A DNA stretch of 64,000 nucleotides. Origin: Lactobacillus johnsonii (GTDB lineage Bacteria; Bacillota; Bacilli; Lactobacillales; Lactobacillaceae). The notes beneath the pieces are model-generated. The model was given only the letters and a program-made list of their open reading frames with translations. It was not told the origin of the DNA and did not search any database. This document shows, piece after piece, positions 1 to 64,000 of the stretch. Within the stretch, counting starts at the first letter, position 1, and each line of letters opens with the position of its first letter. The DNA lies in the NCBI RefSeq assembly GCF_013487865.1, contig NZ_CP047409.1, forward strand, positions 1,178,001 through 1,242,000. Reading direction: 5' to 3'. Position numbers and translations under genes: made by a program.

Positions 1-1112
1 ATGCTTTTGGGCGTTTCTCGGGTTATGAACTAGGTATTTTTACTTGGTTTTTAGGATGTACAACTCTTTCTGCTGAAGTAGTTGCTTTATTAACCATTCT
101 AAAGAGTTTTCTACCTATTTTTAAAAACAATGCAGTCTACATTAGTGGAGTTATCTTCTTAATTTTACTGTTTTCAATTATTAATTTCTTTGGTAGATCT
201 TGGGTAAAAATTGTTAATAATATTTCAGCTGCAGCTAAGATTATTACATTACTTGTCTTCATTATTGTGGGAGCCTTCTTTATTAAGAAAGCTCACTTTA
301 CTCCAGTAATTCCACATGCAGCTTTAACAGGTGTTGGACCATTCTTTAAGCATTTTGGGGATGCCTTCACACCAATTTTTTACTTATTTACTGGCTTTTC
401 TTTTATTCCAATTGCTGCAAAGCAAATGAATAATCCAGAAAAGAATATTCCACGCGTTTTAATTGCAGTAATGACTAGTGTTACAATTCTTGATTGCTTG
501 ATGCTTTTAGTTGCAATTGGTTTAAGTGGACAAAAACTAGGAAGTTATTCTAATCCATTAGCTAGTGCTTTAAAGACTGGTGTTGGCCAATGGGGATTTG
601 CTTTTATGATTGTCGGAATGTTAATTTCAATCTTTGGTGTTGCCTTTAGTGCTTCATTTAACACCCCTTCCCTAATTGCATCCCTTGCTACTGAACATGG
701 GATGCTTCCTAAATGGATTGGTAAGAAAAATAAACATGATGCTCCTTGGGTAGGTATTATTTTTACCGCTGTTCTTTCAGGTGCATTAGCTACTCAAAGT
801 TATCTATTCCTTGTTTCATGTACAGTTTTAGCATCCTTTGTTCAATATGTACCATCAATTTTAGCAGTTATTAAATTTAAGCACAGTAATGAATATCCAA
901 CACATGGTTTTTCACTACCCGGGAAATACACTATTCCAATTATTGCTTTAATTATTTCTTGTTATATGGTTACTAACTTTACACCTAAGACCCTACTCTT
1001 AGGTGCTGTAGTTGCAGTAATTGCGGCCGCTTGCTATTTCTTTATTGATAAGGATGAAAAGTTAGAAAAAGAACATGAGGATTTTCTAGCTAAATTAAGA
1101 CGTAAAAACTAA
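1..1112 (+). CDS. APC-family amino acid permease, 5' end missing
   Basis: This reading frame is already open at base 3 of the window, so the gene starts upstream and only its last 370 or so residues are present. The visible part has about nine hydrophobic membrane segments and the glycine/proline-rich pattern of the amino acid-polyamine-organocation (APC) superfamily, including the stretch PIFYLFTGFSFIPIAAKQMN typical of segment 6 and a charged cytoplasmic tail (KDEKLEKEHEDF). By family it would exchange or import an amino acid across the cell membrane; the substrate cannot be told from the sequence. A GTG inside the frame at 267 is not the start, because coding similarity continues upstream of it. 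A strong terminator follows the stop codon immediately. Confidence 0.85.
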   Translation, partial: AFGRFSGYELGIFTWFLGCTTLSAEVVALLTILKSFLPIFKNNAVYISGVIFLILLFSIINFFGRSWVKIVNNISAAAKIITLLVFIIVGAFFIKKAHFTPVIPHAALTGVGPFFKHFGDAFTPIFYLFTGFSFIPIAAKQMNNPEKNIPRVLIAVMTSVTILDCLMLLVAIGLSGQKLGSYSNPLASALKTGVGQWGFAFMIVGMLISIFGVAFSASFNTPSLIASLATEHGMLPKWIGKKNKHDAPWVGIIFTAVLSGALATQSYLFLVSCTVLASFVQYVPSILAVIKFKHSNEYPTHGFSLPGKYTIPIIALIISCYMVTNFTPKTLLLGAVVAVIAAACYFFIDKDEKLEKEHEDFLAKLRRKN

Positions 1113-1150
1113 AAAAGCAAGCTGCTTATAAGATGCAGCTTGCTTTTTTT
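1111..1150 (+). terminator. Rho-independent terminator of the permease gene
   Basis: The inverted repeat AAGCAAGCTGC / GCAGCTTGCTT with a 9-base loop is followed by a run of T. It overlaps the permease stop codon. Confidence 0.85.
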
Positions 1151-1207
1151 AGTTAAAGTTATAGGGTATAATTCACTTATCTTAATTCAAAGGAGCTAAA
1201 GATAAAT

Positions 1208-1336
1208 ATGGGTTTAACTTTTGAAAAAAATAATCAATTAGAAAAAATGCTTGATAAATTTGCTATCTTGCCAGATGATCCTAAAAAGAAAAAAGCTCAA
1301 AATAGCAAAGATAAGGAAAAAAATAAAGAGAAATAA
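1208..1336 (+). CDS. Small conserved highly charged protein (42 aa)
   Basis: This 42-codon gene has a good ribosome site (AAAGGAG at 1189-1195) 12 bases before ATG and its own terminator. The product starts MGLTFEKNNQLEKMLDKFA and ends in a lysine-rich tail (PDDPKKKKAQNSKDKEKNKEK). It has no membrane segment or signal. I recall a family of short proteins of this type in lactobacilli and streptococci (SPJ_0845-type), with the same hydrophobic-then-basic layout. That assignment is from memory and the function is unknown. It lies between two terminators, so it is probably a single-gene transcript. Confidence 0.65.
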   Translation: MGLTFEKNNQLEKMLDKFAILPDDPKKKKAQNSKDKEKNKEK

Positions 1337-1339
1337 AAT

Positions 1340-1372
1340 AAGAGGTTGAAACGATTGGTTTCAACCTCTTTT
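1340..1372. terminator. Bidirectional terminator between converging genes
   Basis: The inverted repeat AAGAGGTTGAAAC / GTTTCAACCTCTT has T runs on the + side and A runs on the other side. It can end the small + gene and the minus-strand surface protein gene. Confidence 0.8.
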
Positions 1373-1380
1373 ATTATCTA

Positions 1381-2232
1381 TTAATTTCTCTTTTTTAATT
1401 TTTTACTCCAAATCACTGCACCACTTACAGCTGCAATTAATGCACCGCAAATTATTACAAATGGATTAGTAGCCTTAGCCACAGTTTCTGGTAAGCGAGT
1501 AGCAACAGAAATTGGATTTGAACTCTTATTCTTATCCTTTGAGTTACTTACAACACTAACATTTTTTTCAGTAACAGTAGTTGATCCTAGATCCTTTATA
1601 ACTACATCTTCGTTAGCTTTAGAACTGGATTTTGCTGCTTGGTCTTTATCAGTTTTCTCAACAGTAGTTGACTTTTCAGTATCGTTATCAGCGTCTTTTG
1701 CAGAAGTCTTAGCTTCACTTTCTACTTGTGAGCTCTTAGCAGTTGACTTTGATGTTCCTGCAGCTGAAGAGTTTTTATCTGAAGAAGTAGTAGTTGTATT
1801 TTCACTACTTTGACTAGCTGCACTATCTTTAACTGTTACGTAAACTGCTAATCGTGATCTAGATCCATCTGGGAAAGTAACATAGACTGTTCCGTAACTA
1901 GTTCCGGCCTTATTAACTTCAGGCTTATTATCCCAAGCAGCTACTGTTCCAGCTGGAACCTGACTCCAATTAGAAATTCCACTTGTTGCATCGGGTAAAA
2001 CACCCTTAGTAGTAGTTAAAGCTTGTACAGTTAATGGGTTAGTATAAGCTTGTAAATTCTTATGTTCTTCAAGTTGAGTTTGATAAGTCTTGGCTTGATC
2101 AGTAGTTGCGGTGCTACTATCAGCACTTGTAGTACTTGCTGCAAAAGCAGTTCCACCTACACTCAAAGATGCTAACATTGCAGCTGCACCTAAACTTGTA
2201 ATGATATTTTTCTTCTTAACTTTTCTCATCAT
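1381..2232 (-). CDS. Cell-wall-anchored Rib-domain surface protein
   Basis: The 283-residue product has a signal peptide (MMRKVKKKNIITSLGAAAML.. ending near AFA at residue 31). One Rib/alpha-type domain follows at about residues 63-133 (PLTVQA...LPDATSGISNW...YVTFPDGSRSR...VYVTVKD), then a Ser/Thr/Lys-rich stalk of about 110 residues. The end is a sorting signal: RLPETV, a hydrophobic stretch (FVIICGALIAAVSGAVIW) and a basic tail. The sorting motif is LPETV rather than LPxTG, which is unusual for sortase A. By family such proteins are displayed on the cell wall; Rib domains act as rigid spacers or adhesive modules. The start is set by GAGGAG a few bases before ATG. Confidence 0.8.
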   Translation of the reverse strand: MMRKVKKKNIITSLGAAAMLASLSVGGTAFAASTTSADSSTATTDQAKTYQTQLEEHKNLQAYTNPLTVQALTTTKGVLPDATSGISNWSQVPAGTVAAWDNKPEVNKAGTSYGTVYVTFPDGSRSRLAVYVTVKDSAASQSSENTTTTSSDKNSSAAGTSKSTAKSSQVESEAKTSAKDADNDTEKSTTVEKTDKDQAAKSSSKANEDVVIKDLGSTTVTEKNVSVVSNSKDKNKSSNPISVATRLPETVAKATNPFVIICGALIAAVSGAVIWSKKLKKRN

Positions 2233-2289
2233 AATTCACGCTCCTCAGCAAGGTAAGCTATACTTAAGCTTGCTGTTTTATTTACTTTT

Positions 2290-2320
2290 ATTATACCGTA
2301 GTTTTACAAAAATGTTACAA
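2290..2320 (-). promoter_or_regulatory. Probable promoter of the Rib surface protein gene
   Basis: On the minus strand a perfect TATAAT (complement of 2290-2295) lies 19 bases from TTGTAA (complement of 2315-2320), about 60 bases before the ribosome site. The spacing is long, so confidence is moderate. Confidence 0.45.
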
Positions 2321-2367
2321 ATTAAGATATTTTTTACATTCTTTGTAATATTTTAAGAAATACGCGT

Positions 2368-2381
2368 TATTAGCGCTTTCA
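2368..2381 (-). promoter_or_regulatory. Candidate cre site (CcpA)
   Basis: TGAAAGCGCTAATA on the minus strand matches the catabolite-responsive consensus TGWAARCGYTWNCW except at one position. It lies about 70 bases upstream of the proposed -10 of the surface protein gene. Catabolite control by CcpA is an inference from the motif only. Confidence 0.4.
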
Positions 2382-2453
2382 CATTATTTATATCATAGGC
2401 ATTTTGAAAACAAAAAACATATGCTTAAAAACTTAATTATGATGAATAGGTTA

Positions 2454-2834
2454 TTAGCTGGCTAAATAAGTCAAAGCAACCTGTAATTGAGTCAGATCAT
2501 TAAGTGTAGCTGGGATATCGCCTTGATCTACCACTTGGTAAATTTCTAAAGTCTCTTCATCAAATTCAAAACCAGCTCCAATTACAATATCCATTGCTTC
2601 TTCAAGTAAATCCATATTTTCTTGACCGGGATCAAGCTTAAATAAAGTTCCCCCATCATCAGTAATGCGGTAGTAATCATCTTCTTTTTCAATCCAGCAA
2701 TATACTAAGTCCCCATATGCACCAATTAGAGGGGTGGCTACCTCAATGTCCGAGCCAGCTTTTATAAAATGAATATTTTCTTTTAACCAATTCATAGCAT
2801 TTTGCTCAATTAGCTCTATTTCAGAATTTTTCAT
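2454..2834 (-). CDS. Small acidic DUF1828-like protein
   Basis: The product has 126 residues, no signal and no membrane segment, and is acidic (ITDDGGTLFKL, LEEAMDIVIGAGFEFDEETLEIYQV). The pattern resembles the DUF1828 family, where the short DDG-containing strand is typical; this is recognised by eye. I place the start at the ATG at 2834, because AAGGAG lies six bases before it; an ATG further upstream at 2858 lies ahead of this ribosome site. The neighbour at 2923-3324 has a related layout (a DI/T-hydrophobic repeat, YRVSTNVVDGLDD), so the pair may be distant paralogues. No function is known to me. Confidence 0.65.
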   Translation of the reverse strand: MKNSEIELIEQNAMNWLKENIHFIKAGSDIEVATPLIGAYGDLVYCWIEKEDDYYRITDDGGTLFKLDPGQENMDLLEEAMDIVIGAGFEFDEETLEIYQVVDQGDIPATLNDLTQLQVALTYLAS

Positions 2835-2876
2835 AGTTCTCTCCTTGTTTTTATTCAAATTATAACTTAATTAGGC

Positions 2877-2908
2877 AAAAAAAAAGAAGCTTCTGCTTTC
2901 GGCTTCTT
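2877..2908 (-). terminator. Rho-independent terminator of the 2923-3324 gene
   Basis: AAGAAGC / GCTTCTT with an 11-base loop. On the minus strand it is followed by an unbroken T run. Confidence 0.75.
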
Positions 2909-2922
2909 CTCTTGTAATTAAA

Positions 2923-3324
2923 TTATCTATGAATTTGAGCAAATTCAACTACGCGATTTAATAATTGAGTAAAGTTGTTTACTTCATTTCTAAGGTCACG
3001 AGCGTTGATATAGTCACGTGTTAGTTCTCCGCGGTCATCTAATAGTACACCAAATTCACTAGCTAAACGTGCCACATCACTGGCAATGCTTGCGAAACTA
3101 CCGATATTATTATCAATCATTTGTGCGGTAAATACGCGATCATTCAAGGCATAAGTTCCGTTAGGATAAACAACTAAATAAAAGTGAATAGTATCGTCCA
3201 GGCCATCAACTACATTAGTTGAAACACGATATTCATTATCATCAACCGGTTCAATTGAAAATGACGAACTGATGCCATTATCTTCTCTAAAAGATTTCAT
3301 TAAAACGTCTTCAAGATCATACAT
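2923..3324 (-). CDS. Hypothetical acidic protein, possibly DUF1828-related
   Basis: The product has 133 residues, is soluble and acidic, and starts MYDLEDVLMKSFREDNG. GGAGG lies nine bases before the ATG and a terminator follows the stop, so it looks like an expressed single-gene unit. Its first half (YRVSTNVVDGLDDTIHFYLVVYPNGTYALND) has the same strand-turn-strand layout as the neighbouring 126-residue protein, but the similarity is weak. The second half is helical (LRNEVNNFTQLLNRVVEFAQIHR). I do not recognise a function. DUF1828 proteins are often found in phage or mobile contexts, but nothing else here points that way. Confidence 0.6.
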   Translation of the reverse strand: MYDLEDVLMKSFREDNGISSSFSIEPVDDNEYRVSTNVVDGLDDTIHFYLVVYPNGTYALNDRVFTAQMIDNNIGSFASIASDVARLASEFGVLLDDRGELTRDYINARDLRNEVNNFTQLLNRVVEFAQIHR

Positions 3325-3543
3325 AGAAACTGACCTCCAACATCTTTATCTAAAAATAAATTTAACAAATTAATTCACTACATATCTATTATATCTTTTC
3401 TAGGAAAAATATGTTCTTTGAGCTCCCAAACTTGAAAAATAATATATTATTTTTCAAATACCTTCTTATCAACGCTTAATTTTACTGTTTTATATTAATA
3501 ATTTTGGTTATAATAAAAGAAGTTTTAAATGGAGGAAATTAAT

Positions 3544-4188
3544 TTGAAAAAGTTAATCGTTGGTGCTTTAAGTTGTAGTCTTTTATTACTTGCGGGTTGT
3601 CGTAACAATTTGGTTGAGCCAAAACATAAATCTTCTGCAGCAGACTATGCCATTATTCAGTCTTCTCATAAGCAATCTCATAAAAAAGTTGAAAAAGAGA
3701 AACCTAAAAATAAAGAAGATAAAAAGGAAAAAGCAGATAAAACTGATCAGAAAAAAGCTGAAGACACTAAGATGGATGATCAACTAGATAGTCTCCAAAA
3801 TAAAGAAGAGCAATCTAGTTCTGAAAGCCAAAGTTCTAGTTCATCAAGTACTCCTACACCTATTCAACGTAGTGAACATAAGACAAGCAGTAGCCTACCA
3901 AAATCTAACTTTGGTACTTCTTTCTATACTATTCCACGCCGTAATTATAGTTATTATAATCCTCAACCTAACTATTACTTTGATAACAGCTGGACTACTA
4001 ACAGTAATGCAAATGCAACTACTCAAAGTTCTGCTACAAGTAGTTCAAACTCTGAAAATGCACACACTTCATCATCTTCTACTGCTTCATCTGAATCTTC
4101 TTCAAGTTCAAGCAAGGAAAGTGAAACGCCAGCTAGTCAAAATAATGAATCTGAATCAACTAGCTCAACTGAAAATACTCAAGACTAA
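3544..4188 (+). CDS. Serine-rich lipoprotein
   Basis: The product has 214 residues. The lipobox LLAGC follows a short hydrophobic signal (MKKLIVGALSCSLLLLAGC), so the Cys near residue 19 should be lipidated and the protein held at the outer face of the membrane. The rest is low complexity: a Lys/Glu/Asp-rich region, serine-rich segments and a Tyr/Asn-rich patch (NYSYYNPQPNYYFD). I choose the TTG at 3544 as start: an ATG at 3529 in the same frame overlaps the GGAGG ribosome site at 3531-3535, which is correctly spaced for the TTG. Function unknown. Confidence 0.65.
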   Translation: MKKLIVGALSCSLLLLAGCRNNLVEPKHKSSAADYAIIQSSHKQSHKKVEKEKPKNKEDKKEKADKTDQKKAEDTKMDDQLDSLQNKEEQSSSESQSSSSSSTPTPIQRSEHKTSSSLPKSNFGTSFYTIPRRNYSYYNPQPNYYFDNSWTTNSNANATTQSSATSSSNSENAHTSSSSTASSESSSSSSKESETPASQNNESESTSSTENTQD

Positions 4189-4190
4189 TA

Positions 4191-4218
4191 AAAAGACATT
4201 CGATCGAATGTCTTTTTT
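4191..4218. terminator. Bidirectional terminator
   Basis: The near-perfect palindrome AAAAGACATTCGA / TCGAATGTCTTTT separates the converging lipoprotein and Nudix genes. Confidence 0.8.
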
Positions 4219-4658
4219 TAATAAGTTTGATCTCTATCTCCATCTAAAATATGTTCACTTAACTTTTCATCGAAAAAGATTGGTAAGTCATGGTCAAAAT
4301 TATATGCTAATTTTGCTTTTTCTATTTCTTCCCTTGTCATCCAAGTTAAATCTCCTTCATCAGAAGCCTTTAATGTACCAGTAAACTTAGTAGCTACGTA
4401 GAAAAATACAAGATAGCGATCATCATTATGATCAAAAAATTGCTTTACTCCAACTAAACGCGGATTCTCAATTTCTAATCCCGTCTCTTCTTTTATTTCT
4501 CTAACCACTGAATCATAAAAAGCTTCATGAGATTCGACGTGGCCACCCGGAAAAGTTAAACCAGGCCAAACTGGATCAGTCCTATTTAGAACTAAAATTT
4601 TATCTTTATCTTTTATCATACACATATTAGTTAAAGTTATAGCTTCTGTTCTTTTCAT
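4218..4658 (-). CDS. Nudix hydrolase (MutT/NUDIX family)
   Basis: The product has 146 residues. The Nudix box G-x5-E-x7-RE-x2-EE-x-G is complete in GGHVESHEAFYDSVVREI..KEETGLEI, at about residues 38-63. These residues bind Mg2+ and catalyse cleavage of a nucleoside-diphosphate-linked substrate. The protein starts with a typical MutT-like strand (ITLTNMCMIKDKDKILVLNR). An 8-oxo-dGTP pyrophosphatase role is common for such proteins but the substrate cannot be fixed from sequence. The start is supported by GGAGAAG just upstream of the ATG. Its stop codon lies in the shared terminator. Confidence 0.88.
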   Translation of the reverse strand: MKRTEAITLTNMCMIKDKDKILVLNRTDPVWPGLTFPGGHVESHEAFYDSVVREIKEETGLEIENPRLVGVKQFFDHNDDRYLVFFYVATKFTGTLKASDEGDLTWMTREEIEKAKLAYNFDHDLPIFFDEKLSEHILDGDRDQTY

Positions 4659-4809
4659 TTCTTCTCCATTTTACATAATTTTAATTATATTATTTCTATA
4701 ATTTATTATTGTTTAAGTTTTATTTTACTGCTGTTAATTAATTTCTCTAAGTAAATTTTATTAGTATAATTAAATTAAATAGACTAAAATTTTTCAAAGG
4801 AATTTAGAT

Positions 4810-5652
4810 ATGACACTACAAATCAATACCAGAGTAGACTCAATTACCTGGCCTCTTAATCAAAATTTGACCAATCAAGAAATAATCTCTCAATTGGAAC
4901 TTACAGTTACAGAAAATGGCCATCTTATTTCAAATGATAATCTTAGTATAAATAAAAAGGCTGTTAATCGGTCTGAAGCAGGAGTATATCCAGTAATTAT
5001 CACTGCAATTGGTACTAATAATGAATATGCGACCAAGAAAATTCAAGCCTGGGTAACGGATAAAAACAATGTAGTTGATTCTTCCCCTACTCCTCAACCA
5101 GCTCCCACAAAACCAGCACAATATACTTCTTCTAATAAACCTGCTAGTCCTAAAAAGAAAGGCAAGAAAAAGATAGTATATATTGTTCTTGGAGTGCTTG
5201 TTTTATTAATTGCCATCATTTTTGGTATTTCAGCTTGTCAAGCTCATAATGATACAGTTCAAAATGAGCAAGCTCAAAGTAATGCCCTCAATAATACTAA
5301 CAGTAAATTAGATAATCTATCTGAACAAAACAAGCAATTAATGCAACAAAATAAAGAACTACAAAGTGCTATCAATACCTATAAGCAGGATCAAAATAAA
5401 GAGGAATTACAAAACCAATTAAACCAAATCAAAACTGAAAATGAACAATTGAAAAATAATGCGGCTAATAATCAAGCCTTACAAAATCAAATTGATCAAC
5501 TGGGCTCTACTATCGACCAAATCAAACAAAATCCAAATCAGGCCGATTCATTATTAGATCAAATGAAAAATAATCAAAATGAATTTATGCAGAACTTAAA
5601 TGCGACTTTTCAAAAACTAGTTAGCGATTTCCAGCAACTAATTGGACAATAA
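4810..5652 (+). CDS. Membrane protein with cytoplasmic N-domain and extracellular coiled coil
   Basis: The product has 280 residues. Residues 1-85 form a beta-rich region that resembles an Ig-like or DUF5011-like fold (ITWPLNQNLTNQEIISQLEL...VYPVIITAIGTNNEYATKKI) but no signal peptide precedes it. A Pro/Ser linker leads to a basic cluster (SPKKKGKKK), a single membrane segment (IVYIVLGVLVLLIAIIFGIS, about 119-138) and a Gln/Asn-rich coiled coil (ENEQLKNN type heptads) to the end. By the positive-inside rule the N-domain would be cytoplasmic and the coiled coil outside, which is odd for a fold usually seen on the outside. AAAGGAA precedes the ATG. Function unknown. Confidence 0.6.
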   Translation: MTLQINTRVDSITWPLNQNLTNQEIISQLELTVTENGHLISNDNLSINKKAVNRSEAGVYPVIITAIGTNNEYATKKIQAWVTDKNNVVDSSPTPQPAPTKPAQYTSSNKPASPKKKGKKKIVYIVLGVLVLLIAIIFGISACQAHNDTVQNEQAQSNALNNTNSKLDNLSEQNKQLMQQNKELQSAINTYKQDQNKEELQNQLNQIKTENEQLKNNAANNQALQNQIDQLGSTIDQIKQNPNQADSLLDQMKNNQNEFMQNLNATFQKLVSDFQQLIGQ

Positions 5653-5663
5653 TGCTACCTAAT

Positions 5664-5708
5664 AAAAAACTGGGAATTATGAAATATCCTCATAGTTCTC
5701 AGTTTTTT
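5664..5708. terminator. Bidirectional terminator
   Basis: AAAAAACTG...TTATGA / TCATAG...CAGTTTTTT forms an imperfect long hairpin with T runs on both strands, between converging genes. Confidence 0.75.
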
Positions 5709-5717
5709 AATATTTAA

Positions 5718-6497
5718 TTAGTCATCTGTATCAACATCAGCATCACTGCTTGTATCGGCACTTGAATTTGTGTCTGTACTTTCGTCAGAATGTGAATTGC
5801 TGCTTGCATTATCGCTAGATTTTTTAATGGTTTTAGACTCATAAACTTTTGCAGTTAATGATTTACCAAATTTAGAATCGTAAGGTTCGAATACATAATG
5901 GGTTGCATTAGTTTTAGCTCCATTTGCAGGATCTAATTTATATACTATAGCAAAATTACCGGTCATATTAGGTTCAACCTTCTTACGACCCTCCTTAATC
6001 TGATTTCCCCAAGGTGTTAATTCATTTTCAATGTCCGTGGTGACCAAAACAAGATCATGAGTAGCTTTGCCAACTTTCTCCATTACTTTTAAGTGGTTAC
6101 TAAAGAAAGATGTTGGATCAATGCTTTCTTTATCATTATTACTGAAAGTTCCTTGTACTAGAGCATAGTGTTCATCGCCATCAGAACTCTTAACAGTGAC
6201 GTTGGTTACATTATTGATAGCGATATATCCCTTACTATCTTGGAAATTTCCACCATAAGCTTTACCATCGTTACTGTTACTATTATTAGCTTGATTGTCA
6301 GCCGCTGTACTTAAATCTTTTTTAGAGCGTTTTGTACTCTCACTACCGCTTTCATCTGTCTTTTCGATAGACTTCTTTGACTTACTAGTAGTTGTTTGTT
6401 TGCTGCTACTATTGTTTGTTTGACTAGAGCAAGCACTTGTTCCTAATCCCAGAAGTACTAAGCCTAATGCTCCTAAAAGATATCTTTTTTTCATCAA
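5718..6497 (-). CDS. DUF5067-type lipoprotein
   Basis: The product has 259 residues. A lipoprotein signal (MMKKRYLLGALGLVLLGLGT then SAC) puts the lipidated Cys at about residue 23. A Ser/Asn/Lys-rich linker follows, then a beta-rich domain at about residues 82-220 (YGGNFQDSKGYIAINNVTNV...HYALVQGTFSNNDKE...FAIVYKLDP) matching the DUF5067 pattern of Gram-positive extracellular proteins. The tail is Ser/Asp-rich. DUF5067 proteins are surface lipoproteins of unknown role. ATG is doubled at the start (MM). Confidence 0.75.
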   Translation of the reverse strand: MMKKRYLLGALGLVLLGLGTSACSSQTNNSSSKQTTTSKSKKSIEKTDESGSESTKRSKKDLSTAADNQANNSNSNDGKAYGGNFQDSKGYIAINNVTNVTVKSSDGDEHYALVQGTFSNNDKESIDPTSFFSNHLKVMEKVGKATHDLVLVTTDIENELTPWGNQIKEGRKKVEPNMTGNFAIVYKLDPANGAKTNATHYVFEPYDSKFGKSLTAKVYESKTIKKSSDNASSNSHSDESTDTNSSADTSSDADVDTDD

Positions 6498-7105
6498 AAA
6501 ACCTCCCTATTTGAATACATCAATAATTCTAGCATTTTTAGTTAAAAAATTATACAGATTATATAACGAATTGAGTTTTCAAATTACGGATTAGCCTGTT
6601 ATGGAAGCAGGCTTTAAACCTGCTTTACGTGATGATTTTTCCTTGCACAACAAGTAGAAGCAGCTTGATTTCATAACAAGTAGAGTTAGTGTATTTAGTT
6701 ATGGGATGATAATCTGGATTATCTTTATTAAATATTTAAGTCCTATCCTCGAGAAAAAATATCAAAATAAAAACGACACTCGTTTGAGTATCGTTTTCTT
6801 TAAGACAAGCAAGGCGAGATTTGCACCCACACCTATCTGACATCTATGCGCGTCCACCTAACTATCTCCTACCTTCATAGTAGACTCGTGAGTCGCTTTT
6901 TTAGCATAGCCCCATTGTTCTTCTCTATAATAAACTACGTTCACTTGTCCTTTCATTATTGTAGCAAATCCTATTGGCCTTTAGTCAATTGATGGTGTCA
7001 CATTTTTTCTCTCTTGATATTTTTATATAAATCAACTAATATGAGCTATCAAGTCATTCAATTAATTGACGTAGGATTGTATAGATATAGTATGTTTTGA
7101 ATGAT
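6498..7105. other. Gene-free stretch between lipoprotein and CRISPR array 1
   Basis: No frame longer than about 60 codons with a ribosome site is visible. A short open stretch on the + strand near 6684-6830 encodes a hydrophobic piece (YGMIIWIIFIKYLSPI) that may be the remnant of a membrane protein, but I cannot identify it. The stretch holds one terminator (6768-6798). Its last part borders the decayed trailer end of array 1. Confidence 0.5.
6768..6798. terminator. Terminator-like hairpin
   Basis: AAAACGACACTC / GAGTATCGTTTTC with a 4-base loop has T/A runs on both sides. No intact gene ends here, so it may be left from a lost gene. Confidence 0.5.
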
Positions 7106-7561
7106 GTGGCATTTTTTATTTACTGGAGAATACGAGTTATTAATTTTGCCAACACCACTTTTCATGGGATTACCTCCACATACGTGGAGAATACTTATTT
7201 TCACCCTGTCTTAAACCTATTACTTCAGGATCATCTCCACTTACGTGGAGAACACAAGAACGTCCAACATCTGCTGATATTGATCATTGGGATCATCTCC
7301 ACATACGTGGAGAACACTTACTAGTTAAAAAAGTTAAATACAAGAAAATGGGATCATCTCCACATACGTGGAGAACACTGTGTTGGAACTTTTGGTTTAG
7401 TTAAGTCAACAGGATCATCTCCACATACGTGGAGAACACAAACAGGTAAGGAACATGGACTTCTAAAAACAGGGATCATCTCCACATACGTGGAGAACAC
7501 GTCTTCTTTGGAATAATGATACGTTTTAATGGAGGATCATCTCCACATACGTGGAGAACAC
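7106..7561 (-). CRISPR. CRISPR array 1 (type I-E), 7 clear repeats plus one decayed
   Basis: 28-base repeats begin at 7167, 7228, 7290, 7351, 7412, 7473 and 7534, giving 33- or 34-base spacers. In the crRNA sense (minus strand) the repeat is GTGTTCTCCACG..GTGGAGATGATCC. The sense follows from the position beyond cas2 and from repeat decay at the low-coordinate end. An eighth, half-erased repeat occupies 7106-7133 (only TGGAGAATAC remains) at exactly 61 bases from the next. The first repeat of the trailer end (7167) already carries AATAC/ATTACC changes. The base following each sense repeat is always T or C. Confidence 0.95.
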
Positions 7562-7630
7562 TAAAAGAATCCTATCGTAGCAACATTTTAAAAAGATGTA
7601 ATGGTCCAAATACATTACTTTTATCAAACT
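7562..7630 (-). promoter_or_regulatory. Leader of CRISPR array 1
   Basis: This is the 69-base gap between the cas2 stop and the newest repeat. On the minus strand it ends TAGGATTCTTTTA before the repeat's GT; the leaders of arrays 2 and 3 end GGATCTTTTAGT and GGGATTTTCTTAGT, so the terminal motif is shared. Confidence 0.6.
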
Positions 7631-8509
7631 TTAAAGCTTTAATTTTCCCTCATTAATCAACTTCAAGGCCAATTGATACGTACTTTTTGCATCAGAATCT
7701 GCATGATGTGGATTTTGATTTTCAATTTTATATTCAGACAATACTGTACTCAACTTATAATTATCAAGAAATTTATTATTCTTTTTAATTATCGGAAGTA
7801 AATCTTTAGAAGTATTAATTAACCCAGAAATATTATTTCTTTTATAGGCTATATCCAAAAAACTAATATCAAATGTTAAATTGTAACCTAATAAAATTCG
7901 ATCACCCAGAAAGTCTTTCAGCATTTTTAAAACTTCAATTAAATTGCTTCCCTTTGATTTTAATATCTTCATATTCAAACCAGTTAATTCACTTACACCA
8001 GCCGGAATACAGTTTACATCCCTAATTAATTTATAAAATACATCAACTTTTCCATTTTTCAAGTACTTAACGGCACCAATAGAAAGAATCTCGCTTTTAT
8101 TGGGAGCTAAGCCTGTAGTTTCGATATCAATTACTGCAAACTTTAATAACGTTGAATTATGTAACACAGATCGTGAATTTACCTTAGCCTTATGATATTT
8201 TGCAGCATTACTAAACCCTAGTTTTAAATTTGGCGTTACATTAACATGTTTTAATAGAGGAATACCATCAAAATCTACTATTTTTCTGTCTAATCGAGTG
8301 GTTCGAAAGGTATACCCTAATTCATTATTCGTATTATAAACGAGAGTAGCTTCTCCTTGACCGATATTTTTTTGAACACGTTCCCACAATAGGTCTCTAA
8401 CTTTTGCATTAACACTTCCAACATAGATTCCAGTTTGAATTTCTTGACACCATTTTGTTAAATCACCACGTAAGGAAGCTGGTGTTTTGGATAGAGTAAT
8501 TACAATCAT
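7631..8509 (-). CDS. cas2: Cas2 fused to a DnaQ-like 3'-5' exonuclease
   Basis: The product has 292 residues, about three times a usual Cas2. Residues 1-95 are a type I-E Cas2 (MIVITLSKTPASLRGDLTKW, then GIYVGSVNAKVRDLLW). Residues 121-288 are a DEDDh exonuclease with D128 and E130 in VIDIETTG, D214 in NLTFDISF, and H268 and D273 in HHADSDA, so all catalytic residues are present. In the Streptococcus thermophilus type I-E system this fusion is known to trim prespacer ends for integration by Cas1-Cas2; the same role is inferred here. It is the last gene of the cas operon, five bases after cas1, with GAGGAG before its ATG. Confidence 0.95.
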   Translation of the reverse strand: MIVITLSKTPASLRGDLTKWCQEIQTGIYVGSVNAKVRDLLWERVQKNIGQGEATLVYNTNNELGYTFRTTRLDRKIVDFDGIPLLKHVNVTPNLKLGFSNAAKYHKAKVNSRSVLHNSTLLKFAVIDIETTGLAPNKSEILSIGAVKYLKNGKVDVFYKLIRDVNCIPAGVSELTGLNMKILKSKGSNLIEVLKMLKDFLGDRILLGYNLTFDISFLDIAYKRNNISGLINTSKDLLPIIKKNNKFLDNYKLSTVLSEYKIENQNPHHADSDAKSTYQLALKLINEGKLKL

Positions 8510-8514
8510 TAAAA

Positions 8515-10103
<1,589 letters not shown>

Positions 10104-10114
10104 TATTAACCTCT

Positions 10115-10825
10115 TTATATATTCGACATTATGTCATGCATTGTTTCAGCATGTTTATTTATTTGATTCTTCATTGGTATATATGTACTTACCACTTCAC
10201 GGTAATCATGATATCGATTTCTTTGGTCAAATGAGCCCACTTTATCCTTCACTTGAAATACAAAATGATCTCTTGCTCCAAGATTAGCATCATAAACGAG
10301 CTCTGCATTAAAACTAGAATGCTTTCTTTGATACCATTCGGCTGCTTGCCAATCCATTGATTTTAAAACATTTAATGGATTTTGATTATTAAACACTTCA
10401 ATTTCCAGTGGTCCAGCCGGAGGACATGAGCGTCTACCTAAAAATAATGAAAATTTAGGATGCTGCAAAGCATAATGAATTTTTTCGATGAGATCATCAT
10501 TTTCTGATCCAATTGCTACCATAAATATTGCATCCTGTAGATAATAGCGATACGTTAATTTCTTTGTTTTTTTTGTAGCACTTTTTGCATATTCAACGAT
10601 TTGAAAGTCATTTACTATTTGTCCCGGTTGATCACTTCTTACTGCAAACTCCAAATCATTTAATTTTAAGATTTTTTTATCATTACGATCATATCCTAAG
10701 GATGCAGAAATCATTCCAATTACTGCACTTTTAGTAGGATAAGGATTGGTAGTTCGTCTTTCAAAAGTAGCTTCATTACCATAAGCTTGAAGTGGCGCCT
10801 TTAATTTAATCGTCAGTGTCTTCAT
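10115..10825 (-). CDS. cas5e: Cascade subunit Cas5e
   Basis: The product has 236 residues and starts MKTLTIKLKAPLQAYGNEAT, followed by TNPYPTKSAVIGMISASLGY, the Cas5 (CasD) signature. It binds the 5' handle of the crRNA in Cascade. Its start overlaps the end of cas7e by 20 bases, and AGAGGG lies before the ATG inside cas7e. Confidence 0.94.
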   Translation of the reverse strand: MKTLTIKLKAPLQAYGNEATFERRTTNPYPTKSAVIGMISASLGYDRNDKKILKLNDLEFAVRSDQPGQIVNDFQIVEYAKSATKKTKKLTYRYYLQDAIFMVAIGSENDDLIEKIHYALQHPKFSLFLGRRSCPPAGPLEIEVFNNQNPLNVLKSMDWQAAEWYQRKHSSFNAELVYDANLGARDHFVFQVKDKVGSFDQRNRYHDYREVVSTYIPMKNQINKHAETMHDIMSNI

Positions 10826-11966
10826 TTTCTACCCTCTTAGCCACTACAGTAGAAACATCATTTAATAACTCATCAATATTTGTTTTTCTTTCTCCTACAG
10901 TTGTTACAAATCCTTTATTGGCATGAACAAAACTAGCTAATGGTTCACCTATCCAACTACTAGTGCTATCAAATTCTGCCTCTAATTGTTCAATAGATTT
11001 TTTAGCATAACCATTATTACTTTGGATCGGTCTTTCAAATGCTGAAATTAGGTTTACAGGAGTATCTTCTCTAATGGTTACTAAGATGTATTGAGGTAAA
11101 GTTTTATTCGCATAGGAATTTTGATGACCTGTAGGCATTGTCAAAGCAAAGTTTTTAATAAATTCTTTCAAACCTATTTGAGCTAACTCTTCTCCCAAAT
11201 TATGAATCAATTCATTCATATTTACATTTGCATATCTATATAAAGTAGAAGAATTATATTCAAGCGTTCCAAGCATGGCGGAACCTGATTCTTCAGAGGT
11301 TTTAGCGTCATCTACTGCTGTAAAGAAATCAAATTCTGGCACAACTTCATGAGTTGAGATAGCATGTGCTACTTGAGCAGAGGCTTCAACATTTAGTTCT
11401 GGATCATCTGCTACCATTCTACCAAAAAGTGCTAAATCTAATGATTGATTTCTATCTAATTCCTTTTTAGCTTCCTTTAAAACTTTCGTTGCTTCTTTTT
11501 TGTCTAATTCATCAATTTTATTAATTTCATCATTATTTAGAATATATTCTGCCAATTTTCTTAGTTGACTAGGACTAAAGAAAAGTAAGACTTTGGTTTC
11601 AAAATCTTTATCATTACTTTTATCATTTTTCTTTGCCTTATCAAACTTTAATCCCATATTAGATAAGACTTCTTTAGCTTTTTTGCGTGCATCATCAAAA
11701 CTTAAAGAAGAATCTTGTTTCATTAACTCTTTGGCCAATAAGGTAGCCGTTCGTTTAGTACGAAAGCCATTAAGCCAATCATGTTCTTTACTATCTTTTT
11801 TAAATCCTTCTCTAATCGCTTTTTTCCAGCTTTGTGATGACACACGTGATCTAGTAGCTCCTCCATAAATAGCAGTTTTTGGTGCACCAGTATCGTCTCT
11901 ATTGATATTTGATGATGGTACAGTTTGTAATACATGAATATCAACGTATAAGTTATTTTTTGTCAT
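10806..11966 (-). CDS. cas7e: Cascade backbone subunit Cas7e
   Basis: The product has 386 residues and starts with NNLYVDIHVLQTVPSSNINRD, followed by GAPKTAIYGGATRSRVSSQSW, the Cas7e (CasC) signature. Several copies polymerise along the spacer part of the crRNA, about one per six bases. The length is slightly above the usual 350-370 because of a lysine-rich insert near residues 110-125 (KAKKNDKSNDKDFE). The gene is the centre of a tightly coupled operon. Confidence 0.94.
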   Translation of the reverse strand: MTKNNLYVDIHVLQTVPSSNINRDDTGAPKTAIYGGATRSRVSSQSWKKAIREGFKKDSKEHDWLNGFRTKRTATLLAKELMKQDSSLSFDDARKKAKEVLSNMGLKFDKAKKNDKSNDKDFETKVLLFFSPSQLRKLAEYILNNDEINKIDELDKKEATKVLKEAKKELDRNQSLDLALFGRMVADDPELNVEASAQVAHAISTHEVVPEFDFFTAVDDAKTSEESGSAMLGTLEYNSSTLYRYANVNMNELIHNLGEELAQIGLKEFIKNFALTMPTGHQNSYANKTLPQYILVTIREDTPVNLISAFERPIQSNNGYAKKSIEQLEAEFDSTSSWIGEPLASFVHANKGFVTTVGERKTNIDELLNDVSTVVAKRVENEDTDD

Positions 11967-11968
11967 TT

Positions 11969-12577
11969 TTAATCCTCTCTGCTTTCTTTACTATTTATTT
12001 CATCGTTAAGCCAGAAATATTCTCTTCCCCATTTAATGGCCACTTTTCTAGCTGCTTCAAAACCTAATTGAAAATTATATAAATCATTTGCTAATTCAGG
12101 ATAATTAATTTTGGTTGCTGGATTATTAACTTTTATTATTTTAGTTAAACTTACTACCGATCTAGCAACTGCTTCTATATTCGTTGTACTTAATACAGAC
12201 TGCACACGTCTATCTAAAGCTTCTCGAAAGTGTTCATCTTTACGCAAAAATGATAGATTTCTAAACAACGATTGTGCGTTTTCACTATCATACTCACGAT
12301 CTCTTTCAATATCATTACCTTGCTCAAAAACAGAATAACATCGTAAGGCTGTAAAAATTGCTCGTTCTGAAACTGTTTGTTTACTATTTTCACCAAAGAT
12401 ATCTTTTTCTTTAATGTATTCAAATAGCAGTGGCCAAACGATAGTAGCTTGACGACTTAGAATAGAATTGGAACGTCTTAGAGCAGACAATATTGCTTTA
12501 TCATTACCCCCTCGTTCATGCAATTTTTTTATAATTTTATTGGTATTTCTTTCAATATTTGTCACCAAAATAATCAT
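11969..12577 (-). CDS. casB: Cascade small subunit Cse2 (Cas11e)
   Basis: The product has 202 residues and is mostly helical, with the Cse2 pattern DKAILSALRRSNS and FTALRCYSVFEQ. Two copies stabilise the R-loop in Cascade. The start is uncertain: AAGGAGG sits only two bases before the ATG at 12577, but is well placed for a TTG at 12568 or a GTG at 12565 in the same frame, so the true N-terminus may be three or four residues shorter. Confidence 0.9.
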   Translation of the reverse strand: MIILVTNIERNTNKIIKKLHERGGNDKAILSALRRSNSILSRQATIVWPLLFEYIKEKDIFGENSKQTVSERAIFTALRCYSVFEQGNDIERDREYDSENAQSLFRNLSFLRKDEHFREALDRRVQSVLSTTNIEAVARSVVSLTKIIKVNNPATKINYPELANDLYNFQLGFEAARKVAIKWGREYFWLNDEINSKESRED

Positions 12578-12593
12578 TCCTCCTTAAAATTTA

Positions 12594-14279
12594 TTATTTA
12601 ATATGACGAAATACATTTAATTTATACCAGTTAAAAATAGTAAAAATGTTATTTATTCCACTTCCTTCTTCTTTCGAACTTTCTTGTCCAATGATATCTC
12701 TTGGAGAAGCATTTTTTAGAACTTCCTCAGCTTTCGTTATAGAAATCCTCTTTAATATTTCTTTCCATTCAATTGTCTTGTCAGCTCGTTCTTGATCATT
12801 TCTTAAACTTGCTAGCCAAGTAAGAAATGGAAGGTTTAAACTTTCATAAAATTTAATAGTCGAATTATCAGCAGAATCTGTTCCATTTAAACCTCTTAAT
12901 TTACTAATATTATTAGTAAAAATCCAAAAATCTTTTCCTACTTGTTGAGTCAAATCAATCATATTTTCAATATCTTCTGGCCAATAGTCTTTTTTATTTT
13001 TATCAAAAAGTACATTTGCTTTAATCTTAAAGCAATCATTAACCTCAAATGTTGGTAACTGAGAAGAAGATTTGCCATCGCTAATTAATGTTGTAGTTCG
13101 CAAAGTTAAGGAAGTGTCTGTAGGAAGATATTCGTTATTTTGTACCTTTCTCAGCCATTTAATTATTTCTGGTTCATGCATATCTTCTAATTCCTCGGGA
13201 TCTGTAGTTCTAACATATTGCCCAAAATTTCTCCACATTGCTTTTGTTAGATCAGTCAAATGCTTAGTAGCAGGATAAACCTCCCCTGTTTTTTTGTTTT
13301 TACGCCAAGTAGTCATTGGCTCAATAAAGGCTTCCGCACTATCCAATTTTGGCAAACCTGCAGTAAAAATAATAGGTTTTTCATTTATCCATTCAATATG
13401 CAGCATTCTTGACCATAACGTATATAAAGTACTAATTGAAAGATCGCGAGCGAAAGGCTCATCTTTTAGGAACTCAATATATTCAAATGCGTTTTCGAAT
13501 TCCCAAAAAGGTTTTTCTTCTTTATATTCTTCTGAAAAAACCAAGTTCAACATTAAAGTCTGAAATAAGTTTTCACCTTGAGCAAATACGGGATTTAAAC
13601 CATATAGCCAACCGCTAGATACCGGTTTATTAATTAGCTTTGTTTTATCAGTTACTCCTGTAAAGCTTTGATAAGTTAGGATCCAGCGCACTAATTGAGC
13701 TAAGTTTATCTCATTTTTAGTCTGTCTTGTTTTAGGTGAAAAAATTGATAGACTATTATTACTTTCAGAAATAGTTCTGTTTATTTGTTTAACATCAACC
13801 GTTCCCTTGGGACTTTTGATATTAACTTTTTTATTAGCTGGTACTTCCTGATCATAAACTTCCTTATTAACCTGATAGAATGGATCATCCCCAAAAAAAT
13901 CAAACTTAGAACTATTTTCTTTTAAATATTGGAGAACCGACTTAGAGAATTGTCCATTTTTATATAAAAATTGCCACGTGTTTACTAAATCATCGTACTC
14001 ATAATCTTCTTCCTCTGCTTCTTTAAGATGCATTTTTTCATCAAGAGTTAACCATTCATAATTTTTTCCATTTGCATCAACTCGAGAGTATACAGTAGTT
14101 AAAATAGCAACAAGTAAGCGTAATATTACTAAATCTTGACTCGCCATATCACCAGCTAAGCGCTGGTAACTAGCAGCATTTTCAAAAACTTCTAATAATG
14201 AAACTTCCTTGGGATTTCCATCTTTGTCCAAGACTTGAATCCAAGGCTCAGTGACAAGATTAAAACTTTTTTTATCCAT
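12594..14279 (-). CDS. casA: Cascade large subunit Cas8e (Cse1)
   Basis: The product has 561 residues and starts MDKKSFNLVTEPWIQVLDKD, a typical Cse1 opening. The segment DFFGDDPFYQV at about residue 125 is also characteristic. The protein recognises the PAM and recruits Cas3. It overlaps the end of cas3 by eight bases and has GGAGGAGG before its ATG. Confidence 0.94.
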   Translation of the reverse strand: MDKKSFNLVTEPWIQVLDKDGNPKEVSLLEVFENAASYQRLAGDMASQDLVILRLLVAILTTVYSRVDANGKNYEWLTLDEKMHLKEAEEEDYEYDDLVNTWQFLYKNGQFSKSVLQYLKENSSKFDFFGDDPFYQVNKEVYDQEVPANKKVNIKSPKGTVDVKQINRTISESNNSLSIFSPKTRQTKNEINLAQLVRWILTYQSFTGVTDKTKLINKPVSSGWLYGLNPVFAQGENLFQTLMLNLVFSEEYKEEKPFWEFENAFEYIEFLKDEPFARDLSISTLYTLWSRMLHIEWINEKPIIFTAGLPKLDSAEAFIEPMTTWRKNKKTGEVYPATKHLTDLTKAMWRNFGQYVRTTDPEELEDMHEPEIIKWLRKVQNNEYLPTDTSLTLRTTTLISDGKSSSQLPTFEVNDCFKIKANVLFDKNKKDYWPEDIENMIDLTQQVGKDFWIFTNNISKLRGLNGTDSADNSTIKFYESLNLPFLTWLASLRNDQERADKTIEWKEILKRISITKAEEVLKNASPRDIIGQESSKEEGSGINNIFTIFNWYKLNVFRHIK

Positions 14280-17022
14280 CTTCCTCCTCCTTTTCGTACA
14301 TTAATCCTAATTTTGAAGAAAATTTTAAGTTAAATCCGTTTAAAGTAGTTAAATTATTCTCATTAAACTCTAGTGCTAAAGCACCACATAACCAAATATC
14401 CTCTTTCCATTTATTATGTAAAGATTGCATATTAGTCTCCAATTCTCTAATTGTTTTATCAATTAGATCTTCAATTTTTGAACTATTTACTATTGCAAAT
14501 GGTAATCGAATAGTTTGACCAGCTATTTCCTCACTGCTTACTTCTTCAATATTACGACCATCCATCAAAAAGGTTCCTTCACTAGTAGTTCTTAAAAGAA
14601 TCACTTCAATAGTTTCTTTTATATCTCGAACACAAGCAGCAGCATGATTGTCATCGTTAACATTAATTTGTACATCACTTAACCAACCAAATAAATTATT
14701 TCTGTCTTTTTCATTCGGATTTCCTATTTGAAATACTCGTGCTTTATTCTTAGATTTTTTTAAATCCTTTTCAAACTTTGCCTCAGCTTCAGCAATATCT
14801 TTAATATCTTTATCTACCTTAGGATCATATACCTTTTGTACTAATGGAGATACATCGTCAGGAATATTAATCTTATTTTTTAGAAAATGATCGGTTTTCA
14901 TTAATAAGTATTTTTCATAGATAAATTCATTTCCTTTCCCATAATCACCGTAGCCATTTATTCCTGTAATATACACTGTCGGCTTCGCTAAAGTTGTAGG
15001 TCGGGAAATTTTATGACGATGTAGTCTACCAATTCGCTGAATAATTAAATCTACTGGTGCAATATCAGTAAAAAGCACATCAAAATCAATATCTAGAGAT
15101 TGCTCTAAAACTTGCGTTCCGATAACTATCATTTTTTGGGGACGCATGCCACCCTTTCCAATTTTCGCTTGAAGTCCTTCTTCAATTTTTTCACGCTCTG
15201 GTGCTAAATAAGCAGAATGTAAAAGTAATACTTCAATGTTTTCAGGGACTAATCTTGCTAAGTCTTGAGCTCGTTTAACGGTATTAACAACTATTCCAGC
15301 TATTCCGCCATCCTCTATTTCGGCAACTGCTTTATTAATAATTTTTTCTTCATTTCCATTAAAACGAACAACATTAATCGTTCTATTTTCATCATTCGCA
15401 ATCGAAAACTCACTTACTTGTTCTAATTTGTTTCCATCCAGAATACTAAGTAAGGGATAGCCTTCATTAGCTTCCCAATTATCATTGGCTTTTATTTTTA
15501 TACTGCCATATTTTCCTTTCAGATAAGCTTTTAACAAATCATTTCTTTTTTTCTTAGGTAAAGTTGCAGACAAAGCAATTACTGGTACATGATATGCTCC
15601 TAACCATTTAATAGCTTTCTCTAAATATGAACTCATATAAGAATCGTACGCGTGAAGTTCGTCAATTATTACCACTTTATCACTAAAGCCTAAGTGTCTT
15701 AGAAAAAGATGTTTTTGCTTTAAGGCAGTGAGTAAGAGATGATCAATTGTTCCAACTGCAAAATGGGATAAACTCGATTTTTTTCCCGCAAACCAACTAT
15801 TAATTACTACCGCTCCATCTGTATCATCATAAATATTCTCGGCATAGGGTAATTTAGTATATGGTTTATTAAATTTTGCTTTACCTTGGAGCAATTTCAC
15901 ATCAGGATGTGCAGCTTGTTCTTTTGCTATACTATCAAGCCACTCTTTAACTCTTGAAAACATTGCGTTAGTTGTTGCTTGAGTTGGTAAACCCATATAT
16001 AAGCCGGATTTTCCTTGCTTAAAGGCTAGTTGTTCGGCTGCTGTCAATGCTAGCTCGGTTTTGCCAATTCCAGTCGGTGCCTCAATAATAACTAAGCCTG
16101 GATCATTAGCTTGAGAAATTGTTTCTGACATTTCTTTTTGCACTGGACGAGGAATAAAATTAAACCTTAAGCGATATTGTTCATTAACAGAAGCAATCTT
16201 TTCTGGCATCCATCGATCACTAATATCCCATTTTTTAATTGCTTGATGATAACGTTCTTCCATATTCAATTCATCAAAATCTTCTTCTAACGAAATCAAG
16301 GGAAATAATGATATATTGCTATAATTAGTTAATTTTTCGCTAGAGGCAAGCCAGTCAGCCATGATTAACATTCCCTCTAAAATTACTGCTTGCGGCAAAG
16401 TAACCTCTGGAACATCCTTAATATCATTATAACCACACAATGCTAGTCCATATTTAAAAAGATTATTTTGAACAGACTTCCACTCATGTTGAATTTTAGT
16501 ATCTGTGTCTCGGCCCCAAAGATTCGAAGCATAGATATTCAGTTGTTTAAAAGTGACATCTTTTTTTGGAGGTAAACCGTGATGGCCACCAATAATTGAA
16601 CCTATTGATTCATTTAATCCAAAAGATTCCAGTAAAGTTTCACCAGCAATGGGATGAAGTGACTTACGGACTCTATAGTTATCCATGGAGATGGACGAAA
16701 AACCTGCTCTTCTTAATTTTTCATTTATATCCTCATCCAAATCTTTATTCCTTGGAAAGGACTGTTTATATTGAAAAGCTGGCGTGGCCTTACCAAAATC
16801 ATGATAAAATCCCAAAAATCCTACCAGCTTTTGAGTATCTTCAGGAGAAAGATTTTGTTGCAAAATTTTTCTAGTACCTTCACTAATCCAGTTATTATAA
16901 AGCCACTGCATTACATTTTTAGTATCAATTAAATGCGCTACTAAAGGAAGCCAAAATTCTTGATCATCATGAACCGCTTTCTTTCCCCATAAAGCCTTAG
17001 TGGCCGGAAATAAGTTCACCAT
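14272..17022 (-). CDS. cas3: CRISPR nuclease-helicase Cas3
   Basis: The product has 916 residues. An N-terminal HD nuclease domain contains HLIDTK (about 30) and HDFGK (about 74). The SF2 helicase domain contains Walker A APTGIGKT (about 315-322), the DELH box (about 454) and motif VI QRIGRLHRH. Cas3 is recruited by Cascade to unwind and degrade target DNA. I set the start at the ATG at 17022, preceded by AAGGAG. The upstream in-frame ATG at 17055 is ruled out because it overlaps the -10 box (TATAATG). First gene of the operon. Confidence 0.94.
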   Translation of the reverse strand: MVNLFPATKALWGKKAVHDDQEFWLPLVAHLIDTKNVMQWLYNNWISEGTRKILQQNLSPEDTQKLVGFLGFYHDFGKATPAFQYKQSFPRNKDLDEDINEKLRRAGFSSISMDNYRVRKSLHPIAGETLLESFGLNESIGSIIGGHHGLPPKKDVTFKQLNIYASNLWGRDTDTKIQHEWKSVQNNLFKYGLALCGYNDIKDVPEVTLPQAVILEGMLIMADWLASSEKLTNYSNISLFPLISLEEDFDELNMEERYHQAIKKWDISDRWMPEKIASVNEQYRLRFNFIPRPVQKEMSETISQANDPGLVIIEAPTGIGKTELALTAAEQLAFKQGKSGLYMGLPTQATTNAMFSRVKEWLDSIAKEQAAHPDVKLLQGKAKFNKPYTKLPYAENIYDDTDGAVVINSWFAGKKSSLSHFAVGTIDHLLLTALKQKHLFLRHLGFSDKVVIIDELHAYDSYMSSYLEKAIKWLGAYHVPVIALSATLPKKKRNDLLKAYLKGKYGSIKIKANDNWEANEGYPLLSILDGNKLEQVSEFSIANDENRTINVVRFNGNEEKIINKAVAEIEDGGIAGIVVNTVKRAQDLARLVPENIEVLLLHSAYLAPEREKIEEGLQAKIGKGGMRPQKMIVIGTQVLEQSLDIDFDVLFTDIAPVDLIIQRIGRLHRHKISRPTTLAKPTVYITGINGYGDYGKGNEFIYEKYLLMKTDHFLKNKINIPDDVSPLVQKVYDPKVDKDIKDIAEAEAKFEKDLKKSKNKARVFQIGNPNEKDRNNLFGWLSDVQINVNDDNHAAACVRDIKETIEVILLRTTSEGTFLMDGRNIEEVSSEEIAGQTIRLPFAIVNSSKIEDLIDKTIRELETNMQSLHNKWKEDIWLCGALALEFNENNLTTLNGFNLKFSSKLGLMYEKEEEDG

Positions 17023-17053
17023 TAATTTCCATCTCCTTTTTGAATTCGCTTTC

Positions 17054-17082
17054 ATTATATCACAGTTAGCTTACTTTACACT
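17054..17082 (-). promoter_or_regulatory. cas operon promoter
   Basis: On the minus strand an extended -10 (TGATATAAT, -10 at 17054-17059) is followed about 30 bases later by the cas3 ribosome site. The -35 region (GTGTAA/AGTGTA, near 17076-17082) is weak and lies inside the sequence matched by the upstream crRNA-like element. Confidence 0.7.
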
Positions 17083-17090
17083 ATATTATT
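17066..17090 (-). promoter_or_regulatory. Putative Cascade target in the cas promoter, with AAT PAM
   Basis: On the minus strand AAT (17090-17088) is followed by AATATAGTGTAAAGT (17087-17073). The truncated spacer of the nearby crRNA-like element reads AATATAGTGTATAGT: positions 1-11 and 13-15 match and 12 does not. Binding here would cover the -35 and the spacer of the cas promoter. Inference from sequence. Confidence 0.6.
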
Positions 17091-17103
17091 ATTTATTTTT
17101 CTT

Positions 17104-17181
17104 AAAACTCCACAGTTGTGGAGAATACTTTCCGAACTATACACTATATTCGGATCACCTTCACTTCTGTGAAGAACACCT
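17104..17181 (-). ncRNA. crRNA-like RNA upstream of cas3 (CreR-like)
   Basis: Two degenerate CRISPR repeats lie on the minus strand. The first (17179-17152) reads GTGTTCTTCAC..GTGAAGGTGATCC, with the hairpin kept by compensating changes. The second (17128-17101) reads GTATTCTCCAC..GTGGAG and then runs into TTTT, making it look like an intrinsic terminator. Between them are 23 bases instead of 33-34. A TATAAT 7 bases before the first repeat would start the RNA close to it. CreR RNAs that guide Cascade to the cas promoter are known in several CRISPR types; this instance is inferred. Confidence 0.6.
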
Positions 17182-17447
17182 TTTCTAATTATACTCCATT
17201 ATTAATTTTTTAGATTATCCATCAGTAGTGATAAGTCCATCGCAAAACAAAAAGCGCTACTAGAGCGCTTAATGAATGAGATAAAACTTTTACCTTTGCT
17301 GAATTAGATTCAACTTTATTTTTGGAACAGAGATTAAAGGTTTGATTGTGCACTATACAATTTTTTAAATTCAGAATTATCGTGCACTACTTATTGCGCC
17401 ATTTTGATAAAAAGCACTCAAATATAAATTATTTTTGCCACTATCGT
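17180..17447. other. Gene-free stretch between the crRNA-like element and array 2
   Basis: No gene is visible. There is a hairpin AAGCGCT / AGCGCTT near 17251-17270 and a repeated GTGCACTA. The length (about 268 bases) may be the remains of an eroded trailer of array 2, but no repeat can be recognised with confidence between 17180 and 17447. Confidence 0.4.
17188..17193 (-). promoter_or_regulatory. -10 box of the crRNA-like RNA
   Basis: A perfect TATAAT on the minus strand lies 8 bases upstream of the first degenerate repeat. I see no convincing -35 at 16-18 bases, so the promoter is weak or depends on an activator. Confidence 0.4.
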
Positions 17448-18518
17448 AGGTTATATCCTCTTATGTGAAAAACACTTGGCTACTTCATCAGTCAAGTTAG
17501 CAGGAATAGCATTATCTCCACATACCTGGAGAACAGAACACTTAGAACAATTGCTATTAATGAGCGGCCATGAAAGATCACCTCCACTTACGTGGAGAAC
17601 ACAGTGCATTCTTCATAACTTCAAAGTCATCTTTAGGATTATCTCCACATATGTGGAGAACATTGAGTAATTGATGATTGTTGATCCCCTTGACCAGGAT
17701 AATCTCCACTTACGTGGAGAACACATAAAACGCAAACATACGGTATGACAAGGTATAGGATCATCTCCACATGCGTGGAGAACACCATAAGTAATGAGTA
17801 ACGATTATAGGCGCTATCAGGATCACCTCCACATACGTGGAGAATACAGAAGAAAGAACTCCTGATGCCTTGACAAATGAGGATCACCTCCACATACGTG
17901 GAGAATACGATTGGATTTAACCCATGTTTCAGGCTTGTAAGGGATCACCTCCACATACGTGGAGAATACGATTTTTTGCTGCTAAGCCAAAAGAAGATGT
18001 AAGGATCACCTCCACTTACGTGGAGAATACAGTGACGAACTTAGTAACCGTTCCTGGTGGACGGGATCACCTCCACATACGTGGAGAATACTTAATGGAC
18101 GTGCTCCAGTTTGTGATGGATTAAGGATCACCTCCACATACGTGGAGAATACTTCTACCATTGATCTTCCTGAAATTGCAATTGAGGATCACCTCCACAT
18201 ACGTGGAGAATACAGTTATGATGATGTTCTTTTACTTAAGCCTAAAGGATCACCTCCACATACGTGGAGAATACTTTTCTTGTTGAGCAATCTTAGCTTG
18301 CTCAAGAGGATCACCTCCACATACGTGGAGAATACACCGAGTGTAGACCTGAAAGCTCACGAAAATAAGGATCACCTCCACATACGTGGAGAATACTTGA
18401 TACTCTTGAAAAAGCCGCTGAGAACATGAGGATCACCTCCACATACGTGGAGAATACATGGAGTATGGAAGAACAGCCAAACAGACTATAGGATCACCTC
18501 CACATACGTGGAGAATAC
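17448..18518 (-). CRISPR. CRISPR array 2 (type I-E), 18 repeats
   Basis: Clear repeats begin at 17575, 17636, 17697, 17758, 17820, 17881, 17942, 18003, 18064, 18125, 18186, 18247, 18308, 18369, 18430 and 18491; two decayed ones lie at 17448 and 17509. In crRNA sense (minus) the newer repeats read GTATTCTCCACG..GTGGAGGTGATCC. The older ones at 17575-17786 change to the array-1 end type (GTGTTC, and ATGATCC in one), so the array is composite. The repeat at 17509 has a 5-base duplication (GAACA twice), which accounts for its 66-base spacing. The base after each sense repeat is T or C. Confidence 0.95.
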
Positions 18519-18624
18519 ACTAAAAGATCCTTGATATGATGCCATTCTCTAATTCAAATAATATCATTTTCAATTAGTTTCTATCAACTAAGAATCAAGT
18601 GTTTAACCTACATTTGACCCCAGC
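18519..18624 (-). promoter_or_regulatory. Leader of CRISPR array 2
   Basis: An AT-rich stretch between the newest repeat and the htpX terminator. On the minus strand it ends AAGGATCTTTTAGT, sharing the terminal motif with the other leaders. Confidence 0.6.
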
Positions 18625-18658
18625 AAAAAGACCAAATACCATCTCATGATATTTGGTC
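18625..18658 (-). terminator. htpX terminator
   Basis: On the minus strand GACCAAATATCAT / ATGGTATTTGGTC is followed by TTTTT. It isolates array 2 from htpX transcription. Confidence 0.8.
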
Positions 18659-18667
18659 GTGCTTATC

Positions 18668-19585
18668 TTATTTTATCCGATTACTATTTTCTAGGCGTTC
18701 AATTCTTTTATCCAAAGGTGGATGATCGGAGAAAAGGCGGCTAATCCAATTATGAGCACTCGGAAAATTAAAATACAAATGTTGTAGGGCTAAATCTTGA
18801 GAGCCAATTTGCGGGGTACTCTCTCCTTCTTCTAGTTTTTCAAGTTTAGACAGAGCAGAAATTAAGCCACTTGGTTCACGTGTCAAATCAACTGAACCAA
18901 TATCTGCCAAATACTCTCTCTGACGTGATACTAGTAAAAATAGCAACTTTGCTATAGGAATTCCAATAATAGAAATAATTCCACCTACAATAATCAAAAA
19001 TAAGGCAAAGAATTTGATAAGAAGACCTAACAAACCTTTATTCTCACTAGTTAATACAGTCCATCCAAATACAACGATTCCTACACCAGTCATTGTAATT
19101 AAACTGGTTAGCGCACTCGCTAAAACTGTAATACGAGTATCGTAGTTTCGAATATGAGAAAGTTCATGGCCAATGACACCTTGAACTTCTTTTTTATTCA
19201 TCATATTCAATAGTCCCTGCGTTAAAGCTAAACTTGCATGTTGTGGATCACGTCCGGTAGCAAAAGCATTCGGCGCCTGATCAGGAGTAATATATAATTT
19301 TGGAACTGGCAGCCCACCTGCTAAACAGAGTTCTTCAACTAATTCATAAATTTGGGGCTCTGTTTCTTTAGTAATTTCAACAGCATTTGTTACTTTCATA
19401 AGATGGCGAGTTGCATCAAAATAGACGTGTGCAATGTAAATTAAACCTATAACAAAGAAAGCTCCTCCAACATAAACTGTAAAAAGCATTCCCAGAAAAA
19501 TACTTATTATTAGTATCAACAAGGTGTATAGACCTAAAATAATCCAAGTATTTCGTTTATTCTGTTCAATTTGTTTATAAAGCAT
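18668..19585 (-). CDS. htpX: HtpX-like membrane zinc protease
   Basis: The product has 305 residues. The zinc-binding motif HELSH is in VIGHELSHIRNYDTR, and a downstream Glu ligand is in REYLADIGSVDL. Four hydrophobic membrane segments lie at about residues 12-33, 37-55, 155-180 and 190-215. By family it degrades misfolded membrane proteins. I choose the ATG at 19585, since GGAG lies eight bases before it; the GTG three codons earlier has no ribosome site. It is flanked by CRISPR arrays on both sides and is not obviously part of the immune system. Confidence 0.9.
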   Translation of the reverse strand: MLYKQIEQNKRNTWIILGLYTLLILIISIFLGMLFTVYVGGAFFVIGLIYIAHVYFDATRHLMKVTNAVEITKETEPQIYELVEELCLAGGLPVPKLYITPDQAPNAFATGRDPQHASLALTQGLLNMMNKKEVQGVIGHELSHIRNYDTRITVLASALTSLITMTGVGIVVFGWTVLTSENKGLLGLLIKFFALFLIIVGGIISIIGIPIAKLLFLLVSRQREYLADIGSVDLTREPSGLISALSKLEKLEEGESTPQIGSQDLALQHLYFNFPSAHNWISRLFSDHPPLDKRIERLENSNRIK

Positions 19586-19755
19586 TATATTCACTCCAAG
19601 TACTATTCAGAATCATTTTACCTCTTTTAAAAACAAGTTAACAGCCAAATTTATTCTTATTATTTATAGGTATTTTAAGGTTAAGAGTTATTAAAACTCA
19701 TTAAAAATGTTAGTATTTATTTTGGGATTTATTATTACATTGGGATTTTCTTAGT
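19586..19755 (+). promoter_or_regulatory. Leader of CRISPR array 3 and divergent htpX upstream region
   Basis: An AT-rich stretch with no gene. On the + strand it ends TTGGGATTTTCTTAGT immediately before the first repeat, matching the end motif of the other leaders. It must also hold the minus-strand htpX promoter, which I cannot pinpoint. Confidence 0.55.
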
Positions 19756-20088
19756 CTATTCTCCACGGATGTGGAGATGATCCTATGCCCAGCCCGGTTT
19801 GTAGCCATGCAGTTTACTATTCTCCACGGATGTGGAGATGATCCTGGAAATCTGAACATTGATATTGATTCGGGAAACTATTCTCCACGGATGTGGAGAT
19901 GATCCTCACTGTCTGGCTCTTTCAATTTCAATCCGACACTATTCTCCACGGATGTGGAGATGATCCTTCTAGACGAACATTTAAACGACGACGGTAGCGC
20001 TATTCTCCACGGATGTGGAGGTGATCCTTTAGCTAGTTTTATGGGTGGCTTATTCATGCGCTATTCTCCACAGTCGTGGAGGCAATAC
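19756..20088 (+). CRISPR. CRISPR array 3 (type I-E), 6 repeats, + strand
   Basis: Repeats begin at 19756, 19817, 19878, 19939, 20000 and 20061, all with 61-base periods. They read CTATTCTCCACGG..GTGGAGATGATCC directly on the + strand, so this array is transcribed opposite to the other three. The last repeat (20061) is decayed in its 3' half (GGCAATAC), which marks the trailer end and confirms the direction. Every spacer begins with T. The repeat variant differs from arrays 1, 2 and 4 at its first base and in the loop (GGAT). Confidence 0.95.
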
Positions 20089-20134
20089 AAAATCTAACTA
20101 AGTACATTAATATTTTCCCATAATTATCCATATT

Positions 20135-20172
20135 AAAAAAATAGTCCCTTGAACAAAAGGACTATCTTTTTA
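20135..20172. terminator. Bidirectional terminator
   Basis: AAAATAGTCC / GGACTATCTTTTT with an 11-base loop lies between array 3 and the converging HIRAN gene and has T runs on both strands. Confidence 0.75.
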
Positions 20173-20182
20173 TCTATAAATA

Positions 20183-20608
20183 CTAACTTGCCAAATAAAC
20201 CTTAATTACTAATTCCAAATTTTTACCATCCCAATGGAAAGTTTTTACACGACCAAATAAAAGATTTCCTGCATCAATTAAGCGACTAAATATCAAATTA
20301 TGTTCGTGTGGAACATAGCCCAGTTTCAGGCCAGAAGGTGTAGTAACAGAAATTGCATTCTTATCGTATTTATTATCTGCTTCACGCATTAGTAAAACTG
20401 GGTCGTTTTCCTTTAAGCGAGGAACTATCCTATCTTCTAAATGCAAATAGTCCGAACCACGTACCTCACATCCATATAGAAATGTACTATGACTTTCTCC
20501 AGATTGTTTATAGTATATCTTTTTTAATTCAGTCATTTGATTTTCCAAATTACTAATTCGATCCATCAAATCTGTAATTAAAATATCATCATTTCTGTAC
20601 ATACTCAT
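20183..20608 (-). CDS. Stand-alone HIRAN-domain protein
   Basis: The product has 141 residues. A short coiled segment (ILITDLMDRISNLENQMTELKK) is followed by a HIRAN domain at about residues 43-138: GCEVRGSDYL, then NDPVLLMREADNKYDKNAI, then GLKLGYVPHEHNLIFSRLID. In HLTF-type remodellers HIRAN binds 3' ends of single-stranded DNA; stand-alone bacterial copies are poorly understood. It lies between arrays 3 and 4 but is not part of any cas operon. A DNA-end-binding role is an inference from the family. Confidence 0.75.
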   Translation of the reverse strand: MSMYRNDDILITDLMDRISNLENQMTELKKIYYKQSGESHSTFLYGCEVRGSDYLHLEDRIVPRLKENDPVLLMREADNKYDKNAISVTTPSGLKLGYVPHEHNLIFSRLIDAGNLLFGRVKTFHWDGKNLELVIKVYLAS

Positions 20609-20792
20609 TACATTTACTCTTTCTATTGAATAATTTTAGGCTTATTTTGTCCGTTCGTCGGAAACTCTAGTAGACTGTTTACCTCAATGATCTTATGATA
20701 AAGTATTATTTGATTTTTCAAATTCCGCAGCAGCTTGCTCGAAAGCCTGTGGTAAAAAGATAGAAATATTAAACTAAAGAAGGTTTTCGCTC

Positions 20793-20975
20793 ATGATATT
20801 AACACCTAAAGAACTGGAGGGTGTGTTAGTGTATGTTGATTATGCACCGTTGCCAATATTGAAAAGTAATGCTACAAACGAACAAAAGATAATTTATGCT
20901 AATTATATCATTGAGCGATTAAATGAAAATAAAATAGATACACCATTTTTTAGTAAGAATACAAGTAATAATTAA
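20793..20975 (+). CDS. Possible small protein (60 aa) between arrays 3 and 4
   Basis: AAAGAAGG lies about ten bases before the ATG, a fair ribosome site. The product starts MILTPKELEGVLVYVDYAPL and ends in a polar tail; it has no signal or membrane segment. I do not recognise it. The frame runs between array 3 and the trailer of array 4 and has no terminator. It may be a real small gene or a remnant. Confidence 0.4.
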   Translation: MILTPKELEGVLVYVDYAPLPILKSNATNEQKIIYANYIIERLNENKIDTPFFSKNTSNN

Positions 20976-21111
20976 ATATCGACCTACGTAGGTCTTTAAA
21001 CAAACTATTTCTATGTATTTTCGATGAGAGATGAGATTGTATAAGCCTTATGAAAGCATAGCACAATGAAAAGAAAAGAATTCGAAAAGTTTGGAAATAT
21101 ACATCAAAGGG

Positions 21112-21445
21112 AGTGCATCTCCACATACGTGGAGAATACGAAATACTTACGCTAGGTACCATGTGTACAGCAGGATCATCTCCACCTACGTGGAGAACAT
21201 AATTATTTGCGTTCTCGTGCATTCATCAATTCAGGATCATCTCCACCTACGTGGAGAACATGAGTAAAGTCAAAAAGCTAAAAGGTACTATTGAGGATCA
21301 TCTCCACCTACGTGGAGAACATCTACAATGCGAATGAGAGGGTAGCTAAGCCATTGGGATCATCTCCACCTACGTGGAGAACATCAGAGATTCATCAAAT
21401 CTATCTCCCTCGTTTAAGGATCATCTCCACCTACGTGGAGAACAT
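21112..21445 (-). CRISPR. CRISPR array 4 (type I-E), 6 repeats
   Basis: Repeats begin at 21112, 21173, 21234, 21295, 21357 and 21418. In crRNA sense (minus) they read ATGTTCTCCACGTAG..GTGGAGATGATCC. The repeat at 21112 is of the array-2 end type (AATAC) and has a changed first part (AGTGCA), marking it as the oldest. Every base after a sense repeat is T or C. It is the array furthest from cas1-cas2. Confidence 0.94.
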
Positions 21446-21778
21446 ACTAAATATTCTTTGTTCCTATCACATTCATAGTTTATAATACGACAATTTTTCA
21501 TTAGTTTTACTAAATTCATAAAGGCTTATTAAAAAATAATGATTTCAAAAATCATTTATATATTTTTTTGTTCATGGTTTTAACGCAAGTGATTACTGCT
21601 TCAATTAATAAAGGCAGTACACCTTTTAATTATATTTAATTTTCAAATCGCAAATAATCAATATTATGTAATTATACTGTACAAAATATCCTAAGTTTCA
21701 TTTTCTATTCTTTGCATCCTTATCAACCATTGCTAGTGAATCACGGACAAATAAATTTACTCCCTTAAAAATAATTAA
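21446..21778 (-). promoter_or_regulatory. Leader of array 4 and gene-free stretch
   Basis: The first part, on the minus strand, ends AATATTTAGT before the newest repeat, like the other leaders. Further up is a hairpin AATGATTT / AAATCATT followed on the + strand by a T-rich tail (about 21536-21570), possibly a terminator. No gene is visible. Confidence 0.5.
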
Positions 21779-23334
21779 TTATCTTCCAAGCAAATGAGTT
21801 TTAAGTATATTCTTTAAGGCGTCTCCTGAAGCCACTCTTATATCTGGGGTATCTTCTTGGCCGTTCCGAATATCTAAGATGACTTGTGCATTAATAATCC
21901 CTTTTTTCTCTAATCTATGCAAAAAGTAATCTACATCAAAAGTCGTAATAACATCATCAGCATAGTCTTCTCCGGTAATTCGGAATTCATAATCATCAAC
22001 ACTTTTTATCAATCTTTCATTAAAATTATGGGTAACTAGGTAATAGTAAACTTCCTGAATATCCTCCAAATTATTAGCTACAAATTGACTTAAAGCTAAA
22101 TTATAAAGTATTGTTAAATTAATCATGTAATTACTTGCATAGGGTGTAAATAAATCATTTTCTTGTAAATCAAGAAAATCTTGTCTCATTTTTTTCTTGA
22201 TTTTATCATCAGAAAAGATCCCGGCTACATTCAGATAATAATCTATTCTTTCTGTTCCTACATCTTCTCCTATTTCTTTTATCACTTGTCGTGCTGCATG
22301 TCCCTGAGGATGCTGGTCAAAATCACGTAAGTTATAGCACAACCTGTAGCCTAAATTACTATCATAGATATATGAACAAATTTTTTTCCAATTATCTTTA
22401 AAGTTAGACACATACCGTTCTAACCATTGTTGATCAAGATAATCTATAAAGGCATTCCCATCAGAAATAAAAGCTCCAATAATTGTATTAGGATTTATTT
22501 CCATATCTTGAGAAATAGATGTTTTTATTAAATTTTTATACGAAGAAGCCACTCTATCATACAGCTCTTCAATATTTTCAAAAGTTCCTCTGATAGTTTG
22601 AAACCGATTCATTTCTTTTCTATCTTCAGTAGTGATATTTACTCTTCTTCCATCTTCAGAGTAATATAAATTTTTCTTAAATTTATACACATCTTTTATT
22701 TGAGCCAATACATCATCTTCAATCTTGGGATCTTCTTCAAAAATAAATTTATCATACTCCTCTTTAAAATTATCAGATAATTCTATTCCTTTTTCTTTCT
22801 CATACTCTTCTAATCCATAGTCCTTTTCTAGCATGTAATCATCAATATTTTTCAAATCAATGATATTAACCGTTGACTTCCATTCGTCTCCTTCTGTTTT
22901 TTTAGTAAAAATTATAGGAGTCTCTTCTAATGCTTTGTCTACAGTTCTTTGATTTCTTGTATCATTAGTAAATTCAAAACCTGCATTGCAGAAACCTACA
23001 TAATCAACTCCCTTATCTTTAAAATAAGGCAAAATAAAATTTGTCAGCAAGTATTTTTTACTCTCAACTGTAGCTATTGACGAATATAAGTAATAATAAT
23101 CGATGATAGCAATACTGCTTCCACTATATTTTCTTCAGCGCCATTCACCAAGAAACAATATGCCTCTGCAATTATCTTTTTTTCTTCTTTTTCATCTTCA
23201 GTACTTAAGCTTAAAGTCGACTTATATACTCCATGATCATAATCTATATCTTTTACTTCGTAATTTTCTAACGTTAGTACTTCTTCTTTTATTTCCTTAT
23301 CTGTGAACGTAACGTTGGTATTTTTCCTATCCAT
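21779..23334 (-). pseudogene. Unknown gene with R-x4-H motif, frameshifted, behind a crRNA-like leader
   Basis: Two frames read as one gene of about 518 residues. The first (23334-23074, starting MDRKNTNVTF) ends after an AAAA run at 23129-23132. Adding one A there lets it continue as AEEKYSGSSIAIIDYYYLYS into the second frame, which stays open to 21779. The start at 23334 is set by GGAG eight bases upstream. No membrane segment is visible and the protein is acidic. The downstream part carries RDFDQH, an R-x4-H motif as in HEPN ribonucleases, in a helical context (LCYNLRDFDQHPQGHAARQV). I do not recognise the family. The frameshift may be inactivation, slippage or a sequencing error. Confidence 0.55.
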
Positions 23335-23351
23335 GGTTTTTTCTCCATTTA

Positions 23352-23463
23352 TTTTTTCCTCCACAAGCTGTAGAGATCACTTAATTTTAATCCTTTAATT
23401 AAAGGATCACCTCTATCAATTATAGAGATCACTGGCAATATCGTTCTCTATCTATGAGAACAG
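23352..23463 (-). ncRNA. crRNA-like element in the 5' leader of the unknown gene
   Basis: On the minus strand a 5' hairpin (GTTCTC..GAGAAC, 23461-23443) is followed by a degenerate CRISPR repeat (23432-23404: GTGATCTCTAT..ATAGAGGTGATCC). Next come 23 bases of pseudo-spacer (23403-23381) and a second degenerate repeat (23380-23352: GTGATCTCTAC..GTGGAGGAAAA). Both stems are kept by paired changes. Cas6e-type cutting would release a crRNA with handle GTGATCCT and a 22-base guide TTAATTAAAGGATTA.., leaving the mRNA with its own ribosome site. Confidence 0.55.
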
Positions 23464-23467
23464 TTTA

Positions 23468-23496
23468 ACTATAGCAGTAATTTCAAAAAATATCAA
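23468..23496 (-). promoter_or_regulatory. Promoter of the crRNA-like leader and the unknown gene
   Basis: On the minus strand TTGATA (complement of 23491-23496), a 17-base spacer and an extended -10 TGCTATAGT (-10 at 23468-23473). Transcription should begin near 23461, at the 5' hairpin of the leader. Confidence 0.7.
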
Positions 23497-23520
23497 ACTT
23501 AATAAAAGGATTAGATTTTT
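23496..23520 (+). promoter_or_regulatory. Putative Cascade target beside the -35, with AAC PAM
   Basis: On the + strand AAC (23496-23498) is followed by TTAATAAAAGGATTA (23499-23513). The guide of the crRNA-like leader reads TTAATTAAAGGATTA: only position 6 differs in the first 15, a position that is flipped out and unpaired in type I-E Cascade. The PAM touches the -35 of the gene's own promoter, so binding would repress it. Confidence 0.55.
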
Positions 23521-23815
23521 TACTTACTGCGTTATCCGTACAAAAATTTATTTTCAATAATGAATTTTGGGTACATAATTTTTCCTGTTTAGATCTTTTT
23601 TCCTTAAAGGGTTATCAAGCCAATGAAAATAAGGATCTCCTTATTTAAATGACTGAATTAAATTTCACATTTCTCGTTCTTATTGACATTTTTCTAATAA
23701 CTATAATGTACAATTAAGAGAAAATAGTATTATTTAAAATGTTTATTTCTATAAAAACTGGAGTATTTAATTATTTTTAATAATTTAATTTATACAAGGT
23801 CAGGTGATTATTAAT

Positions 23816-24319
23816 ATGAAAACAACCCTCAATATTAATAGAAAGGCCACTTTACAACGAATTAGATCATTCTTTAATTACAATTATCCTAATTATCTTA
23901 ATCTGAGTGATCTTACAAATTATGAATTAAAATCTATTGATTATACTCAACCATATGTTACCCAAACTAGACGAACTGATGCTTTAGAAAAATTGATTAC
24001 CCAACAAATTGAGGCAAATTTGATTGTCATGAGTGTTCAACAGGCAATTAATAAATGTCCCGATCGACCACATGCACCCTATAAAACTATACTTACTGAA
24101 CGATACTTAAAATTTAATTCAGCATGGCAAATTGCGTTAAAGGTCCAATACAGTTCTTCCCAATATAATAAATTACAAAATAGTGCTCTTTTATTATTTG
24201 CCCAAAAATTCCTTATACAGCAATTCGTCAATAAAGTTAGTGAAAATTCCATTATCGATTTACATATTTATGAAGACAGGGATACAGACTATAAAACTGC
24301 TCATAAAGACTTGAAATAA
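23816..24319 (+). CDS. ArpU-family phage-type transcriptional regulator
   Basis: The product has 167 residues. The C-terminal part (ILTERYLKFNSAWQIALKVQ, then YSSSQYNKLQNSALLLFAQ) has the sigma-4-like helix-turn-helix pattern of ArpU/RinA-type late regulators of Gram-positive phages. I choose ATG at 23816 with AGGTGA upstream; a GTG at 23804 overlaps that ribosome site. No other phage genes are near, so it is an orphan, probably a prophage remnant or adopted regulator. Confidence 0.7.
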   Translation: MKTTLNINRKATLQRIRSFFNYNYPNYLNLSDLTNYELKSIDYTQPYVTQTRRTDALEKLITQQIEANLIVMSVQQAINKCPDRPHAPYKTILTERYLKFNSAWQIALKVQYSSSQYNKLQNSALLLFAQKFLIQQFVNKVSENSIIDLHIYEDRDTDYKTAHKDLK

Positions 24320-24495
24320 GCTGTAGATAATTCTTATCTATCTTACAGAATAAATTTTCAACTATGTACAAAAAGGTGCTAACAGAAAATAATTATCAAA
24401 TTAATATATTTTAAATGCGAAATCAAACCACATCTCATTTACATCATTTCATAAGTTTCACTATCGTTTAAATAACCATGTCTCATTACTATTGG

Positions 24496-25400
24496 CTAAT
24501 CCTTATCTGCATATTTAATATATTCCTCCATTTTTTTGAATTTTCTTTTTTCGACTTCTTTTTTAAAAGCAAAAAATGCTCCAATAACTGTAAGATAAAT
24601 AAAGCCTAGCCCAAATCCGCATACTAAACCTTTCCACAAATTTACAGTCTTCCCAAGTAGTAATTTTATAAAAACAGAAATAATCTGACTATAATATCTA
24701 AATATAAAAAGATTCACTACAGTAATAAACAAAGAGGCCTCAGAAAATAGATTTATATTTGACCTAAATGAAATTTCTGTTTTTAAATCGATAAAATCGT
24801 CTATACTCTTATCTCTTAATACTTTTAAATTATAAATAATATTCGTTCCATTTTTCTCTCCATTATCAACTTGTCGTAAAAAAGTTCTAACTTTGATGGA
24901 TCTTTCAATATTTCAGTTACCAAACTTATATCAAAATATGCAGGATTTTTTGAAAATAATGTATAAAAGTTACTGATTTCGTCATTTATAAATTTTGATG
25001 TATAGGTTCCTAATAAACATCCTGGAAATAAGTATAAGACAATATCTATTGCAAACAACCATATATACCCATAGATTAATACCAATGAAAGATTCCTGTA
25101 ATTTAGCTTTGCAACAATAAATGCTCCAAGTCCCAGTACCATTGCCAAGCCACCAAAAATCCATGGAATCACAAAAGGCCACTTTTTATATATTCCATTG
25201 AATAAATTTATAACGTGTCCTCCTAATAAAAAATAGATAGTTATAATACCTACACTACAAATTGTATAGACACAAAAACCAATAAAATTCATGATCCATC
25301 TTGTCTCTACAAAAAAATAAATTATCATGAAATAAATTATTGGAATAATTTGATTTATTAAACTATATCGATTGATTTTTTTAAGATTTAAACTTTCCAT
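24496..25400 (-). pseudogene. Membrane protein gene broken by a frameshift
   Basis: The first frame (25400-24825) encodes four or five membrane segments (QIIPIIYFMIIYFFVETRW, VYTICSVGIITIYFLLGGHV, PFVIPWIFGGLAMVLGLGAF). After a shift near 24870-24900 a second frame remains open through IKVRTFLRQVDNGEKNGTNI, then LKVLRDKSIDDFIDLKTEI, and ends with two more membrane segments at 24496. The two halves read naturally as one protein of about 300 residues. I do not recognise the family; no transporter or defence motif is evident. The region is an accessory one with many broken genes. Confidence 0.5.
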
Positions 25401-25448
25401 ATTTAAGTCTCCAATTTCTAAGCCAGATTAATAACAAAATTATCTTTT

Positions 25449-25499
25449 TTAAGCACCAGGTGCAAATGTTGTATTAAAAAAATGCATGAAGCCATTCAT
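25449..25499 (-). pseudogene. N-terminal remnant of a PTS EIIC gene
   Basis: ATG at 25499, preceded by GAGGT, begins MNGFMHFFNTTFAPGA and then stops. This matches the usual opening of lactose/cellobiose-type EIIC proteins (MNGFM.F....FAP). The rest of the gene is gone. It follows the EIIB remnant directly. Confidence 0.5.
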
Positions 25500-25528
25500 T
25501 TTATTTACCTCATTTCTGATTTACCGTT

Positions 25529-25836
25529 TTAATTTTCCAATTGTGTTTTTAAATCATCAATTGCAGATTTTCTATTTAAAATTGAATAATAATCTGTTTT
25601 CATCAAAATAGCCTTTACTTTATCAGGAACTTCATTTTTATTGCATCAAATTCTGCTTTTAAGTGCGGACCAACCATTAAAGCATCAATTTTATCAGCGT
25701 ATTCTCCTAATTCTGCTTCACTTCTAGCTTGAATTTTATAATCTAAGCCTGCCTTCCTAGCACTTTTTCTCATATTTGCTGCCATAAAACCTGATGAAGC
25801 ACCTGAACCACAAATCAATAAAATATTCTTACTCAT
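25529..25836 (-). pseudogene. PTS lactose/cellobiose EIIB, frameshifted
   Basis: The frame from 25836 begins MSKNILLICGSGASSGFMAA with the phosphorylated cysteine C9 and the typical MVGPHLKAEFDAIK. After an AAAAA run at about 25636-25640 it goes out of frame and stops at 25615. One base changed, the next frame continues NEVPDKVKAILMKTDYYSIL.. to 25529, giving a normal length of about 102 residues. EIIB passes phosphate from EIIA to the sugar at EIIC. With EIIC also cut short, the locus cannot work as a transporter. Confidence 0.8.
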
Positions 25837-26064
25837 TTTGAATTTCTCCTATAATCAATTATTTCTTTTTCTCTTTACATGTTTATAGCATTAAATTAAC
25901 CGCTTACATTAAATTCATCTTTTGCACCGTAGGAGTGCAATTTAGTGATCTATTCATAGCTACGTCTTTTTTAGCAAAAACAGCCAAGAGATCTTTTTAT
26001 CCCTTGACTGTTCAGTAAATTAATATCTAGTATATTTTTAAATTATAATTTTCACCTAGCTAGT

Positions 26065-26199
26065 CTAATACAATTTCGTTGTGCATCCAATTAAAAATTC
26101 ATATTTCTGAGTTAGGTTCTCCCATGATAGTATCACTCAATTAATAGAAACTCCTGTCCCAACAAATAGCACTAATTGGTCATCGTGCTGAGCTTCCAT
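26065..26199 (-). pseudogene. Remnant of a SIR2-like gene
   Basis: On the minus strand the frame reads MEAQHDDQLVLFVGTGVSIN, a stop (TGA), then VILSWENLTQKYEFLIGC. The FVGxGVS nucleotide-binding loop followed by SW-x-L is the typical start of SIR2-like NADase proteins found in anti-phage systems. Only about 45 codons remain, with an in-frame stop. Confidence 0.55.
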
Positions 26200-26420
26200 T
26201 ATCTTAACCAAGTTTATACTATATAATTAAAACCTCAATCTCTAACATGGAAAAAAGTAAAGTTCGTAAAAAGAATTAATTCATTCTAAGGTTAAAGGAT
26301 AGTATTTATGTTTTTTATAGATACCCTTAAAAATATCTATTTTAAATTAATGTAATTTCTAACCCATATCATTTATTTAGATAAAAACTAAATAAATATA
26401 CATTTAAAATGTATTTTTGA

Positions 26421-26426
26421 TATAAT
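26421..26426 (+). promoter_or_regulatory. Extended -10 of a small RNA
   Basis: TGATATAAT on the + strand, with no clear -35. It lies about 7 bases before the proposed start of the RNA at 26433. Confidence 0.45.
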
Positions 26427-26432
26427 ATTGGT

Positions 26433-26528
26433 AACAAAGATAACTTGTGAAGGATTAAGCTGAGTTCCTGAATGGGAGTAAGGTATCGACCGAGAATTCT
26501 CATGCTCCTGGGGTTATCTTTATTTTTT
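26433..26528 (+). ncRNA. Candidate structured RNA next to the DUF3644 gene
   Basis: A roughly 90-base stretch begins after an extended -10 and is closed by the long-range inverted repeat AAAGATAAC (26437-26445) / GTTATCTTT (26513-26521), followed by ATTTTTTT. The inside can form GGGAG/CTCC and GAG..CTC pairings. It has no open frame with a ribosome site on +. Its terminator overlaps the end of the converging DUF3644 gene. I do not recognise an RNA family. Confidence 0.4.
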
Positions 26529-27521
26529 TGCTCTATTTTTATTCAATTCTTCTTTTATATGAATAATTATTTTAGGCTTCTTTATGATTTCTTCAACTAT
26601 AAAGTCTACTGTTTTTATTGAATACCCATATCTTCTTCCAATATGATAAAAACAACAATATTGATCATTTTGTTTTAGGTTGTAAAACTTTGCAAAAAGT
26701 TGAAAATCGTTGGTTGTAAAGATACCCTCAGTTTCTACCCCTTTGATTACTTTTATTAGTTTTATCTTTTTGACTTTTAACTTTTTGTTCACCAGACTTA
26801 TTATTTTTTTAGTGGTATAAATATAAATTGAATTGCTATCTTTAATATCACGTACTATAGCGATACTATTTTCAGCATTTTTATCTATTTTTACTTTTAA
26901 ATCAGCATCATTTGCTCTTTTTGTCAAAAGTAGGTGCGTTTCAATAGGAATTGAAAAGTTAGAATTTTCAGTTTGAATCTCTCCCTGAACTTCATTTCGT
27001 TCTCTGATCAGCCGCTCTGCTGTCTCTTTAGAGTATTTTGCTCTTACCCGTTCATCCGAAAGCTGATCTACATTTAAACTTAATGTTAAGAAACTTGAAG
27101 TTACTTCTTGTGTAATGTCTCTTCCATGAAATTCTTGTAATTTTTCAGCATAATTTAAAACACTCGCCTGGAATAAAGGGGCATAAATTGCTTCATAGTC
27201 TTCCGTAATAAAGTGTGTACTTGTATTTCTAAGCTCTATAATTCTCTCTAAATTGAGGCGAAGAGGATCATTTTTATTTGTAAATACTTTCCTTATACAA
27301 TTTTCTAAGGAAAGAGTTCTATCGGGCTTATCTTTAAAATAAATACTTTCTAGTCCATCTCTATTAACCAAATAAGCTTTTAACATCAATTCCCATGCAT
27401 TTGATATAAAAAATGCAAATCCTTCCGCCCTATATTTAATCGTAGGCTTATTATATATTTCCAAACCTAGTATGAATGCTTCGACACTTTTATTTACCAA
27501 CCTGGTTGAAATATTTTCCAT
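26520..27521 (-). CDS. DUF3644 HEPN-type protein
   Basis: The product has 333 residues. The N-terminal half (SVEAFILGLEIYNKPTIKYR, FFISNAWELMLKAYLVNRDG) matches DUF3644, a HEPN-fold family. The HEPN R-x4-H motif is R98-H103 in IIELRNTSTHF. HEPN proteins are often ribonucleases of toxin-antitoxin or abortive-infection systems. The C-terminal part (DLKVKIDKNAENSIAIVRDI; QYCCFYHIGRRYGYSIKTVD) resembles a DNA-binding or substrate-recognition domain, but weakly. Its promoter contains a 24-base perfect palindrome. A defence role is inferred from family and island. Confidence 0.75.
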   Translation of the reverse strand: MENISTRLVNKSVEAFILGLEIYNKPTIKYRAEGFAFFISNAWELMLKAYLVNRDGLESIYFKDKPDRTLSLENCIRKVFTNKNDPLRLNLERIIELRNTSTHFITEDYEAIYAPLFQASVLNYAEKLQEFHGRDITQEVTSSFLTLSLNVDQLSDERVRAKYSKETAERLIRERNEVQGEIQTENSNFSIPIETHLLLTKRANDADLKVKIDKNAENSIAIVRDIKDSNSIYIYTTKKIISLVNKKLKVKKIKLIKVIKGVETEGIFTTNDFQLFAKFYNLKQNDQYCCFYHIGRRYGYSIKTVDFIVEEIIKKPKIIIHIKEELNKNRAKK

Positions 27522-27554
27522 GATTGCACTTCCTAATTAATTATTTACTCAAAT

Positions 27555-27578
27555 TATATCAAACATATGTTTGATATA
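27555..27578. promoter_or_regulatory. 24-base perfect palindrome in the DUF3644 promoter
   Basis: The arms TATATCAAACAT / ATGTTTGATATA join without a gap. On the minus strand a TATAAT (27553-27558) overlaps one end and a TTATAT (27576-27581) the other with 17 bases between, so the palindrome fills the promoter spacer as a repressor operator would. Confidence 0.65.
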
Positions 27579-27636
27579 TAAATATAATATAAACTTTATT
27601 GAATTGAAAATTAAAATTTCTTTGTTTAACACGCTG

Positions 27637-27666
27637 AAAAAAGTAGGCTATCAAAAGAACCTACTT
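27637..27666 (-). terminator. Terminator of the FRG gene
   Basis: On the minus strand AAGTAGG / CCTACTT with a 12-base loop is followed by TTTT. Confidence 0.65.
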
Positions 27667-27810
27667 CATTTATCAAAAAAGTTAGTATCTAAAAAATCGG
27701 TTTATAATTAGAAGTGGTTTAAAGTATTATTACTCATCGATTTTTGAAATTTCATAAACTTGAGGTCTTATCTTTTTAATGAAACTATAGAAACCTCTAT
27801 GCCTTTGTAA

Positions 27811-29279
27811 TCAACTGTCATTTTCAATCTTACAATCAAATTCCTTAATACCAGAAATTAAACTTAACATATTATTATCTCGCTTAATAAAGTCACCTTT
27901 TAAATTTTCAAAATCAATACCTGCTTTTTCTAAAAAGTCTTTTGGTTGTAATGAGGGTGTTGCAAGTGTCACTTGACCTTCCATTCTATTCACTGAAGGA
28001 TCTATAGGAAGATAGTAATCATCACAATTTTCTTGTGTAATTACAGTTTTACTGTATCCCTCACCAGTAATAAATAATCGCGCTCCAGCATAAAGATTAG
28101 TTTTAATGTGTAATTTTCCACGCAAAAGCTTTACATCTAAAATTACTTCAACTGCATTTTTAGATTGTGGTAAAACTTTCCTATTAACTTTATCTGAGTC
28201 AGTCAATACTAACTGATATATATAGAAACTATCGCTCCAATCCTCTTGTAAAATAAATTGATCAACATTTTTTCCCGTGTTCCACCATCTTTTTCCATTT
28301 CCTTGGCTCCAAAACTGAGTTAAAATGTTTACTCCTCTTGGAGCGCCTTTTCTTCTAAACCAAAGGGTCAGCATCTCATCGTTTCTCTCTTTAGCAATTT
28401 GATAACCCAATTTTTCTAATTCTTTCTTTTTCAAAAGCGTATGCGTGAATACTGTGCCATTTTCTTTTTTATAAGCACTTGTTACTTTATGAAAATTAAC
28501 TATTGTTGCTTTTGATACATCCTTTAAATCAGGTACTATCCTATCTTTCGTCGGATCTTTATATAGACGATCAGAAGAATAATTTCGCTCTTTCAATTCA
28601 GAAAATATTTTTTCTTGATATTCAAAAGGAATTATAATTTCTTGATACGATTTAGTATCTCTAAAATCTTTAATTCCAACAATTTTATTATTTTTAATTT
28701 CATTTGCTGGGAATGCAAATGTCCCTTTTTGTTCTTTCATCCTCTCGTTATCATTATCTATCAAAGTATTAGGAGTAATAAACAGGTCATGCGAAAGTAT
28801 ATTAGTTGCCCTCTCAATAGTTAGCGAACAATTATACTTTTTATTAAACTGGTCTACTATAACAGATACTTCTCTTGAACTAACTGTTGGAACGAAACTC
28901 ATTAGTTTTGCCTCAAGACTATCTGCACTTACATTTTCTCTAATAAAAACAAACACACTACTATCTGCACGCTCATTATTATTGACTGCAAAAAACAAAG
29001 CTACTAATGGATCAGTAGTCATATCTAATATTCGTGTTAATCCCCCATTGTGCTGTTGGTAAGCAAGATTTTGAAAATCACTCTTATCTTTCTTTTTGTA
29101 CTGTTCAAAAAATTGATGTTCCTTACTCAAATTTTCTTTATTTCGTGCAATTGTTGGATTCATATTTTCATATTTAGTCAACTGACCTCTAAAAAATAAT
29201 TTATTTTGTTTTTTATATGGATCAAAAAAGTAATTCTTTTCTCGTATTCCTGTAACGTTATTTGTTGATCATCTTTCAT
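27811..29279 (-). pseudogene. FRG-domain gene with an N-terminal frameshift
   Basis: The long frame (open from about 29270 to 27811) contains the FRG motif LFFRGQ, then LAYQQHNGGLTRILDMTTDP and LVALFFAV. It has no ATG before FRGQ; the only in-frame start is a TTG just after it. The ATG at 29279 opens another frame, MKDDQQITLQEYEKRIT, that joins the first naturally across a run of six T (minus strand) at 29224-29229. One base off in that run splits the gene. The C-terminal 250 residues are not recognised. FRG proteins occur in defence islands, but their biochemistry is unclear. It is directly behind the XRE gene. Confidence 0.65.
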
Positions 29280-29342
29280 TAATTTTCTCTCTTTTATAAA
29301 CTTTATATCATTTATCACGTTGATTCGTAACGAAATTACTAT

Positions 29343-30020
29343 TCAGTGTTTTTTCTCATATTTATAATAAATAAGTTCTCCGGAATAGCTACGCTGGGTC
29401 AATACATCTGTGATTTCTTCTATAAAATTAATATTTTTAAAATATGGATTGTCTTTTACTATTTCTCGTTGCCCAACAATAAAATTAAAGAAAAATAATC
29501 CTGTCCAATAAATTAGATCAAAATTATCCTCATAGTTTTTAAACTCTTGACTTATATCTCCAAAAAACTCTAGCTCATGAAAAATTTCAAAGATTTCTTC
29601 TTTTACTTTTTTTAATGGCTCACTATCTGTCTCCTCTTCCAGCATCAACTCTAAGTATTCATCCCTTAATAAATTGTCCACTAATTGTATTGTTTGAACT
29701 TGCTTTCTTAATTCAGCTTTCTTCCATGCATCTCTATCACTTATTTTTCGCAATAATTCATTTGAGTTACTGTTAGCGATATCACTATTTTTAATATCGT
29801 CAGGTAATTCACTAACTAAAAACTGTTCCGGAACATTCAATGCTAGAGCTAATCCATGAATAAGGTACCCGGGAATATATCGAATTCCGCGCTCATAATT
29901 TCCAATAGTTGCAGCACCAACCCCGACTTTTGATCCTAAAGTCTTCTGAGTTAACCCTCGAACTTTTCTTATTCTATATAAATTTTTTCCCATCACTTCA
30001 TTTATCTCTGAAACATTCAT
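29343..30020 (-). CDS. XRE-family transcriptional regulator
   Basis: The product has 225 residues. An N-terminal helix-turn-helix at about residues 10-68 reads MGKNLYRIRKVRGLTQKTLG, then AATIGNYERGIRYIPGYLIH. The C-terminal 150 residues are helical and acidic, and not recognised. AAAGGAT precedes the ATG. It is followed after 63 bases by the FRG gene, so the two are probably co-transcribed and the regulator may control them both. Confidence 0.85.
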   Translation of the reverse strand: MNVSEINEVMGKNLYRIRKVRGLTQKTLGSKVGVGAATIGNYERGIRYIPGYLIHGLALALNVPEQFLVSELPDDIKNSDIANSNSNELLRKISDRDAWKKAELRKQVQTIQLVDNLLRDEYLELMLEEETDSEPLKKVKEEIFEIFHELEFFGDISQEFKNYEDNFDLIYWTGLFFFNFIVGQREIVKDNPYFKNINFIEEITDVLTQRSYSGELIYYKYEKKH

Positions 30021-30126
30021 TCTATAGTCGTCTATCCTTTTTCTTATTTAGTAATTATATTTTATATCTTCCTTTACTTTGAATGTAGTACTGGTTTGTC
30101 GTGTTTTTATGTCTTTTTTTAACTTA

Positions 30127-30145
30127 TTGTCTATTTATGAGACAA
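30127..30145. promoter_or_regulatory. Inverted repeat upstream of the XRE gene
   Basis: TTGTCT and AGACAA with 7 bases between, about 107 bases before the XRE start. It is a plausible operator for the regulator's own promoter. Confidence 0.4.
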
Positions 30146-30181
30146 AATTCATTCAATTTGTTGTATTATCATTTCCCCACC

Positions 30182-30213
30182 AAAAAAGACCAAGCAAAAA
30201 TTGCTTGATCTTT
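30182..30213 (-). terminator. Terminator of the rfb operon
   Basis: On the minus strand GATCAAGCAA / TTGCTTGGTC is followed by TTTTTT. Confidence 0.85.
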
Positions 30214-30238
30214 CATTCGGTATTATTTAGTTAAAAAC

Positions 30239-31225
30239 TTACTTCCCCAACTCATCAAAGAAGCCGTCAGCCTTTAAAATGTCTAAATAGCGGCTGATAG
30301 CGTCTGGCCAAGTTGGAAGTGGCTTAAAGCCGTCTTCTTCTAACTTACTCTTATCTAAACGAGAGTTAAACGGACGAACAGCCTTTGATAAGCCATATTC
30401 TTCAGTAGTTACGGGAGTAACCTTAGTCTTGTAGCCTGCTTGACGATAGATTTCTTTAGTGAAATCGTACCAAGAAATATAGCCAGTCTTAGTACCATTT
30501 TCGTCATGGTCGCCTTCACTTGCTGGTAATTCCGCATTAGTTGCATGGTAGTAGCCGTACTTATCAGTTTCAATCATGTCTACCAATAAACGAGCTAAAT
30601 CAAAAGTATAAGTTGGTGTACCTACTTGGTCGCTAACAACTTTAACTTCATCATGGTTTGAACCAACTTTAAGCATTGTCTTAATAAAGTTAGATCCGTT
30701 TACACCAAATACCCAAGCAATACGAACGATGAAGTACTTGTCCAAGGTATTAGCAACAGCTTCTTCTCCACCAAGCTTAGTTTCACCGTAAACATTTAAT
30801 GGCTTGTAACCCTTAAAGTCAGGTTCCCAAGGAGTAGTTCCTTGACCATCAAAGACGTAGTCAGTTGATAAGTAAACCATTGGGGCATCTAGCTTTTTAG
30901 CAACATTAGCAATGTTTTGAGTTCCATCAACGTTAACTTTGCGAACAGCAGCTACCTTGTCATCATCTTCAGCCATGTCAACTGCAGTCCAAGCAGCACA
31001 GTGAATAATCACGTCAGGATTTACTTCAGAAATAACCTTGCCTACTGCGTCTGCATCGGTAATATCTAAAGAAACGTATGGAGCTTTAGTCACAGCTGTG
31101 CCATCAGCAACACCAGCATATTCAGGTGCTAAGTCTGATCCCACACCTTCATAACCACGTTTAGCAAGTTCATTCATTACGTCATGGCCAAGTTGACCAT
31201 TAACGCCAGTTACAAAAACTTTCAT
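30239..31225 (-). CDS. rfbD: dTDP-4-dehydrorhamnose reductase
   Basis: The product has 328 residues. It has the Rossmann start MKVFVTGVNGQLGHDVMNEL, DVIIHCAAWTAVD, and the catalytic YxxxK in YGETKLGG. It makes dTDP-L-rhamnose, the last step of the pathway. It is longer than many RfbD proteins because of an insertion near residues 225-245 (ELPASEGDHDENGTKTGY). Last gene of the rfbBACD operon, 16 bases after rfbC. Confidence 0.93.
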   Translation of the reverse strand: MKVFVTGVNGQLGHDVMNELAKRGYEGVGSDLAPEYAGVADGTAVTKAPYVSLDITDADAVGKVISEVNPDVIIHCAAWTAVDMAEDDDKVAAVRKVNVDGTQNIANVAKKLDAPMVYLSTDYVFDGQGTTPWEPDFKGYKPLNVYGETKLGGEEAVANTLDKYFIVRIAWVFGVNGSNFIKTMLKVGSNHDEVKVVSDQVGTPTYTFDLARLLVDMIETDKYGYYHATNAELPASEGDHDENGTKTGYISWYDFTKEIYRQAGYKTKVTPVTTEEYGLSKAVRPFNSRLDKSKLEEDGFKPLPTWPDAISRYLDILKADGFFDELGK

Positions 31226-31241
31226 TAATTTACCTCACTAA

Positions 31242-31850
31242 TTAAAACTTAAAAGTATCCTTTAAGCCTTTCCATTCTTGATCACGGTCAGATAAAGTAA
31301 GCTTAGTACCATCATCAAGAGTGTAGCCACTAGCATCTGGACTGCCTGGGTAATCACCCTTAAGATGTGGCCATTCGATACCAATTTCAGGATCGTTCCA
31401 AGCCATACCACCTTCATCGTTTGGGTGCCAGAAATCGTTAACTTTGTAACAGAATTCTGCTTCATCACTTAAAACAAGGAAACCATGAGCAAAACCTTGT
31501 GGGATCAAGAATTGTTTCTTGTTTTCAGCAGTTAATTCAACCCCGTACCACTTACCGTAAGTCTTTGAGTCGCTACGAAGGTCAACAGCAACGTCAAATA
31601 CGCTACCACGAACAGCACGAACCAACTTGATTTGTGGGTATTTCTTTTGGAAGTGTAAACCACGAAGTACACCCTTAGTTGAACTTGATTGGTTATCTTG
31701 AACGAAGTTAATGCTGAAGCCAGCATCCATCATATCTCTTTGGTTAAAAGTTTCCATGAAGTAACCACGGTCATCACCGTGAACAGTTGGAGTGATAACT
31801 GCTAAACCTTCAATTCCACCAACATTTTTTTCAACTTTAATTTGTCCCAT
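31242..31850 (-). CDS. rfbC: dTDP-4-dehydrorhamnose 3,5-epimerase
   Basis: The product has 202 residues. The typical pattern RGYFMETFNQRD, then VLRGLHFQKKYPQIKLVRAV and LIPQGFAHGFLVLSDEAEF includes the catalytic His in LRGLHF. It converts dTDP-4-keto-6-deoxyglucose to the L-lyxo form. Located between rfbA and rfbD. Confidence 0.94.
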   Translation of the reverse strand: MGQIKVEKNVGGIEGLAVITPTVHGDDRGYFMETFNQRDMMDAGFSINFVQDNQSSSTKGVLRGLHFQKKYPQIKLVRAVRGSVFDVAVDLRSDSKTYGKWYGVELTAENKKQFLIPQGFAHGFLVLSDEAEFCYKVNDFWHPNDEGGMAWNDPEIGIEWPHLKGDYPGSPDASGYTLDDGTKLTLSDRDQEWKGLKDTFKF

Positions 31851-31879
31851 TTTAAAAGCTTCTTTCTTAATTAAAAATT

Positions 31880-32764
31880 TTAGTAACGAACTTTACCTTC
31901 AGCAACAGCCTTTAAGTGTTTACCATATGGGCTCTTGCCATAGTGCTTAGCTGCTTCTAAAAGTTGATCCTTGTCAATCCAGCCGTGAATATAAGCAATT
32001 TCTTCTGGAGCTGAAACAGAAACGCCTTGACGTTCTTCAATCATCTTAACGTAGTTAGAAGCGTCAACTAAACTTTGCATTGTACCAGTATCAAGCCATG
32101 CATAACCACGACCCAAAAGCTGTACACCTAAGTTATCGTCTTGTAAGTACATATCGTTTAGACTAGTAATTTCTACTTCCCCACGTGCACCTGGCTTCAC
32201 TTGAGCAGCCTTTTCACTTACACCAGCTGGGTAGAAGTAAAGACCAGTAACAGCATAGTTACTCTTAGGTTGTTCGGGTTTTTCTTCGATAGATACAACT
32301 TTATCATTTTTATCAAAACCAATAACACCAAAACGTTCTGGATCATTTACGTAGTAACCAAATACAGTTGCCTTACCCTTTTGGGCATCTTCAGCAGCAT
32401 TCTTAAGTAAATCAGTAAAACCATTACCGTAGAAAATATTATCACCTAAAACCATGGCACATGCTTCACCATTAATGAAATCTTCACCTAATGTAAATGC
32501 TTGAGCCAAACCATCTGGACTTGGTTGAACCTTGTAAGAAAGGTTAATACCAAATTGTGAACCATCACCTAATAGTTCCTTAAAACGTGGAGTGTCAGCT
32601 GGAGTAGAGATAACTAAAATATCTTTAATACCGGCTAACATTAAAGTAGATAATGGGTAATAAAGCATTGGTTTGTCGTAAACTGGCAATAATTGTTTAC
32701 TAGTTACTAAAGTCAATGGATATAAACGAGTACCTGAACCGCCTGCTAAAATAATTCCCTTCAT
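31880..32764 (-). CDS. rfbA: Glucose-1-phosphate thymidylyltransferase
   Basis: The product has 294 residues. The nucleotidyl-transferase signature [20 protein letters not shown] is at the start, followed by [20 protein letters not shown]. It makes dTDP-glucose from dTTP and glucose-1-phosphate, the first step toward dTDP-rhamnose. Seven bases separate it from rfbB. Confidence 0.95.
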
Positions 32765-32770
32765 GCTGAA

Positions 32771-33808
32771 TTAGTCCTTATCTAAAACTTGCTTCTTACC
32801 GTACATTTCGTCGTAATAGTTTTGGTAATCACCAGAAATGATGTTTTCCCACCAGTCTTTGTTGTCAAGGTACCATTGAATGGTCTTCTTGATACCATCT
32901 TTGAACATTGTTTCTGGAAGCCAGCCTAATTCGTTGTGAATCTTTTCTGGGTCGATAGCGTAACGACGGTCATGACCCTTACGGTCAGTAACGTGTTCAA
33001 TTAATGAGTATGGCTTGTCTAAGTAATCACAGATAAGTTTAACAATATCAATGTTAGCCATTTCGTTGTGACCACCAATGTTGTAAACTTCACCAGGCTT
33101 ACCATTTTCTAAGATAAGGTCAATTGCGTTGCAGTGATCTTCAACGTAAAGCCAGTCACGAACGTTCTTACCATCACCGTAAACTGGTAATTTTTCATTG
33201 TTTAATGCCCTTTGAATCATCAATGGAATCAATTTTTCTGGGAATTGATATGGACCATAGTTGTTAGAACAACGTGAGATGGTTACTGGCAAGTTGAAAG
33301 TTCTGCCATATGCACCAACTAACAAGTCTGCACTAGCCTTACTTGATGAGTAAGGACTTGAAGTATGAAGTGGAGTATCTTCGTGGAAGAAAAGATCTGG
33401 ACGATCTAATGGTAAATCACCGTAAACCTCGTCAGTTGAAACTTGGTGGAAACGCTTGATACCGTATTTACGGCAAGCATCCATTAAGACAGAAGTACCG
33501 ATAATGTTAGTTTCCAAGAAAATTTCTGGATTTTCAATAGAACGATCAACGTGACTTTCAGCAGCAAAGTTAACTACTACATCAGGCTTTTCTTCTTCGA
33601 ATAACTTGTAAACACCTTCACGGTCACGAATATCTAACTTAACGAACTTGAAGTTAGGGTTATCCATAACATCCTTTAAAGTAGATAAGTTACCTGCATA
33701 AGTTAAACTATCTAAACAGATAATTTTATAATCAGGATGCTTCTTTAACATGTAAAAAACAAAGTTTGAACCGATAAAACCGGCACCACCAGTAACAATA
33801 ACTTTCAT
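32771..33808 (-). CDS. rfbB: dTDP-glucose 4,6-dehydratase
   Basis: The product has 345 residues. It has the NAD-binding TGGAGFIGSNF at the start, AAESHVDRSI, the catalytic TDE in VSTDEVYGDL and YSSSKAS. It removes water from dTDP-glucose. I choose ATG at 33808 with GGAGG eight bases before it; the upstream in-frame ATG at 33835 has no ribosome site. First gene of the operon. Confidence 0.95.
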   Translation of the reverse strand: MKVIVTGGAGFIGSNFVFYMLKKHPDYKIICLDSLTYAGNLSTLKDVMDNPNFKFVKLDIRDREGVYKLFEEEKPDVVVNFAAESHVDRSIENPEIFLETNIIGTSVLMDACRKYGIKRFHQVSTDEVYGDLPLDRPDLFFHEDTPLHTSSPYSSSKASADLLVGAYGRTFNLPVTISRCSNNYGPYQFPEKLIPLMIQRALNNEKLPVYGDGKNVRDWLYVEDHCNAIDLILENGKPGEVYNIGGHNEMANIDIVKLICDYLDKPYSLIEHVTDRKGHDRRYAIDPEKIHNELGWLPETMFKDGIKKTIQWYLDNKDWWENIISGDYQNYYDEMYGKKQVLDKD

Positions 33809-33841
33809 ATTTATCCTCCAAATTTTTGAGTTCATATGAAG

Positions 33842-33870
33842 TATATAACATTACGTTACGTCACCCTCAA
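33842..33870 (-). promoter_or_regulatory. rfbBACD promoter
   Basis: On the minus strand TTGAGG (complement of 33865-33870), 17 bases, TATATA (33842-33847). It stands between the IS66 element and rfbB, so the rfb genes can be expressed despite the insertion that separates them from the eps operon. Confidence 0.55.
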
Positions 33871-33904
33871 GAGGATAAAATAAAAAAATGCTGTTTTTTA
33901 ATTC

Positions 33905-33925
33905 GTAAGCGTCAAAAACTGAAGT
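33905..33925 (+). repeat. Left inverted repeat of the IS66 element
   Basis: GTAAGCGTCAAAAACTGAAG plus one base; the exact inverted copy is at 36074-36094. Confidence 0.85.
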
Positions 33926-33976
33926 ATATTGAAAAAGCGGTCTAGCTTTGATACAGAGTGTATCTGCTAGGCCGCT

Positions 33977-35442
33977 TTATGTTTTACATACTTTCTGAAC
34001 TTCTTTTGTCCATGGTAAATAAGCTGACAGTGCTTCTTTATCTGTCAGAGTATCTTCATTTGGTAATTTATCTAGTAAGTATTCAATATATTTTTCTGGA
34101 TCAAGGCTATTTCTTTTGGCTGTCTCAATTAAACTCAAAATTATAGCTGATGATTGTGCACCTTCAAAGCTTTGTGAGAATAACCAGTTTGCTATCAAGC
34201 AAGACATTCTTGAAGGTCTCTTCATGATTCAGTGCATAAGCAATCGCTTTACCAAGCTTGGATCCTGGTAAAACCATCGGTTGATTATTTCGACACCAGT
34301 CGAAGAATCCTTCAAATAAAGGCTTTAGTTCTTTTTGTCGTCTTTGATATCGTTCTTCATTAGATAGCTTCTCCCATGACCTCTCTAAGGTAAACATCCT
34401 ATTACAATAGTGAACCCCTTGTTTAGACAGAGACTTTCCCTTATTAGTAGGTGGCATTGCTTCTTTAAACTTTCTTCTAACATGTGCCCAGCAGCCAACT
34501 AGCGTTGTGCTAGATAATGGCTTATAATCTTGCCACATATCACAGTGAAGATACCCGGAAAAATTGCCTAAAAAGTCTATCGCAACTTTACCGCTGCGGT
34601 GTGGGTCATGATGATAAAGAATTATTGGTTTCTTTTCTTGTTTGCCTGATAAGAAAGTCCAATAGTAAGTTTTAATAGTTTCACTTTCAAGTACTCGATA
34701 ACTGGTTTCATCTGCATGAAGAATCTCCTGTTGCAGAAGTCTTTCCTTCAATAAGTCATAAAGCGGTTTGAAGTAATATTCACTGCACTTCATTTGCCAG
34801 TTAACTAGATCTTGTCTTTGAATAGGCAAGCCTAGCTTTTGCCAGTCGTTCTTTTGACGGTAAGCTGGTATTTTTAACTCATACTTTTGGTAAATACTAT
34901 GAGCAATAATTGAACTTGAACCATAACTATGGGCTAAAGGAGCCTTAGGAATAGGTGCTTTAATAATTTTGTCTCTTTCATTATTTAAGCTGCAATGTTT
35001 ACACTTGTAAGCATGCTGTATATGATCGAGCCGCTTAATTTGTGCAGGAATAAAGACTAATTCTTTTCTTACAGTCCAGGAGCCAATTTCTTTTAATTCA
35101 TGTTGGCAATCTGAACAGATTTGTTCTGCTTCAGATAGTTTATGATGTACTTCTTCTGAAGGAAAAGCTGATAGAATAGCTTCTCTTTTAGCTTTATGTT
35201 TACTTCTCTTATAGATAATAGTTTCTTCTGGCTCTTCTCCTGGGAAGATCATCATCTTCACTAATTTGATCTTCTTCAAACAAACTGGTTTGACCAGATA
35301 GTGGCATCTGTTCAGAAGATTTACCGTATCTCTTTTGCGTTAAGTACGCTACTTGTTCTCTGAGAAGGGCTATTTCTTCATTTAAGTTATTAATAGTTGT
35401 TGTTAAACTTTTAATAATTTCTTTTGATTCTGCTTCAGTCAT
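33977..35442 (-). pseudogene. tnpC: IS66 transposase TnpC, broken
   Basis: Three frames together make an IS66 transposase: 35442-35209 (leucine-zipper-like start, INNLNEEIALLREQVAYLTQ), 35279-34164 (zinc-finger EQICSDCQHEL..HAYKCKHC and catalytic region with LHADETSY) and 34225-33977 (SQSFEGAQSSAIILSLIETA). The first shift is near 35247-35250. At the second junction, near 34190, the conserved NN-AER-x3-R..GRKN segment is missing, apparently deleted; it normally holds the third catalytic acid. The protein cannot be active. Confidence 0.85.
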
Positions 35443-35526
35443 TTGTAAGCCCTCCTAGATTTCGTTAAACATAAGGATATCAAAAAAGCACGTAAAATCA
35501 ATAGAAATTACGTGCCTTGGCATCAT

Positions 35527-35844
35527 TTATTTTTGGCGTAATAGAGAAGCCCTGCATAACCAATCAACTTGTTCAGAAGTTAGTGCTTTTACCTCATCTT
35601 GATTCTTAGGCCAGTTCATCTTACCATTTTCAAATCTTTTGTAGAGCAGCCAATATCCTTGTCCGTCCCAATATAAAGCTTTAAATCTATCTTGTTTCCC
35701 GCCACAAAAGAGAAACACTTTACCAGAAAAAGGATCAAGTTCAAAATTCTCTTTAACTAAATAAGCTAAGGTATCAATGCCTTTTCTCATATCAGTCTTG
35801 CCGCAAACAATATATACTTGACCGAGATCGTAAAGATTAATCAT
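35527..35844 (-). CDS. tnpB: IS66 accessory protein TnpB
   Basis: The product has 105 residues. The family pattern VYIVCGKTDMRKGIDTLAYL, then LFCGGKQDRFKALYWDGQGY and WLLYKRFENGKMNWP is complete. It is required with TnpA for transposition of IS66 elements. It overlaps tnpA by four bases. Confidence 0.92.
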   Translation of the reverse strand: MINLYDLGQVYIVCGKTDMRKGIDTLAYLVKENFELDPFSGKVFLFCGGKQDRFKALYWDGQGYWLLYKRFENGKMNWPKNQDEVKALTSEQVDWLCRASLLRQK

Positions 35845-36011
35845 GGCAAGACTTTTTCTAGAATTTCGATCATTATTTTAGAATCTAGAGACCTATAAAA
35901 ATTTAGCTCTAAATCTTTATTTTTAATACTTAGCATCAGAGTATTACGACTATTTCGTTTTGGAAACTTAGTTTTATCTGTTAAAGGTACAATATCGTGT
36001 TTATCGTTCAT
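35841..36011 (-). CDS. tnpA: IS66 accessory protein TnpA, short
   Basis: The product has 56 residues (MNDKHDIVPLTDKTKFPKRN..) in the position of IS66 tnpA. It is shorter than usual and lacks a clear helix-turn-helix. Start at 36011 because GAGGAGG lies 10 bases before that ATG. Confidence 0.6.
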   Translation of the reverse strand: MNDKHDIVPLTDKTKFPKRNSRNTLMLSIKNKDLELNFYRSLDSKIMIEILEKVLP

Positions 36012-36073
36012 AAAATTTGCCTCCTCAAAATTGATAAGACAAGTATAGGACGAAAGCAAAGGAGAAGATAGGT

Positions 36074-36094
36074 ACTTCAGTTTTTGACGCTTAC
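36074..36094 (-). repeat. Right inverted repeat of the IS66 element
   Basis: Exact inverse of 33905-33925. Confidence 0.85.
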
Positions 36095-36128
36095 GGTATT
36101 TTTTCTAAATTCATGCAGATAAAGACAA

Positions 36129-36193
36129 TAAGCGTCAAAAACTAAAGTGTATTGAAAAAGAGATACTCTTCATAACGAAGATCATCTCTTTTT
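36129..36193 (+). repeat. Left end of a second IS66-type element
   Basis: TAAGCGTCAAAAACTAAAGT (36129-36148), then GTATTGAAAAAG, repeats the left end of the element at 33905 with two changes. As there, a hairpin follows (AAAAAGAGAT / ATCTCTTTTTT). No transposase belongs to it. Confidence 0.65.
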
Positions 36194-36200
36194 TAGTAGT

Positions 36201-37203
36201 TTAGGAACTAGTTTTCCATATACTTATTTTGCTACAATCTTTTTTTTCAATTTGTTCATATATTTTATCTATTAAGCAACATACTATAACTAACAATATG
36301 GAAATAACTATTCCATACAAAAGAAAGAAAAGATAATTATAGTTCTGCAACTTAGAAACATGAAGAAAGTCATTCCATAACCACATTCTTATAAATGGAT
36401 CTTCTGTAATGAGATATGCTGCCAAAACCGATGATGCAATATAGTTAATAAACTTATTATAAAAGCTCTTCATCGAAATATCTATATTAAATAATCCAAA
36501 AGCAGAAACCATTGGAATGATACCATAAGTAAAATGCATCATTTTATCACCATGATTTCTTAATACCATAATTGAGATTAAATTCAAGGATAAGTCCACC
36601 TACAAATATGCCCCATGATATAAATTTACTTAATTTTATATCATATTTTTTCATATAGCCAGCTATTAAATAAACTGTTATTAAAACTGATGCCGAATTC
36701 ATATCTCCAAATGGACTAAGACTTTTAACAAACAATGGTAAGACCGTAGAAATAAATGCAATTATTTCAATGTAATATTTAAGTTCATTTTTATTTAAGG
36801 ACGTAAGCATTCGATTTAAAAGTGGAATAAATAGCATCCAGTAATAAACCAATATTCACCAAAAACAACTGAAAAATTTGCTGTTAAGATTTTAGTAATA
36901 GATAATTTTTTTAATCCTGTTATGCTAATAACAACTACAAATATTAGCCATGAATAAATTAAAGTTTTTATCCATAATTTTTTTGCTCTGTGCCAGCCAT
37001 CCTTTGCACTCAAAACACGTGACGATAAAAAGTAACCTGAAATAAATACAAATACACAAACACAAATTTATCCTAAAGGTTGATAAATTAAATATTTATA
37101 TCTATAGATTTCCTTCCCCCCATAACGAATAATGGGAAATAACAATAAATACTATGGAAACAATACGTAATAATTCAGACTTTGAGTCTCCAACTTTTTT
37201 CAT
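36201..37203 (-). pseudogene. Acyltransferase-3 family gene, degraded
   Basis: Fragments in at least three frames line up as one membrane acyltransferase: ATG at 37203 opens MKKVGDSKSELLRIVSIVFI and the family's ISHYSLWG. Further fragments follow at 37013-36816, 36852-36547 and 36599-36201. Several frameshifts are visible. It is a paralogue of the intact gene at 37225-38241 and ends beside the second IS66 end. Confidence 0.7.
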
Positions 37204-37224
37204 ATTGTTCGTATTTCTTTCTTT

Positions 37225-38241
37225 TTAACCAAATCTAACTTTTATTTTTGACCATAAGTGTAAAATATATAGTCTAGTAAAATCAATTAGAGTTGCTGTG
37301 CAATAAATAACGCATGCAACTAACAATTCATATCCTGCCGTATATGGAATCGTTTGCCATTGCTGTGCATGAACAATCTTATCCCATAAAATTGGTAGAA
37401 AAATAGCTTGACAGTGAATTAAATATACAGCAAACGTAGATGCAGCAATTTTATTTATTATTTCGTTATAAGAAATAGAGGTGTTTTTAGCAATCAAGAA
37501 GAGCGATACACCAGCTATAGCTTCTAAAGGACTTGATGTAGTCAAAAATGCAAACCATGACTTAGGTCTAATCAAATCTAGTACAACTATAGAGCTCAAC
37601 ATTAAAATTAGTGATCCTAAAAATATTAAAATATAATATTTTTGATTTTCTTTTGTAAAATCAGAAGAATATTTTCTTAGATATCCTCCTACAAAATAAA
37701 TATAAACTAAATTAATTACAGAATTATTGTTAGTTACTACTGTAATATTCTTTAAATAAGGAAGTAAAGAAAACATAATAAATAGAAGTAAAAGAAGCTT
37801 TTGATATTCTTTTTTATCCAAATGTTCAATTACAATATTCATATATGGCACTAAAATATACATACCAATATAAGCAGAAACATACCAATAATTTCCTGTT
37901 AAAACTGGTAGAAATGATTTAAGTGCATCTTTAGGATTGATTGGAATAACATGGAAAATCACTAATAATAAGTAAATAGATATTGAATAAAATAAGGTAA
38001 TTCCCCAGATCTTTTTCAGAGATTTTATTTTAAAATGTGATCCACTTAAAAAATAAGCTGAAATTAGGGTAAACCCCCATACACCTAGTTCTCCACCCAT
38101 CCATAAACTTTGAATAGATACTCGATGAACCAAATTTAATTCATCATAAGAAAACTTAGTTTGCCATGTAACATGACCAGCAACGATTAAAAACATGCAT
38201 ATTATACGTAACAGTTCAAAATTTGATTGTCTTTTTTTCAT
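37225..38241 (-). CDS. Membrane acyltransferase (acyltransferase-3 family)
   Basis: The product has 338 residues and about ten membrane segments. The family start FELLRIICMFLIVAGHVTWQ includes the conserved catalytic His of the acyltransferase-3 family. It probably O-acetylates a sugar of the exopolysaccharide. It is the last intact gene of the eps operon, two bases after the flippase gene. Confidence 0.85.
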   Translation of the reverse strand: MKKRQSNFELLRIICMFLIVAGHVTWQTKFSYDELNLVHRVSIQSLWMGGELGVWGFTLISAYFLSGSHFKIKSLKKIWGITLFYSISIYLLLVIFHVIPINPKDALKSFLPVLTGNYWYVSAYIGMYILVPYMNIVIEHLDKKEYQKLLLLLFIMFSLLPYLKNITVVTNNNSVINLVYIYFVGGYLRKYSSDFTKENQKYYILIFLGSLILMLSSIVVLDLIRPKSWFAFLTTSSPLEAIAGVSLFLIAKNTSISYNEIINKIAASTFAVYLIHCQAIFLPILWDKIVHAQQWQTIPYTAGYELLVACVIYCTATLIDFTRLYILHLWSKIKVRFG

Positions 38242-38242
38242 C

Positions 38243-39670
38243 TTATTTATGTATCTTTTCCTTTATTACCTGTCTACCTTCGTTAAGTATTGAAGCTTTC
38301 AATATCCAAATAGCTACTCCATAAATCAAAATTCCAATAAGAACTTCAATACCTAGCATTAACCATGATTGAGGTAAATGTAAATTCATCCAAAAGACTG
38401 GAATAAACATTAATATCCCTGCTACACAACACTTCCAAGAGTCTAAAAATAGCTCTTTAAAATTTAGAAGATCCCTAACAGCCCACATTTGATAGAATGT
38501 TACAGCTATTTCTGATATGACTGTTGACCACATAGCCCCATTTAGCCCCCACATTTTAATAAGAGGTACATTTAAGATTAGATTTACAATCGCTCCTAAG
38601 GTGACAGACCATGTAAATTGCTTTTGTCTATGGATAGGAAGCAAATATTGAACTCCAATTACATTACTCCATGCAATGATTAAAATCACAATAGATTCAA
38701 TCATCATTGCTGGTCCAACTGGACCATATCCTGGACCATAATATTTTGGAGCTAATGTCAAGGAAATAGCAGCTAATCCAAACATCATAGGGTATGAAAT
38801 AGCAGAAACAAAATTGAAAGACTTATAGAGCATCTTATTTACTTTTTCCATATTCCCATGAGAAACTGCATTCGCCACATGAGGCAACATTACAGTCCCC
38901 GTGGCAGTTACAAGTGCCAAAATTAACTTTACTAAATTATCGGAATACTGATAATATCCTGATGCTGTTTCATTTACCATAACTCCGAGCATTGTTTTAT
39001 TGAGTTGAACATAGACTTGAGTTGCAATTTGGGGAATAAATAGTTCCAACATTGGTAAAAAATGTTGCCATGGGTTTAATATTTTCCAATCTGTTCTACT
39101 TAAGTCACGTCGAATATTAGGCCACAATGTCAAGTTACCTAGCAAAGTAGATAGCGCCAAGACAATGATATAGAGGGTTACATCATCAGGCCCCTTAATA
39201 AAAATAAAAATAGCAATCATCGAAATTATTTTTACAAAGGAGTTTTTCAACACAGTAACCTTAAAATCTTCTATACCTTCATAAAACCATGAAATATCTA
39301 ACGCCACCGCAATTAAGTTAATAGATTGTGCCCACATATACTCAGGTTGACGAGTATAAAAAATCATAAATACTTCAAATGCTACGAATGCATATAGAGT
39401 CATTATTGTTTTTACAATTTGAATTTCCCAAAAGGTTTGTGACATTTGAACTCTATTTTCACGTACATAAGCTATTTGTCGGTTTCCATAAAAACCAATT
39501 CCCATATTTGCGATTAAAATAAAATACTGAATAATGGAATTTGTAAATGAATTTGCCCCTACACCTTCTGGTCGTAAGACTCTACTTACATAAGCAGAAG
39601 TTATTAGTGGAACAATAATTGCAAGAACTTGATATCCTACATTATATAGATAATTTTTTATAACCTTCAT
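38243..39670 (-). CDS. wzx: Polysaccharide flippase Wzx
   Basis: The product has 475 residues and 12-14 membrane segments, starting MKVIKNYLYNVGYQVLAIIV, then PLITSAYVSRVLRPEGVGAN, the typical MATE/PST opening. It would flip lipid-linked repeat units to the outer face. Close packing with its neighbours supports the operon. Confidence 0.9.
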   Translation of the reverse strand: MKVIKNYLYNVGYQVLAIIVPLITSAYVSRVLRPEGVGANSFTNSIIQYFILIANMGIGFYGNRQIAYVRENRVQMSQTFWEIQIVKTIMTLYAFVAFEVFMIFYTRQPEYMWAQSINLIAVALDISWFYEGIEDFKVTVLKNSFVKIISMIAIFIFIKGPDDVTLYIIVLALSTLLGNLTLWPNIRRDLSRTDWKILNPWQHFLPMLELFIPQIATQVYVQLNKTMLGVMVNETASGYYQYSDNLVKLILALVTATGTVMLPHVANAVSHGNMEKVNKMLYKSFNFVSAISYPMMFGLAAISLTLAPKYYGPGYGPVGPAMMIESIVILIIAWSNVIGVQYLLPIHRQKQFTWSVTLGAIVNLILNVPLIKMWGLNGAMWSTVISEIAVTFYQMWAVRDLLNFKELFLDSWKCCVAGILMFIPVFWMNLHLPQSWLMLGIEVLIGILIYGVAIWILKASILNEGRQVIKEKIHK

Positions 39671-39671
39671 A

Positions 39672-40562
39672 TTAACTGCTTAAATTATTGTTTACTACCT
39701 TTTTTATAATATCGCTATCAATATTTTCATCAAATTTGCGAGAAAAAAGATGCCTTTTTTTCTTAGCTTGTTGAAGCATATCATAGTCTTTCAATCGCCA
39801 AGTATAGGGACTACCATCCCACCAGTTTATATAACGTAAATTTCCTTGAAACTCATCTGGTTTATCACTAACTTTAGTTGAGTCATATACTCGTTTTTTA
39901 TATTTTGGAAATAGATTAATAAATACTGGAATAAATAATTCATCCACTAAAAATCCATTATGGAATAAGTGATAAATTAAATCTTCATTATCTACTAAGT
40001 CTGAGACAAGCTCATTATCTAGTGATACCCAATTTGAGCCAAAACTAATTTTATCAATATTAATTCTTCGCTGTGGCATTTTAGAGTATAGTTTTGTTTC
40101 TATTCTATGATAGAGACCTTTAAATTTATTATCGGTTCTAAAAGTATTAGGAAAATGATAATTATGAAGTCTCACTGATAACTCTTTTGGATTTAAAGCT
40201 CCACTGTATGTAATAAACTCTTTATTTAGATTTTTATCAAAAAAATCATGTATTTGATCTTGATTAGCTAACGGTAAATCAAGACCGGAAAGTAAATGAT
40301 AATAATCATAATGGCCATTATTTGCAGCTTTAAAAAGTGCTAGCTCTGCTTCAATTTGAGAATAATCTCCCCAAAATATATTTATTGGATCAATCATCGT
40401 TACAGTAGCATAGGTTGCTTTATAGACTGCTGGAAAGATACTTGTAGATTTCTTATCTAATAAAATAAAAATATCATTTCTAGAATCATCTAAGGTTGCT
40501 ATTAAAGTTGCTAACTGGTTAGGATTTCGATTAGCAATTATTAGATACGCATGTTTTCCCAT
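39672..40562 (-). CDS. GT14-type glycosyltransferase (core-2/I-branching family)
   Basis: The product has 296 residues. HAYLIIANRNPNQLATLIAT, FILLDKK and YYHLLSGLDLPLANQDQIHD are the pattern of bacterial beta-1,6-GlcNAc-transferase-like proteins. It would add a sugar to the repeat unit in the cytoplasm. The ATG at 40562 follows the glf stop directly; GTG at 40580 or TTG at 40574 in the same frame are possible starts with AAAGGTGA near them. Confidence 0.8.
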   Translation of the reverse strand: MGKHAYLIIANRNPNQLATLIATLDDSRNDIFILLDKKSTSIFPAVYKATYATVTMIDPINIFWGDYSQIEAELALFKAANNGHYDYYHLLSGLDLPLANQDQIHDFFDKNLNKEFITYSGALNPKELSVRLHNYHFPNTFRTDNKFKGLYHRIETKLYSKMPQRRINIDKISFGSNWVSLDNELVSDLVDNEDLIYHLFHNGFLVDELFIPVFINLFPKYKKRVYDSTKVSDKPDEFQGNLRYINWWDGSPYTWRLKDYDMLQQAKKKRHLFSRKFDENIDSDIIKKVVNNNLSS

Positions 40563-40563
40563 T

Positions 40564-41676
40564 TTATTTTTCAAATTCACCTTTTACAGATTCTAAAGCA
40601 GCTGCAATTACTTGATCCATATTATAGTACTTGTATTGACCTAAACGACCCCCAAAAACAACTTTGTCATTTTCTTTTTCAGCTAAGTCTCTGTATTGTT
40701 CATACAAAGTATTATTTCTTTCATTGTTAACTGGGTAATATGGTTCATCTCCACGTTTCCAATCAGCTGGATATTCACGTGTGATAATTGTTTTATTTTT
40801 ATCGCCTTTACCAAATTCAAAATGTTTATGTTCAATTACACGAGTATATGGAGTTTCTGCATCAGTATAATTAATTACTGCATTACCTTGGTAATTATCA
40901 ACATCTCTTTCTTCAGTTTCAAAATGAAGTGAACGATATTCTAATTCGCCTAACTTATAATCAAAAAACTTATCAATCATTCCCGTGTAAACAATCTTAT
41001 CAAATTTTTTTAAATATTCATCTTTATTATCAAAGAAATCAGTATTTAACTTAACTTCAATGTTTTCATTATCAAGCATTTTTTCAACAATTTGAGTGTA
41101 TCCACCCTTAGGAATTCCTTGATAATCATCGTTGAAGTAGTTATTATCATAAGTTAATCGAACTGGTAAGCGTTTAATAATGAATGCTGGTAATTCAGTT
41201 GCTTTTCTGCCCCATTGTTTTTCAGTGTAGCCTTTGATTAACTTTTCATAGATATCGCGTCCAATCAACGAAATAGCTTGTTCTTCAAGATTTTGTGGCT
41301 CTTTTCCTGCCATTTCTTGACGTTGTTCATTGATTTTTTCAAGAGCTTCTTGAGGGGTCCTTACTCCCCACATTTCACTAAAAGTATTCATATTAAATGG
41401 CAAATTGTACATTTTACCATAATAATTAGCTACGGGTGCATTTGTGTATCGATTAAATTCAGCAAATTGTTGTACATAATCCCAAACCTCTTTATTTGAG
41501 GTATGAAAAATATGTGCTCCATATTGATGAACTTGAATCCCATCAACTTCTTTAGTGTAAATGTTTCCTGCCAAGTGATCCCGTTGTTCAATTACAGTAA
41601 CTTTATTACCACGTTTTGCTGCTTCATGAGCAAATACTGCACCAAATAAGCCTGATCCTACAACTAAATAATTCAT
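40564..41676 (-). CDS. glf: UDP-galactopyranose mutase
   Basis: The product has 370 residues. FAD-binding YLVVGSGLFGAVFAHEAAKR is at the start, followed by QYGAHIFHTSNKEVWDYVQQ and the substrate-binding GYTEKQWGRKATELP. It makes UDP-galactofuranose, so the polysaccharide should contain Galf. It overlaps the polymerase gene by four bases. Confidence 0.95.
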   Translation of the reverse strand: MNYLVVGSGLFGAVFAHEAAKRGNKVTVIEQRDHLAGNIYTKEVDGIQVHQYGAHIFHTSNKEVWDYVQQFAEFNRYTNAPVANYYGKMYNLPFNMNTFSEMWGVRTPQEALEKINEQRQEMAGKEPQNLEEQAISLIGRDIYEKLIKGYTEKQWGRKATELPAFIIKRLPVRLTYDNNYFNDDYQGIPKGGYTQIVEKMLDNENIEVKLNTDFFDNKDEYLKKFDKIVYTGMIDKFFDYKLGELEYRSLHFETEERDVDNYQGNAVINYTDAETPYTRVIEHKHFEFGKGDKNKTIITREYPADWKRGDEPYYPVNNERNNTLYEQYRDLAEKENDKVVFGGRLGQYKYYNMDQVIAAALESVKGEFEK

Positions 41677-42965
41677 GCGTTTTTCCCCCGTCTAAATAAA
41701 ATATATTTTAATACTATCCATGAGATTATCATATACAAAAAATTTACGTTTAGGTTTTCAAAAAATCTATTAGAGAAGAAAGACAAAGCAATTAAGGCAC
41801 CTATATAACTATAAACTAATTTCATAATTCCAAAACCATTGCTTTGCTTTGCAAACTTATAACATACTTCCCCAACACCACTAACTACAATAGTTAGAAT
41901 TCCTATTCCCATATATCCAAAATCATATAGCCAAGAATAAAACATAGTTGCTACGTTACCAGTATTATGACCATTTAAAATTTGAAACGGTATATCCAAT
42001 TTATATTCTGGCAAAGCAAATCGAAATACTCGTGATAAAGTTGGCAAAATTGTTACAAAAGTCTGTTGTCCAAAAATTTCCCCTTTTATTGGAAATGAAC
42101 GATTTTTTATAAATTCATTTAAATTAGCAATTTCTGCTCCCATATAGGTAGAAATATATTCTCCTAGATTACTATTCTCCATATTTCTTCCCACTAAGCT
42201 AGCGGACCATTCAAAGACAAAAACAAATAAAATTGCCCCTATAACACCTAAGACAACATATTTTGTATTTGCTGAATTCCAGTTATGTTGTTCTTTAACT
42301 ATAAAGTATCCTAAAATAGTCAAAGCAATTAAAAATACAATACTATCGCCTCGAGCTCCTGTTAATAGTGGTGTTGCGAGACCCAAAAGTAAATTAAAAA
42401 ACAAAATTAAATTAAATTTTCGCTTTACTATTATATTTTCTAGAAAAACATATCCAGCCATCATTCCAGCCGAACTATTAAAAAGAAGAATAAGCCCAAA
42501 ATAACCTGGTAAATTTATTTGTCCTTTTATAAATCCATTCTGAACATAGTTAATATAATTGATAGCAGTCATTAAATTTGAGATACCTGTAGCTCGCCTG
42601 ATTGTAAATACTGCTAAACATAATATTACTAATTGTATAAAAAGGATACTTGTAAATCTTTTATCAACATATTCGGGAATTACTTTATAAGGGGCTATTT
42701 TTTTTGCTCGAGTCCCACTTGATATAGTGTTGAAAATAAAATTTACAACGTATCCTACTATTATAAATTCTAACGCACCTAAGGTAATAACTAAGAACGT
42801 TCTTATATCCAACTCAAGATTCCAAGCTATTTGATTAATCCAAGCAATAAAAGACGCTATAGTCATGCCGCCACAAAAAAGAATTGATGGTGAAACTAAT
42901 GATCGATTATTTAGATAGTAGGCTAATAAAGTTAATAATACTAACGATAAAGCTAAAAATATCAT
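41673..42965 (-). CDS. wzy: Oligosaccharide repeat-unit polymerase Wzy
   Basis: The product has 430 residues and about ten or eleven membrane segments with one larger outer loop (around GRNMENSNLGEYISTYMG). The polymerase family has little sequence conservation; the call rests on topology, TGARGDSIVFLIA, and the position between flippase and glycosyltransferases. It would join repeat units outside the membrane. Confidence 0.8.
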   Translation of the reverse strand: MIFLALSLVLLTLLAYYLNNRSLVSPSILFCGGMTIASFIAWINQIAWNLELDIRTFLVITLGALEFIIVGYVVNFIFNTISSGTRAKKIAPYKVIPEYVDKRFTSILFIQLVILCLAVFTIRRATGISNLMTAINYINYVQNGFIKGQINLPGYFGLILLFNSSAGMMAGYVFLENIIVKRKFNLILFFNLLLGLATPLLTGARGDSIVFLIALTILGYFIVKEQHNWNSANTKYVVLGVIGAILFVFVFEWSASLVGRNMENSNLGEYISTYMGAEIANLNEFIKNRSFPIKGEIFGQQTFVTILPTLSRVFRFALPEYKLDIPFQILNGHNTGNVATMFYSWLYDFGYMGIGILTIVVSGVGEVCYKFAKQSNGFGIMKLVYSYIGALIALSFFSNRFFENLNVNFLYMIISWIVLKYILFRRGKNA

Positions 42966-43888
42966 TATTTTTCTACCTTTTCTATTTTTGGATTAAAAAA
43001 TAATCCCGCTGCTGTACCTTTTACTGATATCCAAGCTCTATAAAATCTATGGTCTTTAGACTTGATTAAAGCTTTAATTGGTACCTTTACCCCTTGACGT
43101 ACGGTTGCTTTAAATACTTCTTTTTTTGTACTATGTTTCTTAAGATAAAAAATTGTATTACGCTGTGCCAAATAGTAACGTTTTACACGACCCAAGCTCT
43201 CTTCTTTAACCAAATCCGTAGCAATATTTTGCTTTATTTTATGCTCTACTAAAGAGTCATTAACCATAAATCCATCTAAATGATAATCATGCGTAATTCT
43301 AAGAGTATATTCAACATCATCGCCCCAAATAAAGAAATCAGTAATTGGGTATCCTACCTTTTTTACTACATTTCTAGGAAACATAATGGATACAAAAGAT
43401 GCTGATTTAACTTTCGTTACACCTTGATCACTATATTTATTCCATTCTTTATCTGGACTTGGAATATTCATAACAGCTACACTATTGTCTTGCCAACGTA
43501 CATTACTACATAAAAATCCAAGATGAGAAGAAATATTTGATTTATCAATTAATTTTTCTAAAGCAGTTGAGGTTGGGATAGTATCATCATCCATAATCCA
43601 AACATAGTCTGCGTGACTTTTATTAATAAAAGTTTTTAAACCGGCGTTAAAACCACCAGCTCCTCCTAGATTTTTTTCTAGATGTATAGGAACTATTTTT
43701 TCACTTTTAATAGATTGTAAATATTCCCAAGTATTATCAGTAGAACAATTATCTATAATAAAAAAATGTTCTATTGGATAGGTTTGACTCTCAATGGCTT
43801 CAACACATTCTTTTAATAAATCTAATCTATTAAAGGTTACAACTACACAATCAACGCTTTTTTTATTTTTCATATTACTCCTACTCAT
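42965..43888 (-). CDS. GT2 glycosyltransferase, probably galactofuranosyl
   Basis: The product has 307 residues. VVVTFNRLDLLKECVEAIES and the DDD in VWIMDDDTIP are GT2 motifs; FFIWGDDVEYTLRITHDYHL is typical of galactofuranosyl- and rhamnosyl-transferases. With glf close by, a Galf transferase is the likeliest choice. The start may be at MSRS or the second Met (MKNKK) five residues later. Confidence 0.8.
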   Translation of the reverse strand: MSRSNMKNKKSVDCVVVTFNRLDLLKECVEAIESQTYPIEHFFIIDNCSTDNTWEYLQSIKSEKIVPIHLEKNLGGAGGFNAGLKTFINKSHADYVWIMDDDTIPTSTALEKLIDKSNISSHLGFLCSNVRWQDNSVAVMNIPSPDKEWNKYSDQGVTKVKSASFVSIMFPRNVVKKVGYPITDFFIWGDDVEYTLRITHDYHLDGFMVNDSLVEHKIKQNIATDLVKEESLGRVKRYYLAQRNTIFYLKKHSTKKEVFKATVRQGVKVPIKALIKSKDHRFYRAWISVKGTAAGLFFNPKIEKVEK

Positions 43889-43890
43889 CT

Positions 43891-44985
43891 TTACTTATAT
43901 TTGTTTATCCATGAATAATACCAGTCATATAGTTTCTTATTTTGAACATTAATATTATAATTATCGTTTCCCCTAAAACTACGATCAAAATCCTGTTTTT
44001 TCCAAGATTGAAATTCATTAATCCACGGATTTACTCCCTCATCTATTGAGAGTAGTTTTACTTTATCAGAATATATAACTGAAGGATCTATGTTTTTAGA
44101 TAGTATTGTTGGTATACCAGATGCTTGAGCTTCTATTGCTACTACTGGCAAGCCTTCATAAAGAGAAGGCATAGCAAATACATCAAATGCAGAATAAAAC
44201 TTTTCAGTACTTTTTACACCACGTACTCTAATGATATGATCTGCACTTTTCTTTGATTTAATGTACTTTTCTAATTCTTGTTCATCAGGCTGATTCTTCT
44301 CGCCCTTTCCAATAATCATTAAGTAACTCTCGGGATACTCATCATAAAATTTATCAAATATTTCAACAAGAAATTTTTGATTTTTTTGTTCAACCACTCG
44401 TCCAATGTTTCCAATTAAAAATGATTTCTCTGGAATATGATACTTTTTTCTTATTTCTTCTCTTGCAGATTGATTAAATTGATATTTACTCTGATCAATT
44501 GCATTAAACAAGATATTAAATTTTTGATTTCCGTAGAGATATTTTCCAGCCTCTTCACCACACGCTACTAATTCGTTGGCTGACCAACTAGTTAATTTCT
44601 TATAGATCCTATCTTTAACAGAATCACTATCATTTAGGGCTAAATGAGAATGGGACACACGAACTGGAACACCCAAAATTTTTGCAATAGTTAGTGGAAA
44701 GAAATTCATCAGGCTCATATGACTATGTACAACGTCAGGTTTTTCTTTTTTTATAAGTTGGTAAGTTGATTTTATATTTCCCCAAAGACTTTCTCTTCGA
44801 GCCGGAATTTGATACATTTTATTCCCCAATTCTTCCGACATTTTCTTTTTTGCTGAATCTGCAGTATGTAGATAAACTATTGATTCCTTTACATCATAAT
44901 CTTTATTTAACTTACCAGTATAATTTAATAAAACTTGCTCTACTCCACCGTTAATAAAACCAGCCGTAAAATGCATAACTTTCAT
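43891..44985 (-). CDS. GT4-family glycosyltransferase
   Basis: The product has 364 residues. MHFTAGFINGGVEQVLLNY and the C-terminal donor-binding E-x7-E motif in MPSLYEGLPVVAIEAQASGI are GT4 features. A retaining glycosyltransferase for the repeat unit. Five bases follow the previous gene. Sugar specificity cannot be told. Confidence 0.87.
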   Translation of the reverse strand: MKVMHFTAGFINGGVEQVLLNYTGKLNKDYDVKESIVYLHTADSAKKKMSEELGNKMYQIPARRESLWGNIKSTYQLIKKEKPDVVHSHMSLMNFFPLTIAKILGVPVRVSHSHLALNDSDSVKDRIYKKLTSWSANELVACGEEAGKYLYGNQKFNILFNAIDQSKYQFNQSAREEIRKKYHIPEKSFLIGNIGRVVEQKNQKFLVEIFDKFYDEYPESYLMIIGKGEKNQPDEQELEKYIKSKKSADHIIRVRGVKSTEKFYSAFDVFAMPSLYEGLPVVAIEAQASGIPTILSKNIDPSVIYSDKVKLLSIDEGVNPWINEFQSWKKQDFDRSFRGNDNYNINVQNKKLYDWYYSWINKYK

Positions 44986-44991
44986 TAATTA

Positions 44992-46113
44992 TCACTTTTC
45001 ACTTTCTAGCAAACTAGATATTTGACTTGCCTGTTTCTTCACATCAAATTTATTTAAAGACGAATCAAGTGATGATCTTTCCTCATTTGTTTTAAATTTT
45101 ATAGTGCTTAAATTCTTAACCCAATTATCCTTGTCATACCCAGTAATTCGTTTAATATTTTGTGTTACAAACACTTGTGGTGCCACATTACTAGAAGCAA
45201 GGACAGACAAAGCACTTACCTGTGCCTCTAATGGAACAAGACCAAATCCTTCATATAAACTTGGAAATAAAAGTACGTCCATGGCCGAATACCATTTATT
45301 TAATTTATTAGTGTAGGTTATAAACTTAACTTTTTTCTTAATTCCTAATTCATCGGCTATTCTCACAATTTCACTCTTCATCGGGCCATTACCGATCATT
45401 AAGAATGTACTATTAGGATTGCTCTTAAGGTATTCTGAAAAAACTTGTAAAGCAAAAATAGGGTTCTTTCTTTCTTGTAAAACACCGGCAAATCCAATTA
45501 ATCTTTCATTTAAAGATATATTTAACTCAGCTCTAAGTTCTTTACGTGCTTTCGCATCAAATTTAAAATTATCTAATTCAATTCCATTATCTATAACAGT
45601 TACGTCTTTTAATGTATTAAACATCCATAATGCAGAATCTTTAGAAGTAGCTAATTTTACATCAGCCATATTATTAAGAAGTTTTTTTCCTCTATTATTC
45701 ATTACATTCAGGAAATACATTAAAATTTTATTTTTAAAAACATGACTATAATATGCATTATGAGAATGACAAATTATTTGTGCATTTGTATAGCGTTTTG
45801 CATATTTGACAGGAAAATAATTCCACGAAGACGAATAGTTAAAATATATAATGTCAAAATCATTATTTTTTAGAAAGTTTTTCCACCATTTCACATGTGC
45901 TAATGGCCGTTTTGTTATAGGTACTACCCTTTCTAATCGCCACCCTAAGTCATCACATGTTTTATTTGTTTCTTGTTTTGAATCAATTCCATATCCTACA
46001 CATTGAATATTATATTTATTAACATCAAAATGAGGAAACATATTGAATATAAACTGAGTCAAACCACTTCCACTAATAAAGTCCCCAACAATTAATAGTT
46101 TCTTCGCGGTCAC
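44992..46113 (-). CDS. GT4-family glycosyltransferase
   Basis: The product has 373 residues. VGDFISGSGLTQFIFNMFPH and LFPSLYEGFGLVPLEAQVSA are GT4 motifs. The protein is related to the ones before and after, probably by ancient duplication. It overlaps the upstream gene by four bases. Confidence 0.87.
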   Translation of the reverse strand: MTAKKLLIVGDFISGSGLTQFIFNMFPHFDVNKYNIQCVGYGIDSKQETNKTCDDLGWRLERVVPITKRPLAHVKWWKNFLKNNDFDIIYFNYSSSWNYFPVKYAKRYTNAQIICHSHNAYYSHVFKNKILMYFLNVMNNRGKKLLNNMADVKLATSKDSALWMFNTLKDVTVIDNGIELDNFKFDAKARKELRAELNISLNERLIGFAGVLQERKNPIFALQVFSEYLKSNPNSTFLMIGNGPMKSEIVRIADELGIKKKVKFITYTNKLNKWYSAMDVLLFPSLYEGFGLVPLEAQVSALSVLASSNVAPQVFVTQNIKRITGYDKDNWVKNLSTIKFKTNEERSSLDSSLNKFDVKKQASQISSLLESEK

Positions 46114-47219
46114 TTTGAATAAATCCCCTCTAATATTTCTACAGTATTACTAATATCATAGCCAGCTTTTTGCACTTCCTCATATGACTTTATACGGTTA
46201 GATTTACGTGATTCTTCAACACCTTTTAACGCTAAATCAACATATTTCTCAGGTGAAGCAGTAATATCAATGGTTTTAATTTGATTAGTTACTTTTGCCT
46301 CTGGCTCGATATTATTACTTGCGATACATTGTAAACCCGTTGCTTGAGCTTCAATAAGAACAATTCCCAACCCCTCATAACGCGATGGAAATAGAAATGC
46401 ATCACTCATAAACATTAAATTTTTAACGTCATTTCTTATTCCTAAGAATTTAACATGTGATGAAATATCTAATTCTTTTGCTTTTTGCTGTAGCTTTTCT
46501 CTTAGTTCACCATCTCCCACCAAAAATAAAATTGAATTCGAATCTTTTTTTAGAATTTCTTTGAACCATCTAAATAAAAAGTCATGATTCTTTTGATGAG
46601 ATAATCTTCCTACATGTAAAAAAACGTTTTTATTCTCTACATTGAACTTTCTTCTATATTTGTCTCTAATTATAGGATTAAAACTATAGTCTTTCGTCTC
46701 AATCCCATTAGGAATTACTACGGCCGAACGATTTCTAAATAGCCATCTAGTAGCACCTTCACTACAAGAAAGGCGGATTATATCATTTCTATAATTAAGT
46801 CTTCTATTGACAAAGTTTAAAACTCTGCGTGCATACATTCCTGGATTCATATACGAATTATGAGAATGCACAATTACTTTAGAGTTAGAATACTTTAATG
46901 GCAATATAATACCATCGGAATAACTCCAAGTTAAAACGTTATTATGAACAAAGTTATAATTATTTTCTTCGATTATCTTCTTTAATTGATTTCTATTTGC
47001 TTTTAAATTTTCTCGTCTTCCTGGTATGTTATAAATCTTTCCACCTAAACTTTTTATTTCGTCCGAATAGGCCAAAGCTTTTCCACCAGTTTCCATGTTT
47101 ACAAAATCAAATTGAAATTTATTACGATCAATATTTCTATATACATTCATAATAAAAGATTCAATTCCACCATAGTTAGACGTCATTCCAATTTGAAGAA
47201 TCTTTTTCAAACTTTCCAC
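46110..47219 (-). CDS. GT4-family glycosyltransferase
   Basis: The product has 369 residues. ILQIGMTSNYGGIESFIMNV and LFPSRYEGLGIVLIEAQATG are GT4 motifs. Similar to EpsF-type transferases of lactic acid bacteria. Part of the eps operon. Confidence 0.88.
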   Translation of the reverse strand: MESLKKILQIGMTSNYGGIESFIMNVYRNIDRNKFQFDFVNMETGGKALAYSDEIKSLGGKIYNIPGRRENLKANRNQLKKIIEENNYNFVHNNVLTWSYSDGIILPLKYSNSKVIVHSHNSYMNPGMYARRVLNFVNRRLNYRNDIIRLSCSEGATRWLFRNRSAVVIPNGIETKDYSFNPIIRDKYRRKFNVENKNVFLHVGRLSHQKNHDFLFRWFKEILKKDSNSILFLVGDGELREKLQQKAKELDISSHVKFLGIRNDVKNLMFMSDAFLFPSRYEGLGIVLIEAQATGLQCIASNNIEPEAKVTNQIKTIDITASPEKYVDLALKGVEESRKSNRIKSYEEVQKAGYDISNTVEILEGIYSK

Positions 47220-47236
47220 CTACTATATAAATCATG

Positions 47237-48013
47237 CTAAAAATGAGTTTGTTTTTTACCAATTCCAAATTTTCTATTGACAAAACTAATAGCCTTTTTC
47301 ACTAATTGTTTAGGGCCAATTTGTCCCCACGGAATTTCTTTATAGCTTTCATTAGTGGTATATAACCAAACATCCATTAAAAGCTCTGAAATATATCCAA
47401 ATACTCTCGCTTCTTGAACAGAATAATCTGAAATATCAATTTCATTTTCAAGCTTCTCTAGGACCCCAAACATAAAATTGCAGTATGAATCAAATGCATC
47501 AGCTTTCATAATAAACATATTAAACATGTGTGCTTTTCGGCTTTTCATCACTTTATCAAAAGCTGTTAGATATGCTGGATATGACTTTTCAATTATTTCG
47601 CGTGTTTTATCTAAAGGTTCTTTATGGTGTGCATGAATGTAATGAGAATAGTTTGTTTCAATATAGTAATTTCTCTTTTTAGGTAAAAGTACATCATATT
47701 TTTGTAAGAGTTGTTCTACTTTTTCAATATTTATAACGTTCTCTAAATTATATGGTTTTTTATCGAAAAAAAGACGTCGATAGTGAACTAAGCCTACAGC
47801 ATCGACATCTTTTAAATTTTTCCAAGCCCAATAAATAGCTGTTAACTCGTTATAATTAGGATTTTTTTCAGATATATTGTCTCCTTCATCATCTCTTTGA
47901 TAAGGAATATCTGGTTTATAATTTTTCTTGGCGCCTACTAATACTGGTAAGTATCCAGGAACAGCTGGCATTGGAAATTTTTTATGAGCAGCAATTAAAA
48001 TTTTTATCTTCAT
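47237..48013 (-). CDS. DUF4422 capsule/EPS biosynthesis protein
   Basis: The product has 258 residues. KILIAAHKKFPMP, PVLVGAKKNYKPD, YNELTAIYWAWKNL and VGLVHYRRLFF are typical of DUF4422, a probable glycosyltransferase family in capsule loci. I place the start at 48013 because GGAG lies six bases before it; an ATG 14 codons upstream lies inside the epsE gene. Confidence 0.85.
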   Translation of the reverse strand: MKIKILIAAHKKFPMPAVPGYLPVLVGAKKNYKPDIPYQRDDEGDNISEKNPNYNELTAIYWAWKNLKDVDAVGLVHYRRLFFDKKPYNLENVINIEKVEQLLQKYDVLLPKKRNYYIETNYSHYIHAHHKEPLDKTREIIEKSYPAYLTAFDKVMKSRKAHMFNMFIMKADAFDSYCNFMFGVLEKLENEIDISDYSVQEARVFGYISELLMDVWLYTTNESYKEIPWGQIGPKQLVKKAISFVNRKFGIGKKQTHF

Positions 48014-48023
48014 TCTAACTCCA

Positions 48024-48680
48024 TTAATAAGCACTATTTGGATGAATAACAACACCGACAGTCATTAACAAAATCTTAAAATCAAACCATAGACTGCTAT
48101 TATTAATGTATTCCAGGTCTAATTCTACCATTTCATCAAAATCAGCATCATTACGCTTAGTTACCTGCCACAACCCAGTACAACCTGGTATTACAGTTAA
48201 ACGTAATTTATCATACGGTGTATAGTCTTCTACTTCCATTGGTAGAGGCGGTCTTGGTCCAACTAAAGACATATCGCCTTTCAAGACATTCCAAAGCTGG
48301 GGTAATTCATCTAAGCTATATTTTCTTATTACATGACCTATTTTCGTAACTCGAGGATCATCTTTAATCTTAAACATTGCCCCATCAATTTCATTTTGCT
48401 CTTCTAATTGCTTAACCATTTTATCTGCGTTAACAATCATTGAACGAAACTTCCACATCTTAAATGGCTTCTCATCTTTTCCAATACGCTCTTGCGAATA
48501 AAAAGCTGGGCCTCCATCTTCTTTTTTAATTAAGATAATTAACATTAAAAAAAGTGGCGATAATAATATTAGAGCTATTCCGCTACCCAAAATATCAAAT
48601 CCTCTTTTAATAGCATGATAGCCCCAACGTCCTTTGATTTTTGACGGATCTAGTTTTATTTTCTTAACCTCTTGTGCCAT
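48024..48680 (-). CDS. epsE: Priming sugar-phosphate transferase EpsE
   Basis: The product has 218 residues. One membrane segment (GSGIALILLSPLFLMLIILI) is followed by the conserved cytoplasmic catalytic part: KMWKFRSMIVNAD, RKYSLDELPQLWNVLKGDMS, LVGPRPPL. It transfers a sugar-phosphate to undecaprenyl-phosphate and so starts each repeat unit. Which sugar is transferred is not visible. Confidence 0.94.
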   Translation of the reverse strand: MAQEVKKIKLDPSKIKGRWGYHAIKRGFDILGSGIALILLSPLFLMLIILIKKEDGGPAFYSQERIGKDEKPFKMWKFRSMIVNADKMVKQLEEQNEIDGAMFKIKDDPRVTKIGHVIRKYSLDELPQLWNVLKGDMSLVGPRPPLPMEVEDYTPYDKLRLTVIPGCTGLWQVTKRNDADFDEMVELDLEYINNSSLWFDFKILLMTVGVVIHPNSAY

Positions 48681-48709
48681 TATTTAAAACTCTATCCCCC
48701 CCAATAAAT

Positions 48710-49480
48710 TTAAAATAACCAAAATCTTTTCTTTTTCTTTAATGGTCTCCAATTTAAGCTAACATTATCAGAGTTAATAATGTTTCGCGCATTTTGCTTA
48801 AAGCTATTAGCAATATCCAATCCTTGCGTTTTTTCTAACTTCTCATAAGCGTCATGCATTCGACTTTCTCGTTTTGGCAATGTATGGGCATCGGAAGCAA
48901 AGGTAGCTACCTGGCCTGCCTCTACAAATCGATCAGCTAACTTTTCAATTTCTTTTCCAAATACACCTATATATGAACTAGCAGTTATTTGTGTTAAACA
49001 TCCTTGTTCGATGAATTCTTGTAATTTTTCTGGATGAGCCAAGATACCTGAATTTCTTTCTGGATGAACAATGATTGGTGTAATTCCCCGTCCCAATAAT
49101 TTAAAAGTCATATCCTTAGCATAAGTTGGTACATCTTCACTTGGAAATTCTAATAACATATATCTGCCATCTTCATCACAGAATAAGATATCGTCATCGT
49201 CTAAAGCTTGCGGTAAATTTCCATTTAAACGAACTTCTTGACTTGGAAAGACAGTTAATGGAATATTATGTTTATTTAATTCTCCCTGAAACTTAGCTGT
49301 ATCCTTAATGATATCCTTTTTATGATTTAGGTATTTTCCATTTAAAGTGTGAGGCGTCATCAATGCATGAGTAATTCCATCTGCTACTGCTGCCTCAGCC
49401 AAACCTAACGATGAATCCAAATCAGGAGATCCATCATCAATACCTGGCAATATATGCGAGTGAATATCAACTAATACCAT
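48710..49480 (-). CDS. epsD: Tyrosine-protein phosphatase EpsD (PHP type)
   Basis: The product has 256 residues. HSHILPGIDDG, MTPH, HPERN and ASDAHTLPKR are the metal-binding motifs of CpsB/Wzb-like PHP phosphatases. It removes phosphate from EpsC to regulate polymer synthesis. Five bases after epsC. Confidence 0.94.
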   Translation of the reverse strand: MVLVDIHSHILPGIDDGSPDLDSSLGLAEAAVADGITHALMTPHTLNGKYLNHKKDIIKDTAKFQGELNKHNIPLTVFPSQEVRLNGNLPQALDDDDILFCDEDGRYMLLEFPSEDVPTYAKDMTFKLLGRGITPIIVHPERNSGILAHPEKLQEFIEQGCLTQITASSYIGVFGKEIEKLADRFVEAGQVATFASDAHTLPKRESRMHDAYEKLEKTQGLDIANSFKQNARNIINSDNVSLNWRPLKKKKRFWLF

Positions 49481-49485
49481 TTTCT

Positions 49486-50253
49486 TTACTTCGATTCTCC
49501 ATCTTTTTGTTGACCATATCCATAGCCATATCCGTAACCGTAGCCATATCCATAACCATCTGGGCCAGTTCTTACGTCATTCATTACATACCCTAAAACA
49601 TGTGTTTTAGTTAGCTTAAGCATTTCTAAGGCACGTTCAATACCCGCCTTTTGGGTAACACCTTGTCGAACAACAAGTACTACCCCATCCATTTCGCCAG
49701 CAAGAATTTGGGTATCAGAAACTTCAAGAACAGGAGCAAGGTCTAAGACAACCAAATCATAGTGTTCTTTAACCATATTTAAGAATGCTTGCATTCTATT
49801 AGAACCCAATAATTGTGCTGGGTTAGGTGGAATGGGACCAGCAGACATAACTGAAAGATTCGGAATGATATCTTCTCTCACAATATCTGCCATGTCTACT
49901 TCATTAGAATGTGAAGTTAAAATTGTTGTCAATCCTACTCGGTTAGGAATATCAAAGGTTTGATGTAGTGTAGGTCTATGAAGATCAGCATCAATTAATA
50001 AGACTTTTTTCCCTGATTGAGCCATAGTTACTGCGGTATTAACAGTTACAGTAGACTTACCTTCACTAATATTGGCAGAAGTAAAGGCCAAAGCCTTAAT
50101 TTGGTGATCCACACTTGTAAAATCTATATTAGTCTTAACAGTTCTAAACTGTTCACTTACTGGATTTTGTGGTTTTGCTACAGTAATTAACTTAGCACCA
50201 TATTGCATGGTTTCATCTGTACCACGTTTTTTACGTCTATTAAACAATCCCAT
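49486..50253 (-). CDS. epsC: Tyrosine kinase EpsC (CpsD-like)
   Basis: The product has 255 residues. Walker A is at about residues 54-69 (SANISEGKSTVTVNTA), Walker A' in VLLIDADLHRPTLH and Walker B in LVVLDLAPVL. The C-terminal tail has a run of Tyr-Gly repeats (GYGYGYGYG), the cluster of autophosphorylated tyrosines. With EpsB as activator it controls chain length. The repeated unit TAYGGT at the DNA level may vary in number. Confidence 0.95.
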   Translation of the reverse strand: MGLFNRRKKRGTDETMQYGAKLITVAKPQNPVSEQFRTVKTNIDFTSVDHQIKALAFTSANISEGKSTVTVNTAVTMAQSGKKVLLIDADLHRPTLHQTFDIPNRVGLTTILTSHSNEVDMADIVREDIIPNLSVMSAGPIPPNPAQLLGSNRMQAFLNMVKEHYDLVVLDLAPVLEVSDTQILAGEMDGVVLVVRQGVTQKAGIERALEMLKLTKTHVLGYVMNDVRTGPDGYGYGYGYGYGYGYGQQKDGESK

Positions 50254-50263
50254 TTATACTCTC

Positions 50264-51127
50264 CTATACACGTTTCTTTTTACCAGAATTGCTATCATTG
50301 TCATTAATACTAAATTTATTAGACAAGTGGAAGTGAGATATATGACCTAAATTAGTTAAACCTAATTCTTTAGTCAAATAATCATCATCTCTAACAGTAG
50401 TATTAAATGAATCACGTAAGACAATTAGAGCAATACTGATAATCAAGCCTAATACAACACCCGCTAAAGTAAAGAGAGTCGTCTTAGGGAATGTCTTAGT
50501 TCCAACAGAAGCAGGAGAAACAATAGTTACATTGTTAACATTCATAATAGTCTTAATCTTACTCTTAAATGTCTGAGCTACTGCATTTGCAATTGCTTGA
50601 GCCTTTTCAGGATCGTTACTTTTAGCGCTAATAGTGAAGACCTGTGACTGTTGTTGCGTAGTAACAGAAACTGATTTTTGCATTTCTTTAGCACTAACAT
50701 TATAGCCACGTCCCGCTCTTCTAACTACTGCCGGCTCAGCTGGACTAACTAACTTCTTAGTTCCATCAGCTAAAGTCTTATATTTAGCCTTCTTAGCAGG
50801 TTTTACCACTTCAGTAGGATTTTTAATCCATTTAGAAGCATCTTTTAAGATAACTGGACTAATAACAATATCCTTATAAGTATTAATCACCTGAACGTCA
50901 GCTTGCTGTGCATTAAATGCTTGATTTGCATCATTTGCATTACGTTTCTGGTTAACTAAGATTTGAGTAGTTGAGGTATATTTAGGTTCAACCACAAAAG
51001 TAGCTAAGATAAACCCAACTGCTCCTAATCCAATTACCCATAAGATAATAGACCAAATATGTGCTCTTAAAAGCATCCATAATCTACGTAAATCAATTGT
51101 ATTTTCAGTCTTTGTACTGTTTTCCAC
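50264..51127 (-). CDS. epsB: Chain-length and kinase modulator EpsB (Wzz/CpsC-like)
   Basis: The product has 287 residues. Two membrane segments (about residues 22-44 and 214-236) enclose an outer domain (TSTTQILVNQ..). Pattern IDLRRLWMLLRAHIW is the Wzz start. It activates EpsC and sets polymer length. Six bases after epsA. Confidence 0.93.
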   Translation of the reverse strand: MENSTKTENTIDLRRLWMLLRAHIWSIILWVIGLGAVGFILATFVVEPKYTSTTQILVNQKRNANDANQAFNAQQADVQVINTYKDIVISPVILKDASKWIKNPTEVVKPAKKAKYKTLADGTKKLVSPAEPAVVRRAGRGYNVSAKEMQKSVSVTTQQQSQVFTISAKSNDPEKAQAIANAVAQTFKSKIKTIMNVNNVTIVSPASVGTKTFPKTTLFTLAGVVLGLIISIALIVLRDSFNTTVRDDDYLTKELGLTNLGHISHFHLSNKFSINDNDSNSGKKKRV

Positions 51128-51133
51128 TTTTTC

Positions 51134-52138
51134 CTATTCTCCTGTCTTTAAGGTTTCCGGCTTAAGCCCTAAGGCAGCACGTAACTTATTACTAATTCTT
51201 TGACATTCTGCTTGACTAACTGACTCATAAGCAACGCCGTTTTCCCAGTCGCCTTGCCCTTGAGCATGGTCAGTTGTGATGTTATCAGTTGCATGACGAT
51301 AGTTCTGAGCTAAGGCAACCATATTATCAAAACTTAAGTTAGTCATAGTTTGCTTAGAGATTGAATTCAAGAATGCTTGGTTTACGACTGTCTTGTAAGA
51401 AATGGAACTCTTTAATAATGCCATAATTACAATTCTTTGTCTCTCTTGACGCCCATAATCTCCTCGTGGATCGTCATACCGCATTCTGCTGAATGCCAAA
51501 GCCTTCTTCCCATTCATGTGATAAGTTACGCCCTTAGTGAAGTGATAGCCTTCATAATCAAATGTTAATGGCGACTTAACTGTCACTCCTCCAACTTGAT
51601 CAATTGCCTTCTCAAGCCCTCCCATGTTTACCATGACGTAAGCATCAGTTGGAACATTGAAGTACTTCTTGATCGTTTTAACAGTTTCATCTACACCACC
51701 ATAAGTATAGGCTGCATTAATCTTAGCTGGTGAATAGTCTGGATAATCCGGTAAGTTAACTTTCATATCTCGAGGCAAGCTGACAACTGTTGTCTTATTG
51801 GTCTTAGGATTGATAACCATCATCATAATTGTATCTGTTCTCCCCTTGTAAGAACGTCCAAATTCACCTGTATCTGTTCCCAATAAAAGCAGGCTCATTG
51901 GCTTCTTATCTTTCAGTGTGTCGCTAACCTTCCGATCACTAATTTCATTACTCATCGGATTATACATATTGTTAGTGGCAATATGGATATTGTGCCAAGC
52001 GATAATAACCGCAATGATGTCTACTGCTAGGAAGACACCTAATACAATCCAAAAGATACGCCAAAACTTTTTACGTCGATGATGACGGTGATGATGTGAG
52101 CGATGTCTTAATTCATTATCACTATTATTATGATCCAT
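51134..52138 (-). CDS. epsA: LytR-CpsA-Psr (LCP) protein EpsA
   Basis: The product has 334 residues. A short His/Arg-rich start (RHRSHHHRHHRRKK), one membrane segment (FWIVLGVFLAVDIIAVIIAW), then the LCP domain with LLLLGTDTGEFGRS, GRTDTIMMM, SLPRDMKV and FSRMRYDDPRGDYGRQERQR. It would attach the polysaccharide to the cell wall. First gene of the eps operon. Confidence 0.94.
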   Translation of the reverse strand: MDHNNSDNELRHRSHHHRHHRRKKFWRIFWIVLGVFLAVDIIAVIIAWHNIHIATNNMYNPMSNEISDRKVSDTLKDKKPMSLLLLGTDTGEFGRSYKGRTDTIMMMVINPKTNKTTVVSLPRDMKVNLPDYPDYSPAKINAAYTYGGVDETVKTIKKYFNVPTDAYVMVNMGGLEKAIDQVGGVTVKSPLTFDYEGYHFTKGVTYHMNGKKALAFSRMRYDDPRGDYGRQERQRIVIMALLKSSISYKTVVNQAFLNSISKQTMTNLSFDNMVALAQNYRHATDNITTDHAQGQGDWENGVAYESVSQAECQRISNKLRAALGLKPETLKTGE

Positions 52139-52182
52139 TTTATTCCTCTTTTATTTTTCGTTTTTTAGTAACACTAAAAATC

Positions 52183-52188
52183 ATTATA
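52183..52188 (-). promoter_or_regulatory. Probable eps operon promoter (-10)
   Basis: TATAAT on the minus strand about 45 bases before epsA, in a T-rich context; no clear -35. The gene-free stretch upstream to 52375 is AT-rich and holds nothing else recognisable. Confidence 0.45.
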
Positions 52189-52375
52189 CAAAAAATATTT
52201 GAAAATTAATAGAAAATTCACAATTAGCATAAAAAAACACATTTATTGAATTAAAATATGCTCTAAATGGCAATCTAACCACCTTCACGCATATAAGTAT
52301 ACTGGCACTCCCCAGAAATCAACCTTATTTCGGCAAAAATACGGCTCTCGTTATTTAATTTGCTGCGCTTTTTAT

Positions 52376-52858
52376 TTAATTCTTCAAGGCGTTTTTCAAT
52401 TTAAGGAGCAAGCCCTTCTTCACTCTCTGCAAAGTTTGCCTTGAACATCCCGCCACTTCAACCAAATTTGTAATTTCTTTTTGTGCGAGTAAGTGTTCAA
52501 AAAACACTAGTTTTTCAATTCCATTTAATTCCTTGACTTTATCTTTCAAAATTATTAAGTTATCCCATTCGACTTTTTCTTTCTTAAATTCAAGCTCGTT
52601 ATTTATCTCTTCGCTTCTTTCTTCGCGGCGTCGAATCTTTCTTAACTCATCTAACGTATGCCAAAGAATCTTCTTAAAGGCCAGCCGATCAATATCTTGA
52701 CCCTGACTCTTCTCAAGCATCCCCGCATAAATCAAAACTCCATCCTAGACCAAGTCCGCATACTCTTGATAATCTTTTCTCACGCCAGCCGCCTTAATTG
52801 CTCCGCAAACCAACCGCCGATTTTCCCATGCTTTAATAAAATTCTCTTCTTTAATCAT
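52376..52858 (-). pseudogene. Sigma-70-like regulator with an in-frame amber stop
   Basis: The frame opens at the ATG at 52858 (MIKEENFIKAWENRRLVCGA..ADLV), hits TAG at about 52746, and continues in frame DGVLIYAGMLEKSQGQDIDR and so on to 52376, in total about 160 codons. The C-terminal part has a helix-turn-helix (EVAGCSRQTLQRVKKGLLLK) as in sigma region 4, and LAFKKILWHTLDELRKIRRR resembles region 2-like helices. It is similar to the ComX/SigH-like sigma factors of lactobacilli. The stop may inactivate it. Confidence 0.65.
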
Positions 52859-52881
52859 GTGATCATTCCTTTAAGTAATGT

Positions 52882-52895
52882 CACAAGCGCTTGTG
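52882..52895. promoter_or_regulatory. 14-base perfect palindrome upstream of the sigma-like gene
   Basis: CACAAGCGCTTGTG, about 25 bases before the ATG at 52858. Possible operator; the core AAGCGCTT also resembles a cre site. Confidence 0.4.
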
Positions 52896-53034
52896 CAGAT
52901 ATTAGATTACCAGGAACGCATTTTTTCTAAAATCCAAGAACCGTATAGCCATAATCCTTGTAGATTCTAACTTTTTATCTTTCATTCACTTCTTTCCTGT
53001 ATCTTCTCCTCTACAACACCATATTTCTTGTAAA

Positions 53035-53061
53035 GAAAAAGCACGCTTTTTTAAGCGTGCT
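53035..53061 (-). terminator. Terminator of the 53060-53311 gene
   Basis: AGCACGCTT / AAGCGTGCT; on the minus strand it is followed by TTTTTC. Confidence 0.7.
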
Positions 53062-53311
53062 ACAGAATTGATTTTATTCTTCTAGATAATCGATAAATCA
53101 AATTATGGTCATTTATCTGCCAATCTTTGATGTCAAAAAAGTCGGCACAGTGTCGACCGTAATTGCGATGAAATTCTTCAATTGCTTCTGCTAGTCGCTT
53201 ATACATGTTTGGCGCACAGTCTTCAAACTCAAAGTTATAACTATAGCCATTCTCTTGATAGGAAAAAGTAACGCGACCCTTTTCTTGTTGTTCTGTCTGC
53301 ATATGATGCAA
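53060..53311 (-). CDS. Hypothetical small protein
   Basis: The product has up to 83 residues; the ATG at 53302 (MQTEQQEKGRV) is an alternative start. No clear ribosome site is seen for either. Acidic then basic, soluble: RVTFSYQENGYSYNFEFEDC, then AEAIEEFHRNYGRHCADFFD. A terminator follows. It lies just downstream of a broken gene and might depend on its transcript. Function unknown. Confidence 0.5.
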   Translation of the reverse strand: MHHMQTEQQEKGRVTFSYQENGYSYNFEFEDCAPNMYKRLAEAIEEFHRNYGRHCADFFDIKDWQINDHNLIYRLSRRIKSIL

Positions 53312-53337
53312 GCCAATCCAGGAAGTTTACTTTTCTG

Positions 53338-53741
53338 AATGTGCTCGAAGTGAAAAGTAAGCAATTTCTCCTGGAGAAATTGTATGCCGATAGTAAAAGC
53401 CTAGTTCTTTTTGTAGTTTCTTTTGTAAAACTGCTCCTAAAATTAACTTGTGTTTTAACAAATGATTAATTAACTGGCGCCTATTCTTTTGGCATAAAAT
53501 AATACCAGCTTTTTTATCAAAAATTACTGACTGATATTTCCCCTTAATAGAATTAGTACGGAAGTCATTACAAGGCTACCATATTCTCATTTAATTCATA
53601 ATCTGGTGCTTCTGACACAAACGGTATAAGATTGCCACTGATATTGTGATCTAGCCTTTGCTTAATGTAGTCTTTAAACCAAGTATTTAAGTCTTCATTA
53701 GTTGGTAAACCAATGTTAAAAAGATTTAGTTTATTATTCAT
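53338..53741 (-). pseudogene. Hypothetical gene broken by a frameshift
   Basis: ATG at 53741 with AAGGAG upstream opens MNNKLNLFNIGLPTNEDLNT and stops near 53570. A second frame continues NDFRTNSIKGKYQSVIFDKK..YYRHTISPGEIAYFSLRAHS to 53338. Joined they make about 135 residues. I do not recognise the family. Confidence 0.55.
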
Positions 53742-53834
53742 TGTCATCTCCTTTTTTCTATTAAATAATATTTTTTATTAAATAATATAATAATACCAAA
53801 AAATCACTATGTAGGACCTAATTAAATAACTTTT

Positions 53835-54500
53835 TTAGAAGTTTAAAAATTCATCTGGCTTCATCCCAAAAGCTGCCCCAATAACAGTTTTAAAGGTTGA
53901 AACATCTTGAACGCCATCAAATTGCTGACCATTAATTAAAAAGTATGGTACAGATTCAACTCCGCGACTTTCTAAGTCAGCTTCTTCTTGCATAACTACA
54001 TCTTGATATGCATTAGAATCTAGAATCTTCTTAACTTCTTCGGTATCTAGCTTATTCTTCTTTGCAACGTCTAATAATACTTTATGGTCTGCTAATTCCT
54101 TATTTTCAGTAAAGTAAGCATAGAATAAATCATCAGCTAGATTTTCAATTAGCTTAGAATCGTGATAAGTTGCCTTAGCCCATTGAACCATCCGGTGAGC
54201 ATCCATGGTATTTGTATTATAAGCAGTTGCTTCATTAATTGTTAAACCAACTGCCTTACCCATTGCCTTAGCATGATCATAGGCCGCATTTGCTTTAGCT
54301 AAAGGAATTGCCTTTTCATAAGCTAAGAGGACTGCATTAGTTTGCTTAGTTGACTTAGGAGCATCTAAATCAATTTGAAAAGCATTCAAGTCATATTCAA
54401 TCTTATCTTGAACACCTAACTCTTCAATTGCCTTTTGTAAGTTGGTTTCACCAATGTAGCAGTAAGGACATGCATAATCGCCCCAAATTGAAATTTTCAT
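53835..54500 (-). CDS. DsbA-family oxidoreductase (FrnE-like)
   Basis: The product has 221 residues, with no signal peptide, so it is cytoplasmic. WGDYACPYCYIGETNLQKAI has a CxxC active site (C13-C16) and the FrnE/HCCA-isomerase-like pattern; VESVPYFLINGQQFDG holds the cis-proline. Such proteins are thought to act in thiol redox or stress response. A paralogue is at 56606-57241. Confidence 0.87.
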   Translation of the reverse strand: MKISIWGDYACPYCYIGETNLQKAIEELGVQDKIEYDLNAFQIDLDAPKSTKQTNAVLLAYEKAIPLAKANAAYDHAKAMGKAVGLTINEATAYNTNTMDAHRMVQWAKATYHDSKLIENLADDLFYAYFTENKELADHKVLLDVAKKNKLDTEEVKKILDSNAYQDVVMQEEADLESRGVESVPYFLINGQQFDGVQDVSTFKTVIGAAFGMKPDEFLNF

Positions 54501-54567
54501 TTTTCAACTCTTCTTTCTCTTATTACACTCTCACCTCTACAATAGAAACTTTATCCGTATAAAGCAA

Positions 54568-55836
54568 CTATTTTCGCTTACGTTTTAAGTCTTCTTTAGT
54601 TGCAACTAAGTCAATTATCTTCTTTGGTGCTAGATTTGGATACATATGAGTTAGATAAGCTAATAATTCAACGAAGTTTAGTAAGTAACTCGTTAAATTA
54701 TTGTCTTTCATCATCCCACCCGTGAAATTATTATCTTTAATATTTGCAAACAAATAAAAGTCCCGGACTGTATCCATATTTTGATAAGTTACCAGCTCAC
54801 TGAAAATGTCATTAATTTCTTTTCGAATTTCTTGACCATCAGTCGCCTCTCGTTTAACCGGTAAGTCAATCGCATACGCAGAAGCTTTTCCACGAGCTAA
54901 ATCGAGATAGGACTTCCTCTCAAGCATCATGTCGCTGATCTCTTTAAACTTTTCATCAGTAAAGTCCATATTCACTTCTAGACTAGTTAAATATCCAGCT
55001 AAGGCTGCTACTAGATCATCTTCTGTCTTAAAGGATGGGGTTAATACATAAACATAACGGTCTGTTCGCACAAATAGAAGAAAGTACGTCAAATCTAAGT
55101 GTTGCAAGTTTCTACTATATTTAACCAGTTCTTTTTCAAAGCGATAACCTTCAGGATTCTCTAAATCAAATTGGCCACCCTGATAAGGAGCTCGATATAT
55201 TTGCCAAAAGTCTTCTACATTGAAGCCATCAATATTTCGATCTTCAAAAGCAGCTTTATTGAGTAATTTAGCTTCACTAGGACGCTTTTTTTCTAAATCT
55301 TTTATTAGAGCTAACGGATTAAGAATATTACGGTTTGCATATTCCATAAGCATCACTTGAATATCATGATAAGTCGACATATTTTGATCGCTAGTATCAT
55401 GAAAAAAAACATCCCCTAACTGGTCTGTATAATTAACGACCAAGACATAGTCACCAATTTCTTCTTCACTAGCTAGCTCTTCAGCTAGGTCAATGATATC
55501 TTCTACTCTTGTCTTTAGTTGCTTAAGTTTTTCATCAGAAATCTGCTGACTAGGACGCTTAAGCTTTCTCATAGCATGAACATGGAATAAGTCACTCTCT
55601 AAATCGCCCTTTAACACATCAATAAATTCATAATAATCTAAATCAAGTTTTTGAACGAAAGTCCCAATTAATCTAAAAACAAGATTCTCAGCTCTTGCAG
55701 GTTGATAAGAGCGACGTAAATTATCACTAATAAAAGTTTCTTCAAAGTCCGGTGTCTGTACTACGAGTGCTAGATCCATTGTATTTGGTGTTTCATACAC
55801 CTTATCAAGAAGTTCTTTCATTTTATTACTTAACAT
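54568..55836 (-). CDS. Uncharacterised protein (422 aa)
   Basis: An intact, soluble, acidic protein starting MLSNKMKELLDKVYETPNTM. It has helical stretches (EKLKQLKTRVEDIIDLAEEL) and a beta-rich middle (YFLLFVRTDRYVYVLTPSF), but no motif I recognise. AGGTAGGG seven bases before the ATG supports the start. It appears to be a single-gene unit. Codon use is like the neighbouring core genes. Confidence 0.7.
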   Translation of the reverse strand: MLSNKMKELLDKVYETPNTMDLALVVQTPDFEETFISDNLRRSYQPARAENLVFRLIGTFVQKLDLDYYEFIDVLKGDLESDLFHVHAMRKLKRPSQQISDEKLKQLKTRVEDIIDLAEELASEEEIGDYVLVVNYTDQLGDVFFHDTSDQNMSTYHDIQVMLMEYANRNILNPLALIKDLEKKRPSEAKLLNKAAFEDRNIDGFNVEDFWQIYRAPYQGGQFDLENPEGYRFEKELVKYSRNLQHLDLTYFLLFVRTDRYVYVLTPSFKTEDDLVAALAGYLTSLEVNMDFTDEKFKEISDMMLERKSYLDLARGKASAYAIDLPVKREATDGQEIRKEINDIFSELVTYQNMDTVRDFYLFANIKDNNFTGGMMKDNNLTSYLLNFVELLAYLTHMYPNLAPKKIIDLVATKEDLKRKRK

Positions 55837-55903
55837 TTTTATACCCTACCTATTCCAATCATCTCACTTTTTATCTATTATACGGGTATTTATTTTTAGA
55901 AAC

Positions 55904-55930
55904 AAAAAGTCTGCAACAAAGCAGACCTTA
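55904..55930 (-). terminator. Terminator of the lipoprotein gene
   Basis: GTCTGC / GCAGAC with a 6-base loop; T run on the minus strand. Confidence 0.75.
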
Positions 55931-55932
55931 AG

Positions 55933-56466
55933 CTAGATATTTTCACCATACATAATGTTTGAAAAGCTACCATTTAATGACTTATCTTGACTGACATGTA
56001 AGTTAACAACGTTTCCTTTACCAGACTCATCTACTAAGACAATTGGCTTTTGCTTGTGCCAGCAGAAGAGGAAAGTCTTATGTTGTCCATCTTTAGTTAA
56101 GTCATGATTATAGATAGCCAAGACGTCATAATCATAATGATGTTCGCCTTGTGGACTCCAACCAATGCTTATCTTTTTACCATTTAGCTTAAAAGTATCT
56201 TTCTTAAAGGCATCTGGATAAACACGATTTGCTGAAGTAGAAAGCTTATTTTTACCATCATACTTGGTATAGGTTTGACTCTTCTTTTTACCGTACTTAT
56301 CCATTTCTTTAGCAAGTTTTTGGTCTTTTTTCTTATCCCAGTGCTTCTTTTGAACTGTCTTTGAACTCTTAGTGCTACTAGTATTAGTCGAATTAGAGTT
56401 ATTTGAACAGCCGCTTGCTCCTACTAAGCTGAGAGCAATCACACTCATTAATAATATTTTCTTCAT
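55933..56466 (-). CDS. Small lipoprotein
   Basis: The product has 177 residues. A lipoprotein signal (MKKILLMSVIALSLVGASGC) puts the lipidated Cys at about 20. A Ser/Thr/Asn linker is followed by a Lys-rich and then a beta-rich part (KISIGWSPQGEHHYDYDVLA). Start at 56466: AAGGAG lies ten bases before it; the in-frame ATGs upstream at 56514 and 56490 precede that site. Unknown role at the membrane outer face. Confidence 0.75.
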   Translation of the reverse strand: MKKILLMSVIALSLVGASGCSNNSNSTNTSSTKSSKTVQKKHWDKKKDQKLAKEMDKYGKKKSQTYTKYDGKNKLSTSANRVYPDAFKKDTFKLNGKKISIGWSPQGEHHYDYDVLAIYNHDLTKDGQHKTFLFCWHKQKPIVLVDESGKGNVVNLHVSQDKSLNGSFSNIMYGENI

Positions 56467-56605
56467 ATAATATTTCTCCTTTTCTTCCATTCTTATCCCA
56501 CCATTAAATTTCAACTTTAGAACCTTTTTAATCTTGAATAAAAAAGGTGTAATTTCACTTTTTAGCGAAATTACACTTTGAATAGAAGAAATTTAGTAAT
56601 AGAGG

Positions 56606-57241
56606 CTAGTTTGCCTTCTGATATATTAAATTGTTGATTGCTTCAATTAGAGCTTCTTTAGTAGGCACACCTTCATCATGATAATGGCCAATTTCAAAGT
56701 ATGGTACTGCATCTGCATTTTGATTGGCTAAGTCATTTTCATCTTCGATAACTACGTCCCTATATTCTTCACTAGTAAGAATCTTTTTGGCAGATGAGTC
56801 ATCCAATCCAGCGTCTTTTGCTAATTTTACTAAGACGTCATTATCAGCAATATTTTGATTTTCAACAAAATAAGCTTTAAAGATTGCGTCAATTAACTTG
56901 GCTATCTTTTGATTACTTTGTGTATCATTAGCCCATTTAGTTAAACGCAATGCCTTCATCGTATTGACTGGAAGTGTATTTGCATAATTAATTGTTAAAC
57001 CAGCATCTCTAGCTTGTTCAGTAATATTTTGAAATCTTTCATGAAGTTGCTTTTGGGTTAAACCATCTTTTTGCATCAACTTCTCTCCGCGCGTTTGCGT
57101 TGGATTTTCAGTAGCAGTTGGATCAATTTGAAAAGCGCGAAAGTTATAATCTAACTTGTTTTGATCAATTCCTACTGCCAGCTTATGAAAAGCAATATAA
57201 CAAAATGGAGATGCATAATCCATCCAAAAACTCATTCTCAT
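56606..57241 (-). CDS. DsbA-family protein with only one active-site Cys
   Basis: The product has 211 residues and is related to the protein at 53835-54500. The active-site position reads YASPFCYIAF: the first Cys is Ser, leaving a single Cys. The cis-Pro loop DAVPYFEIGHYHDEG is kept. This would prevent disulphide exchange; an isomerase- or glutathione-transferase-like role is possible. No signal peptide. Confidence 0.82.
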   Translation of the reverse strand: MRMSFWMDYASPFCYIAFHKLAVGIDQNKLDYNFRAFQIDPTATENPTQTRGEKLMQKDGLTQKQLHERFQNITEQARDAGLTINYANTLPVNTMKALRLTKWANDTQSNQKIAKLIDAIFKAYFVENQNIADNDVLVKLAKDAGLDDSSAKKILTSEEYRDVVIEDENDLANQNADAVPYFEIGHYHDEGVPTKEALIEAINNLIYQKAN

Positions 57242-57259
57242 AGTATGCCTACTTTCCGG

Positions 57260-57430
57260 TTATTTAGTAGCTTCTTTAATTAAAGCCTTCAAATCATCAT
57301 CAGAAAAGTCTTTACCGTATTTATTTTGTAATTCTTCTAAAATAAAGCCATTGTCACGATTACGGTGAATCATTTCACGAATGTCTTTCATAATAGCTTC
57401 TTTTTCACGATCAAATGTTGGAACCGTCAT
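57260..57430 (-). CDS. Small conserved-looking protein (56 aa)
   Basis: The product starts MTVPTFDREKEAIMKDIREM and ends LKALIKEATK, charged and helical. GAAGG precedes the ATG by 9 bases. It lies 19 bases before the DsbA-like gene, so they probably form an operon. Function unknown. Confidence 0.65.
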   Translation of the reverse strand: MTVPTFDREKEAIMKDIREMIHRNRDNGFILEELQNKYGKDFSDDDLKALIKEATK

Positions 57431-57521
57431 AATTACAGCCTTCTTTCATATATAATCCGCTTTCACTTTTTATTGTATGAGCTTAAAGGCATAATGACAA
57501 AAATTTAGTCTTAATATAATA

Positions 57522-57552
57522 AAAAGATAGTCTTACTATAAGACTATCTTTT
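57522..57552. terminator. Terminator of the 57551-58066 gene
   Basis: AAAAGATAGTCTTA / TAAGACTATCTTTT with a 3-base loop. Confidence 0.8.
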
Positions 57553-58066
57553 ATAAATCATGTTGATACTTCTTCAATAAAACAACCGCAATCCAAATTG
57601 AAATAAACGATGGCAAAATGATTACTACTAGTAAATCCGGATTGAGGATACGAACTGTTTTTATCATTTTAGTAATTGTATGGATCTTAGCAATGTTATT
57701 GAAGATCGATTGATAAACTGTGACATAAACTAATGCCCATTGAATACAATATTCAATTAAAGTTAGAGTTATTTCTGAAATTGGATGATATTTGTTAAAT
57801 CTCTTTAAGCCTTCATATAGTAGAAGACCTGATAAAATTACCAGGGCTGCTAGGAGTAAGAAGAGATTTCCTAGTTCCATATCATGAATTCGGTCAATAA
57901 AGAGAGCCGCAAATCCAAAGAAGATTGAGAAATTAATTGTACTTAGCAGTAACAATACTAAAAACAGAATAATTGCTCTCAGAAAATAAAAACGACGTTT
58001 AGAGGTAAAAATATATCCGGATACGACTATCGCTAAAATAACCAGGAAAATTGGTAAAACTTGCAT
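57551..58066 (-). CDS. Integral membrane protein of unknown function
   Basis: The product has 171 residues and five hydrophobic segments (LPIFLVILAIVVSGYIF; FYFLRAIILFLVLLLLSTIN; LFLLLAALVILSGLLLY; a fourth near 105-125; LLVVIILPSFISIWIAVVLL). It shares one base with the phosphatase gene upstream, so the two are translationally coupled. I do not recognise the family. Confidence 0.7.
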   Translation of the reverse strand: MQVLPIFLVILAIVVSGYIFTSKRRFYFLRAIILFLVLLLLSTINFSIFFGFAALFIDRIHDMELGNLFLLLAALVILSGLLLYEGLKRFNKYHPISEITLTLIEYCIQWALVYVTVYQSIFNNIAKIHTITKMIKTVRILNPDLLVVIILPSFISIWIAVVLLKKYQHDL

Positions 58067-58542
58067 TACTTATCAGACATCTCGATTTTCTTAATAAGAG
58101 CTTCACAGCCTCGATAAATATCTTGATATGCTGCTTCAAAGTCGCCAGTATACCACGGATCATCAACATCCATCATCGAACCAACAAAGGATAAAAGTTT
58201 ATATTCTTTTCTTTCCGGGTCTCCTGCTGAAATATGATTCATATCAAAGAAGTTTTCTTCATCCATTCCAATGATATAGTCGTATTTTTCATAATCGCTC
58301 TTAACCATTTTTCTAGCCTGACGATGGCTAAAAGGAATCCCATGCTCGTTCATTACTCGTTGAGAACGTACATCGATATCATGGCCGATCCCACTAATAA
58401 TTGCATCTTCGGTTGTAGCGGCAGAAGCAATCTCATATTCATTTTCTTTACCTAGATCTTTAACAAGCTTTTTAGTAATAAATTCAGCCATAGGTGAACG
58501 ACAAATATTACCATGACAAATAAACAAGATTTTCTTAGTCAT
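58066..58542 (-). CDS. Low-molecular-weight protein tyrosine phosphatase
   Basis: The product has 158 residues. The active-site loop CHGNICRS (C9-S16) and the acid Asp in DPWYTGDF are complete. The enzyme removes phosphate from tyrosines; its targets are unknown. It is far from the eps kinase, so a link with EpsC would be speculation. Confidence 0.93.
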   Translation of the reverse strand: MTKKILFICHGNICRSPMAEFITKKLVKDLGKENEYEIASAATTEDAIISGIGHDIDVRSQRVMNEHGIPFSHRQARKMVKSDYEKYDYIIGMDEENFFDMNHISAGDPERKEYKLLSFVGSMMDVDDPWYTGDFEAAYQDIYRGCEALIKKIEMSDK

Positions 58543-58612
58543 TTCTTTCCCTTATTTCTTTAAAGTGTATATTTTAATTCTAAAGCTAATACATTTCATT
58601 TATTTAGGCAAG

Positions 58613-58655
58613 AAAAAATACCGACTAGAGCTTATCAGCTCCAACCGGTATTTTT
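58613..58655 (-). terminator. Terminator of the clpX-engB operon
   Basis: AAATACCG...GAGCT / AGCTC...CGGTATTTTT, a two-part hairpin; T run on the minus strand. Confidence 0.75.
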
Positions 58656-58759
58656 CTTTTTCAAAGGTTGTTGAAACATTATTAGTTCAATATTTTCAAC
58701 GTATCTAATTATATCAAAGATAGATCAATTTAATCAGTAAATTATGCAATTTTTTTAAA

Positions 58760-59344
58760 TTACATCTTATCTTCGACCCAATCCCAGAATTTATCTACAT
58801 TTAATTTAGAAACACTCGAGAATGGTAAAAAAGATACATTTTCTTGTGAAAGATCCAAACTCTTACCGATTTTTTGCTTAATCTGACTTGCTTCCATCTT
58901 TTTCAACTTATCCATCTTCGTTGCTACCACCAAGATTGGAATATCGAGATAGAGAGCATAGTTAAACATATTGATATCATCAGCCGTTGGATTATGACGT
59001 GCATCAACTAAAAGAATTAACCCCTTTAAATCAGCACGCGTTTCAAGATAATCTTGAATCATTTCACCAAAAGCAGCTCTTTGCTTTTTAGAAACTTTTG
59101 CATAGCCATAACCTGGTACGTCAACCAGATACAACTCATTATTAACCTTATAAAAATTAAGAGTTTGAGTCTTACCTGGTTGTTGTGATGTACGGGCTAG
59201 TTTACGCCGATTAACAATTGTATTAATCAAACTAGATTTACCAACATTCGAACGGCCAGCCAAGGCAAATTCTGGTAAATCATCTTTTGGATACTGTTTT
59301 TCAGAAACAGCACTAATGACAAATTCAGCATCTACGACTTTCAT
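58760..59344 (-). CDS. engB: Ribosome biogenesis GTPase EngB (YsxC)
   Basis: The product has 194 residues. GTPase motifs: G1 GRSNVGKSSLI, G3 DVPGYG, G4 TKMD, G5 SSVS. It is needed for large-subunit assembly. Its start overlaps the clpX stop by one base; clpX-engB order is conserved in Firmicutes. Confidence 0.97.
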   Translation of the reverse strand: MKVVDAEFVISAVSEKQYPKDDLPEFALAGRSNVGKSSLINTIVNRRKLARTSQQPGKTQTLNFYKVNNELYLVDVPGYGYAKVSKKQRAAFGEMIQDYLETRADLKGLILLVDARHNPTADDINMFNYALYLDIPILVVATKMDKLKKMEASQIKQKIGKSLDLSQENVSFLPFSSVSKLNVDKFWDWVEDKM

Positions 59345-60609
59345 TATTTAGTCGCCTCACTCGTCTCTTCAGCCTTGTCCTCTTTATAGGTAATCTTAGG
59401 CTCTGCATGCTTAGTAATAACATCCTTAGTAATTTGGACTTCTTTGATGTTATCATCACTTGGTGTGCGATACATTACATCCATCAATGAATTTTCAACA
59501 ATAGAACGTAAGCCACGCGCACCCATATGACGACTAATAGCCATATCCGCAATAGCTTGAAGTGCCCCATCAGTAAATTCAAGATCTACATCGTCAAGTG
59601 ACAATAACTTCTTGTATTGCTTTACTAAAGCATTCTTCGGTTCAGTTAAAATTCTAATTAAGTCCTCAGTACTCAACTTATCAAGAGTAGCAATAATTGG
59701 AATACGTCCAATAAATTCAGGAATTAAACCGAACTTAACTAAATCTCCAGTTGTAAGATTCTTTTGCCAGTCATCTGCATCTACTTGATTAAGACCATTT
59801 TCTGCGCCAAAACCAATTGTTTTCTTACCAAGACGGTTTTTAACGATATTTTCAATACCATCAAAAGCACCACCGACAATGAATAAGATATTAGTAGTAT
59901 CAATCTTAATCATTTGTTGTTGAGGATGTTTACGTCCACCTTGAGGAGGAACAGAAGCAATAGTTCCTTCTAAAATCTTAAGTAGTGATTGTTGTACACC
60001 TTCACCGGAAACATCACGCGTAATTGAAACATTTTCTGCTTTTTTAGAAATCTTATCAATTTCGTCAATGTAAATAATTCCGCGTTGTGCACGCTCTAAA
60101 TCATAGTCGGCATTTTGCAACAATTTGAGCAAAATATTTTCTACATCTTCACCAACATAACCGGCTTCAGTCAAAGTAGTAGCGTCCGCAATAGCAAATG
60201 GAACATTCAAAATTTTAGCTAAAGTTTGGGCTAAATAAGTTTTACCCGAACCAGTTGGTCCAATCAAAGCAATATTTGATTTTTGTAACTCAGTTCCAGT
60301 GCTATCAATATCCATTTGACTGATACGTTTGTAGTGGTTGTAAACAGCAACGGAAAGTACCTTTTTGGCACGATCTTGACCAATTACGTACTCATCCAAT
60401 TGCTTTTTAATTTCCATTGGCTTAGGTAAAGCTTTAGTTTCTTTAATGGAATCTGCTTTTAATTCATCATCAATAATTTTCTTGGAAAGATCGATACATT
60501 CATTACAAATGTAGACTCCCTTTCCAGCCACAATTTTTTTAACTTGTGACTGTGGTTTACCGCAAAAAGAACATTTTACTTCTTCTTGCTCAGTAATTTC
60601 GTTAGCCAT
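59344..60609 (-). CDS. clpX: ATP-dependent Clp protease subunit ClpX
   Basis: The product has 421 residues. A zinc-binding domain (CSFCGK..CNECI) is followed by AAA+ motifs: Walker A GPTGSGKT, Walker [11 protein letters not shown], and the ClpP-binding loop IGFGA. It unfolds proteins for ClpP. Upstream are GGAGG and a 140-base gap with no clear promoter. Confidence 0.97.
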
Positions 60610-60704
60610 CAGCCGTCCTCCTTTTCACTTACTTTATGTCAAAATAAGCTTAGCAGTTCACTTTAACAGAGTAAAGAAAATTGTCTTGTTAATTAATAGT
60701 AAAG

Positions 60705-60734
60705 AAAAAAGCGACTGTCATAGCCGCCCTTTTC
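60705..60734 (-). terminator. Terminator of tig
   Basis: On the minus strand GCGGCT / CAGTCGC, imperfect, with TTTTTT following. Confidence 0.6.
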
Positions 60735-60753
60735 TTAAACTAGTTATCAACTA

Positions 60754-62091
60754 TTATTTATCAGCCTTTTTGTCGTCTTCTTTGGTTGACTTCTTAGCAG
60801 TTGATTTCTTAGCAACTTGCTTTGCCTTGTTAGCTACTAAATCAATAGCTTTTCTAATAGCAATATCATGCTTAAGCATATCATCACTCAAGCTACGACG
60901 AACAACTTTTTCGTCCATGTTGTAGTCGTGTGCTAAGTCTTTGATTTCTTGCTTAATTTCATCAGCAGTTGCGTCAAGTTTTTCTTTAGCAACGATTGCT
61001 TCCAAAACAAGGTTAGTCTTAACACGTTCTGCAGCACCCTTAGCTAATTGTTCACGCAATTGAGCTTCAGTAGTACCAGTTAACTTGAAGTAAGTTTGTG
61101 GGTCAATACCTTGACGTTGCATGTTGCCTAAGTATTGGTTCAATTGGTTTTGAACATCTTCGTCGATCATTGCTTGAGGAACTTCATCAATGGTTGCATT
61201 TTCAACTGCACCCTTGATTGCAGCATCTTGGATAGCGTCTTTTGCGTCATCTTCCTTGTGCTTCTTCAAGTCTTTCTTGATCTTATCTTTTAATTCATCA
61301 AGTGATTCTACTGAATCATCAACATCTTTAGCAAACTCGTCATCTAACTTAGGTAATTCTTTAGATTTCACTTCATGAATCTTAGTAGCAAAGTGTGCTT
61401 CTTTACCAGCTAAGTCTTTTGCACCGTAATCTTCTGGGAAGGTTACAACAACGTCGACATCATCACCAGCTTTGTGACCAATAAGTTGATCTTCAAAACC
61501 AGGAATGAAAGTACCAGAACCTAATTCTAATGAATAGTTTTGTGCACTACCACCATCAAATGGTTTACCATCAATAGTACCAGTGTAGTCGATAGTAACA
61601 GTATCGCCTTTAGCAGCCTTACCGTCCTTCAATACTAATTCAGCATTTTGTTCACGGCGCTTGTTTAATTCCGCATCTACGTCCTTAACTAAAACGCGAG
61701 TGTTTTGCTTAGGAACTTCAATACCCTTGTAGTCACCTAACTTAACTTCTGGCTTAACAGAAACAGTAGCCTTCATTACCCAAGGCTTGTTCTTATCCAT
61801 TGAAACTGGAGTAATTTGTGGTTGGCCAACTGGGTCAATACCAGCTTCTTTAACAGCAGCAGTGTAAGCTTCTGGTAAAACGATGTTTAAAGCATCTTCG
61901 TAAAGAGCTTCTTCACCGTAAAATTGATCAAAAACAACACGAGAAACGTGACCTTTACGGAAACCAGGTACACGTAAGTTCTTCTTAACACGTTTGAAAG
62001 CTTGATCTAAGCTCTTTTTTACTTCTTCTTGTGAGATTTCAAAAGTTAATTCACCGGATGTTTTACCGGTCTTTTCCCATTTTACAGACAT
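60754..62091 (-). CDS. tig: Trigger factor
   Basis: The product has 445 residues. Ribosome-binding signature [11 protein letters not shown] at about residue 45, FKBP-type prolyl isomerase domain ([20 protein letters not shown]) at about 160-245, and a helical chaperone part. A Lys-rich tail ([19 protein letters not shown]) ends the protein. It binds nascent chains at the ribosome exit. Confidence 0.97.
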
Positions 62092-62142
62092 TAATTAAAT
62101 ACCTCCGATGTCAAATTTGGGTTTGCTATTGCACACTTAACT

Positions 62143-62171
62143 ATCTTACCCTAAACGTTGCTAAAACACAA
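62143..62171 (-). promoter_or_regulatory. Possible tig promoter
   Basis: On the minus strand TTGTGT, 17 bases, TAAGAT, about 50 bases before the ATG. Confidence 0.4.
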
Positions 62172-62201
62172 ATCCAGAGAGAAATTTGTTAATTTTTGTA
62201 T

Positions 62202-62236
62202 AAAAAAAAGATGTATCCTAAGATACATCTTTTTTA
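62202..62236 (-). terminator. Terminator of tuf
   Basis: AAAGATGTATC / GATACATCTTT with T runs; it separates tuf from tig. Confidence 0.85.
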
Positions 62237-62249
62237 AGAAAGTTTGGAA

Positions 62250-63440
62250 TTAGTCAAGGATTTCAGTAACTTGACCAGCACCAACAGTCTTACCACCTTC
62301 ACGGATAGTAAACTTAGTACCCTTTTCAATGGCAACTGGCTTGATCAATTCAACAGTGAATTCAACGTTATCACCAGGCATAACCATTTCAGTACCTTCT
62401 GGCAATTCAATCTTACCAGTTACGTCAGTAGTGTGGAAGTAGAATTGTGGACGGTAATCTGAGAAGAATGGAGTGTGACGACCACCTTCATCTTTGTTCA
62501 AGATATAAACTTGACCCTTGAAGTTCTTGTGGGTTTGAATTGAACCAGGTGCAGCTAAAACTTGACCACGTTCAACTTGATCACGGTCGATACCACGAAG
62601 CAATACACCAACGTTATCGCCGGCTTCACCAAGGTCAAGAGTCTTGTGGAACATTTCCAAACCAGTAACAGTTGACTTTTCAATCTTGTCAGTTAAACCA
62701 ACGATTTCAACTTCATCGCCGACCTTAACAGTACCACGGTCGATACGACCAGAAGCAACAGTACCACGACCAGTGATAGTAAATACGTCTTCAACTGGCA
62801 TTAAGAATGGCTTGTCAGTATCACGTTCTGGAGTTGGGATGTATTCGTCAACAGTTTCCATTAATTTTCTGATAACGTCTTGTTGTTCTGGGTCACCTTC
62901 AAGTGCCTTCAAAGCTGAACCACGGATAACAGGAACATCGTCACCAGGGTAATCGTATTCTGATAACAAGTCACGTACTTCCATTTCAACTAAGTCGATC
63001 AATTCTGGATCGTCAACTAAGTCAACCTTGTTTAAGAATACAACGATGTATTGAACACCAACTTGACGAGCAAGTAAGATGTGTTCACGAGTTTGTGGCA
63101 TAGGACCATCAGTTGCAGCAACAACCAAGATAGCACCATCCATTTGTGCAGCACCAGTAATCATGTTCTTGATGTAGTCAGCGTGACCTGGAGCATCCAT
63201 GTGAGCGTAGTGACGATTCTTAGTTTCGTATTCTACGTGAGCGGTATTAATAGTAATACCACGTTCCTTTTCTTCTGGAGCAGCATCGATTTGTGAATAA
63301 TCTTCAGCTTGTGCCAAACCGTCTTCTGCCAAAACAGTAGTAATAGCTGCAGTTAAAGTGGTCTTACCATGGTCAACGTGGCCGATAGTACCAATGTTAA
63401 CGTGCGGCTTAGTTCTTTCGTAATGTTCTTTTTCTGCCAT
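62250..63440 (-). CDS. tuf: Translation elongation factor Tu
   Basis: The product has 396 residues. GTPase motifs [17 protein letters not shown] and SALK are present, as is the C-terminal domain. It delivers aminoacyl-tRNA to the ribosome. Start at 63440 ([11 protein letters not shown]) with AGGAGG before it; the in-frame ATG at 63467 precedes that site. Confidence 0.98.
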
Positions 63441-63567
63441 TAATATGACCCTCCTGTAAATTTGCAAGAAGTCCGTTGAGTAAGTAACGGATAATTCTCT
63501 GTTGATTATTATACTACTTTCAAAGGTAAAAGCCTAGCTCGTACCCCTTTGAAAATATCCTTTATTG

Positions 63568-63595
63568 ATTATACTAGATCCACAGAAAATGTAAA
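63568..63595 (-). promoter_or_regulatory. tuf promoter
   Basis: On the minus strand TTTACA (complement of 63590-63595), 16 bases, TATAAT (63568-63573). The leader that follows has an inverted repeat TTTCAAAGG / CCTTTGAAA (63521-63560) and a second TATAAT near 63510, so a second start is possible. Confidence 0.65.
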
Positions 63596-63617
63596 CCTTT
63601 TTTGCTCAATATCGGCA

Positions 63618-64000
63618 CTAAAAATCAGAATTTGTTGCTTTTTCATATGCCAAATATTCATATATTTTATTTAAAAGTTTCTGATTAGCTCCGCCCTTCT
63701 TTTGCTCAAGATAATTTCTAAAATCATGAGCAAATTGATCCGGATCTCTAATATAATCATTTAAACGCGGATATAGCATCCCTAAACAAACATTCATCTC
63801 ACCAATCATTATTGGCAGTTTGCTTGGATCCTGTCTAAAGTAATCCGCTAAGCTAACACAAACTTCACGATAAATTGGACTTTTTTCAAGCAAGTCAGTT
63901 TCTTTAGGAATAAATTCTTTTAATTCTCCTAAAATGTAAACTTGAACTTTTTCGCTGTATCCAAGTTTTATTAAATCTTCACATAAGGATAAACGCAAAG
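63618..64000 (-). CDS. Uncharacterised protein, 5' end beyond the window
   Basis: The frame is open up to the last base of the window; about 127 C-terminal residues are visible (SEKVQVYILGELKEFIPKET..DYIRDPDQFAHDFRNYLEQK). Soluble and helical. The TTG at 63998 is not needed as a start. I do not recognise the family. Confidence 0.6.
   Translation of the reverse strand, partial: LRLSLCEDLIKLGYSEKVQVYILGELKEFIPKETDLLEKSPIYREVCVSLADYFRQDPSKLPIMIGEMNVCLGMLYPRLNDYIRDPDQFAHDFRNYLEQKKGGANQKLLNKIYEYLAYEKATNSDF

What the first reader, a model, noticed from the sequence alone, without database searches (positions are those of the whole stretch)
23352..23520. Second crRNA-like element, in the mRNA leader of an unknown gene, aimed at its own promoter
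A second pair of degenerate repeats again has exactly 23 bases between. Its guide TTAATTAAAGGATTA matches 23499-23513 at 14 of 15 positions, with the single mismatch at position 6, which type I-E Cascade does not pair. It is preceded by AAC, again AAY. The target touches the -35 (TTGATA) of a good promoter (TTGATA-17-TGCTATAGT) whose transcript would contain the element and then the gene at 23334-21779. Cas6e cutting would leave the gene's ribosome site on the mRNA. So Cascade could hold a gene silent and release it if Cascade is lost or blocked, like CreTA but with a protein-coding gene and the guide within its own leader.
Basis: partly seen in the sequence, partly recalled or inferred. Interest (0 to 1): 0.95.

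Follow-up and report, generated by a model that had tools for sequence, protein, structure and literature searches.

The report
Gene silenced by its own CRISPR guide
In a lactic acid bacterium, the start of a gene's message carries two decayed CRISPR repeats around a short guide that matches the gene's own promoter, so the bacterium's CRISPR complex would likely keep this predicted toxin gene switched off and release it if CRISPR fails.

Summary
On the minus strand (23432-23358) two degenerate type I-E repeats flank a guide matching 23499-23513 (AAC PAM, sole mismatch at position 6). This is the guide's best match in the 64-kb window (run 15, next 9); 0 of 20,000 shuffles reach it. In 78 I-E sequences from 76 Lactobacillaceae genomes I found 153 hairpin-plus-handle sites outside arrays; 20 have a self-target obeying I-E rules, against 0-1 with other PAMs or shifted guide starts. 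Nineteen of the 20 sit at a cas3/cse1 operon promoter (creR kind); this is the only one aimed at a non-cas gene. Related elements show guide and target changing together.

The gene's rare family has a GNAT-like N-terminal domain and a helical domain with an invariant R-x4-H (HEPN-like) motif. All three located copies lie beside CRISPR-Cas (I-E, I-E, II-A) and are interrupted; full-length relatives are in databases. Best reading: a Cascade-repressed protein-toxin module like CrePA, with the guide nested in the toxin mRNA's leader. Repression is well supported by sequence rules; toxicity and release are inferred. Against: no relative of this leader was found, the guide is palindromic, and the HEPN fold search was inconclusive.

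The parts
23499..23513 (+). Target (protospacer start) of the guide, AAC PAM at 23496-23498
   Evidence: Run 15 with mismatch only at position 6; next best in the window 9
23468..23496 (-). Promoter TTGATA-17-TATAGT (TG before the -10); the PAM shares 23496 with the -35
   Evidence: Consensus scan, 10 of 12; untested
23443..23461 (-). Extra hairpin GTTCTCATAGATAGAGAAC upstream of R1, possibly a third repeat remnant
   Evidence: Sequence and fold
23404..23432 (-). R1, degenerate I-E repeat ending GAGGTGATCC
23381..23402 (-). 22-nt guide TTAATTAAAGGATTAAAATTAA (T at 23403 in the PAM-derived position)
23358..23380 (-). R2, degenerate repeat with hairpin CTCTACA-GCT-TGTGGAG
23343..23346 (-). Ribosome-binding site GGAG, 8 nt before the ATG at 23334, downstream of the expected Cas6e cut
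   Evidence: Sequence; the cut is inferred
23074..23334 (-). First piece of the gene (86 aa), GNAT-like domain start
21779..23050 (-). Second piece of the gene (423 aa) with the R-x4-H motif
17073..17179 (-). creR-type element: R1 17152-17179, guide 17129-17150, R2 17108-17128, target 17073-17087 (PAM AAT) at the cas3 promoter
   Evidence: Run 15, mismatch at 12; conserved in G002 and G008
7631..17055 (-). I-E cas operon: cas3, cse1, cse2, cas7, cas5, cas6e, cas1, cas2 fused to an exonuclease domain
   Evidence: Pfam
21110..21448 (-). Nearest CRISPR array
   Evidence: crRNA strand inferred from repeat orientation

Best explanation
The leader of this gene carries a crRNA-like unit whose guide matches the gene's own promoter under type I-E pairing rules, and the likely working is that Cas6e cuts the guide out of the gene's own mRNA, Cascade carries it back to the promoter and blocks transcription, and the predicted toxin is made only when Cascade is lost, blocked by an anti-CRISPR or saturated. 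Shown by sequence: repeats, handle, PAM, guide-target match with the mismatch at the non-pairing position 6, a complete cas operon, and the same rules in 19 other elements. Inferred: promoter activity, processing, Cascade loading, repression, and the toxic role of the protein (GNAT-like domain plus a HEPN-like R-x4-H domain). The guide sits upstream of the ribosome-binding site, so cutting would free the guide and leave a translatable mRNA. In this strain the gene is interrupted, so here only the regulatory part could be working.
For: Best self-match by far in the window and 0 of 20,000 shuffles. 20 of 153 ectopic hairpin-handle sites have such self-targets; seven other PAM classes give 0-1, six shifted guide starts 0-1, other mismatch phases 5-7 against 20 (5 match with no free position), native array sites 3 of 1,664. 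Guide and target co-vary in L127/L128 (positions 1, 7, 10) and L064/L067 (5, 11), not at 6 and 12. Cas operon complete by Pfam. All three located copies of the gene lie beside cas genes of different types. R-x4-H invariant in 12 of 12 rows of A3, the form described for HEPN RNases. An I-E Cascade-repressed translated toxin with its target at the UP element is published.
Against: No second DNA copy of this leader was found, so conservation of this guide and target is untested. The guide is part of a perfect 18-base palindrome and the minimum-energy fold pairs the arms of R1 with R2, which could hinder loading or mark a protein operator. The other 19 elements sit at cas operons, so a toxin cargo does not follow from the element type. 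The relatives L003 and L004 show no such element in the kilobase before the gene. The HEPN fold search was inconclusive and the model is poor around the motif. The window copy is interrupted.
Confidence: 0.6

Rival explanations
1. Same Cascade repression, but the gene is a non-toxic defence or CRISPR accessory gene: its product rises when Cascade runs short and helps defence without killing the cell.
For: 19 of 20 elements of this build regulate cas operons; the family sits beside I-E and II-A loci; no toxicity test exists.
Against: An invariant RNase-like R-x4-H motif and interruption of all three located copies suggest a costly product; both are indirect.
Confidence: 0.22
2. A protein repressor's operator: the palindrome ATCCTTTAATTAAAGGAT in the leader and its half copy at the promoter are binding sites, and the repeat likeness is accidental.
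For: The 18-base palindrome in the leader; the target also resembles a direct copy of it.
Against: Does not explain the GAGGTGATCC handle, two flanking hairpins, AAC PAM, mismatch at position 6, or the 19 other elements that follow the same rules.
Confidence: 0.1
3. A decaying two-repeat CRISPR remnant whose spacer matches the promoter by chance, without present function.
For: Degenerate repeats, arrays nearby, interrupted gene.
Against: Native array sites give such self-matches in 3 of 1,664 cases; guide length is 22-23 as in the creR element and not 32-33 as in the arrays; 0 of 20,000 shuffles reach the match.
Confidence: 0.08

Closest known systems
CrePA (CRISPR-repressed protein toxin CreP with crRNA-like antitoxin CreA)
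   Same: crRNA-like guide directs the CRISPR effector to the promoter of a protein-coding gene near CRISPR-Cas (PMC12737573, section 10).
   Different: CreP is described as typically a KilA-N protein; this gene has no Pfam match and a GNAT-like plus R-x4-H build. The guide here lies in the gene's own 5' leader; where CreA lies in CrePA I could not read (original not held).
CreTA (RNA toxin CreT with CreA)
   Same: Two degenerate repeats, partial guide match at seed positions 1-5 and 7-11 next to a PAM, guide and cargo on one autorepressed transcript in Halorubrum/Haloarcula-type modules (PMC8501985, passages).
   Different: Cargo is a long protein gene, not a small RNA; guide precedes the cargo instead of following it; type I-E, bacterial.
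Citrobacter rodentium I-E Cascade-repressed toxin
   Same: Type I-E; target adjacent to a PAM and overlapping the UP element just upstream of the promoter; toxin must be translated (PMC12055562, passages).
   Different: There the ORF is 96 bp and the crRNA-like unit lies upstream on the opposite strand; here the gene is about 1.6 kb and the guide lies in its leader.
creR (autorepressing crRNA-like RNA of cas operons)
   Same: Same repeat, handle, PAM and pairing rules; this genome has one at 17073-17179, and 5 other creR-type elements have the guide inside the controlled leader.
   Different: creR targets a cas promoter; this element's target is 6.4 kb from cas3 at a non-cas gene.

Membership tests
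CrePA / Cascade-repressed toxin modules | crRNA-like unit with degenerate repeats of the host's CRISPR type | tested here: met
   R1, R2 and handle
CrePA / Cascade-repressed toxin modules | PAM-flanked partial match of the guide in the cargo promoter | tested here: met
   Run 15, AAC PAM, next to the -35
CrePA / Cascade-repressed toxin modules | Located in or near a CRISPR-Cas locus with a complete effector | tested here: met
   Complete I-E operon by Pfam; element 6.3-6.4 kb from cas3 and about 2 kb from an array
CrePA / Cascade-repressed toxin modules | Repression by Cascade and release on its loss or inhibition | not testable with these tools
   Needs an experiment
CrePA / Cascade-repressed toxin modules | Cargo is a toxin | not testable with these tools
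   Only motif evidence
CrePA (as typically described) | CreP with KilA-N domain | tested here: not met
   No KilA-N match in Pfam scans of 13 relatives; described only as typical, so this bears on the subtype
creR | Target in a cas operon promoter | tested here: not met
   Target 6.4 kb from cas3 at a non-cas gene; no second target of run 10 or more in the window or 20 kb on either side
HEPN RNase | R-x4-6-H with a polar residue after R | tested here: met
   R[ND][FY]DQH invariant in 12 of 12 rows of A3; definition
HEPN RNase | HEPN four-helix fold with the motif at the end of helix 3 | tested here: inconclusive
GNAT acetyltransferase | GNAT fold in the N-terminal domain | tested here: met
GNAT acetyltransferase | Acetyl-CoA binding motif and activity | not tested
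   By eye no clear Q/R-x-x-G-x-G/A in the alignment; the motif is recalled

The most novel reading that the evidence does not exclude
A self-silencing mRNA: a new family of CRISPR-guarded protein toxins (GNAT-like plus HEPN-motif) in Lactobacillaceae whose own 5' leader is a minimal CRISPR array, so that each stray transcript makes the guide that shuts its promoter, and any loss or inhibition of Cascade turns the same mRNA into a suicide message; the family also settles beside type II-A loci.
Probability: 0.4. Interest if true: 0.85.

Novelty: new variant of a known kind. Interest (0 to 1): 0.75.

Why it matters
If true, it brings CRISPR-guarded protein toxins to the type I-E systems of lactic acid bacteria, adds a new cargo family, and shows a very tight form of the circuit: one transcript that is guide precursor, mRNA and regulated gene at once. 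It would give these bacteria a second line against anti-CRISPR phages and make intact cas genes costly to lose. The survey also gives a simple rule (hairpin, GTGATCC-like handle, AAY PAM, mismatches only at every sixth base) with clean controls for finding such elements in I-E genomes.

Tried and rejected
A decaying array with a chance self-match was judged unlikely on the native-site control (3 of 1,664) and shuffles. A homologous leader was sought in 75 genomes of the genus: 21 genomes other than the own one matched by short stretches; I looked at 9 of these 21 and none of the 9 was a crRNA-like leader. A II-A-like repeat in the kilobase before the L003 gene and an I-E-like repeat in the kilobase before the L004 gene were sought by local alignment: no score stood out from shuffled repeats. 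The protein was not found in the plasmid and phage collections or in viral contigs. Rfam at gathering scores gave nothing in the window. No clear PDB relative by sequence (best E 0.2); no Pfam family at its cut-off. A region search with residues 255-480 gave only members already known. HEPN proteins do not stand out in the fold searches.

Full report
What is there. The window is 64 kb of a 1,995,616-base single-contig genome. It belongs to the family Lactobacillaceae, since the tool puts the L. fastidiosus contig (54,583 bases, G338:C19) in the same family; the genus is not named. The window has a complete type I-E cas operon (7631-17055) and several CRISPR arrays with repeats like GTATTCTCCACGTATGTGGAGGTGATCC. 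Native repeats are followed by T or C in 31 of 31 counted cases, which fits a PAM ending in Y whose last base is copied into the array.

The element. On the minus strand, R1 (23432-23404), a T at 23403, a 22-base guide (23402-23381) and R2 (23380-23358) follow each other. R1 keeps the ten bases GAGGTGATCC. In the centroid fold R1 and R2 each form a hairpin and the guide with its handle a third; the minimum-energy fold instead pairs the arms of R1 and R2 with each other. The guide matches the plus strand at 23499-23513 behind AAC, its only mismatch at position 6. I-E Cascade does not pair every sixth base (established structural knowledge, recalled). The target lies just upstream of the -35 TTGATA of a promoter whose transcript would hold R1, guide, R2, a GGAG ribosome site and the ATG at 23334. 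With positions 6, 12 and 18 left free, the match runs for 15 bases; the next best in the window is 9. None of 20,000 shuffles of 23335-23620 reaches 15.

A family-wide test. Cse1 (PF09481) is found in 75 of 397 Lactobacillaceae genomes. I scanned the window plus 77 fetched stretches: 78 sequences from 76 genomes. One of the 75, G408, was left out because its match lies split on two contigs; G002 and G008 were added because they hold a creR like this genome's. Outside arrays there are 153 sites with a hairpin of 5 or more pairs before [AG]TGAT[CT]C. Twenty have a target within 700 nt with an AAY PAM and run 11 or more; of 1,664 array sites 3 do. Six shifted guide starts give 0-1; seven other PAM classes give 0-1; moving the free position to another phase gives 5-7, close to the 5 that match with no free position at all. 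A further site, L109, has run 10. The window creR with L135 and L136, L104 with L108, L127 with L128, and L064 with L067 are related, so there are about 15 independent guide groups among the twenty by eye. The related ones add evidence: guides of L127 and L128 differ at positions 1, 7 and 10 and their targets at 1, 7, 10 and 14 (14 lies beyond the L127 match); L064 and L067 guides differ at 5, 6 and 11 and targets at 5, 11, 12 and 16 (16 lies beyond the L067 match). In G008 (L136) the creR target differs from the guide at 6 and 12 only.

What the elements control. Sixteen of the twenty targets lie at or within 250 nt before the estimated cas3 start; L131 lies before cse1; in L115 and L137 one ORF stands between target and cas3 (an OrfB-type piece and a PemK/MazF-like toxin respectively). 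I count these 19 as the creR kind. The window element is the only one aimed at a non-cas gene, 6.4 kb from cas3. The stretches were about 20 kb around cse1, so more distant elements would be missed. Six of the twenty have the guide downstream of the target, inside the transcript they would control: the window element, L104, L108, L127, L128 and L137. Leader nesting is therefore a recurring layout, here placed on a non-cas gene. In the related genomes G279 and G130 the leader-nested cas guide has a second target (run 14, mismatches only at 6 and 12) in front of a small zinc-ribbon membrane protein gene past the cas genes.

How it most likely works. Leaky transcription makes an mRNA whose leader Cas6e would cut at R1 and R2. 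The guide would load on Cascade, return to the promoter and occupy the stretch just upstream of and touching the -35, as proposed for the C. rodentium I-E case, where the target overlaps the UP element (PMC12055562, passages). Loss, inhibition or saturation of Cascade would lift this and yield an mRNA that keeps its ribosome site. Each step after the sequence match is inference. I prefer a toxic product over a harmless accessory one at somewhat better than two to one.

Compared with what is known. CreTA, CrePA and creR are established (PMC8501985 and PMC9458426, passages; PMC12737573, abstract, sections 9 and 10 and passages). The original papers of CrePA and creR were not held. The layout 'guide in the 5' leader of a protein toxin' did not appear in what I read; paper searches made. 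I cannot exclude that the CrePA paper describes it. I call it a new variant of a known kind.

Limits. No other DNA copy of this leader could be reached, so conservation of this very guide and target is untested. The palindrome in the guide leaves room for a protein operator. The strain's own gene copy is interrupted, which fits a costly gene but also plain decay.

Noticed in passing
   Followed up: yes
L138 661 and 739-1164; L140 2251 and 2328-2753: In two related genomes the cas-leader guide has a second target (run 14, mismatches at 6 and 12) in front of a 141-aa zinc-ribbon membrane protein gene: possibly a second Cascade-repressed non-cas gene.
   Followed up: partly
L137 8424-9216 (L. fastidiosus): A leader-nested self-targeting element is followed by a PemK/MazF-like ORF and then cas3, so a known toxin family may be under Cascade control with the cas operon.
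   Followed up: partly
L070 6457 and 8852; L115 7615-8267: Mobile-element genes (a transposase; an OrfB-type ORF) lie between guide and target or between target and cas3.
   Followed up: no
L017 8366-9088; L018 8649-9404: The gene's GNAT-like N-terminal domain occurs fused to a RelB antitoxin domain, in L018 beside what looks like a cytosine methylase and a restriction enzyme gene.
   Followed up: partly
window 26520-27521: DUF3644 protein with a restriction-endonuclease-like C-terminal domain, a PDC-S19 defence candidate, about 3 kb from the element.
   Followed up: no
window 7631-8509: cas2 fused to an RNase T / DEDDh-type exonuclease domain.
   Followed up: no
window 19752-20089: A CRISPR array on the opposite strand from its neighbours, with its own repeat variant (CGGATG loop).
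   Followed up: no
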